Source: Candidatus Thorarchaeota archaeon (GTDB taxonomy: Archaea; Asgardarchaeota; Thorarchaeia; Thorarchaeales; Thorarchaeaceae). Taken from it: DNA of 33,293 bases. Within the stretch, counting starts at the first letter, position 1. Every line of letters starts with the position of its first letter. Positions 1 to 33,293 of the stretch are shown here, one piece after another. Both the position numbers and the translations under genes were made by a program. Location: NCBI GenBank assembly GCA_016839445.1, contig JAEOUG010000052.1, forward strand, positions 1 to 33,293. The letters are read 5' to 3'. The notes beneath the pieces were generated by a model. The model saw nothing but the letters and a program-made list of their open reading frames with translations. It did no database searches and had not been told where the DNA came from.

Positions 1-1081
1 TCATGCTGTACCTCTTGCCAGTTATAACATTCAGCGTGGCCTGAGTACCTACAATCTGGCTGGACGGTGTGACGAGTGGAGGATAGCCCAGTTCAGCTCT
101 GACTCGAGGGACTTCTTCTAGAACCTCGTCATAGCGGTCAAGGGCGCCCTGCTCGCGTAACTGATTATCGAGATTGGATAGCATGCCACCGGGGATTTGA
201 AATTGAAGGACCTGAGGGTTCACGCCCTGTAGGCTTCCTTCAAACTGAACGTATCTTCTACGTATCTTTCTGAAGTAGTCAGCAATCTGGGATAGAAGAG
301 TGATGCTGAGGCCGGTATCTCGTTCAGTGCCCTTCAGCGCTTCAACGATGGACTCAGTCGCAGGTTGTGATGTCGCCATTGAGAGTGCAGAGATTGCACA
401 ATCGACAACGTCCACTCCAACTTCGGACGCCTTCAGATACGCCATAGCAGCCATCCCGCTGGTGTAGTGGGAGTGGAGCTGGACGGGGATATCCACCTCG
501 TCCTTCAGGCGCTTCACAAGATCGTGAGCCGCTTCAGGAGAGATCAGCCCGGCCATATCCTTGATACAGATGGAGTCAGCCTCTTTGGCAGCCAGCTCCT
601 TTGCCATCTCTACAAACTTCTCGTTTGTGTGAAATGGACTCAGTGTGTAGCAGATACTGGCCTGAACATGACCGCCCTCTCGCCTCACATACTTCATGGC
701 TGCTTCCATGTTTCTGACATCGTTCAGGGCGTCAAAGATACGGAATATGTCGATCCCGACCTTCACGGCCTCTGTCACGAAAGCCTCCAGAACGTCATCA
801 GCATACTGACGGTAGGCGACAACATTCGAGCCACGAAGGAGCATCTGAAACTTGGTCTTAGGCATTGCTTCCTTCAGTAGTTCTACTCGTTCCCACGGAT
901 CCTCGTCCAGGAAACGCATCATGCTGTCAAACGTTGCCCCACCCCACATTTCCAGAGAGTGGTAGCCCACCTTGTCGATCAATTCGCAGACAGGTAGCAT
1001 GTCCTCTGTCCGCATGCGTGTAGCAATCAGTGACTGATGTGCATCCCTGAGGGTTGTATCAGTGATCAGAAGCTTCGCCAT
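1..1081 (-). CDS. pycB: Pyruvate carboxylase subunit B / oxaloacetate decarboxylase alpha-type carboxyltransferase (partial)
   Basis: This carboxyltransferase moves CO2 between carboxybiotin and pyruvate to form (or decarboxylate) oxaloacetate. The start is ATG at 1081. The N-terminus reads MAKLLITDTTLRDAHQSL, the classic DTTLRDxHQS active-site segment of the HMG-CoA-lyase-like TIM barrel. Further family motifs are EMWGGATFD, LLRGSN and KDMAGL. The last visible residues, TLNVITGKRYSM, match the LNVLTGERY region of the PYC conserved domain. About 360 residues are present and the C-terminus, with any biotinyl domain, lies off the left edge. A TATA-like CTAAATAC at about 1110-1118 predicts a very short leader. 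The biotin ligase at 11997 and the carboxyltransferase at 9103 belong to the same biotin economy. Subunit B of pyruvate carboxylase is favoured over Na+-pumping decarboxylase because no membrane subunits are seen; the two cannot be separated from this fragment. Confidence 0.93.
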   Translation of the reverse strand, partial: MAKLLITDTTLRDAHQSLIATRMRTEDMLPVCELIDKVGYHSLEMWGGATFDSMMRFLDEDPWERVELLKEAMPKTKFQMLLRGSNVVAYRQYADDVLEAFVTEAVKVGIDIFRIFDALNDVRNMEAAMKYVRREGGHVQASICYTLSPFHTNEKFVEMAKELAAKEADSICIKDMAGLISPEAAHDLVKRLKDEVDIPVQLHSHYTSGMAAMAYLKASEVGVDVVDCAISALSMATSQPATESIVEALKGTERDTGLSITLLSQIADYFRKIRRRYVQFEGSLQGVNPQVLQFQIPGGMLSNLDNQLREQGALDRYDEVLEEVPRVRAELGYPPLVTPSSQIVGTQATLNVITGKRYSM

Positions 1082-1109
1082 CGTTGAACAGGACAGGAGC
1101 TGCCGTGCT

Positions 1110-1118
1110 GTATTTAGT
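1110..1118 (-). promoter_or_regulatory. TATA-like box for the pycB-type gene
   Basis: On the minus strand the sequence GACTAAATACAGC lies about 30 bases before the ATG at 1081. This spacing predicts a transcript start within roughly ten bases of the start codon, as is common for archaeal near-leaderless genes. The call rests on base composition and spacing only. Confidence 0.4.
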
Positions 1119-1168
1119 CGTTTGGTTGGTGTTCTTAGAACACATGTTCCAAGGTTTCCAGGAGGACA

Positions 1169-2311
1169 TCATATGAAGCGCCGTTTCATCTGGGCTACAA
1201 TCTCATCGATGTTCTCAGCAGAGACGTTGTGCTCGTCCATGGCCTTCTTGATACGGCGTGCTTTGCTGGTGTCCGACATGTCGTGAATGCTGTTGAAGGC
1301 ACCTAGTCGCCTTCCGAATACGTAGAGGACCTGTTGGTCTTCGGCAAGACTAAGGAATCTATCTACTACTCCAAGAAGCCTATCGTGGTCCTCAGGAAGT
1401 TGCCCGTTGAGGTCTCCAAGCAAGTTCAGGACGTGATCACTGACAACTTGACTAGAGATACCCTCTAGACTCTCGATGAATAGCCGGGTCTCAACTGCGA
1501 CTTCAACCTCAGTCAAAGGTTCGAAGGTGCCAGATTCAATGAGTTTGAAGAGAGGTGCACGCAGCGGGACTGCAAGGGGCCTAAGCCTGATGAAGTCAGG
1601 GTCAATCTTGTTCAATGCATCGGCGGATTCCAGCGCATGCTCTCGTGACAACCTCCTCCCGCCTAGCCCAGGCATCACGTACTCCGACAGCTCCATACCA
1701 GATGCCTTCACCTTCAGGCCGGCTGCAATGTGTATCTTCTTGGATGCGCCCTTCTTCACGAGTTTCAGAACGTTGTCCGAGCCAGACTCCATGCCCACAT
1801 GAATTCGGCTCAGCCCTGCGTCGCAGAGTTTCGATAGCTCCTCAGCACTCATCTTGTTGATGGTGCTTGATCGTGAGTAGGAGGTTATTCGCTCGGCGCT
1901 TGGGAACCGCGACCTCAGATGAATGAGAATGTTCGACAGCGCATCAACCCCTACGACGAGCGAGTCTGCATCCTGAAGGAAGACCGACTTCATTCCGCTG
2001 AGATACCAGCGGCGAGCCATATCGAAGGCCATGGCCTCGCCAGGCACAACTTGTGCTGTGTGAGTGGTGACTGCCGGAGCCGGATCTCCGCGGAACTGCA
2101 GTATGTACTTGTGAACGAGGTCGATATCGCGTTTCACGTGCTCTACAGAACGAGCAGAGAACTCAGACTCCTTGTAGACTGGACAGAAGAGACAACGATT
2201 CCATGCGCAGTTGCGCATGACTCTGACAAGAAGACTGTAGGCCTCACTCGGAGGCCTAATTGGTCCAATCTCAAACCCGTAGGGTTCATCCATGGGGTCT
2301 TCGTTAGCCAT
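1169..2311 (-). CDS. Radical SAM protein of unknown substrate
   Basis: This 380-residue protein is a radical SAM enzyme. The [4Fe-4S] motif is in NCAWNRCLFCP, with cysteines at 35, 40 and 43. The spacing is C-x4-C-x2-C instead of the usual C-x3-C-x2-C. Later strands of the partial TIM barrel are visible: FLQDADSLV, ITSYSRSSTI, GLSRIHVGMESGSD (the usual ExGS-like SAM contact) and YVMPGLGG. This arrangement resembles Elp3/MiaB-like Fe-S oxidoreductases. No TRAM, B12-binding or SPASM-type second cysteine cluster is seen. The C-terminal 100 residues are helical and end in KRRFI. The neighbours give no substrate clue. The start is ATG at 2311, preceded at 2326-2363 by an inverted repeat. The substrate is not predicted. 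Confidence 0.85.
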   Translation of the reverse strand: MANEDPMDEPYGFEIGPIRPPSEAYSLLVRVMRNCAWNRCLFCPVYKESEFSARSVEHVKRDIDLVHKYILQFRGDPAPAVTTHTAQVVPGEAMAFDMARRWYLSGMKSVFLQDADSLVVGVDALSNILIHLRSRFPSAERITSYSRSSTINKMSAEELSKLCDAGLSRIHVGMESGSDNVLKLVKKGASKKIHIAAGLKVKASGMELSEYVMPGLGGRRLSREHALESADALNKIDPDFIRLRPLAVPLRAPLFKLIESGTFEPLTEVEVAVETRLFIESLEGISSQVVSDHVLNLLGDLNGQLPEDHDRLLGVVDRFLSLAEDQQVLYVFGRRLGAFNSIHDMSDTSKARRIKKAMDEHNVSAENIDEIVAQMKRRFI

Positions 2312-2617
2312 AGCGGAAAGGGCACCGGATAGAGAGAAGAAGTTTCTCCTATTACTCTATCCGATGCAGGTTGACATGCTGGTGCGCGTCTACCTATCAA
2401 ATCGCTGACGATAGCTAACGGCCCTGCCGGATCGATCCCCACTTGGGAGAGACTTTGTTCGCAGTCTGTGGGTATTCTTCTCGACGGCCATTTTCTCGCA
2501 CCTAGGAATACTACCCGGAGTCTCAATATGACTTCACGGCCAGTGGCAGGTGTGAGAACCGGAATTGGCAGCCAGTTTTGCTACCGGAAACCAAAGCGGG
2601 AAGCTGGGAAAGCGGAA
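2312..2617. other. 306-base intergenic stretch without a convincing gene
   Basis: This gap separates the Lrp-like gene from the radical SAM gene, both on the minus strand. It contains the inverted repeat at 2326-2363 and otherwise nothing I recognise. Short open frames here lack a ribosome-binding site and a recognisable protein pattern. No tRNA fold was found; a short GGATCGATCC at about 2430 is not backed by acceptor or anticodon stems. Confidence 0.5.
2326..2363. repeat. Nested inverted repeat just upstream of the radical SAM gene
   Basis: CGGATAGAG (2326-2334) and CTCTATCCG (2355-2363) are perfect 9-base inverted arms. GAGAA (2334-2338) and TTCTC (2344-2348) form a second stem between them. 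The element sits 14 to 52 bases before the radical SAM ATG, so it could be a 5' leader hairpin or an operator. No T-run follows it. Confidence 0.5.
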
Positions 2618-3532
2618 TCAGAGCCCCGCGTCGTCTATCATGTCGTCTAGCAGAGTCTGTGCGTAGTAAGGATACTTCTTGTTGGAGTAGGAGACCAATG
2701 TTGCGGTCGAGAATACGAAGTCTTGGCTGCGAATCCCTCGAGCGATTCTCTCAGCCTCATGCAAGTCACTCACAACGAACTCCGCAAAGAATACAGGTGC
2801 AGTCACAGACGGTGTGGGGTCCCAGAGTTCAAGAGAGTACTCCTTCGATAGCCAATCGTACACATCCTCACGTGAGGCCTTCTGTTCATCAAACTCAAAC
2901 CGGACATAGAAGTTCACGAGGTGCCCTGCCGCCATGTCAGGCCTCGCAGAGAAGACGATACCTCCGTTCTCCACAATCTCTCGAATAGCTCTCCTTACCG
3001 TTTTCGGAGAGAGCCCAAGTGCCCTAGCAATGTCGCTGATCTGCATTCTCGGATCGTTTCGGAGCGCTGAAAGAACGCGAAGGTGGAGGTTTGCCAGCTC
3101 TGATTTCTGCCCTTGTCTTCCAAGCACCGTGTGGAGTTCAACACTGGTGACATCCTCAAGTGATGCAAGAAACTCCCTGATCTCCATCAACATCTGCGAG
3201 CCGAGGTACTCACCCCAGACAAGGTAGGCACCACCTCCAGCGCTTGCTAGCAGACTGATGTGACCGACAGCAGGGTGGCTACCCAACGTGTCCAGGAATC
3301 CATCTATATCCTCACGACCATCTGTCTTGACGACTGCTAGGAAGAATTCCCCATTGATCATTGCCGCCTCAAGAGCAACGTGGAACATGGAGATGGTCCC
3401 ACTGTCAAGGAGTGCATTGACACGATTCTTGACCGCGCTCGAGCTCAACCCTGTCTTGCGTGCAAGACTCTCATAGCTCACTCTGCAATTGTGGCAGATC
3501 TCGAGGATGATTGTCTTGTCGACTGGATCCAT
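2618..3532 (-). CDS. Two-HTH Lrp/AsnC-like transcriptional regulator
   Basis: A DNA-binding regulator of 304 residues with two winged helix-turn-helix units. The first (about 1-50) carries the AsnC-type pattern SYESLARKTGLSSSAVKNRV. The second (about 146-200) carries ISDIARALGLSPKTVRRAI. The region between them resembles a degenerate ligand-sensing domain. The C-terminal 100 residues (after the second HTH) look like an alpha/beta RAM-type fold. Duplicated-HTH Lrp-like proteins are known in archaea. The start is ATG at 3532 (MDPVDKTIILEI), exactly at the beginning of the first HTH. A 13-base palindrome at 3581-3593 lies 49-61 bases upstream and is a candidate autoregulatory site. The ligand and targets are unknown. 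Confidence 0.82.
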   Translation of the reverse strand: MDPVDKTIILEICHNCRVSYESLARKTGLSSSAVKNRVNALLDSGTISMFHVALEAAMINGEFFLAVVKTDGREDIDGFLDTLGSHPAVGHISLLASAGGGAYLVWGEYLGSQMLMEIREFLASLEDVTSVELHTVLGRQGQKSELANLHLRVLSALRNDPRMQISDIARALGLSPKTVRRAIREIVENGGIVFSARPDMAAGHLVNFYVRFEFDEQKASREDVYDWLSKEYSLELWDPTPSVTAPVFFAEFVVSDLHEAERIARGIRSQDFVFSTATLVSYSNKKYPYYAQTLLDDMIDDAGL

Positions 3533-3580
3533 AGCTACGACAACCCAGAACCGTGATGAGTCGGCCTTCGTTTGAATCTG

Positions 3581-3593
3581 TTGATTACATCAA
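3581..3593. promoter_or_regulatory. 13-base palindrome upstream of the Lrp-like gene
   Basis: TTGATTACATCAA consists of perfect 5-base arms around a TAC centre. It abuts a TATA-like GTATTTGATG on the minus strand, about 50 bases before the Lrp-like ATG. Lrp family proteins often bind such short dyads at their own promoters, so autoregulation is a reasonable inference. Confidence 0.45.
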
Positions 3594-3631
3594 ATACGAA
3601 GAGTCCCCACCGTGAAAACGCAGAGGAGGAC

Positions 3632-4183
3632 CTATCTAACGTTCTTGAGCCACTTCAGAGTTTCCTCCGCCTCCTCGTCTGATTGGAGGAGGCCGATACT
3701 TCTACACACCTCAACAGCAAACTCCGCATAGGCTTGTCCTCTAGCAGTGATGATGCCTTCCTCAATCACGACATCATCGTCGGTGATGATACTTCCCTCG
3801 AACACTCGTGGTGCATCTTCCTCGGAGTATCCATGGGCTACTCGAAGACCCTTTAGTAGGCCCACATGAGCCAAGAACCCTGGACCACCGCAGATTGCCG
3901 CAATGAGCTTTCCATTCTCTCGAACTCCGTGCAGCAGTCTGTGTAGGTGTTCATTCTCTAGGTATGCTGTCGGATCTCCTCCAGGGATGATTAGTACATC
4001 AATCGCCTCAGGATCAACTCTCTCAATAGTCTTGTCAACCATGAAGCGGAGTTGCTCTTCGCTCCTCTGAGGCTCTGCATCAAAGGAAACCGTGACAACG
4101 TTGGCGCTGTTTCGCATTAGTAGTAGGAGTGGCGCAATCTCAAAGGCGGCAAATCCTTCGTACAGCAACACGTAGACATTCAT
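3632..4183 (-). CDS. DJ-1/PfpI family protein (class I glutamine amidotransferase-like)
   Basis: This 183-residue cytoplasmic protein has the DJ-1/PfpI flavodoxin-like fold. It starts MNVYVLLYEGFAAFEIAP, where Glu15 matches the conserved acidic residue of the family. It has the strand DVLIIPGGD at about 62-70. The nucleophile elbow AAICGGPGFLA places the reactive cysteine at 98. A second segment, GIITARGQAYAEFAVEV, matches the usual TxxG/S...A region near the C-terminus. Members act as glyoxalases, deglycases, chaperones or proteases, and the sequence alone does not decide which. A TATA box at 4205-4213 predicts transcription to begin at or next to the ATG, so the mRNA is probably leaderless. 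Confidence 0.87.
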   Translation of the reverse strand: MNVYVLLYEGFAAFEIAPLLLLMRNSANVVTVSFDAEPQRSEEQLRFMVDKTIERVDPEAIDVLIIPGGDPTAYLENEHLHRLLHGVRENGKLIAAICGGPGFLAHVGLLKGLRVAHGYSEEDAPRVFEGSIITDDDVVIEEGIITARGQAYAEFAVEVCRSIGLLQSDEEAEETLKWLKNVR

Positions 4184-4204
4184 GCAATCCAGCCAGTCGT
4201 ACCG

Positions 4205-4213
4205 GATTATATG
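4205..4213 (-). promoter_or_regulatory. TATA box giving a probable leaderless DJ-1 transcript
   Basis: CATATAATC on the minus strand is centred about 26 bases before the ATG at 4183. That matches the archaeal TATA-to-start distance if transcription begins at the first codon. No Shine-Dalgarno sequence precedes this ATG. Confidence 0.5.
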
Positions 4214-4263
4214 GCATTCTCACTGCGCAAGATGCCGCTGACCAGAATGCACAGAACTGAAGC

Positions 4264-4509
4264 CTAGGCGGGTACGTAAATCCATTGCCTCATATCTTGA
4301 AGGCAGGGGACTCGCTTGATTAGCTGCTTCTTCAAGAGTTTCCTTAGAGCGTAACGAACAGTCCGAGGAGCAAAACTCACTTTGTCAAGCAGCTGCTTCG
4401 GCGTGACACCGCTGCCGCCGCTCTCCCTTAGAAGTGAGAGGACTATCATCTGGCTCTTCGTGAGGTTGGTGGACTCTGTTATTGTTTCCAATTCCTCTTC
4501 ACTCATCAT
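4264..4509 (-). CDS. Small winged-helix DNA-binding protein
   Basis: This 81-residue protein is a lone winged helix. Residues 16-30 form the first helix (LTKSQMIVLSLLRES). They are followed by the turn and recognition helix GVTPKQLLDKVSFAPRTVRY, then a wing ending in QWIYVPA. It resembles MarR/ArsR-like mini-regulators. The tandem ATG at 4509 is preceded by GGTGATTTAG, a good archaeal ribosome-binding site, and by a TATA box at 4550-4558. It is divergent from the SWIM protein and ATPase genes, with 176 bases between, and is a candidate regulator of that pair. Its ligand is unknown. Confidence 0.75.
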   Translation of the reverse strand: MMSEEELETITESTNLTKSQMIVLSLLRESGGSGVTPKQLLDKVSFAPRTVRYALRKLLKKQLIKRVPCLQDMRQWIYVPA

Positions 4510-4549
4510 CTAAATCACCAACTGTATAGTTAAGAGATTTCAGAACTTG

Positions 4550-4558
4550 AATTTAAAC
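4550..4558 (-). promoter_or_regulatory. TATA box for the small winged-helix gene
   Basis: GTTTAAATT on the minus strand lies 41-49 bases before the ATG at 4509, giving a predicted leader of about 20 bases that contains the GGTGAT site. The whole 4510-4610 stretch is markedly AT-rich compared with its surroundings, typical of a divergent promoter. Confidence 0.5.
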
Positions 4559-4685
4559 ATTTCGAACTAAAATAATTCGCTAATTTGAAAACGGACGACC
4601 GGATTCAGTTACATTCCGTGAACGTCCATGTTAGAAAGGTACAATTGGCAACTGCTGAACGTGAACCTGTGTGATCAGAGTGGAG

Positions 4686-5003
4686 ATGCCTGAGTGGCTT
4701 GCGGAGTGGATTTCCAAAGACAGACTTGTCGGCAGCAAGTTCAGGATAAGCAAGAGATACTTGAGGCAGTCAAAGAGAATTCAACAGATCAGCGTTGAGG
4801 AGTCAGAGGATGGCAGTCTGATTGCATCTCACTATGTTGTGCATTCGCCAAAGTATGGGAGATACAACGTCAGATTCGACAATGGAGTATACATATGCAA
4901 CTGCCCTTTCTTCAAGCACCGCAGAATCTGCAGTCACATTCTTGGTGTTAGTCAGAAGACGGGCGTCTGGCCGACCAAGGAGTCCATCTTCGACGAGTCC
5001 TAA
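4686..5003 (+). CDS. SWIM zinc-finger protein
   Basis: A 105-residue protein whose C-terminal half is a SWIM zinc finger. CNC at 71-73, Cys82 and His84 give C-x-C-x8-C-x-H within ICNCPFFKHRRICSHILG. The N-terminal half is basic, with a helix around KRYLRQSKRIQQ and two strands. SWIM domains bind DNA or protein partners and often accompany ATPases or recombination factors. I prefer ATG 4686 because GTGATC at 4671-4676 matches the archaeal 16S tail and stands nine bases before it. Starting at that GTG would add five residues. The gene sits 52 bases before the large ATPase on the same strand, so co-transcription is likely. No enzymatic motif is present. Confidence 0.8.
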   Translation: MPEWLAEWISKDRLVGSKFRISKRYLRQSKRIQQISVEESEDGSLIASHYVVHSPKYGRYNVRFDNGVYICNCPFFKHRRICSHILGVSQKTGVWPTKESIFDES

Positions 5004-5055
5004 GGCTAATATGTCCGCGTAACCTAGAGTCACCCTCGTCGAGCTGGTGAAGACT

Positions 5056-7026
5056 ATGGGACTCAAGGAGTCAATCGTTGATTACTTCGACCGCCATCCG
5101 AGGGCCAAGAAGGCACTCGGAGTGGCAACAGCCGTTGCTACAAACTTCGCCATGATTGGCTCTGGATCTGCAGTGCTTGCGGTCGCGGCGGGTTCCATTA
5201 CAAAGGCTCACGAAGACAATCAGAGAGTGAGACCCGACCAGTTGATGGACTTCTTCAAGGAGGCCATTCAAGACCCCGCAGTCCGAGACTCCATCAAAGA
5301 GGCTGTCAAAGAAGGCGGTTCTGAGGTGGCGGCACACGTATCGACTGCAATGAATCAGCTTGGGGCCTCCGAGCCACAGTCGGGCCAGTTCGTTGACACC
5401 ATGAAGTCAGACCTAGCCATTGTGATGCAGGATTTGGGCATCCTTCACGAAATGCTCTCCTACTACGAGGTCCCCGACTCAGCAGAACGCATCCGAAACG
5501 TGTGGAGGCTTCCACCATACCTTGACGACGTGCTTGTGATTGATGACGAGAGGCAGAGGTTCATTGACGCGGCTGTAGAGCATGCCAAGGGTGGAGAGAA
5601 CGTCGTTGTGCTTGGAGCACCAGGCTCAGGCAAGACGACCGCTATGTATGCAATACTCAGAGCTCTAGACCAAGACAACGACACCGGGCTGATATGGGAC
5701 ACGAAGGATGTTGCTAGAACTCACGAGAAGAACGGGATGATCCTCTTCTGCGACGACATCCCTGAATCAAGACAGCTCGCCAAAGCCATTGTAGAGAAGG
5801 ACATCAGGGGTGTCGTTTCGACCGCCAGAGAGCAGGACTGGTCTAGACTTCCTCTGGATCTTCGTCGGAAATTCTATGCACTGAACCTCCCTGCGATTCC
5901 GGACAATGTCATGACTGAGATATGTGAAAGACACCTCAAGAACTACGGTATCAAGTACGAGCAGGCAGTTCTTCCAATAATCGTGAAGAACGCTCAGGGG
6001 AGTCCCATCTACGTAAGGTACATGGCCGAAGAGCTTAGCTCCGAAGTGAAGGGGGGCAATCTCAAGAAACTTACTGCCAAAAGGGCGGAGGTCTCTCCCA
6101 GAGGGATGACAGATTACATCGCAGGAATCCTGGCGAGGATTCTCTTTGAGATGGATGGAACCGTATACACGCCGAGAGAGGGAGCACTCCCCGCGATCAA
6201 GGCGCTTCTGTGCCTGGCGGACAGGCCCAACTACGAAACACATGAAGTTCACTTGAACCAGATCTTCTTCGCGCTGAAGACTCCGTCAGATGGACCCGGC
6301 CCCTTCAATGCATTCAAGCAGTACCTCTCGAGGGACCCTCGGTACTCGTCATTCCGGTTCATGCATGACACCCTTGCAGATGTCCTCAGAGGTAAAGTGG
6401 ACCATCCTATCGTCGGGGACATCCGCATGATTGCTCAAGAGATGGGTGTTACAGGTAGGCGGGACGTACAGATCTCTGCGCTTGAACAGGGATGGGAGCA
6501 CGTGAAGGAGGAGTACGAACTCAACGAAGCCGGTGGATTAGACCTCGTCCTATCCTACGGCTACTTCGCTGTCAAGAACTTCGGTGCCGAACATGGTGAC
6601 ACCCTAGCCGTCGGACTTGCCAATCAACACCTTGAGAACCCTCTGAGCCAGGCTCTTCTCGCTGTCACTGGTCCTATGAAGGAGGGCGAGATGGAAGCGG
6701 CAAAGACTGCCACCAGGAAGAGAAGCAGGGGTACCACACGTGAAGTGAAGATGGGAAACGAAGGCAAGGCTACTGCACTGAACATAGGAGCGCTAATACA
6801 GGAGAAACTGGGCTCTGTCCTAGGGGAGAAGTTCGCCAAGGACATTCAGGAGGGGGTGAAGGACATCACAGGGAGTCTTGAAGGGGTCGAAGGAGTCCCC
6901 AACATTGATGAAGTGCTCAAGAACGCATTGAAGAGCGGAGACCTCAAGGACCTGAAAGAACTCAAGAAGCTCAATGAACTCCGCAAGATGCAGAAGAGAG
7001 AGAGGAAGAAGCCCAAGAAGGATTGA
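5056..7026 (+). CDS. Membrane-associated STAND/AAA-like P-loop ATPase
   Basis: A 656-residue protein. Residues about 20-47 are hydrophobic and Ala-rich (GVATAVATNFAMIGSGSAVL) and may form a membrane segment or hairpin. A helical linker follows. The P-loop VVVLGAPGSGKTTAM (about 184-197) is followed by Walker B-like MILFCDDIPES and a sensor-like GVVSTAREQDW. A winged-helix-like region after the NTPase contains FRFMHDTLADVL, reminiscent of the lid in STAND NTPases. The last 70 residues are Lys/Glu-rich and probably coiled. The start is ATG 5056, five bases after GGTGA (5046-5050); the GTG at 5047 lies inside that site. STAND proteins serve as signalling switches, including in defence, but no effector domain is recognised. 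Its pairing with the SWIM gene is the best functional clue. Confidence 0.75.
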   Translation: MGLKESIVDYFDRHPRAKKALGVATAVATNFAMIGSGSAVLAVAAGSITKAHEDNQRVRPDQLMDFFKEAIQDPAVRDSIKEAVKEGGSEVAAHVSTAMNQLGASEPQSGQFVDTMKSDLAIVMQDLGILHEMLSYYEVPDSAERIRNVWRLPPYLDDVLVIDDERQRFIDAAVEHAKGGENVVVLGAPGSGKTTAMYAILRALDQDNDTGLIWDTKDVARTHEKNGMILFCDDIPESRQLAKAIVEKDIRGVVSTAREQDWSRLPLDLRRKFYALNLPAIPDNVMTEICERHLKNYGIKYEQAVLPIIVKNAQGSPIYVRYMAEELSSEVKGGNLKKLTAKRAEVSPRGMTDYIAGILARILFEMDGTVYTPREGALPAIKALLCLADRPNYETHEVHLNQIFFALKTPSDGPGPFNAFKQYLSRDPRYSSFRFMHDTLADVLRGKVDHPIVGDIRMIAQEMGVTGRRDVQISALEQGWEHVKEEYELNEAGGLDLVLSYGYFAVKNFGAEHGDTLAVGLANQHLENPLSQALLAVTGPMKEGEMEAAKTATRKRSRGTTREVKMGNEGKATALNIGALIQEKLGSVLGEKFAKDIQEGVKDITGSLEGVEGVPNIDEVLKNALKSGDLKDLKELKKLNELRKMQKRERKKPKKD

Positions 7027-7091
7027 CCACACCGACCCTTGAGTCACGCAGTTTCAACGAGCCTCACGGGCCACCACAGAAGTGCCAAGAG

Positions 7092-7099
7092 TTTATATC
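7092..7099 (+). promoter_or_regulatory. TATA box for the zinc-ribbon gene
   Basis: TTTATATC in the context AGAGTTTATATCACTT is a good archaeal TATA box. It predicts a transcript start near 7122, before the GGGGAGG ribosome-binding sequence at 7138-7144. Confidence 0.6.
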
Positions 7100-7150
7100 A
7101 CTTCAAGAGTTCGCGGCCGTAGTGATTCCTGTGGATTGGGGAGGATAGCG

Positions 7151-7237
7151 ATGCTGCCCACTGGGCCATCGCAGGTTGAATCAGGTATTGCCACACAAGA
7201 AAGGCCGTGGCGGCCAGAAGAAGATTCGAGTTCGTGA
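7151..7237 (+). other. Short open frame with a strong ribosome-binding site overlapping the zinc-ribbon gene
   Basis: ATG 7151 stands six bases after GGAGG (7140-7144) and opens 28 codons (MLPTGPSQVESGIATQERP and so on) ending in TGA at 7235-7237. It overlaps the start of the zinc-ribbon frame. It may be a leader peptide coupling translation, the true 5' end of the zinc-ribbon gene joined by a +1 shift, or a sequence error. Its protein sequence is not recognisable. Confidence 0.35.
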
Positions 7238-7382
7238 AGACGGAACCAGGATCTATCCTCGCAGGATGGTTCGCTGCACCGTGGGCATTGCTCCCAACTG
7301 CAAGGGTTGGGTCAACGCAAACACCATGCCCGTTCCCGGCATCTGCCGTCGTTGCTGGCAGGCCAAGAACTCACATGTGTAG
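7176..7382 (+). CDS. Tiny basic zinc-ribbon protein
   Basis: A 64-68-residue basic protein with four cysteines in two pairs: RCTVGIAPNCKG and GICRRCWQ. These suggest one zinc site of C-x7-C ... C-x2-C form. The N-terminal part, KKGRGGQKKIRVREDG, is rich in Lys and Arg and could contact nucleic acid. The frame starts at TTG 7176 or TTG 7188; neither is ideally placed. The strong GGAGG at 7140-7144 instead serves ATG 7151, which opens a different 28-codon frame ending at 7237. A terminator at 7385-7414 directly follows the stop, showing that this is a real transcription unit. I do not recognise a named family. Confidence 0.6.
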   Translation: MNQVLPHKKGRGGQKKIRVREDGTRIYPRRMVRCTVGIAPNCKGWVNANTMPVPGICRRCWQAKNSHV

Positions 7383-7384
7383 AC

Positions 7385-7414
7385 GGGGGTCACAGACCCC
7401 CATGCATCCTTTTT
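7385..7414 (+). terminator. Hairpin plus T-run after the zinc-ribbon gene
   Basis: GGGGGT (7385-7390) and ACCCCC (7396-7401) pair around a five-base loop. TTTTT follows at 7410-7414. It sits directly behind the stop codon and looks like an intrinsic terminator. Confidence 0.7.
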
Positions 7415-7509
7415 GGGTCCGTCATCATCCAGTATTCCGTCGCCCATCTTGAGGCCCAGTCCGTCTATTCCATGCAAGCAAGTCCAATCCTGCGCATCAG
7501 CGTGAGGGA

Positions 7510-7538
7510 GCCCTTGGAGGGCCAAGAGAGAGTTTTTT
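7510..7538 (+). terminator. Second hairpin plus T6 upstream of catalase
   Basis: GCCCT (7510-7514) and AGGGC (7518-7522) form a short stem with a three-base loop. CAAGAGAGAG and six T residues (7533-7538) follow. It may insulate the catalase gene from upstream transcription. The T-run could equally act as a poor TATA element for catalase. The remainder of 7415-7612 shows nothing else. Confidence 0.4.
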
Positions 7539-7612
7539 AGTCAACTCACCATAGTATCTACGTTTGGCACTAGCGCAGAACCGAGAGCTTGCTTCATGAA
7601 GGAGGATTCATA

Positions 7613-9067
7613 ATGAAGAAGAAAGACCGCAAGTCTACTACAACTGATGCTGGAATCCCTGTATCCAGCGATGAGTTTTCTCTCACCGTCGGACCTGACG
7701 GCCCGATTCTACTGCAAGATGTCTACCTGATTGAGCAGATGGCAAACTTCAACCGGGAGAGGATTCCTGAGCGGCAGCCCCACGCGAAGGGTTCAGGAGC
7801 CTTCGGTTATTTCGAGGTGACCAAAGATGTCAGCGCCTACACCAAGGCGGCAGTGTTCCAGCCGGGCACGAAGACAGACGTCTTGGCCCGTTTCTCTACC
7901 GTAGCAGGTGAGCGAGGCAGCCCAGATACTTGGCGAGATGTGCGCGGCTTTGCTCTGAAATTCTACACCAGCGAGGGCAACTATGACATGGTGGGTAACA
8001 ATACACCCGTGTTCTTCCTTCGCGATCCCATGAAGTTCCAGCACTTCATCCGCTCCCAGAAGCGAAGAGCTGAAAACGGACTACGAGATAACGACATGCA
8101 GTGGGACTTCTGGACCCTATCGCCTGAGTCGGCCCATCAGGTCACAATTCTGTTTGGCGACCGAGGAATTCCTAAGACCTACCGGCACATGAACGGCTAT
8201 TCGAGCCACACCTACATGTGGGTCAACGCGAAGGGCGAGCGGTTCTGGGTGAAGTATCACTTCAAGACGAACCAAGGCATTGAATTCCTCACTCAGGAGG
8301 AGGCAGACAGAATTGCAGGCAAAGATGCCGAGTTCCACCGACGTGACCTGTTTGAGGCGATCAAGCGAGGTGACTTCCCCAGCTGGACTCTGAGAGTGCA
8401 GATAATGCCATTCAAAGAAGCTGAAAACTACCGATTCAATCCATTTGACCTCACAAAGGTGTGGCCGCACCGCGACTACCCACTACACGAGGTGGGTCGA
8501 CTGACACTCAATCGCAACCCAACCGACTTCCACACCGAGATTGAGCAGGCGGCCTTCGGACCGCACAACCTCGTGCGCGGTATCGGTCCCAGTCCAGACA
8601 AGATGCTGCTGGCGCGCCTCTTCTCATACGCCGATGCACACCGAGCCCGGCTAGGTGTCAATTACCATCTGATACCAGTCAACAGACCAAGAAGCCCCGT
8701 GCACAGCTACAGCAAGGACGGAGCGATGCGAGTTGAGAACGTGTCCGACCCCGTGTATGCGCCGAACTCAAAGGGAGGACCGATGGCGGATGGAGAGCGC
8801 TATCCCCAGGTCGAGGTGTGGCAGGCCAGCGGGGAGTTCGTTCGTGCAGCGTATACTCTGCGGAAAGACGACGATGACTGGGGGCAGGCCGGTACCTTGG
8901 TGCGTGAGGTCATGGATGAAGCGGCCCGTGGCCGTCTTGTTGCCAATGTCGTCGGAGCCCTCAAAGGAGGCGTATCGAAGCCCGTGCTAGAGCGAGCAAT
9001 CGAGTATTGGCGCAACATAGACAAAGACGTAGGAGACCGAATCGCCAAAGGCGTGACCGGCGGCTAG
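7613..9067 (+). CDS. katA: Haem catalase (small-subunit, clade 3 type)
   Basis: A 484-residue monofunctional catalase converting H2O2 to water and O2. The distal histidine is His57 in [20 protein letters not shown]. The distal asparagine is Asn130 in [16 protein letters not shown]. The proximal haem ligand is Tyr339 in [17 protein letters not shown]. The length fits the small-subunit clades and there is no extra C-terminal flavodoxin-like domain. The start is ATG 7613, seven bases after GGAGG at 7601-7605; an in-frame TTG at 7589 has no such site. The gene stands alone between hairpin terminators and unrelated neighbours. Together with the bacterial character of this clade, that suggests acquisition by transfer, although no mobile element is seen. 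NADPH-binding residues were not checked. Confidence 0.97.
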
Positions 9068-9080
9068 TCTCGCCGGTTTT
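9056..9080 (+). terminator. Hairpin plus T4 overlapping the catalase stop
   Basis: ACCGGCG (9056-9062) and CGCCGGT (9071-9077) form a perfect seven-base GC-rich stem with an eight-base loop that includes the TAG stop. Four T residues end the element. It separates catalase from the convergent carboxyltransferase gene. Confidence 0.65.
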
Positions 9081-9102
9081 GCGCCCAGCTATCCGATTGA
9101 GG

Positions 9103-10650
9103 CTAGAGCGGGATGTTCCCATGCTTCTTGGGCGGCCTGCTCTGTCTCTTGCTGGCCAGTAAGTCAAGACCCTTGCAGATCAGTGGACGAGTCTCACGGG
9201 GGAAGATGACCTTGTCAATGTACCCTAGGCCGGCCGCGATGTAGGGATTTGCGAACTGCTCCCTGTATTCCTTCACTAGCTGAGCTCGTTTCTTCTCTTT
9301 GTCTTTGGCCTTGGCAATCTCCTTGCGGAAGATGATGTTGATGGCCCCATCAGGTCCCATCACGGCAACCTCAGCGGTCGGCCAGGCATAGACCAAGTCG
9401 GCTCCGATGTGCTTGGAACTCATGACATCGTATGCCCCTCCGTAGGCCTTTCGAGTGATGATAGTGATGAGAGGGACCGTGGCCTCAGCGTAGGCATAGA
9501 GAATCTTCGCCCCGTGTCTGATGATACCTCCCCACTCCTGCGCCGTTCCCGGTAAGTATCCTGGCACGTCCATGAAAGTGATGACAGGCAAGTTGAACGC
9601 ATCGCAGAATCGCACAAACCGAGCGCACTTGTCAGATGCATTGATATCGATAGTTCCCGCTAGGTGAGCGGGGTTGTTGCCCACAACACCCACTGACCTA
9701 CCGTCGAAGCGTGCAAAGCCCGTGATCATGTTCTGAGCCCAGTGCTGGAAGACCTCGAAGAACTCGCCGTTGTCAGCCAGTTTCATGACAACATCGCGCA
9801 TGTCGTATGGCTTGTTGGGGTCATCTGGAATGATTTCGTCGATCGACTCATCAATATCCTCTGGAGCATGACCAGTGTCCACTCGCGGAGGCTCTGACAG
9901 GTTGTTACTTGGAATGTAGCTAAGAAGCGCCCGTATCTGGTGGAAGCAGTCATCCTCATCCTCGCTGGCAAAGGCCGCCACACCGCTCGTGGTGTTGTGC
10001 TTCATCGCACCACCCAGGTCTTCAAAGGTGACCTCTTCTCCAGTGACCGTCTTGATTACCTCAGGTCCAGTGATGAACATGTGGCTAGTTCCCTTCACCA
10101 TAAGCGTGAAGTCAGTCACAGCCGGACTGTACACCGCACCGCCTGCGCAAGGACCCATAATGGCGGAGATCTGCGGCACTACACCGCTTGCATGAGTGTT
10201 CCGTCTGAATATCCAGCAGTAACTTGCAAGGGACTTCACACCTTCCTGTATTCTCGCGCCTCCAGAGTCATTGATACCTATCACTGGAGCGCCGGTTTCA
10301 ACAGCCATGTCCATGATCTTGCATATCTTGAGGCCGTACATCTCTGCCAGAGAGCCGCCCCAGACAGTGAAGTCCTGACTGAAGATGAACACCTTGCGGC
10401 CGTCTATTGTGCCGTAGCCTGTTATCACACCGTCGCCAAGTATCTTCTGTTCGTCCATTCCAAAGGCAGACTCTCGATGTACGACGAATTCGTCAATCTC
10501 GACGAATGAGCCGGGATCAAGGAGCTTCTCGATGCGCTCCCTTGCAGTATACTTCCCAGCATCATGCTGCTTCTTGATGCGCTCTGGGCCCCCTGCTTCC
10601 TGGGCTTTCTTTCTCATCGCCTCAAGGCGTTCGAACTTCTCCTTCGACAT
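9103..10650 (-). CDS. pccB: Acyl-CoA (propionyl-/methylmalonyl-CoA) carboxyltransferase beta subunit
   Basis: A 515-residue biotin-dependent carboxyltransferase of the PccB/MmdA family with duplicated crotonase-like domains. The N-terminal domain shows [16 protein letters not shown] and the oxyanion-hole segment [13 protein letters not shown]. The C-terminal domain shows [43 protein letters not shown] and [11 protein letters not shown]. Together with a biotin carboxylase and carrier (absent here) it would carboxylate propionyl-CoA to (S)-methylmalonyl-CoA, or decarboxylate it. The mutase and epimerase at 16495-19971 support that substrate, but acetyl-CoA cannot be excluded. The start is ATG 10650 with AGAGGT eight bases before it. 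It is convergent with catalase. Confidence 0.93.
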
Positions 10651-10762
10651 GGGAAAGACCTCTTGACGGTTCTCAGGGACACGAGAGCTTCGGTGTATTG
10701 AATGTTATGCCGGATGATGAATGTCCGCTCCGCGCTGAACCGGAACAGCAGGACTCAGGGCC

Positions 10763-11059
10763 ATGGAAACTATAAGGGGGATTTCAGATAAGCGGAGCAT
10801 GGGAAGGAAGACGTACACTGACTGCCGTGGTTACCTCAGGTTCAAGGACTCAGGGAAGCTAGTCCACAGGTGGAAGGCAGAGAAGAAGCTCGGGCGGAAG
10901 CTTCTCCCAGGGGAGGTCGTGCACCACAAGAACAAGAGAAAGCTCGACAACCGACACTGCAACCTCGAGGTCTTTCCATCCAAGAAGGCACACTGGGCAA
11001 GACATGCGAATGACTCATGGTGGAAGACGAAGAAGCACAGAACTCGAAAGAAGTGGTAG
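10763..11059 (+). CDS. Free-standing HNH endonuclease-like protein
   Basis: A 98-residue basic protein with the HNH pattern. Strands in GYLRFKDSGKLVHRWKAEK precede GEVVHHKNKRKLDNRHCNLE (His54/55, Asn63, Asn67). This matches phage- and intron-type HNH nucleases, where the His pair and the Asn residues hold the metal and the catalytic water. The C-terminus, KKHRTRKKW, is strongly basic. There is no second domain. ATG 10763 gives the listed length. A TATA-like CTATAAGG at about 10769-10776 would instead favour ATG 10799 as a leaderless start, leaving 86 residues. It lies alone between two minus-strand genes. It may be a selfish nuclease or a domesticated repair enzyme. Confidence 0.75.
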   Translation: METIRGISDKRSMGRKTYTDCRGYLRFKDSGKLVHRWKAEKKLGRKLLPGEVVHHKNKRKLDNRHCNLEVFPSKKAHWARHANDSWWKTKKHRTRKKW

Positions 11060-11065
11060 TATAGG

Positions 11066-11938
11066 CTATCTCTTTGAGCGCATAGTATCAAGGTACTGAG
11101 TCTTCGTGATCTCTGACCGGTCTTTTCGTTTGTCTGCTTCGAGCGGACTCAGCTCGCGAAGGTCCACCCCCAACTTCCTGGACTCCCTGTCTATCCATCT
11201 CTCGCGAGCTTCTCTGGCAATGATACTTGCTGCGGCAACGGCGGTCTCATCCTCTGCTCGTGGGCGCTGAACCAGCTCGATTGACTCCAAGTCAAGCACT
11301 CGGGCGAGACGCCACTCCGTCTTGATCCGGGAGAACTCATCAATGACCACTCTCAAACCCTCAGTGTCGACCTTCTTCAAGCGTGAGTGTACATCTGAGA
11401 TGGCCTTTGCGTGGCCCCAAGCGAGGAGGTCATTGAGTGACTTACCTTCCTTGTGGAGATCGGCGAACATGTCATTGAACCGTCTGGGCGTAATCAGGAT
11501 AGTCGAGTGCTCAAGACTGCCACGTTCGATGTCAATGGATAGGTCGGAGATCTTGGCCAGAGAGAGCCCCTTGCTGTCTGCTACGCCGATGCTCTGCAGC
11601 TCAAGAGCCTGCCGGGGAGTCAAGGCGACGGCTGAAACGACAAGAGGACCAAGCCACTCGCCCTTCCCAGTCTCATCAGATCCTATGGTGATCGTACCAC
11701 CTTCCATCTTCGGTGCACTATCCAGCAGAGCCTTTCTAACGGCGGCTGCAGCATGAGGTCCACTAGACACCACTCTACCAGTCTTGTAGCCCACGATGGT
11801 CTCAGAAGAGAACTGAATTCTGAAAGACTCGTGTTCGCTCTTCGTGGCAACGCGTGAGCTGTGCCGGTCCTTCAGTACGGTCTTCTCTAGGTCCTTCAGT
11901 TGGCTGGGTTTGATTTTGACAACCGTTTGAGCCATCAT
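11066..11938 (-). CDS. rnhC: Ribonuclease HIII
   Basis: A type 2 RNase H that cuts RNA in RNA/DNA hybrids. The HIII signature is ITIGSDETGKGEWLGPLVVS, with the catalytic Asp-Glu pair in SDETGKG. The third acidic residue is in VVIDEFSRI. The fourth lies in the RAEDETAVAAASIIARE helix. The first 80 residues, with KIKPSQLKDLEKTVL and VGYKTGRVVSSGP, fit the N-terminal TBP-like substrate-binding domain that separates HIII from HII. I chose ATG 11938 (MMAQTVVKI). A TATA-like CTTAATA overlaps the codons of the longer TTG-started frame at 11980, so that longer start would lie at the promoter. RNase HIII is uncommon in archaea, where RNase HII is usual. Confidence 0.88.
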   Translation of the reverse strand: MMAQTVVKIKPSQLKDLEKTVLKDRHSSRVATKSEHESFRIQFSSETIVGYKTGRVVSSGPHAAAAVRKALLDSAPKMEGGTITIGSDETGKGEWLGPLVVSAVALTPRQALELQSIGVADSKGLSLAKISDLSIDIERGSLEHSTILITPRRFNDMFADLHKEGKSLNDLLAWGHAKAISDVHSRLKKVDTEGLRVVIDEFSRIKTEWRLARVLDLESIELVQRPRAEDETAVAAASIIAREARERWIDRESRKLGVDLRELSPLEADKRKDRSEITKTQYLDTMRSKR

Positions 11939-11996
11939 AATTCCGCCAGATGGCATTCGGTGAACTGCGCTATTAAGCAACTCGCAGTATGAGCTC

Positions 11997-12773
11997 TCAT
12001 TGGTGCCTTAGATGTGCAAGGTCTCCTGCAACGACTCGCCTTGTCCCATCACTTGTTTCTACAAGCAGGGCACCGTCCGATGCAAGATCCGTCGCCAATC
12101 CCTCGAAGACCTCCCCGCCCTCCTCAGCACGAACACGTTCCCCCAGCGTGCAACTCAAGCTCCTCCACTCATCTAGAACTACGTCAAACGAGGACGAGGA
12201 CTCTACCTGGAGCAGGAGCCTATCAATGGCGTTCACGATGCCGCACAGAAGTTCACCGAGAGAGGTCTCGTGGCCCAGCTGGTCAAACACAGATGTCACT
12301 GGCCATTCGAGATAAGTGGGCAAATCCGCCCCAGAGAGGTTCTGATTAACGCCGATGCCTACTAGGACTGCAAGAGCCTCTACTCCGATTGTGACAGACT
12401 CCGAGAGAATGCCGGAGATCTTCATGCCTTCGACAAGGACATCATTAGGCCATTTGACGGCTGCTTTTGACACTCCAAGTTCTCTGAGGCCGGAAGCCAC
12501 TGCACATGCAGATAGGAGTCCGAGCAAAGGCGTCTTCTCGTTGCTCAATCGGGGATTCAGGATGACTGTGAAGTACAGCCCTCCTTCCGGAGAGAGCCAC
12601 TTCCTCCCGGCCCTTCCTCGTCCTGCACTCTGCTTCCCAGCAATGACGATAGTACCCTCAGGGCTACCCTCTTCCAGAAGATCTCGAGCCAATCTGTTAG
12701 TGGAGTCGACTTCATCAACCCACACGACCTTGGGCGTGATGACTCTGGTCTGGAAGCAGTCTAGATTGAGCAT
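11997..12773 (-). CDS. birA: Biotin--protein ligase (single-domain BirA)
   Basis: A cytoplasmic enzyme that activates biotin with ATP and attaches it to the lysine of carboxylase carrier domains. The motif DEVDSTNRLARDLL is followed by the adenylate-binding loop SAGRGRAGRKWLSP and the KWPNDVLVEGMKISGIL segment. A small SH3-like C-terminal domain includes LGERVRAEEGGEVFEGLA. There is no N-terminal HTH, so it is a class I ligase without a repressor role. ATG 12773 is used because GGGAG stands eleven bases upstream; a GTG at 12785 would add four residues. Its presence near two biotin-dependent carboxyltransferases fits their maturation. It is divergent from the Ntn-hydrolase-like gene and shares its TATA region. 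Confidence 0.93.
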   Translation of the reverse strand: MLNLDCFQTRVITPKVVWVDEVDSTNRLARDLLEEGSPEGTIVIAGKQSAGRGRAGRKWLSPEGGLYFTVILNPRLSNEKTPLLGLLSACAVASGLRELGVSKAAVKWPNDVLVEGMKISGILSESVTIGVEALAVLVGIGVNQNLSGADLPTYLEWPVTSVFDQLGHETSLGELLCGIVNAIDRLLLQVESSSSFDVVLDEWRSLSCTLGERVRAEEGGEVFEGLATDLASDGALLVETSDGTRRVVAGDLAHLRHQ

Positions 12774-12826
12774 TGAAACTCGCACTCCCGCATGTCTGAC
12801 GAAGCCAGGATAAACCTACAGTGATT

Positions 12827-12836
12827 ACTTATATTC
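12827..12836. promoter_or_regulatory. Shared TATA region for birA and the Ntn-hydrolase-like gene
   Basis: ACTTATATTC reads as a TATA box on the plus strand (transcript start about 12853, 17 bases before ATG 12870). On the minus strand it reads as ATATAAGT, ahead of birA. The symmetry lets one element serve both directions, although two separate preinitiation sites are equally possible. Confidence 0.5.
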
Positions 12837-12869
12837 AGTGTGGACTAAGCGCCTTCAGAAGTGAGACAC

Positions 12870-13667
12870 ATGGCGAGCATTGCAGGTGCCGTTATCCTTC
12901 CTGACCCCAACCGTACGTTTCTCTTCAAGAACAGGGACCTGACCTCAGAGTCCCACGAAGACGTTGTCGTCTACGATCCCGACTTCTTCGGAGTACGAGG
13001 GTTTGATGGCGGAATTGCGATTGGAGTGAACCGTCATGGACTGGCTGTAGCAAACACCCATGTCAAGGCAACGGCGGACCCTTCATATCACGGTCTCACT
13101 GAACAGCTACTCCTCTTCGCAAAAGATGCAGAAGACGCGCTAAGCATGACCGCAGACCACTTGAAGAGCGGCCGTGTCTACCAATGGTCGAATTTGATAC
13201 TGGCCGACAAGGACAGCATGCTGGTTATCGAGCTAGCAGGCAGTGAACACAACATCGAGTGGTCTGAGAGAAAGGTTCTGAGAACCAGCCACCATATCAT
13301 GCTCGACACAGAGGATGATGTCAGGCAGGCCATTGGTGATGCATATGAGCATTCAATCCAGCGCCTGGATCGCGGCTACGAACTGATGAGGCAGGCATCC
13401 CGCCCGGAGCATGTCTTCTCACTACTCAAAGACCATGGAGGGACTCCTGGCCAGTCAAGCCTCTGCAGGCATGGCTCTGGCGGAGAGTACTCCACAGTAA
13501 TGGGGTATGTTGTAGAAGTCGACTTCAACACTGAGTCGGGACGTCCGAAGACTGTAATTCACGTGGCCAAGGGGAACCCATGTCAAGCCTCCTTCACCGC
13601 CATTCCACTGATCTTCCCCGCAGATGACGAGATCGTCAAGCGCGCAATCTCCATGTATCCGAAGTGA
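12870..13667 (+). CDS. Ntn-hydrolase-like protein (C45/C69/TANGO2-like), nucleophile uncertain
   Basis: A 265-residue protein resembling Ntn-type acyl hydrolases and acyltransferases. The N-terminal strand pair SIAGAVILPDPNRTFLFKNR aligns with the DGxxLxxxNxD pattern of C45/C69 proteins. GIAIGVNRHGLAVANTHVKA matches the GVNxxGLA strand pair next to it. SNLILADKDSMLVIEL is the following core. Most relatives use an N-terminal Cys in this strand, but here the corresponding positions are Ala-Ser (MASIAG). The serine could be the nucleophile after processing, or the protein could be inactive. ATG 12870 follows GTGAG by four bases; the in-frame GTG at 12861 lies in that site. The substrate is unknown. 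Confidence 0.6.
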   Translation: MASIAGAVILPDPNRTFLFKNRDLTSESHEDVVVYDPDFFGVRGFDGGIAIGVNRHGLAVANTHVKATADPSYHGLTEQLLLFAKDAEDALSMTADHLKSGRVYQWSNLILADKDSMLVIELAGSEHNIEWSERKVLRTSHHIMLDTEDDVRQAIGDAYEHSIQRLDRGYELMRQASRPEHVFSLLKDHGGTPGQSSLCRHGSGGEYSTVMGYVVEVDFNTESGRPKTVIHVAKGNPCQASFTAIPLIFPADDEIVKRAISMYPK

Positions 13668-13686
13668 GATTGGCGCAAAGAGCGTG

Positions 13687-14979
13687 TTATGTAGCGTCGG
13701 GGACTCGTTCCTCTTCAGCCTCAACCACTAGCTCAGCTTTCTTCAGCAGCTGCATCTCAGCCTCTTTCTGCTTGAAGAAGGCATAGAAGAACATGATAGA
13801 GAGGATGTAGAGCCCAGAGACCAAGATATAGGGCAAGCGATAGTAGCCAGCCGCTAGGAGCCAGCCACCTATATTCGCAGCAATGCCTCGGACCAGAGAA
13901 TCCCCGGTCCTGACCACCCCAACGGCCGTCGCTCTCTCTTCCTTTGCCAGCCCCTCCATGAAGAACGCGTTTGAAACGGGTCCAGCCATATTCATCAAGA
14001 CGGTGCGAGTGACATAACCGAGGACAGCGAGCTGGATTGTAGGGGCGCTGTAGATCAGTAGTAGGAAGGGAACAGAGAGAGCCTCAGTAATCACAACCGT
14101 TCGTACCTTGCCGATTCGATCTGCCATGGCGGGGGCGAGGAAATTGCCTGCAGACAGAACAACGGTGTTGATTGCGAAGATGATTCCAACAAGCTCAGCA
14201 TCAGCAGCGAACTCGTTGGCAAAGAACAGGTTGAAGAACATCACAATCATGCCTGCACCCAGGCCAACAATTGAAACCGTTATCGCATACTTCCCGATGA
14301 AGCCCCAGTTCTTCACGTTCCCTAGGGCAACCCGAACCTTAGAGTCGCTCGGTGTGTCACGACTCATAGGCACGACAAGGAGGATGGAAATCGCGTTGGG
14401 GATTAGACTCAGCCATAGGGCGAACCGGTAGGGGATGACCAATGAGCCCTCTGGACCAATTGACAGCAGATTGGCGAAGAGATTAGGCAGAAACCCTCCC
14501 AGAAGGTTCCCAGCAAGAACCGCAAGAAGGGAGAGACCGCTAGCGAAACCGAAGAGATGGGCACGTTCTCTATCGGTGGACAGCTCGGTGATGTACGGAG
14601 ACCATGACACCTGTGTGAAGGCACCTGTGAGACCTATGAATACCTGCGAGAGAATGAGGCTTGTCTGATCCAGAACTGTGTACTGAATGGCCACCGCTAT
14701 GAATGCAATCGCATTTGCTCGAAGAATCGTCTTCTTCCTGCTCATTCTATCAGAGACCGACCCAGCGACGAATGCTATTGCGGCCGTCGCAAACATGGAG
14801 ATTGAAAGAAAGAAGCCAATGAAGTCCTCTGGGAGACCTGCATCCTGCAGATAGAGATTGAAGATGACGCTGCTAATGCCATAGGAGAGTGAGCCGATGG
14901 AAGATGCTGCGATGTAGAGCCGAGCGTCTCGCTTGAACAATCGAATCTTGCCCAAATAGCCAAGTCGCTCTTCGCTCAA
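13687..14979 (-). CDS. Major facilitator superfamily transporter
   Basis: A 430-residue integral membrane protein with about twelve hydrophobic segments and cytoplasmic charged ends. The MFS loop 2-3 motif is recognisable as GSVSDRMSRKKTILRAN, and its pseudo-repeat in the second half is PAMADRIGKVRTVVI. The segment LSYGISSVIFNLYLQDAGLP is the first transmembrane region of the polar-solute MFS_1 type. The C-terminal tail is Glu-rich (VVEAEEERVPDAT). Substrate residues cannot be read from the sequence. The gene is divergent from threonine aldolase, with the inverted repeat 14992-15019 immediately upstream of its ATG. It is convergent with the Ntn-like gene, leaving 19 bases between the stops. 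Confidence 0.88.
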   Translation of the reverse strand: MSEERLGYLGKIRLFKRDARLYIAASSIGSLSYGISSVIFNLYLQDAGLPEDFIGFFLSISMFATAAIAFVAGSVSDRMSRKKTILRANAIAFIAVAIQYTVLDQTSLILSQVFIGLTGAFTQVSWSPYITELSTDRERAHLFGFASGLSLLAVLAGNLLGGFLPNLFANLLSIGPEGSLVIPYRFALWLSLIPNAISILLVVPMSRDTPSDSKVRVALGNVKNWGFIGKYAITVSIVGLGAGMIVMFFNLFFANEFAADAELVGIIFAINTVVLSAGNFLAPAMADRIGKVRTVVITEALSVPFLLLIYSAPTIQLAVLGYVTRTVLMNMAGPVSNAFFMEGLAKEERATAVGVVRTGDSLVRGIAANIGGWLLAAGYYRLPYILVSGLYILSIMFFYAFFKQKEAEMQLLKKAELVVEAEEERVPDAT

Positions 14980-14991
14980 GAGAATCCAGAC

Positions 14992-15019
14992 TCCGCAGAA
15001 ATGCCAAGACTTCTGCGGA
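14992..15019. repeat. Perfect 9-base inverted repeat between MFS and threonine aldolase genes
   Basis: TCCGCAGAA (14992-15000) and TTCTGCGGA (15011-15019) are perfect inverted arms with a ten-base spacer, so like positions are 19 bases apart, roughly two helical turns. The element begins 12 bases before the MFS ATG and ends 11 bases before the TATA-like box of the aldolase gene. An operator controlling one or both genes is a reasonable inference; a leader hairpin is the alternative. Confidence 0.55.
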
Positions 15020-15029
15020 ATGCGTTTGG

Positions 15030-15037
15030 CCTTTATG
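15030..15037 (+). promoter_or_regulatory. TATA-like box for threonine aldolase
   Basis: CCTTTATGCATT predicts transcription near 15057. That places the first in-frame ATG (15020) outside the transcript and supports the internal ATG at 15098 as the start. Confidence 0.4.
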
Positions 15038-15097
15038 CATTCCTACTTGGGCACGAACAGTAACGCTAAAACGCAGGCATGGAAGTCACCATATGCA

Positions 15098-16141
15098 ATG
15101 AAGACCATTGATCTTCGGAGTGACACTGTCACCCTGCCTACCGATGAGATGATTGAGGCAATCGTGAGTGCACACAAGAGCGGACGCCTCGGTGATGATG
15201 TGATAGGCGAGGATGACGTAGTGCATGAACTGCAAGAGAAGACAGCACGAATTCTCGGAAAGGAGGCAGCCCTTCTTGTTACATCAGGAACTCAGGGAAA
15301 TGTAATCTCTCTCCTATCACAGGCCTCGCGCGGCGACGAGATAGTCGTCGAGGAGATGTCACACACGTTTCTGTTTGAAGGTGGATCAATGGCCTCGCTC
15401 GGCGGGATATTCCCCAAACCAGTGAAGGGCATTCGTGGATACATCACACCTGAAGTTCTTGAAGCCGCCATAAGCCCGGACGACGCCCACTATGCCGAGA
15501 CCGCGATGGTCGTAATCGAGAACACGCATAACTACGCAGGGGGAGTAATCGTCAGGCCAGAACAAGTGAAGGCTCTCGCAGACACTGCACATCAGCATGG
15601 CCTTAGAGTTCACTGCGATGGAGCCAGACTATTCAACGCGGCAGTGGCTCTTGATGTTCCTGCAAAGGTTCTCGTAGAGGATGTCGATTCCGTTCAGATC
15701 TGCTTGAGCAAGGGCCTCTCCGCACCAGTGGGATCGCTTATAGCGGGCACAGAGGAGTTCATCCATGAGGCACATAGATGGCGCAAGAAACTTGGCGGAG
15801 GGATGCGCCAGGCAGGAATAATCGCAGCTCCTGGGATCGTGGCGATTGAGAAGATGGTTGACCGCCTTAGAGACGACCATGCTAACGCAAGATACCTCTA
15901 TGAGCGACTCAAAGACACAGAGGGCTTGGTCATCGAGAAGCCGGAAACTAACATCCTTTTTCTCGGCCTGCAGAATCTCAATATCGATGCGGCTGGCATT
16001 GCCCGCGAGCTCGGCAAACACAGCATCTTGGTCTACGGGGACTACGGCAACAGGACTAGGTTGGTGCTGAACCGCATGGTGGACAGGCACGACACCGAGC
16101 GGGTGGCGGATGTCCTTTGCAGTCTACTCACATCACTCTGA
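15098..16141 (+). CDS. ltaE: Low-specificity L-threonine aldolase
   Basis: A PLP enzyme of 347 residues that splits threonine or allo-threonine to glycine and acetaldehyde. It begins MKTIDLRSDTVTLPTDEM, the diagnostic RSDTVTxPT start of the family. Other motifs are LLVTSGTQGNVIS, HCDGARLFNAAVAL (the aspartate contacting the PLP pyridine) and VQICLSKGLSAPVGS, where the lysine forms the Schiff base. GGGMRQAGIIAAPG follows. An in-frame ATG at 15020 would add 26 residues but lies upstream of the predicted transcript start and lacks family similarity. The gene converges with the TPR gene, with eight bases between the ends. Beta-eliminating lyase relatives share the fold, but the N-terminal motif makes aldolase the best call. 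Confidence 0.93.
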   Translation: MKTIDLRSDTVTLPTDEMIEAIVSAHKSGRLGDDVIGEDDVVHELQEKTARILGKEAALLVTSGTQGNVISLLSQASRGDEIVVEEMSHTFLFEGGSMASLGGIFPKPVKGIRGYITPEVLEAAISPDDAHYAETAMVVIENTHNYAGGVIVRPEQVKALADTAHQHGLRVHCDGARLFNAAVALDVPAKVLVEDVDSVQICLSKGLSAPVGSLIAGTEEFIHEAHRWRKKLGGGMRQAGIIAAPGIVAIEKMVDRLRDDHANARYLYERLKDTEGLVIEKPETNILFLGLQNLNIDAAGIARELGKHSILVYGDYGNRTRLVLNRMVDRHDTERVADVLCSLLTSL

Positions 16142-16149
16142 GACTAACT

Positions 16150-16422
16150 TCACTTCATGGCAGAGGAATCAAGGATGGGACGAACATGTTTCTCCCAGCT
16201 GGGTTTGAGTGCGAGAACCCTTTCCGCGCAGCAGATTGCCTCTTCATGCTGGTTTAGCCTGTGATGGAGCCGGCCCTTGTAGAACCATGCATCAGCATAG
16301 TCGCTTGACTTCTCTATTGCCTCGGCGTACGCCTTGAGGGCCTCCTCGTAACGGCCATGGGCCTCATGGCTTCTAGCCGTCCGGTAGAGGTCATAGTGAG
16401 ACTTCGGACCTTCGTCTGACAC
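16150..16422 (-). CDS. TPR mini-protein at the end of the methylmalonyl-CoA operon
   Basis: About 90 residues forming two and a half tetratricopeptide repeats: YDLYRTARSHEAHGRYEEAL, AWFYKGRLHHRLNQHEEAIC and a C-terminal cap, LKPSWEKHVRPIL. It is a paralogue of the protein at 22588-22854, with the same repeat register, the shared AWFYK and the shared P-x-W-E-K-H cap. I chose GTG 16422 because GGAGGTG (16431-16437) is eight bases upstream. The frame is open to 16479, but that would put the ribosome site inside the gene. It is the last gene after mutase, MeaB and epimerase and starts 72 bases after the epimerase stop, so it may be a scaffold for that complex. This is inference. Confidence 0.75.
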   Translation of the reverse strand: MSDEGPKSHYDLYRTARSHEAHGRYEEALKAYAEAIEKSSDYADAWFYKGRLHHRLNQHEEAICCAERVLALKPSWEKHVRPILDSSAMK

Positions 16423-16494
16423 CAACAACACACCTCCGAGCGGCATACTATACGCATCTTTTGCAGATAAGGTTAACACGAATCCAGGAATGGC

Positions 16495-16902
16495 CTATGG
16501 TGGCTTCTGGCACAGTTCTACAAGAACGCCGCCTGTAGCCTTGGGATGGATGAAAGCAATCTTCATCCCGTGAGCCCCAATTCGGGCCTGATCGTCAATG
16601 AGGCGGGCTCCAGCTACACGATGAGCCTCTAGAGATGCATCGATGTCTTCGACGCTCAGAGCAATGTGGTGAATACCTCCACCTCGCTTGACGAGAAATC
16701 CTGCAACAGGGCTGTCGTCTGATGTTGGTTCTAGGAGCTCGATTCTACTCTCACCTATAGTGAGGAATGCCACACGGACCTTCTGCTCCTCCACTACTTC
16801 TGCTCCAGTGTAGTCCAACCCCAGAACGTCCCTGTAGTACTCGATCCACTGCTCAATGCTCTCGACAGCTATTCCGATATGATCTACTTTCTTCACGTTC
16901 AT
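16495..16902 (-). CDS. mce: Methylmalonyl-CoA epimerase
   Basis: A 135-residue vicinal-oxygen-chelate protein that interconverts (S)- and (R)-methylmalonyl-CoA. It has two beta-alpha-beta-beta-beta modules. The first begins KVDHIGIAVESIEQW (metal ligand His8) and ends RIELLEP (Glu55). The second begins GGIHHIALSVEDID (His78/79) and ends GGVLVELCQ (Glu129, the usual final ligand or base). The length is typical. It starts 12 bases after the mutase stop, in the same operon. The substrate assignment is secure from this context, since related VOC proteins otherwise have many roles. Confidence 0.95.
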   Translation of the reverse strand: MNVKKVDHIGIAVESIEQWIEYYRDVLGLDYTGAEVVEEQKVRVAFLTIGESRIELLEPTSDDSPVAGFLVKRGGGIHHIALSVEDIDASLEAHRVAGARLIDDQARIGAHGMKIAFIHPKATGGVLVELCQKPP

Positions 16903-16914
16903 GTCGCCAACACC

Positions 16915-18585
16915 TCATAGGTCAGCTGCTCTATACTCTCCGAAGACTCCTCTCAGGACGTCGCAGACCTCACCAATCGTGGCATACGCTTTCACAGCAT
17001 CTAGAATCAATGGCACAAGGTTTGAGTCACCTTCCGCGCCTTGCCGCAGGGCTTCAAGGGCACTCTGGACCTGCATTGCATCCCGTCCGGCCTTCATTGA
17101 TGCAACCCTTTCCTTCTGCTCCCTCTCAGCGTCTGGGTTCACCTTCAGGTAATCGAAAGACTGCTCCTCTTCAACGGTGAACCGGTTTACTCCTACTACA
17201 ACACGTTTCCCTGCATCAACATCCCGTTGGAACTGATAGGCGGAGTCATGAATCTCTCTCTGTACATAGCCCAGCTCAATCGCCTTCGCAGCGCCTCCCA
17301 TCTCGTCTATCTTCTGAATGTATTTCATCGCCGCTTCCTCCAATTGATTGGTGAGGTGCTCTATGTAATAGGATCCAGCAAGAGCGTCTATTGTATCACC
17401 CACACCTGACTCGTATGCGATTATCTGCTGTGTTCGGAGTGCAATCTGAACAGACTGCTCTGTCGGGAGGGAGAGCGCCTCATCGCGGGAGTTTGTGTGC
17501 AGAGACTGCGTGCCTCCGAGGACAGCTTGAAGAGCTTGAAGAGTGACGCGCACAACATTGTTGTCGGGTTGCTGTGCTGTGAGTGTGCAGCCTGCCGTCT
17601 GCGTATGGAACCTCATCTTGCATGAGTTGTCTTCCTTGGCGCCGAAGCGATCTCGCATGATTCTCGCCCAGAGGCGCCTTGCCGCTCTGAACTTGCAGAT
17701 CTCCTCAAGGAAGTCGCTGTGTGATCCAAAGAAGAATGACAGTCTTGACGCGAAGTCATCCACATCGAGACCCGCTCTGGTGGCGGCCTCTACGTAAGCG
17801 ATTCCGTTTGCCAGGGTGAAGGCAACCTCCTGTATTGCAGTGGAACCAGCCTCTCGAATGTGATAGCCACTGATGGAGATTGTGTTCCATAGAGGCATGT
17901 TCTCACTGCAGAACTCAAAGGTGTCAGTGATGAGCCGCATTGACGGCCCGGGAGGAAAAATGTAGGTTCCTCTGGCAACATACTCCTTCAAGATATCATT
18001 TTGGATTGTGCCTCGTAGCTTGTCCATTGAAACTCCCTGCTTCTCGGCGACTGCGATATACATCGCGAGAAGTACCGCGGCAGGGGCATTGATTGTCATC
18101 GACGTTGACACCTTGTCGAGAGGGATTCCAGAGAAGAGAACCTCCATGTCGGCAAGAGAGGTTACTGCCACTCCGACTTTGCCCACCTCTCCCTCAGCGA
18201 GTGGATGGTCCGAATCATAGCCAATCTGAGTAGGAAGATCGAAGGCCACTGAGAGACCTGTCTGGCCCTGTTCTAGGAGGAACTTGAAGCGTTCATTTGA
18301 CTCGCGGGCTGTTGCGAACCCGCTATACTGACGCATGGTCCAGAACCGTCCACGGTATCCTGTTGCCTGAACACCACGAGTGAACGGGAATTGCCCAGGG
18401 AAGCCTAGCTCCGTGATGTATTCATGACCTTCAAGGTCGAGCGGTGTATACAAGCGGTTCACAGGAATGCCAGAGATGGTGCAGAACGCCTTTTCTCGTT
18501 CAGGGTACTTCACCAAGGTCTTCTCAACAAGATCGCGCTTCCAACGCTCATGCTCACTGGAGAGATTCTTCTCAGAGCCCATCAT
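16915..18585 (-). CDS. mcmA1: Methylmalonyl-CoA mutase, catalytic (N-terminal) subunit
   Basis: A 556-residue TIM-barrel subunit that rearranges (R)-methylmalonyl-CoA to succinyl-CoA together with the cobalamin subunit at 19570. It has the family signature [20 protein letters not shown] and the substrate-contacting [16 protein letters not shown]. Further motifs are [50 protein letters not shown] and [15 protein letters not shown]. There is no C-terminal B12 domain, so the enzyme is the split archaeal type. The start is one of two consecutive ATGs after GGTGAG (18585 or 18582). It begins three bases after the meaB stop, indicating tight translational coupling. Isobutyryl-CoA or ethylmalonyl-CoA mutase is possible, but the epimerase neighbour favours methylmalonyl-CoA. 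Confidence 0.96.
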
Positions 18586-18588
18586 AAC

Positions 18589-19548
18589 TCACCTACTCTC
18601 TTTGAACAAGAATTCAGCAATCAGCCGTTCTGCCACTGAGTACGGGTCCTCTTCACGGCTGGCGATTCGTTCTATTGCCTTCTCGTACTCAGGCCTGCCC
18701 TGCAGTTTCTGCAGCAGCTCCTGTGTAAGCTTGAACTTCATGAGTTCCCGTAGTTCGTCCTTGCTCTTCTGGAGACCTCGCTTCTTCATTTCGCCACTAT
18801 CCACCAGATGCTGGTGGTGCTTCAGAATCGTATCAGCGAGCTCCGGTATGCCTTCACCGGACCGGGAGTTTGTAAGGAGGACGGGAGGTCGCCAAGTACG
18901 TTCCCGAGTATCGAGGTCGAGCATTGTGGTGATCTCTGTGGCTTTCTTCTCGGCCCCCGGAAGGTCCTTCTTGTTGACCACGAAGATGTCGGCAATCTCC
19001 ATGATGCCGGCCTTTATCGCCTGAATGTCGTCCCCACTTCCGGGAACGTCGGTGACGACAACTGTGTGAGCGATGTCGATGACCTCAACCTCGGACTGCC
19101 CGGCGCCGACGGTCTCAACGAAGATGATATCCTTGCCGAAGGCATCGATGGCGCGCACGGCATCAGAGGTCGCTCGGGCCAGTCCTCCGAGATGGCCCCT
19201 TGTTCCCATGCTTCTCACAAAGACCTCATCGTCAAGACTGTGCTCCTGCATCCGAATGCGATCGCCAAGCAGGGCGCCGCCAGTGAATGGACTCGAAGGG
19301 TCCACACAGACCACTCCGATAGTCTTCTCTCGACTCCTGAACTCAGCAGTCAGTCTTGTCACGAGGGAGGATTTCCCCGATCCCGGAGGACCGGTTACTC
19401 CTACAATATGAGCCCTCCCAGTGTGCTTGTAGAGTCTGCTCAACACATCGAGAGCTGACGACTCCTCATCTTCAATGAGGGAGATGAGTCGAGCCAAGTC
19501 GCGCCTTCTGCGATTGAGGACACCCTCAACCAAGTCGTCAACTGACAA
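18589..19548 (-). CDS. meaB: MeaB/ArgK-type G-protein chaperone of methylmalonyl-CoA mutase
   Basis: A 319-residue G3E-type GTPase that protects the mutase and gates cobalamin exchange. The P-loop VTGPPGSGKSSLVTRL is at about 51-66. It is followed by VVCVDPSSPFTGGALLGDRI (Walker A' and the switch region), MGTRGHLGG, the ETVGAGQSEVEV switch and the guanine-specificity motif VNKKDLPG. The C-terminal helices (RRRDLARLI at the N-terminus and KLTQELLQKLQG near the end) are those used for dimerisation in the family. The TTG start at 19548 follows GAGGTTGAT. It lies between the two mutase subunit genes in one operon, the standard genomic association. Confidence 0.95.
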   Translation of the reverse strand: MSVDDLVEGVLNRRRRDLARLISLIEDEESSALDVLSRLYKHTGRAHIVGVTGPPGSGKSSLVTRLTAEFRSREKTIGVVCVDPSSPFTGGALLGDRIRMQEHSLDDEVFVRSMGTRGHLGGLARATSDAVRAIDAFGKDIIFVETVGAGQSEVEVIDIAHTVVVTDVPGSGDDIQAIKAGIMEIADIFVVNKKDLPGAEKKATEITTMLDLDTRERTWRPPVLLTNSRSGEGIPELADTILKHHQHLVDSGEMKKRGLQKSKDELRELMKFKLTQELLQKLQGRPEYEKAIERIASREEDPYSVAERLIAEFLFKESR

Positions 19549-19569
19549 GGTATCAACCTCATGGAGAAG

Positions 19570-19971
19570 CTAGACCTTCGCGTGACTCTGAATGAACGTT
19601 ACAATCTCCTCAAGGGGCGTGCCTGGACCGAAGACCTCAGAGATCCCGGCTTTCTTCAAATCCGGAATATCATCCTCCGGTATGATACCGCCACCTACGA
19701 CCAAGATGTCATCAGCCCCTTCCTTTCTCAGCAACTCCATTATCTTGGGAAAGAGGGCATTGTGAGCTCCACTCAGGATGCTCAGACCAATCACGTGCAC
19801 ATTCTCGTCAAGAGCTGCCCTGACTATCATCTCGGGGGTCTGGCGAAGACCAGTGTATATCACTTCCATGCCAGCATCTCGCAGGGCACGAGCCACGACT
19901 TTGGCGCCACGGTCATGTCCATCAAGGCCCGGTTTCGCCACAAGCACTCGTATCTTCTTGGAAGAACTCAA
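19570..19971 (-). CDS. mcmA2: Methylmalonyl-CoA mutase, cobalamin-binding subunit
   Basis: A 133-residue B12-binding Rossmann-like domain. [18 protein letters not shown] contains the D-x-H-x-x-G motif, with His19 as lower axial cobalt ligand. [18 protein letters not shown] and [17 protein letters not shown] are the two other cobalamin-tail contacts (SxL and GG). It is the first gene of the five-gene operon. The best start is TTG 19971, five bases after GAGGTG (19977-19982). The GTG at 19977 is part of that site. The TATA box at 20017-20025 gives a leader of about 25 bases. Confidence 0.95.
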
Positions 19972-20016
19972 GAGCACACCTCAGGTAGTTATAGCGGTGC
20001 TTCTGAACTGGGCGCC

Positions 20017-20025
20017 GATATAAAG
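20017..20025 (-). promoter_or_regulatory. TATA box of the methylmalonyl-CoA operon
   Basis: CTTTATATC on the minus strand stands about 50 bases before the TTG of the cobalamin subunit gene. It is the only strong TATA-like element before the five co-directional genes, whose gaps are 21, 3, 12 and 72 bases. Confidence 0.6.
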
Positions 20026-20044
20026 CCTTTCGATGTAGAGGAAT

Positions 20045-21058
20045 CTACTCCTCCATGATGTGGACTATGTTCTCTCGTCCCTCACGGAATCGTCTCACGA
20101 GGCCTCGCTCTTCCAGGTTGTTAAGAAGCAGACTGACCTTCGCCTGGGACATTTCCGTCCCCGTGTAGAGATCCTTCTGTGAGCATGAGCCGCCCTTCTC
20201 GCGAATCAAGTCGAGTATCTCTTCTTCCTCGTTCGTGACTCCAACGAAACGGACCTTGCCAATCTTCTTGAATCGACGAATAATGGACGGTCCGAAGAAC
20301 ACAGAGGCCGCTCCAACCGCGAGTCCAATCAGTATGCCGCCAAGGAGCCAAAGAGGGGAAGCTACCACCGCATTGCCACCAGGGCACAGCAGCTGGTATT
20401 TGATGATGTATACTCGCTCCTGTCCAGGCTGGAGAAGAGGAGTGAACCAGACAAACGACAGAGTGCGACCGTCTGTGAAGTTGAGCTCATTGTCTGGGAA
20501 GATGGGCACGACAGACTCATCGGAAAGCAGAGAATCTTCGGGTAGTGTTGCAGTGAATGTGAAGTTGTGATAGGCATCCATTGGCCGAACATAGAAGATG
20601 AAGTCTGAGAGCTGAATCCCTGTCTCTGATCCCGAATAGGGGTCCGATTGAAGGTCCAGTGCCCTGACTCGAATCGTGAGCCATACGCATTCGCCTGACG
20701 CAACTGCCAATGGCAACGAAACAACGATTACCGTGTAGCGGTCCAGAAGGGTGGCATAGGCCCCAGTGGAAGTCCCGTTTACTACTGCCGAGAGGACATT
20801 GGCCTCCAGCGAATCAACCCGGAGCGAGAACTCGGTAACGTCGGATGGGCCTTGGTTGGTCATAAGTGCGTTGAAGGTGAGTATCGTGACTCCCTGCGCG
20901 GACATGACTGCGGTAATCTCCACGGGATCAAGAAGAATGTCATCGGTCTGAGCGACGACAGTCTGAGCAGTTGTGAACGGAATCATGGCAACTAGAGAGA
21001 GCAAGATGATAGTGCAGGCCACGCTTCTTCTCAAGTAGTGTTCACATCCAGTCTTCAT
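20045..21058 (-). CDS. Membrane-tethered winged-helix regulator with an extracellular beta domain
   Basis: A 337-residue protein with three parts. Residues 10-31 (RSVACTIILLSLVAMIPFTT) are a signal peptide or anchor. Residues about 35-230 form an external, probably beta-sandwich domain with Asn-x-Ser/Thr sites (NGTS, NFTFTA, NFTDG). Residues 235-256 form a membrane segment followed by the basic stop-transfer RRFKKIGK. Residues 274-337 are a cytoplasmic winged helix, GSCSQKDLYTGTEMSQAKVS, whose wing ends in NIVHIMEE. The architecture implies sensing outside and DNA binding inside. Similar membrane-anchored MarR-like proteins occur in archaea. It follows the anchored surface protein gene on the same strand, with a strong hairpin at 21128-21152 between. 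The signal and target genes are unknown. Confidence 0.75.
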   Translation of the reverse strand: MKTGCEHYLRRSVACTIILLSLVAMIPFTTAQTVVAQTDDILLDPVEITAVMSAQGVTILTFNALMTNQGPSDVTEFSLRVDSLEANVLSAVVNGTSTGAYATLLDRYTVIVVSLPLAVASGECVWLTIRVRALDLQSDPYSGSETGIQLSDFIFYVRPMDAYHNFTFTATLPEDSLLSDESVVPIFPDNELNFTDGRTLSFVWFTPLLQPGQERVYIIKYQLLCPGGNAVVASPLWLLGGILIGLAVGAASVFFGPSIIRRFKKIGKVRFVGVTNEEEEILDLIREKGGSCSQKDLYTGTEMSQAKVSLLLNNLEERGLVRRFREGRENIVHIMEE

Positions 21059-21127
21059 GGTTCCATCGAAGTTGTCTGGTTAGATGCTGCAGTTCTCTGA
21101 TAAGGGTTCTTTTAGTGATAGCGGGTT

Positions 21128-21152
21128 GGGAGGCGGAGAGAGGCCGCCTCCC
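21128..21152. terminator. Very stable GC-rich hairpin between the surface-protein and regulator genes
   Basis: GGGAGGCGG (21128-21136) and CCGCCTCCC (21144-21152) form a perfect nine-base stem with a seven-base loop, 24 bases after the stop of the surface-protein gene. No T-run follows on either strand. It may be a processing or attenuation hairpin, not a classical terminator. Confidence 0.5.
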
Positions 21153-21175
21153 GTTTGATACGTGCGCCAGAGGTT

Positions 21176-22336
21176 CTATTTCCTTCGAACCAACACAATG
21201 AGTACTGCCAGGATTACAACTCCACCTATTCCTAGTGCAAGGAGGGTGTCAGTATCTAGTCCCATTGATGGAGCGGCGTCTGCATAGAGCCCAATCGACG
21301 GGTCATGCAGAATACTCCCACCATCGAAGTTGGGATAAGATAGATAGACAGCAATACCAGCCCCAGTTGGTACGTATGAAGCGTTGACGTAGACGAGTTC
21401 TTGCTCGCCGCCGGGCCACGTTATCAGGGCCTGATCAACCCAGCTAAAGAAGCCTTGAGGAACTGCACTGGCGGCATCAATGAAGTCCATGCATTGCGTG
21501 TCAGTTCCATTCATCCTCTCGAATTGGGTCTCGTTGCCACCTATTGTGGTCCAGTTCATCGATGAGTCGATTGTGTTGTTGTGGGTTCGTTCACGGGTCC
21601 TAACTCTGTGTCGATTCTGCTGTGGGTCGCCCGAATCAAGGTCCTCCTTTTGGAGGGTCTGGAGTGCAACCGATGAAGTCTCACTACTGAAGGGGAAGTT
21701 GCCAATCTCGATGTCCATCTTCAGTTCCGATCTCCCCTCAACAAGGTAGCTTACGTTTGCCCCTCTGTCATCTGTAACGAGGCCTTGGTAGTCGTTCAGG
21801 TAGATATGAGCCCAGATCTGAAGAGTGACATCTTCGAATCGAGCTACTGATCCTGAGCCCTCAAGGGCTGCCGGCTCAGAAGTGAGCGGCACTGGACCAG
21901 CGCGAACTCCGCTCTTGGTGTACTTGAGCCAGACTTCTGTCGTTATACCATCTTCTACGACACTGCCAGTCGTCAAGGACCATTCGTAGGCGGCCAAGGG
22001 AGCGAAGTGGAGAGCCTCACCGCTCTGATAGGCACCGTCCTCATTCAGGTCCTCGAATTCAACAATCATGACATATGAGGTCTGGAACTTGGCGTGCTCA
22101 GCGTGCTCATCCACGGCAAACCAGAAGTGTAGTTGGGGAATCTCGCTGTCCGCCATTATGGATATGATGTCAGTCTTCACCCAGACCGATCCGTCGGCAG
22201 TTCGGGTCTGCTCGGGAGGAGAGCCAGAACCCTGACCACCAGGACCTCCCTCTTGCGCACTCACACTAAGAGTTGAAGTGGCAAGAAGCGTGCCCACTAG
22301 GAGTAGTCCGAGTAGTACTTTGTGGCTATTCTTCAG
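21176..22336 (-). CDS. Secreted, C-terminally anchored surface protein with an apparent CTG start
   Basis: A 386-residue protein of unknown function. With initiation at CTG 22336 the N-terminus reads MKNSHKVLLGLLLVGTLLAT, a complete signal peptide ending near VSAQE. The frame closes at TGA 22343-22345, and the only other start, GTG 22297, would remove the basic N-region. GGTGA (22343-22347) is six bases before the CTG, and the TATA box at 22370-22378 gives a leader of about ten bases. The mature protein has a Gly-rich stretch, a long beta-rich region with several N-glycosylation-type sites, and a C-terminal membrane anchor, TLLALGIGGVVILAVLIVLV, followed by RRK. This is the topology of archaeal surface-layer-associated proteins. 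No catalytic motif is recognised. Confidence 0.75.
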   Translation of the reverse strand: MKNSHKVLLGLLLVGTLLATSTLSVSAQEGGPGGQGSGSPPEQTRTADGSVWVKTDIISIMADSEIPQLHFWFAVDEHAEHAKFQTSYVMIVEFEDLNEDGAYQSGEALHFAPLAAYEWSLTTGSVVEDGITTEVWLKYTKSGVRAGPVPLTSEPAALEGSGSVARFEDVTLQIWAHIYLNDYQGLVTDDRGANVSYLVEGRSELKMDIEIGNFPFSSETSSVALQTLQKEDLDSGDPQQNRHRVRTRERTHNNTIDSSMNWTTIGGNETQFERMNGTDTQCMDFIDAASAVPQGFFSWVDQALITWPGGEQELVYVNASYVPTGAGIAVYLSYPNFDGGSILHDPSIGLYADAAPSMGLDTDTLLALGIGGVVILAVLIVLVRRK

Positions 22337-22369
22337 TGGTTGTCACCTAGGTTCTTCGCTGCCCGTAGT

Positions 22370-22378
22370 TATATAATG
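22370..22378 (-). promoter_or_regulatory. TATA box of the surface-protein gene
   Basis: ATTATATAAC on the minus strand is the most canonical TATA box in the window. It predicts a start near 22348, just ahead of the GGTGA ribosome-binding site and the CTG codon. Confidence 0.65.
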
Positions 22379-22445
22379 TCTATTTCATGTACTCCTACTG
22401 CCGGACGCAAATGCGCTCTATAGGGGTCTAGAACTAGCCTCAAGG

Positions 22446-22454
22446 CTTTATACA
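22446..22454 (+). promoter_or_regulatory. TATA-like box on the plus strand upstream of the second TPR gene
   Basis: CTTTATACAT predicts transcription near 22472. A closer, weaker element, TTATTAG (22549-22555), would give a short leader to ATG 22588. Both are in the 250-base divergent region 22337-22587, which holds no other visible feature. Confidence 0.35.
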
Positions 22455-22587
22455 TCCTTAGAATTTTCATGAGGGGCATCATATTACCTCTTGTTGTCTA
22501 GGCGTCGTCACATTGGAACTGCAAGATGATTCTGGGAATGCCTCAGAGTTATTAGGGTACACTCGAAAGGTTACGCGGGATAGGATA

Positions 22588-22854
22588 ATGGCTGCAGAGA
22601 TTGATGAACGCACACAGTACGATTGGTTCTCAGTAGGCAAGATGCATGAAACAAGGAATGAATACAAGGAAGCAATTCAGGCATACGAGGAAGCTATCAA
22701 GCTGGATCCCAAGTTCGCCAAGGCATGGTTCTACAAATCCAGAGCCCATCACGCTCTCAAACAGAAGAAAGAAGCAAGGGAGTGCGCCGTGAAAGCCCTC
22801 CAGCTTGAGCCCACATGGGAGAAGCACATCAAGAAGTTCATACCGGACATCTAG
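22588..22854 (+). CDS. TPR mini-protein (paralogue of the one at 16150)
   Basis: An 88-residue protein (MAAEIDERTQYDWFSVGKMH) made of two TPR units plus a capping helix: YDWFSVGKMHETRNEYKEAI, then AWFYKSRAHHALKQKKEARE, then LEPTWEKHIKKFI. The register, length and cap match the protein at 16150-16422. ATG 22588 is chosen because it gives the same size as the paralogue. The frame is open to TTG 22513, which would add 25 residues without TPR character. It stands alone and ends two bases before the convergent stop of the next gene. The function is probably protein-protein contact, and the partner is unknown. Confidence 0.78.
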   Translation: MAAEIDERTQYDWFSVGKMHETRNEYKEAIQAYEEAIKLDPKFAKAWFYKSRAHHALKQKKEARECAVKALQLEPTWEKHIKKFIPDI

Positions 22855-22856
22855 TC

Positions 22857-23303
22857 CTAGATGAACGCAGAGGAGCTGTCTGGGTACAAGAGCACGAAGA
22901 CAGCCTGATTGAGAGTCAGTATTTGCCGGTCAACCCACTGCATCACGAGATCAACATTCTCCTTAGTTGATACCTGACTCAGGGCCGCGAGAGTCGGGTC
23001 CTTAGAACCAGGGAGCTTCAGGAGCTCCTCGATAGTCTGCACCAAGATTGTCTGACGAACGTCTGGAGCCGTTTCGGTAAGATAGTACAAGACGCCGTCC
23101 CTTGTGGCATCATCGATATTGGAGTGGGATGCTGACTCGGAGATTGCGTTTGATATGTTTGACACGACCCTGCTATCCTTCAGATCCCGAAGCTCATTCT
23201 CAATTATCGTGACAATCGCTTTGGTGATCTCAGGGTCCGCACTCAGAATACTGACTAGGTCAGAGCGAGCCTGCATTGGGTCAAGTCCGTCGTCTTTGCT
23301 CAA
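22857..23303 (-). CDS. Uncharacterised helical protein
   Basis: A 148-residue soluble protein that appears entirely alpha-helical and acidic. Its helices are spaced like HEAT or similar repeats (for example ELRDLKDSRVVSNISNAIS and QTILVQTIEELLKLPG). It has no cysteine, no membrane segment and no recognisable motif. The start is TTG 23303 with a poor ribosome-binding site. A TATA-like CATAAAAACG at about 23361-23370 and the repeat cluster at 23317-23359 lie upstream. It has its own promoter downstream of the HAD gene, and its 3' end meets that of the TPR gene. I do not recognise the family. Confidence 0.65.
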   Translation of the reverse strand: MSKDDGLDPMQARSDLVSILSADPEITKAIVTIIENELRDLKDSRVVSNISNAISESASHSNIDDATRDGVLYYLTETAPDVRQTILVQTIEELLKLPGSKDPTLAALSQVSTKENVDLVMQWVDRQILTLNQAVFVLLYPDSSSAFI

Positions 23304-23316
23304 GGTTCTCAGTACC

Positions 23317-23359
23317 CCTAGACTGGGTTTACGTGCACCTAGACTAAATCGCCTTAGTC
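23317..23359. repeat. Direct and inverted repeat cluster before the unknown helical gene
   Basis: CCTAGACT occurs at 23317-23324 and 23338-23345, 21 bases apart. GACTAA (23342-23347) and TTAGTC (23354-23359) form an inverted pair with a six-base spacer. The cluster lies between the predicted TATA box and the TTG 23303, where a repressor would act. Confidence 0.45.
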
Positions 23360-23399
23360 CGTTTTTATGTCTGTTTCGTGCGTACTTGAGATGTACTAC

Positions 23400-24161
23400 T
23401 CACCTATCGGGTATCAAGTCAGCCATTTCTGCCACCGAACTCAGGACATACTCGGGAGAAGTTTCCGCCCCGTGCTTAGCCACAAGGTCCTCTAGCGAGA
23501 GGCTTCTGTTGTTGATCCAGACGGTAGCCATTCCGATAGACTTCGCCCCCACAATGTCTGCGTAGTATTCGTCACCCACATAGAGGGACTCCTCCGGTAC
23601 TGCTCCTAGAACCTTAAGAACCTCCAAGAACGGCTCGGGCATGGGCTTGAAGGCCTTGACAACGCCTCCGTCAACAACAGCATCGAAGTAGTGCCGAAGG
23701 CCGAGCTTCTGTAGAATGATCTCGGAATGACCTTCGAAGCTGTTAGACAAAACTGCCATGGGAATCCCCTTTGAACGCACGCGCGCGAGAGCGTTTTCAA
23801 CCCCGGGGTAGACCGTAGAGAGCTCGACATGAAGCTGCTTGAAGATTCGCGTGGCCTCTTCCACGACGACGGGGTCGTTTGGCTGACCGATATCCTCAAG
23901 ACTCATGCCCATCGCACGCCGAACAATCTCAAAGGGAGGCCTGTAGGGAGCGCCCTGTGCTATCTCTTCAATGGCCATCCGATACCGAGCCACTAGACTG
24001 CGGATGTAATCAGCCGATGTTTCCTCGGATTCCACACCACATTGGCCAAGGAGCCAGAGACTTGCCTGAAGGGGGTATCTGTGAGTGTCAGTGAGCGTTG
24101 AATCAAGATCGAAGACCACGCTCCTGAATCTCTGTATGTCGAAGGAACTCACGGAGACCAT
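23400..24161 (-). CDS. HAD-superfamily hydrolase
   Basis: A 253-residue HAD phosphatase-like enzyme. Motif I is VVFDLDSTLTD (nucleophile Asp18, general acid Asp20). The helical C1 cap spans about 25-110. Motif II is in MAVLSNSFEGHSE, the motif III lysine is in VVKAFKPMPEPF and motif IV is YVGDEYYADIVGA. This layout matches the phosphoglycolate phosphatase or haloacid dehalogenase-like group. The substrate is open. ATG 24161 follows GTGGAG. It begins 12 bases after the stop of the CoA-transferase beta gene on the same strand, so it probably belongs to that operon. Confidence 0.9.
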   Translation of the reverse strand: MVSVSSFDIQRFRSVVFDLDSTLTDTHRYPLQASLWLLGQCGVESEETSADYIRSLVARYRMAIEEIAQGAPYRPPFEIVRRAMGMSLEDIGQPNDPVVVEEATRIFKQLHVELSTVYPGVENALARVRSKGIPMAVLSNSFEGHSEIILQKLGLRHYFDAVVDGGVVKAFKPMPEPFLEVLKVLGAVPEESLYVGDEYYADIVGAKSIGMATVWINNRSLSLEDLVAKHGAETSPEYVLSSVAEMADLIPDR

Positions 24162-24173
24162 TTCTCCACGCCA

Positions 24174-24944
24174 CTAGCTACCTTTTCCCAGGTATACACC
24201 GTGTGGGTCAAGCTTGTGCATTATTGCTATCTGCTCTTCGGTCGGTTCTTCTGTCGTTGGTACGTCATCGGGAATGATGAGGTCGAACATCACATTCTCC
24301 TTGATATCCTCCACCGTGAAGCCAGGATGCACTGAGAGCAGCCGTATCTTGAGGGTTTCTGGATCAAAGTCCATCTGGCATAGATCAGTGATGACTACCT
24401 CAGGGCCGTTGCCAACAAGTGACCACTTTTCACGAGATCCAGGCCCCTCTAGATGACCAGGTGAGGTCATGTAGTCAAGTTCCTTCACGAACTTGCGCTT
24501 ATCGTGAGACATCATGATGATCAGTCTGTTGGCGGAAGAGGCTATGTCATTACCACCGCCACTGCCGGGTAGCTTCACCTTGGGGCTTTCGTACGGGCCG
24601 ATGTAGCTCGTGTTCAGATTGCCGTATTCGTCTATCTGAGCTGCGCCAAGAAAACCGACGTCTATGCGTCCACCTTGGAGGAGAAAACCCAGTGTCTCAA
24701 TGAGCCCGATTGAGGCTGAGCACCCGTAGTAGTACCGGCTGTCTGCAACCGACAGTGGAACCTGTACAGGTCGTGCATCGATGTAGCCAGCTTCTGAGAT
24801 GAGATTCATCCGTGGAGCATGGGTCTCCTTTGCCAGTAGAGCTGCGAGCAGAGGCATCCCTGTCCCGCCAAAGACATTCTCGCCGTCCCTGACATGTCGA
24901 GATGCGCAAGCAATGAGAAACTCAGTCTTTGTATATTCAACCAT
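24174..24944 (-). CDS. gctB: CoA-transferase beta subunit (glutaconate CoA-transferase family)
   Basis: A 256-residue family I CoA-transferase subunit. FLIACASRHVRDGENVFGGT is the typical opening. LISEAGYIDARP holds the glutamate expected to form the covalent glutamyl-CoA thioester. DVGFLGAAQIDEYGNLNTS and KLPGSGGGNDIASSANRLII are the conserved oxyanion and Gly-rich segments. The start is ATG 24944, two bases past the alpha-subunit stop (24947-24949), with GGGGGT as ribosome-binding site inside the upstream gene. The alternative TTG 24959 overlaps the alpha gene. Together the pair transfers CoA between carboxylic acids. The specific acid (glutaconate, 3-oxoacid or other) cannot be read from the sequence. 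Confidence 0.88.
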   Translation of the reverse strand: MVEYTKTEFLIACASRHVRDGENVFGGTGMPLLAALLAKETHAPRMNLISEAGYIDARPVQVPLSVADSRYYYGCSASIGLIETLGFLLQGGRIDVGFLGAAQIDEYGNLNTSYIGPYESPKVKLPGSGGGNDIASSANRLIIMMSHDKRKFVKELDYMTSPGHLEGPGSREKWSLVGNGPEVVITDLCQMDFDPETLKIRLLSVHPGFTVEDIKENVMFDLIIPDDVPTTEEPTEEQIAIMHKLDPHGVYLGKGS

Positions 24945-24946
24945 GT

Positions 24947-25861
24947 CTAGTACCCCCAAGGCTTCTTCGCGCGGAGTTCCATCAGACGCTCCCAGCCTAC
25001 TAGGTTGAGGTATCCGAAGTGGTCATCCACTCCAAGGATGTAGTTCTCGAGATACTCCTGCCAGCCTTCTTCTGTCTGGCTCATCTTGTGGAACATCATC
25101 AGGTGCTCGAGGTCATAATCGTAGTAGTCGTGGCACATCATCGGGTGTGCAACGTATGGGAGAACAACCACGTAATCCACGTACATCGCTGGAATCTCTG
25201 TCTGGTCGGGGCTCTTCTTCACTTCTTCCTCGTCAATGAGTTCCTCAGCGAGTACGATAAGCTTCTTGCCACACCTTGAGCCCTCTATGTCCTCGCCCAG
25301 AATCCCATCAATCTGAGCGTTTCCCTTCATGTCAACCCGTTGCACGTGGACTATGCTGAAGTCTGGCTGGACTGAAGGGACAAGGCAGATCTTCTCACCA
25401 GTGAAGGGGCAATCCATCACCTCCAGCTTCTTGTCTCCGAGATAGCGGTGTAGACGAACCATGTCTGTACCCATCATGCTGCGGATGGGCATGAATGGAA
25501 CATTCAACGCACCTCCGAGGAACCTCATTGCCATGGCAAGGTTTGAGAAGTCCTCAACAGCAAGGGCTCCCTCTGAGACTCGACGACGAATGTTGTAGGA
25601 GAGCCCGAGGGCCTCAATGGCGGAGAATGCAATCTCATACCGATTCGCAACATGAGCCCCAGCCATGATCTCTAGGTCTACTTCAGAACCACATGTGTAC
25701 ACAGTGAGGTTGCGTTTCTTCTGACGCACGAGTTCGTGCGCAAATGCGATGGGAGGCCGCTGATAACCAAAGCCGCCCCAGAACAACCCGTCGCCGTCCC
25801 TGACCTTCTTTGCAGCTTCGACGAGGGTTATTCGTTTGTCTTCCACTTCTGCTTCTGTCAT
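24947..25861 (-). CDS. gctA: CoA-transferase alpha subunit (glutaconate CoA-transferase family)
   Basis: A 304-residue partner of the beta subunit downstream. Key stretches are VRDGDGLFWGGFGYQRPPIA (start of the Rossmann-like fold), CGSEVDLEIMAG, GGALNVPFMPIRSMMGTD and DFSIVHVQRVDMKGNAQIDG. This set is found in GctA and not in the acetate or succinate CoA-transferase alpha subunits. The length is close to known GctA. ATG 25861 follows GGTGAT. A TATA-like AAGATAAAAGGC at about 25925-25936 lies upstream, making this the first gene of a three-gene unit with gctB and the HAD hydrolase. Confidence 0.88.
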   Translation of the reverse strand: MTEAEVEDKRITLVEAAKKVRDGDGLFWGGFGYQRPPIAFAHELVRQKKRNLTVYTCGSEVDLEIMAGAHVANRYEIAFSAIEALGLSYNIRRRVSEGALAVEDFSNLAMAMRFLGGALNVPFMPIRSMMGTDMVRLHRYLGDKKLEVMDCPFTGEKICLVPSVQPDFSIVHVQRVDMKGNAQIDGILGEDIEGSRCGKKLIVLAEELIDEEEVKKSPDQTEIPAMYVDYVVVLPYVAHPMMCHDYYDYDLEHLMMFHKMSQTEEGWQEYLENYILGVDDHFGYLNLVGWERLMELRAKKPWGY

Positions 25862-25949
25862 CGGGTATCACCAGAGCACAAGATAACCGGGTGTAGGTCT
25901 TCCGGCTCAGAAGCAGCATGCCTTTTATCTTTCACTCCAAGGAGACTCG

Positions 25950-26282
25950 CTAACCGAATAGGATGGTCAGCACAGACACTACGAGGGGAAGGATGATGAT
26001 GAGAACAAGGCAACAAAGGAGACCTGATAGATAGGCCAAGCGTCTGCTCTTGGAAGCTCTCCTAGCAGCCTCAGGCCTCAATGTGACACGTGGACCTAAG
26101 GGCCCGTGAGATAGATGCACTGCAAGGTCCTCTTCGTACGGAAAGGAACCCTCGCCCGGAATGTACACGTATCGACGTCCACAGACCTCGCAGGTCATTG
26201 CCGCATTCTCTGCGCTGGAAGGATGTGCAGGCGTATGTACGCTGTCGCAGAATGGGCAAACAGGACCGCTCAGAACCACCAC
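25950..26282 (-). CDS. Zinc-ribbon protein with a C-terminal membrane segment
   Basis: About 110 residues. It begins VVVLSGPVCPFCDSVHTP, and CPFC with the later CEVCGRRYVYIPG form a four-cysteine zinc ribbon. A basic linker (RRASKSRR) precedes the C-terminal membrane anchor, LLCCLVLIIILPLVVSVLTI. The start is uncertain: GTG 26282 or GTG 26279 both overlap the end of the upstream zinc-ribbon gene by a few codons, suggesting translational coupling. An ATG at 26372 keeps the frame open but lies deep inside the upstream gene and adds no recognisable protein. It is the second of two tandem ribbon-plus-anchor proteins. The function is unknown. Confidence 0.6.
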   Translation of the reverse strand: MVVLSGPVCPFCDSVHTPAHPSSAENAAMTCEVCGRRYVYIPGEGSFPYEEDLAVHLSHGPLGPRVTLRPEAARRASKSRRLAYLSGLLCCLVLIIILPLVVSVLTILFG

Positions 26283-26671
26283 CAGAACCAGAACGGCCCA
26301 CCAATCACGATCCAGAGGATGATTCCAATCAGGAAGTTCATGAATATGCAGAAGCAACACACACCGCAGCATGTGTTGCAGCCGCTGGAGGGTTCCTCAG
26401 GTGTCTGTATGGTCCACTGCGAATCCTCACGCCAGCCCTCGTCTTCGTATCGAGACCTGTCCATATAGCTCGGGTACGATCCTTCGAACCTGACCCTCTC
26501 ACGCCGTGCGTGTGGTTCTCCGCCCGGTATTGTAAAGGCTCCGAAGCCTCCAAGATGTTCAAAGGTGCCACCACAATGGGGACACCGCACTCTTGCCTTT
26601 GAATCATAGTCGAACTGCCCCCTCATCTGGACAGGTTGTCCGCAATATGGGCATTCAGTCTCATCTGACAT
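26270..26671 (-). CDS. Zinc-ribbon and Cys-rich membrane protein
   Basis: A 133-residue protein. Residues 6-40 are a zinc ribbon (ECPYCGQPVQ ... RCPHCGGTFEHLGG). A polar linker with many Arg and Glu residues follows. Then comes a striking Cys cluster, GCNTCCGVCCFCIFMNFLIG, running into a membrane segment that ends in Trp-rich PFWFWWWF. The clustered cysteines next to the membrane could be palmitoylated or hold metal, but this is inference. ATG 26671 follows AGAGGACC. A TATA-like TTTTAAAC at 26717-26724 stands upstream. The gene overlaps the next ribbon gene. I know no named family with this arrangement. Confidence 0.65.
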   Translation of the reverse strand: MSDETECPYCGQPVQMRGQFDYDSKARVRCPHCGGTFEHLGGFGAFTIPGGEPHARRERVRFEGSYPSYMDRSRYEDEGWREDSQWTIQTPEEPSSGCNTCCGVCCFCIFMNFLIGIILWIVIGGPFWFWWWF

Positions 26672-26716
26672 CAGTGGTCCTCTCGCTATACTCTGTGACG
26701 AAGTCTGCCCGAGGCG

Positions 26717-26724
26717 TTTTAAAC
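26717..26724 (-). promoter_or_regulatory. TATA-like box for the tandem zinc-ribbon genes
   Basis: GTTTAAAA on the minus strand lies about 50 bases before ATG 26671. On the plus strand a separate CTATAACC at 26749-26756 precedes the DUF998 gene, so this 119-base gap is a divergent promoter. Confidence 0.45.
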
Positions 26725-26790
26725 TTCATTGGCGTTCGGCCAGCAAGCCTATAACCGGGATGGCACCTACAGACAATCCAAGGTGACAAC

Positions 26791-27429
26791 ATGACAGAGA
26801 TGACTCGTGAGACGAAGTTGGGCTTCCTCGGGCCACTCATAGCGATAAGTACCATCATAGTAGCGATTCTCCTCTCACCAGGATTCACCTGGCCGGGAAA
26901 CGCACTAAGTGATCTCGGTCACTACACCAGAACCGACCTAGGGCCATACAAACTGATAGGAGCGGTCATCTTCAATAGCGGGCTCATTCTGACCGGACTG
27001 GTGATGCTATACTTCGTCTACAGGCTAAGCAAGCGGACTGCTGACCTGCCAACGAAGATTGCTCTCTACCCACTCATGGTTTCTCTGTTGTTCCTCGTGA
27101 GCATTGGTATCTTCTCAGAGAACTTCTCTGACTTCTACAACATTCACTTCGTCGTCAGCGTGGGATTCTTCTTCTCGTTTCCCTTCGCGATGTGGATAGT
27201 GGGAGGATCCTGGCTGAGATTCAAACACCTTCGGTTGTTTGCAGTGATATCGCTCCTTCTGCCCTTCCTCTCGGTCTATGTATGGTACCTTCACTTCGTC
27301 GGAAACCCATACTGGACTGGAGCGGCAATTCCCGAAATAATCACGGCGGCCTCAGCGATATTCTGGGCGTGGACAATCAACTACATGCAGTACAAGGGGG
27401 CTCTTGCTGACATCATATCGCCCGAGTGA
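26791..27429 (+). CDS. DUF998-type integral membrane protein
   Basis: A 212-residue protein with six hydrophobic segments. Residues 10-30 form the first, followed by the DUF998-like short loop PGNALSDLGHY. The others begin near IGAVIFNSGLILTGLVML, IALYPLMVSLLFLVSIGIF, FVVSVGFFFSFPFAMWIV, AVISLLLPFLSVYVWYL and AIPEIITAASAIFWAW. This pattern fits the DUF998 family of archaeal and bacterial membrane proteins with no defined function. ATG 26791 stands four bases after AGGTGA. It is followed by the first member of a paralogous pair of other membrane proteins. Roles in lipid or ion handling would be speculation. Confidence 0.72.
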   Translation: MTEMTRETKLGFLGPLIAISTIIVAILLSPGFTWPGNALSDLGHYTRTDLGPYKLIGAVIFNSGLILTGLVMLYFVYRLSKRTADLPTKIALYPLMVSLLFLVSIGIFSENFSDFYNIHFVVSVGFFFSFPFAMWIVGGSWLRFKHLRLFAVISLLLPFLSVYVWYLHFVGNPYWTGAAIPEIITAASAIFWAWTINYMQYKGALADIISPE

Positions 27430-27462
27430 GCGAATCGTGCATCGGGGGTCCAGCAAGAATTA

Positions 27463-27486
27463 ATACCGGCCTGCGCAGGACGGTAT
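27463..27486. repeat. 24-base imperfect palindrome at the promoter of the first membrane paralogue
   Basis: ATACCG (27463-27468) and CGGTAT (27481-27486) flank the perfect palindrome CCTGCGCAGG (27470-27479). Overall 22 of 24 positions are symmetric. The element overlaps the TATA-like AATTAATACC (about 27459-27466) and ends ten bases before ATG 27496, the position expected of a repressor operator. A short leader hairpin is the alternative. Confidence 0.6.
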
Positions 27487-27495
27487 CTGAGGAAG

Positions 27496-28239
27496 ATGGG
27501 AGTCGCGTACGACAGTCTTGTGCAGGTACTAACGGTAGCGGGCACAGTAGCCATAGTGCTTGCGATCCTGTGTCTCGTGAGTAGACATAGGACACCAGCG
27601 AAGGAGAGAGGGCCCTTGAAGAGGATGCCGCTGTTGCTGCCGGCTTTCGCTTTCGTCTTTGCCATTCTAGTATCATATCAAATCCTGCCTCTGCCAATCT
27701 CAGCATACCGGGGAGGAAACGAGGTCCAGTTTCTATTCCCAAACGAAAGGTCTGTGGAGCTTGAGGTCATAGATGCGGGCGAGATCTACTTCAACCGTAT
27801 CGAGGCATATGCAGGGATGCAGCTTGGTCCGGATGAGTCGCTTCGTGTCGATCTGGAGATATATGACGGCTCTACCTTGGTGGACATGATGACGCTGAAT
27901 CTCTACCCCCCACCAACTTGGATGTATGTGGAGGATGAAGACTCATCCTCAATGTCGCCAGGTCTCTACAACATCTCTGTAGCATGTACATTCCTTGAGG
28001 ATGGAATCCCTCAGGTGGAGGAACCCTATGTCGCAATTCGGCTGTCTCAACCAACGAGACCCGAGATGATTCAGGAATTGGTGAACTGGAGTTCATACCA
28101 GTTCTTCCTGAACATAGCTTCTGTTGCGTTTGTGATGCTTGGGCTGTGCCTTGGAAGCGAAGAGAAGACCAGAAGGAGGGCCACAGCCTATGACGAGGAA
28201 CCACCCCGCGAAGGAGAGGTCTACGGAAGGAAGTACTGA
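27496..28239 (+). CDS. Membrane protein of a three-segment, external beta-domain family (paralogue 1)
   Basis: A 247-residue protein. Membrane segments are at about 10-30 (VLTVAGTVAIVLAILCLVS), 46-68 (LLLPAFAFVFAILVSYQILP) and 205-225 (FLNIASVAFVMLGLCLG). Between the second and third is an external beta-rich domain containing PDESLRVDLEIYD and PGLYNISVACTF. The short C-terminal tail is charged. Its architecture and several motifs (P-DE-x-x-D-EI, the L-x-NWS-x-YQ motif before the last segment) recur in the protein at 29295-30026. ATG 27496 follows the palindrome at 27463-27486. The family has no function that I know of. Confidence 0.7.
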   Translation: MGVAYDSLVQVLTVAGTVAIVLAILCLVSRHRTPAKERGPLKRMPLLLPAFAFVFAILVSYQILPLPISAYRGGNEVQFLFPNERSVELEVIDAGEIYFNRIEAYAGMQLGPDESLRVDLEIYDGSTLVDMMTLNLYPPPTWMYVEDEDSSSMSPGLYNISVACTFLEDGIPQVEEPYVAIRLSQPTRPEMIQELVNWSSYQFFLNIASVAFVMLGLCLGSEEKTRRRATAYDEEPPREGEVYGRKY

Positions 28240-28273
28240 CGATACCAGTCTAATCATGCTTGCTTCGAAACCA

Positions 28274-29137
28274 CTACTCGAGCCTTGGTACTCGCTTCTT
28301 GGCGAGATACTCAGCCTCAACCTTGCGGAATCCTGATGCATACAGATGGTCAATGATGTCTTCGTGCTTGTCTTGCACCCAGAAGATAGCCTTCTCGGTG
28401 CTCACTTCTCTCAGCGCGCAGTCCACGACTGCCTGTCCGTACCCCTTCAGATAGGAGAAGGATATGACAGTGGAGTCAGCTTGGTCATTGTCAAACTCAT
28501 ATCGAACAAACCCCACAATGGAGTTGGTCGAGGAGTCCGTAAGGGAATAGCAATTGCCGCCACGGATGGAGTACTCCAGAGTCCGGGGATCACTCGGGCC
28601 CCAGTAGTTGTCTGTAGTCAAGTGTAGCACAACGGGTATGTCTTCGAGGCGAGCCATGTGCAGCTCGAGAGGGGGTTCGGAAGCAGATCGCGTCGCCCGT
28701 CCGTCCAATCGTAGCACAAGGCCCTGAATACCGTACCCAAGCCGTTCAACGAAGGGCAGTGAGCGACTGTTGTGTACCTTCACACCGATAGAGAAGTGGG
28801 TCAGCCGAGGATTCCTCTGTAGGAGAGCCTGTTCGGATTCTTGGACCAATCGAGTGCCAATCCCGGTATTCCTCCACTCTGGCGATACAGCAAGTTCCCA
28901 TATGCTGCCCCAGCTCAGGCTGTCTAGAACGGCGTTGATAGCTACTCCAACGATTCTGTCGTCAACAGTAGCAACCCTCCAGAGAGTGGACAGGTCGCCC
29001 ATGATTCGGCTTCGGTTCCACCATCTTGAGAATCCATCAAAGGTCAGTGAGTCGACCTGCGGAATCCCTGTTTCGTACACCTCGAAGAACGCTTTCTGTT
29101 CCTCAACTCGTGGGGGGCGGACTACTGTCTCTATCAC
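28274..29137 (-). CDS. GNAT acetyltransferase, probably with two GNAT-like halves
   Basis: A 287-residue protein. The N-terminal half is a canonical GNAT domain: WELAVSPEWRNTGIGTRLVQ is motif A with the acetyl-CoA pyrophosphate loop (R-x-x-G-I-G-x-x-L), and HNSRSLPFVERLGYGIQGLV is motif B. The C-terminal half repeats a weaker GNAT-like pattern, NSIVGFVRYEFDN and YLKGYGQAVVDCAL, lacking a clear CoA loop. The frame is open from TTG 29197, but GTG 29137 with GGAG eleven bases upstream starts right at the domain (MIETVVRPPRVEEQ) and is preferred. It lies antisense between two paralogous membrane-protein genes. The substrate is unknown. Confidence 0.8.
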   Translation of the reverse strand: MIETVVRPPRVEEQKAFFEVYETGIPQVDSLTFDGFSRWWNRSRIMGDLSTLWRVATVDDRIVGVAINAVLDSLSWGSIWELAVSPEWRNTGIGTRLVQESEQALLQRNPRLTHFSIGVKVHNSRSLPFVERLGYGIQGLVLRLDGRATRSASEPPLELHMARLEDIPVVLHLTTDNYWGPSDPRTLEYSIRGGNCYSLTDSSTNSIVGFVRYEFDNDQADSTVISFSYLKGYGQAVVDCALREVSTEKAIFWVQDKHEDIIDHLYASGFRKVEAEYLAKKRVPRLE

Positions 29138-29294
29138 TTGTGCTTCAGCTCCTAGAATGGAAGAGGACCAGCAAGGTGCACTGCCAGGTCCAGACAACGT
29201 GAGTGCTATGTCACGATTGCCAGATAAAGATACGCAAGCGTACTACATGAGAGATAGTTCATAAGCCCTCGAAGTCAGGTACACATGTGGTACA

Positions 29295-30026
29295 ATGGGA
29301 GCAGCGGCTGAATCCCTTCTGGTTGTCCTGCAGTACTCAGTCATAGCGGCGGTCGTGCCTGCGATCCTGATAGGATATTGGCGTTACAGGACAGAGCGTA
29401 ACAAGAGGAATCTTATCCAGAGATTCCCTCTACTGGTGCCAGCGATCCTGTTCATAATAACCGCCAACCTTGTTGTTACGTTTCTTCCGGTGCCAATCGC
29501 GGACTATAGCGGCGTCAACACAAGAGCGCTAGATTCCGTGAGTGACTTCAACGTCACGTTCACCGTTCGGGAACCCGGAATCGCCTATCAGAGCGCGATA
29601 ACTGTGATCGCATCAGACTACATGTCACCCGATGAGAGGTTCGACATTGAGATCCAGTTCTACAGAGATAGCGCCCTGAATAGAACGGAGACCCTGAACC
29701 TTGAAGCGGGAGCGACGGCGGACTTTGTGGAATCCAGCCTGAGTATTAGTGCAGATGTGGGAAGCTACCGTCTGGTTGTGAACTCGACCTTCTATATCGG
29801 CCCTACTCCCCAGCCTGATAACGCCCTAGATTTCGAAGTAGTCCAGCGCCTCCGGGCTGGGTTTGTCGACGAACTGAGGAACTGGAGCAACTACCAACTG
29901 ACGCTCAATCTGACGGTCATTGTCTTGGTCTTCGCAGGATTCTGCATCAACCAGACGCCAGTCTTTAGACCGAAATATGGAAAGCCCCTCTATCCAGAGG
30001 GGACTGAATCAGAAAAAGCGGAGTAG
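29295..30026 (+). CDS. Membrane protein of a three-segment, external beta-domain family (paralogue 2)
   Basis: A 243-residue paralogue of the protein at 27496. Both start MG-x-A-x-x-SL and place membrane segments at the same positions (about 8-27, 45-66 and 207-227). Both carry an external beta domain, here with SPDERFDIEIQFYRDSALNR and VGSYRLVVNSTFY, and the same NWS-x-YQ turn before the last segment (LRNWSNYQLTLNLTVIV). Several N-glycosylation-type sites lie in the external part. ATG 29295 follows a CACATGTG palindrome at 29282-29289. The 3' end meets the Fe-S gene at the hairpin 30026-30049. Confidence 0.7.
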   Translation: MGAAAESLLVVLQYSVIAAVVPAILIGYWRYRTERNKRNLIQRFPLLVPAILFIITANLVVTFLPVPIADYSGVNTRALDSVSDFNVTFTVREPGIAYQSAITVIASDYMSPDERFDIEIQFYRDSALNRTETLNLEAGATADFVESSLSISADVGSYRLVVNSTFYIGPTPQPDNALDFEVVQRLRAGFVDELRNWSNYQLTLNLTVIVLVFAGFCINQTPVFRPKYGKPLYPEGTESEKAE

Positions 30027-30049
30027 TGCCACCGCCGGGGCAGTGGCAC
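30026..30049. terminator. Hairpin between convergent genes
   Basis: GTGCCAC (30026-30032) and GTGGCAC (30043-30049) form a perfect seven-base stem with a GC-rich ten-base loop. It occupies most of the 30-base gap between the stops of two convergent genes and could end transcription in both directions, although T-runs are weak. Confidence 0.5.
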
Positions 30050-30056
30050 ATCTTCT

Positions 30057-31376
30057 CTACTCAAGTAGCTCGTCGAGCACTTCCAGAAGCTCGACAACCT
30101 TCAGCTTAGACCCGACTCCAGAGTTGTCAACGCCGGACTCCTCTTCCTCCTTCTGTAGGGCCTTGATACCATCGTTGAAGTTCGTGATGCAGAAGGGACA
30201 CGAGGTCATGAGAATGTCTGCACCTGTGGATGCGGCCTCCTTGAGCCGCTCCTTCGAGGTCGAGAGTGCCATGTCAGGGAATTGGGCCTTCACACCTCCA
30301 CCGGCACCACAACAGAATGAGTCACCTTTGATCCTGTACATCTCATGCAACTCCACTCCAGGGATTGCCTTGAGGACCTCACGAGGAATCTCATAGTGCT
30401 CCATCTTGGCCTTCTCGGCCTTCCGGCTGTCAAGAAGCCAGTTCTCAGACCCCTTCAGAATCTCCTTCTCAATGGCGATACCGACGTGGCGGACGCTGTG
30501 GCAAGGGTCGTGCCAGGTGATCTTCTTGGAATACTCCTTGTCAATCTTCAGCTTGCCCTCACGAAGAAGATCATACACATACTCCACTGTGTGGCGAGCC
30601 TCGAACTTCAGGGGCTTGCCGCTGAGCCTCGGGTAGTCATTCCGGATGGTCTTGTAGCAACCGGCACATGAGAACAGCAGCAGGTCGAAGTCGTTGAAGA
30701 GCTCGAGGTTCTTCTCCATGACATCGTGGAACACGGCCTTCTGGCCAGTTCTTAGAATGGGGCTTCCGCAGCACACCTCATCTGAGAGGATGGTGAAGTC
30801 CACGCCCAGTTTCTTGAGAATGGATGCGGTGTGGTCAGCCACATGCTGTTGCCGGTATGCACCCGTGCAGCCCACGAAGTATGCGATCTTGACATCCTTG
30901 TCAATCTGTTCAGCATGCTTCTCTTGGGCCCACTTAGTACGGTCGCTGCGGGCCTCCTTGTATGGATTCCGCAGTTCCTTGTCAGAGACCATCTCGCCGA
31001 ACTTCTTGTGTTTGGACAGGGGCTCGACACCAGCCTCGATGATGGCTGCTCGAAGCTCCTCAGTCACGTGCACAGTGTCTATGTAGTTGGGGCACTGGGT
31101 CTCGCACATGCCGCAGGTGGTGCATGCCTCTGCAACCTCAAGCATCTCCTGACTCGGCTCAATCTCGCCGTTCAGGAAGGCTCTGGCAATCCATTGCTTG
31201 CCCGAATTGAAGTAACCTTCCCAGCCATAATAGAGGCCGGCCGGACAACCCTGAAGCATACCGGTATACTCCTCGGTCTCTCCTTCCTTGTCGGGTTCAC
31301 CGGAGTAGGCGTACTGGCAAGCACGGCAGTGGATGCAGCGTGCATTGATCTTTCGAAGGTCTTCCAGACTTGTCAT
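30057..31376 (-). CDS. HdrD/GlcF-like Fe-S protein with CCG domains
   Basis: A 439-residue electron-transfer protein. The first cluster motif is CIHCRAC at 14-20, with a late Cys44-Pro. The second is CTTCGMCETQCP (Cys85, 88, 91, 95). Two CCG domains follow: EVCCGSPILRTG with FSCAGCYKTI, and DSFCCGAGGG with MTSCPFCITNF, each able to hold an unusual [4Fe-4S] cluster as in heterodisulfide reductase HdrB/HdrD. No membrane segment is present. The gene follows the FAD oxidase on the same strand by 72 bases, so the pair resembles GlcD-GlcF or LldE-type 2-hydroxyacid oxidases. ATG 31376 stands after GGGAGGAAAG. The electron acceptor is unknown; quinone, F420 or a disulfide are options. Confidence 0.9.
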   Translation of the reverse strand: MTSLEDLRKINARCIHCRACQYAYSGEPDKEGETEEYTGMLQGCPAGLYYGWEGYFNSGKQWIARAFLNGEIEPSQEMLEVAEACTTCGMCETQCPNYIDTVHVTEELRAAIIEAGVEPLSKHKKFGEMVSDKELRNPYKEARSDRTKWAQEKHAEQIDKDVKIAYFVGCTGAYRQQHVADHTASILKKLGVDFTILSDEVCCGSPILRTGQKAVFHDVMEKNLELFNDFDLLLFSCAGCYKTIRNDYPRLSGKPLKFEARHTVEYVYDLLREGKLKIDKEYSKKITWHDPCHSVRHVGIAIEKEILKGSENWLLDSRKAEKAKMEHYEIPREVLKAIPGVELHEMYRIKGDSFCCGAGGGVKAQFPDMALSTSKERLKEAASTGADILMTSCPFCITNFNDGIKALQKEEEESGVDNSGVGSKLKVVELLEVLDELLE

Positions 31377-31448
31377 CTCAATCTTTCCTCCCTTTCGTTG
31401 TAGTCATTAAAGAGTTACGCATTGTAACCATCTCTACCGTCCCCGGTT

Positions 31449-32966
31449 TCACTCCTTACAGGGATTCGGAAGGTCCGTTACGCTCTCCCATGGGATTGCG
31501 AGACGACCTGGGTGCAGTATCTTGTTCGGGTCAAGGACCTCTCGGAACTTGACCAGCATCCTGTAGTACTCCTTGGCCTTGCTGAAGGTCTCCGGAGCAT
31601 GGACGAAGGGATCGGGTCGGTAGTTGATCCACCCCTTCTTCAAGAAGCTCCGTGTGGTCTCAAGATTGAACTCCCGGATCTTGTCATAGATGCCCGGCTC
31701 GGTGCTGTCAAAGCACAGAATGGGCATGACAATCGCTTGCCGTGCGTGGTCAATTGAGGCCACCCACATAGTGGGCGGGAAGCCATAGTTCTCCATCGCG
31801 GCGCAGTACTCGTCCATCATCTCGCCGGACTCCAGCCATGGGCAGTACCACGTGATGAATAGGAAGCCAGCCTGCCAGAGGGAGTACGGGATGGCAATCT
31901 TGTTTGGCTTCTTGAGCCGAGATGCCACCTGCTTCGGATGGAGGTCCTGCTTCGGAGTGGACCGCTTCTCGCGGACCTCGTAGTCCTTGTAGACCTCGTC
32001 GATCTTCTTTAGGGTGAAGTCGAGCTCCTCCTGACTCCAAGCCCAGCACTCGTAATTCATCCACTTCCTGTCTACGCCAATCTTCTTGTAGAACTCGTAG
32101 TCGACAGGGACATTTGTCTTTGGCCAGCGGGTCATGACCAGCTCATAGTTACCACCTTGGACCATGACCGTCCGTTCGCCAACACCCATCTCGTGCTTGG
32201 ATATCTCCCAAGCAGGCTTGATGATGTCGTCCCAAGTATCGCCTCCGTAGGCCACCACCGTCTTGTAGTGCGGATGTGGAACCATCTTGATAGCACACTT
32301 AGTGATGATACCCATGGAGCCCTGAGAGCCGAGGAACAGCCCGTCCGGGTTGGGGCCGACACCCCAGCGATAGAAGGGCTTGGCTCCAGGTAGTGCCCAT
32401 GAACCGGTGTGGAATATCTCACCAGTGGGGAGTACAACCTCCATGCCCATGATCATGTCTGCCTGCGGGCCGTAAACACCTGTGACCAGAGAGAAGCCTC
32501 GTTCGATGGCATCGCCCAGCACAGTTGCCGCGGGCGGAGCTCCATCAGGTATGGGGGGCGCCCAATCAGGGTACTTCGTCTTGAAAATCCTCCAGGCATC
32601 CCCTGATTTGACACCAGGCTCTACGATCATGACTCTGTTCTCAGTATCGACTTCCATTTTGTCCATGCGAGTCATGTCCATGTAGATACCGCCGGGCTCA
32701 ATGGCGGGAAGCGCGAAGCCTCCGCTGAGGCCGCCGGCAGCTGGTGTGACAGGGCTTAGGTTCTCGTTTGCCACAATGAGAATCTTGGAGACCTCTTCGG
32801 CGTTAGCCGGTCTCACAATGACCTCTGGCAAGACCGCTTCGAGCCCCATAATGCCTTTAGCCATGTAACTATGACGAAGTGGTTCGCTTGTAGTTACGTA
32901 CTTCTCACCGCAGATATTGGTGAGTTTAGCCACCACCTCATCAGTGACCTTGTTGTATTCTGCCAA
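31449..32966 (-). CDS. FAD-linked oxidase of the VAO/PCMH family (GlcD or D-lactate dehydrogenase-like)
   Basis: A 505-residue flavoprotein that probably oxidises a 2-hydroxyacid or related substrate and passes electrons to the Fe-S partner downstream. The FAD-binding PCMH domain shows EVIVRPANAEEVSKIL, VTPAAGGLSGG, IVEPGVKSGDAW and FLGSQGSMGIITKCAIKMVP (the usual GSEGTLG-like turn). The C-terminal substrate domain ends VLDPNKILHPGRLA, the family's closing motif. The extended middle part resembles vanillyl-alcohol-oxidase-type members more than short GlcD. The TTG start at 32966 follows GGAGG (32976-32980) by nine bases. The substrate is not predicted further. Confidence 0.88.
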   Translation of the reverse strand: MAEYNKVTDEVVAKLTNICGEKYVTTSEPLRHSYMAKGIMGLEAVLPEVIVRPANAEEVSKILIVANENLSPVTPAAGGLSGGFALPAIEPGGIYMDMTRMDKMEVDTENRVMIVEPGVKSGDAWRIFKTKYPDWAPPIPDGAPPAATVLGDAIERGFSLVTGVYGPQADMIMGMEVVLPTGEIFHTGSWALPGAKPFYRWGVGPNPDGLFLGSQGSMGIITKCAIKMVPHPHYKTVVAYGGDTWDDIIKPAWEISKHEMGVGERTVMVQGGNYELVMTRWPKTNVPVDYEFYKKIGVDRKWMNYECWAWSQEELDFTLKKIDEVYKDYEVREKRSTPKQDLHPKQVASRLKKPNKIAIPYSLWQAGFLFITWYCPWLESGEMMDEYCAAMENYGFPPTMWVASIDHARQAIVMPILCFDSTEPGIYDKIREFNLETTRSFLKKGWINYRPDPFVHAPETFSKAKEYYRMLVKFREVLDPNKILHPGRLAIPWESVTDLPNPCKE

Positions 32967-32985
32967 GTGAATGATCCTCCACTAT

Positions 32986-33010
32986 CGGTCAGGGACCGAA
33001 TCGTGATTCG
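32986..33010. repeat. Overlapping palindromes in a divergent promoter
   Basis: CGGTCAGGGACCG (32986-32998) and CGAATCGTGATTCG (32997-33010) are two adjoining perfect dyads sharing a CG. They lie between the FAD oxidase TTG and the TATA element at 33041-33050, downstream of that TATA as read toward the oxidase gene. They look like a regulator binding region for the oxidase operon, possibly shared with the divergent gene. Confidence 0.55.
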
Positions 33011-33040
33011 TCGAACGCAGGCTGTCGCTGGAAAAATCGG

Positions 33041-33050
33041 GCATAAATAG
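33041..33050. promoter_or_regulatory. TATA element between FAD oxidase and LLM oxidoreductase genes
   Basis: GCATAAATAG on the plus strand, with CTATTTATGC as its complement, is a TATA-like element that can serve either direction. Toward the plus strand it predicts a start near 33070, giving a leader of about 60 bases before TTG 33131. Confidence 0.5.
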
Positions 33051-33130
33051 GATTCGGATGCAAAACCTACGTAGAACGGACAAGTTATGTGGGACCCCAA
33101 GCCAAGCTCAGGTCAAAGGAGGAGAGACCC

Positions 33131-33293
33131 TTGAAGGTTGGAATCCAGATTGAGCCTCAGATGGGGTACAGGTATGAGGAGATTGTAACCCTTGCGAAGG
33201 CTGCTGAAGATGCAGGCTTCTACAGCTTCACGGTCTCAGACCACTTCTTTGGCAATCCTGAGAGCGTAGAGAAGCATGCGCATGATGCGTGGA
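33131..33293 (+). CDS. LLM-class (F420- or flavin-dependent) oxidoreductase (partial)
   Basis: Only the first 54 residues lie in the window. They read MKVGIQIEPQMGYRYEE, then IVTLAKAAEDAGFYSFTVSD, then HFFGNPESVEKHAHDAW. This is the first beta-alpha unit of the bacterial-luciferase-like TIM barrel, with the characteristic AEDAGF and SDHFF segments common to F420-dependent enzymes such as Mer and related reductases. The start is TTG 33131, eight bases after GGAGG (33118-33122). ATG 33088 is in another frame and ends quickly. The cofactor choice is inferred from archaeal relatives and is not shown by this fragment. Confidence 0.8.
   Translation, partial: MKVGIQIEPQMGYRYEEIVTLAKAAEDAGFYSFTVSDHFFGNPESVEKHAHDAW

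Follow-up and report, generated by a model that had tools for sequence, protein, structure and literature searches.

Translation of a gene from Candidatus Thorarchaeota archaeon very probably begins at the CTG codon at 22336-22334 on the minus strand, which is the best explanation of the sequence comparisons laid out here. We hold with strong confidence that the conserved CTG start is genuine and that it is a property of part of the gene family. The window, meaning the whole stretch of DNA that was analyzed, is 33,293 nucleotides long and is one contig of a 2.9-Mb genome in 190 contigs (our designation for this genome is G000, and for the window gene L001). The minus strand in the start region reads CCTAGGTGACAACCACTGAAGAATAGC; along this strand TTATATA (22376-22370) is followed by AGGTGA (22348-22343), CAACCA, the CTG, and then AAG AAT AGC. 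The features of the gene are as follows.

22370..22376, minus strand: TATA box TTATATA, its first base 40 nt 5′ of the CTG (pattern match 22376-22334)
22343..22347, minus strand: Shine-Dalgarno (SD) element GGTGA, complementary to the 16S 3′ end and including the in-frame TGA at 22345-22343
22334..22336, minus strand: putative start codon CTG, from orthologue comparison, the codon column, the TATA and SD spacing and the signal peptide
22256..22333, minus strand: remainder of the predicted signal peptide, residues 2-27 counted from the CTG, with the core from residue 7 (hydropathy and motif script)
22295..22297, minus strand: GTG, the first canonical in-frame start, rejected; residue 14, inside the hydrophobic core
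21254..22255, minus strand: predicted mature extracytoplasmic beta-sandwich domain with a GLMP-like fold (structure model and structure comparison)
21182..21253, minus strand: predicted C-terminal transmembrane helix, residues 362-385, with RRK as the last residues of the protein
21176..22336, minus strand: whole coding sequence from the CTG, 386 aa plus stop, by translation

The in-frame TGA, which is also part of the GGTGA, opens a 388-codon frame (22342-21176, minus strand) in which the CTG is the third codon, and 6 nt separate the end of the GGTGA from the CTG. The first-pass annotation had placed the GGTGA, the CTG and the next canonical codon, GTG 22297, at these positions, and all three match base for base. 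Its statement that the CTG is the sole candidate upstream of that GTG also holds, since no ATG, GTG or TTG lies in frame between the TGA and GTG 22297, and the TATA box that it had described is present at a distance that suits a short leader.

A gene finder that considers only ATG, GTG and TTG would start the gene at GTG 22297, which is the first such codon in frame and heads an ORF listed at 373 aa. We consider this start very unlikely to be the one used. No SD element precedes it, the TATA box would be 79 nt away from it and not 40, and a protein begun there would lack the charged n-region of its signal peptide and keep just half of the hydrophobic core. The 13 codons ahead of GTG 22297, moreover, align with orthologues that have ATG at the position of the CTG. 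A different leader starting at the equivalent of GTG 22297 had been named beforehand as a refuting case, and it was found in none of the 25 orthologues described below.

As to the surroundings of the gene, the next gene 3′ on the same strand (20045-21058, minus) lies 117 bp past it and codes for a predicted membrane protein whose C-terminal part is a winged helix (DUF7343). Genes for methylmalonyl-CoA mutase, a MeaB GTPase and a B12-binding protein follow one another at 16915-19977 (minus), an MFS transporter gene is found at 13687-14979 (minus), 6 kb from the CTG-start gene, and the window also contains a carboxyltransferase gene at 9103-10650.

Start codon, leader and signal peptide in the orthologues

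The window protein matches 41 of 59 relatives at E<=0.001 and 29 of the 47 genomes of the taxonomic family at E<=1e-60. The start codons were compared in 25 orthologues whose 5′ end is intact. Loci were dropped from this set when the contig ends within the gene (L024, L041), when they are paralogues or distant members (L002-L004, L028-L033), or when we judged them to be duplicates of loci already included (L034-L037, L039, L040, L042, L044-L046); the orthologues in the family genomes G059, G061, G062 and G065 are outside the 25, and L038 is probably from the same genome as G062. In L014, L015, L018, L023, L025 and L038 we placed the start manually, since automatic anchoring had missed it by a few codons.

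CTG occupies the start position in 10 of the 25 (L001, the window gene, L005, L008, L009, L010, L012, L013, L016, L022 and L038) and ATG in 11 (L006, L007, L011, L017, L019, L020, L023, L025, L026, L027 and L043), while three have TTG with an ATG adjoining or near (L014, L015 and L021) and one, L018, is ambiguous. It had been proposed that an ATG, GTG or TTG at the same codon in relatives would support the CTG start, and the relatives bear this out, with ATG in 11, TTG in up to three and CTG kept in ten. The most direct exchange is that between L009, which reads GTGAATAAT-CTG-AAG, and L027, which reads GTGAATAAT-ATG-AAG. On a tree built with the N-terminal columns removed, five changes between CTG and not-CTG are needed and at least four are forced by starred branches. 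The CTG carriers stand in three separated places of the tree and make up 8 of the 12 rows of the clade of the window gene; L038 is sister to the ATG copy L017 by a starred branch, and L022 is sister to the ATG copy L023 by a branch that is not starred (support 83/91).

These results bear on the concern that the true codon could be ATG or TTG and the CTG an artefact of base calling, of assembly or of the strain. The genome is fragmented and single-base errors do occur, but sequencing error offers no explanation here because the same CTG is found at the same codon in ten orthologues from separately assembled genomes. An artefact is thereby refuted for the family, and the possibility deserves hardly any weight. 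Given the three places in the tree, the several forced changes, mostly against ATG, and the GGTGA that precedes all ten copies, the CTG is, on this comparative reading, no accident of a single genome.

The signal peptides were analyzed by a simple hydropathy and motif script, which is not a trained predictor. Read from the CTG, all ten CTG copies have a hydrophobic core that begins at residue 7 and a cleavage motif that ends at residue 27, with +1 to +3 charges ahead of the core, and in seven of the ten the next canonical start lies at or within the core. The first-pass annotation had claimed a complete signal peptide from the CTG that the GTG start would cut, and in this analysis the predicted peptide is indeed complete at 27 residues, GTG 22297 cutting into its n-region and core; its description of the product as a surface protein likewise fits the predicted signal peptide and C-terminal membrane helix. 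CTG is not among the starts that common gene finders generally consider, so annotation has probably missed the signal peptides of this gene and of its CTG-bearing relatives.

It could be argued that the CTG-bearing relatives use a nearby ATG, TTG or GTG, and that the CTG is a leucine codon or leader sequence. This possibility is supported by L005, L013 and L022, in which a TTG or ATG 3-4 codons downstream of the CTG would retain one positive charge and the whole core, and by L009, L012 and L016, in which an in-frame GTG lies inside the SD element so that leaderless use is conceivable. However, the window gene and L038 have no nearby canonical codon, the next being at residues 14 and 21, and the downstream canonical codons have no SD element of their own. 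A leucine codon or an untranslated codon, moreover, should not stay CTG in 10 of 10 copies. In the ten genes CTG makes up 15.6% of the 269 leucine codons, and the other five all-leucine columns use five to six leucine codons each. Since an ordinary leucine codon should vary and this column is invariant, the column is probably more than an ordinary leucine codon, and we regard the use of a nearby codon as improbable.

The GGTGA stands 5-6 nt before the CTG in all ten CTG copies and is complementary to the 3′ end of the 16S rRNA in the genome of the window gene, GGATCACCTCCT (pattern match at G000:C119:192-232). The ATG copies have an SD motif 3-8 nt before the start in 4 of 11 cases. This pattern, as derived from our alignment, is in line with the trend toward stronger SD elements at weak starts in the available part of PMC5622118.

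The position of the TATA box does not depend on the codon, its first base being at -40 or -41 from the start in 22 of the 25 orthologues, including all ten CTG copies (but not in L014, L015 or L018). In leaderless archaeal mRNAs the transcript begins at the start codon or within about 5 nt of it, with the TATA box about 25-30 nt upstream. A TATA box at -40/-41 suggests a leader of 10-13 nt, which might be so short that the SD element lies partly outside the transcript. We found no consistent RNA stem around the start in the 25 orthologues, and a genome-wide profile of TATA boxes before ATG starts held too few TATA matches for a peak.

In principle, the gene could be translated from a start farther upstream, from GTG 22346 in another frame or through the TGA at 22345, by a frameshift or by read-through of the stop. 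The overlap of GTG 22346-22344 with the SD element and the presence of the TGA in the copies with a 6-nt spacer are in keeping with this idea. The frame of GTG 22346 nevertheless stops after six codons, a 5-nt spacer, in the copies that have one, puts the TGA out of frame, and the TATA box leaves scant room upstream, and an upstream start is accordingly scarcely credible.

Our preferred explanation remains initiation at the CTG itself, as the first-pass annotation had read it, and this reading is supported by the conserved position, the exchange with ATG and the spacing of the SD element and TATA box. The TATA box some 40 nt upstream would probably yield, at the usual archaeal spacing, a leader of about 10-13 nt that carries the GGTGA, and pairing of the GGTGA with the 16S 3′ end would position the CTG in the P site. 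The ordinary initiator tRNA would presumably supply methionine there despite the mismatch at the first position, as it does at UUG, and initiation at this codon would proceed at a lowered rate. The product would have a 27-residue signal peptide, an external beta-sandwich domain, one C-terminal membrane helix and a basic tail. One possibility is that the CTG is retained to keep expression low.

Search for further CTG starts in the genomes

The exact pattern TTATAWA-N18-28-GGTGA-N5-6-codon was searched in the 47 family genomes. With CTG as the codon it gave 14 matches, nine of which are the orthologues of the window gene in nine genomes, and the control codons CTA, CTC and CTT together gave nine, so that the arrangement at this gene goes beyond chance; ATG gave 16 matches and TTG 13, including the paralogue of the gene on contig C65 of its own genome and the orthologue in G021. 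That paralogue, L002 (G000:C65:1-2202), has the same TATA-GGTGA layout and a TTG at the start position. A general class of CTG starts in the family was considered and is not supported, because outside this gene there are five CTG matches against nine for the three control codons.

In a second approach we counted SD motifs at a set spacing before each of the 64 codons near ORF 5′ ends and compared the counts with those of ORF interiors. For ATG, GTG and TTG near the 5′ ends, SD motifs have their peak at a distance of 4-8 nt, in the genome of the window gene too. In G034 (1,463 ORFs, 1.6 Mb), at a spacing of 5-6 nt that was picked after inspection of G000, of G038 and of the G034 stretch in its first half, CTG was the fourth codon, with 20 cases seen against 4.6 expected (P=1e-7), and no codon other than CTG joined ATG, TTG and GTG in having a strong SD excess. 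The second half of the stretch, unseen when the spacing was picked, had 6 cases where 2.0 were expected at 5-6 nt (P=0.018); at 4-7 nt it had 11 against 7.0 (P=0.10). The genome of the window gene (512 ORFs, 573 kb) had 7 against 2.3 at 5-6 nt (P=0.009), and in the AT-rich G038 CTG was outside the nine best codons at that spacing. The genome-wide CTG excess is thus modest, and it varies with the spacing; over 4-7 nt it was weaker, G034 having 29 against 15.2 (P=0.001) and G000 having 10 against 6.3 (P=0.10). Of the ORFs whose opening stop is the TGA of a GGTGA, 24 were counted in G000 and 45 in G034. CTG stands third in one of the former, the window gene, and in at most one of the latter, where it is absent from the 12 commonest third codons. 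A frame-free count of SD element plus codon over the genome was uninformative because SD-like words are frequent within genes, and there ATG too had little or no excess.

A Blast search for homology 5′ of all canonical starts singled out at least 104 of 859 ORFs with a hit, of which 48 rows were left after filtering. Most of these were spurious end extensions. An apparent read-through stop in a pair between G000:C65 and G034 was also rejected, since by eye the other frame is the end of the upstream gene. None of 26 other CTG candidates had a start exchange among its orthologues in the matches listed, at most seven for each. CTG initiation is probably feasible in these organisms at low frequency, and the conserved CTG is, as judged from these genome scans, a peculiarity of this gene.

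Two further loci were noted in the course of the scans. At G000:C119:4662 (L052:4662) a candidate CTG start has AGAGGTGA 5 nt before it and its next downstream canonical start 56 codons on; an in-frame GTG lies inside its SD element. A nucleotidyltransferase-like ORF of G034:C1 (568112-569171 on the reverse complement of the first 1.6 Mb) seems to begin at an ATA after GGAGGA and has no canonical start before its conserved N-terminus; it may be a sequence error.

Structure of the protein and its resemblance to GLMP

Sequence searches of Pfam, NCBIfam and the PDB with the product gave chance-level matches only. A structure model built from 31 sequences (pLDDT 84.5, pTM 0.80), which supersedes a first model with a pLDDT of 66.9, has a large beta sandwich flanked by one helix at the N-terminus and one at the C-terminus, and the lysosomal protein GLMP was the top match with both models. 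Foldseek against the PDB with the second model gave the GLMP structure 6nyq (E 8.4e-7), 8r8q_B (2.0e-5) and 7uft, which we take to be a bacterial GH38 mannosidase (4.3e-5). Going by its title and residue numbering, 8r8q chain B ('Lysosomal peptide transporter') is GLMP in a transporter complex. In VIA-align, 6nyq_C had a Z of 19.8 (rmsd 3.2 over 245 residues) and 8r8q_B a Z of 17.8, and the best unrelated structures were the mannosidase at 15.4 and a galactose-mutarotase-like protein at 14.9. The gap in Z weighs more than the absolute Z because the fold is common to many sugar enzymes; in the first, poorer model the two values lay close together, at 16.7 and 15.8.

The model of the window protein has the fold of the luminal domain of GLMP/NCU-G1 (PF15065). 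GLMP has a signal peptide and a short tail, and the predicted topology of the window protein is likewise of type I, with a signal peptide, one C-terminal membrane helix and a short tail. Identity to GLMP is 9-11%.

Independently of the structure model, the PF15065 profile was run over 227 genomes of the phylum and had no match above the Pfam cut-off there, where the best matches per genome, all below the cut-off, had E values of 5.6e-6, 8.6e-6 and 4.0e-5. In a control of 14 named genomes two had a match at E<=10 and none was above the cut-off, and a direct scan of 21 family members, one of them the window protein, gave no PF15065 match. Overlap with our own family profiles was determined for the 25 listed matches whose range in the profile starts at 40-70 (E 5.6e-6 to 0.72). 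Sixteen share their ORF with a match of a 16-sequence family profile, several of them through weak family-profile matches with E 0.02-0.7 (G136:C11, G135:C105, G143, G097, G172), and six more with a match of a 31-sequence profile, which makes 22 of 25; those outside family ORFs are G101:C436, G098:C187 and G039:C1. The remaining PF15065 matches listed cover other stretches of the profile, for the most part the membrane-helix end at its C-terminus. The 16-sequence family profile matches 128 of the 227 genomes at E<=0.01, for example in the ORFs G055:C24, G077:C166, G107:C149 and G131:C32.

We conclude that this Asgard-wide family is probably a remote homologue of the eukaryotic lysosomal GLMP/NCU-G1, and not a member of the Pfam family. 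The fuller proposal, that a widespread Asgard family of membrane-anchored extracytoplasmic proteins is ancestral to GLMP and has a Thorarchaeota member under a maintained CUG with a compensating SD element, is one that we put forward tentatively and rate somewhat short of even. In the literature searched, such a translational arrangement came up in no paper on archaea.

Comparison with known systems

Thorarchaeota belong to the Asgard archaea, among known prokaryotes the closest relatives of eukaryotes. With a start position that holds CTG in some lineages but ATG in sister lineages, the gene offers a natural test of how stringently the first base is read in Asgard initiation, and this stringency is of relevance because of that relationship. 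The link to GLMP is the more surprising part of our results, more so than the CTG start; if the resemblance is true, a lysosomal membrane protein joins the eukaryotic proteins that have Asgard relatives. Among the titles and abstract openings of the open-licence literature, no conserved CTG start in Asgard archaea is described, and no paper among the matches listed links GLMP/NCU-G1 with archaea; the available portions of PMC11252000 and PMC6819133 do not mention an archaeal relative of GLMP.

GLMP is described, in the available portion of PMC11252000, as an accessory subunit of the lysosomal MFS transporter MFSD1. Like GLMP/NCU-G1 (PF15065; 6NYQ, 8R8Q chain B), the Thorarchaeota protein is predicted to combine an extracytoplasmic beta sandwich with one C-terminal membrane helix; unlike it, the Thorarchaeota protein falls below the Pfam cut-off and has no known transporter partner.

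As a mode of initiation, the case described here is of a known kind, SD-led initiation at a codon other than AUG, and what is new is that the codon is a rarely used one that is here conserved. PMC7531240 names AUG, GUG and UUG as archaeal starts, and the word CUG does not occur in its text. The gene resembles SD-led archaeal initiation as presented there in its predicted short leader, its pairing with the 16S 3′ end and its NTG codon, and differs in that the codon is CUG. CTG starts have been reported for 5% of unannotated small ORFs of Methanosarcina mazei (PMC11456600) and for three of the seven entries in a table of small proteins from Haloferax volcanii sRNAs (PMC12482152), as far as the available text of these papers goes. 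Those are small ORFs, whereas the CTG described here heads a predicted secreted protein of 386 aa and is conserved between genera. In the part of PMC5622118 available to us, NTG starts exchange with one another and GUG and UUG starts accompany better conserved SD elements, and four switches to CUG are counted among 68,906 ancestral starts, namely 2 from 61,358 AUG, 1 from 5,080 GUG and 1 from 2,468 UUG. In contrast to so few switches overall in that survey, the single family described here needs several changes involving CTG.
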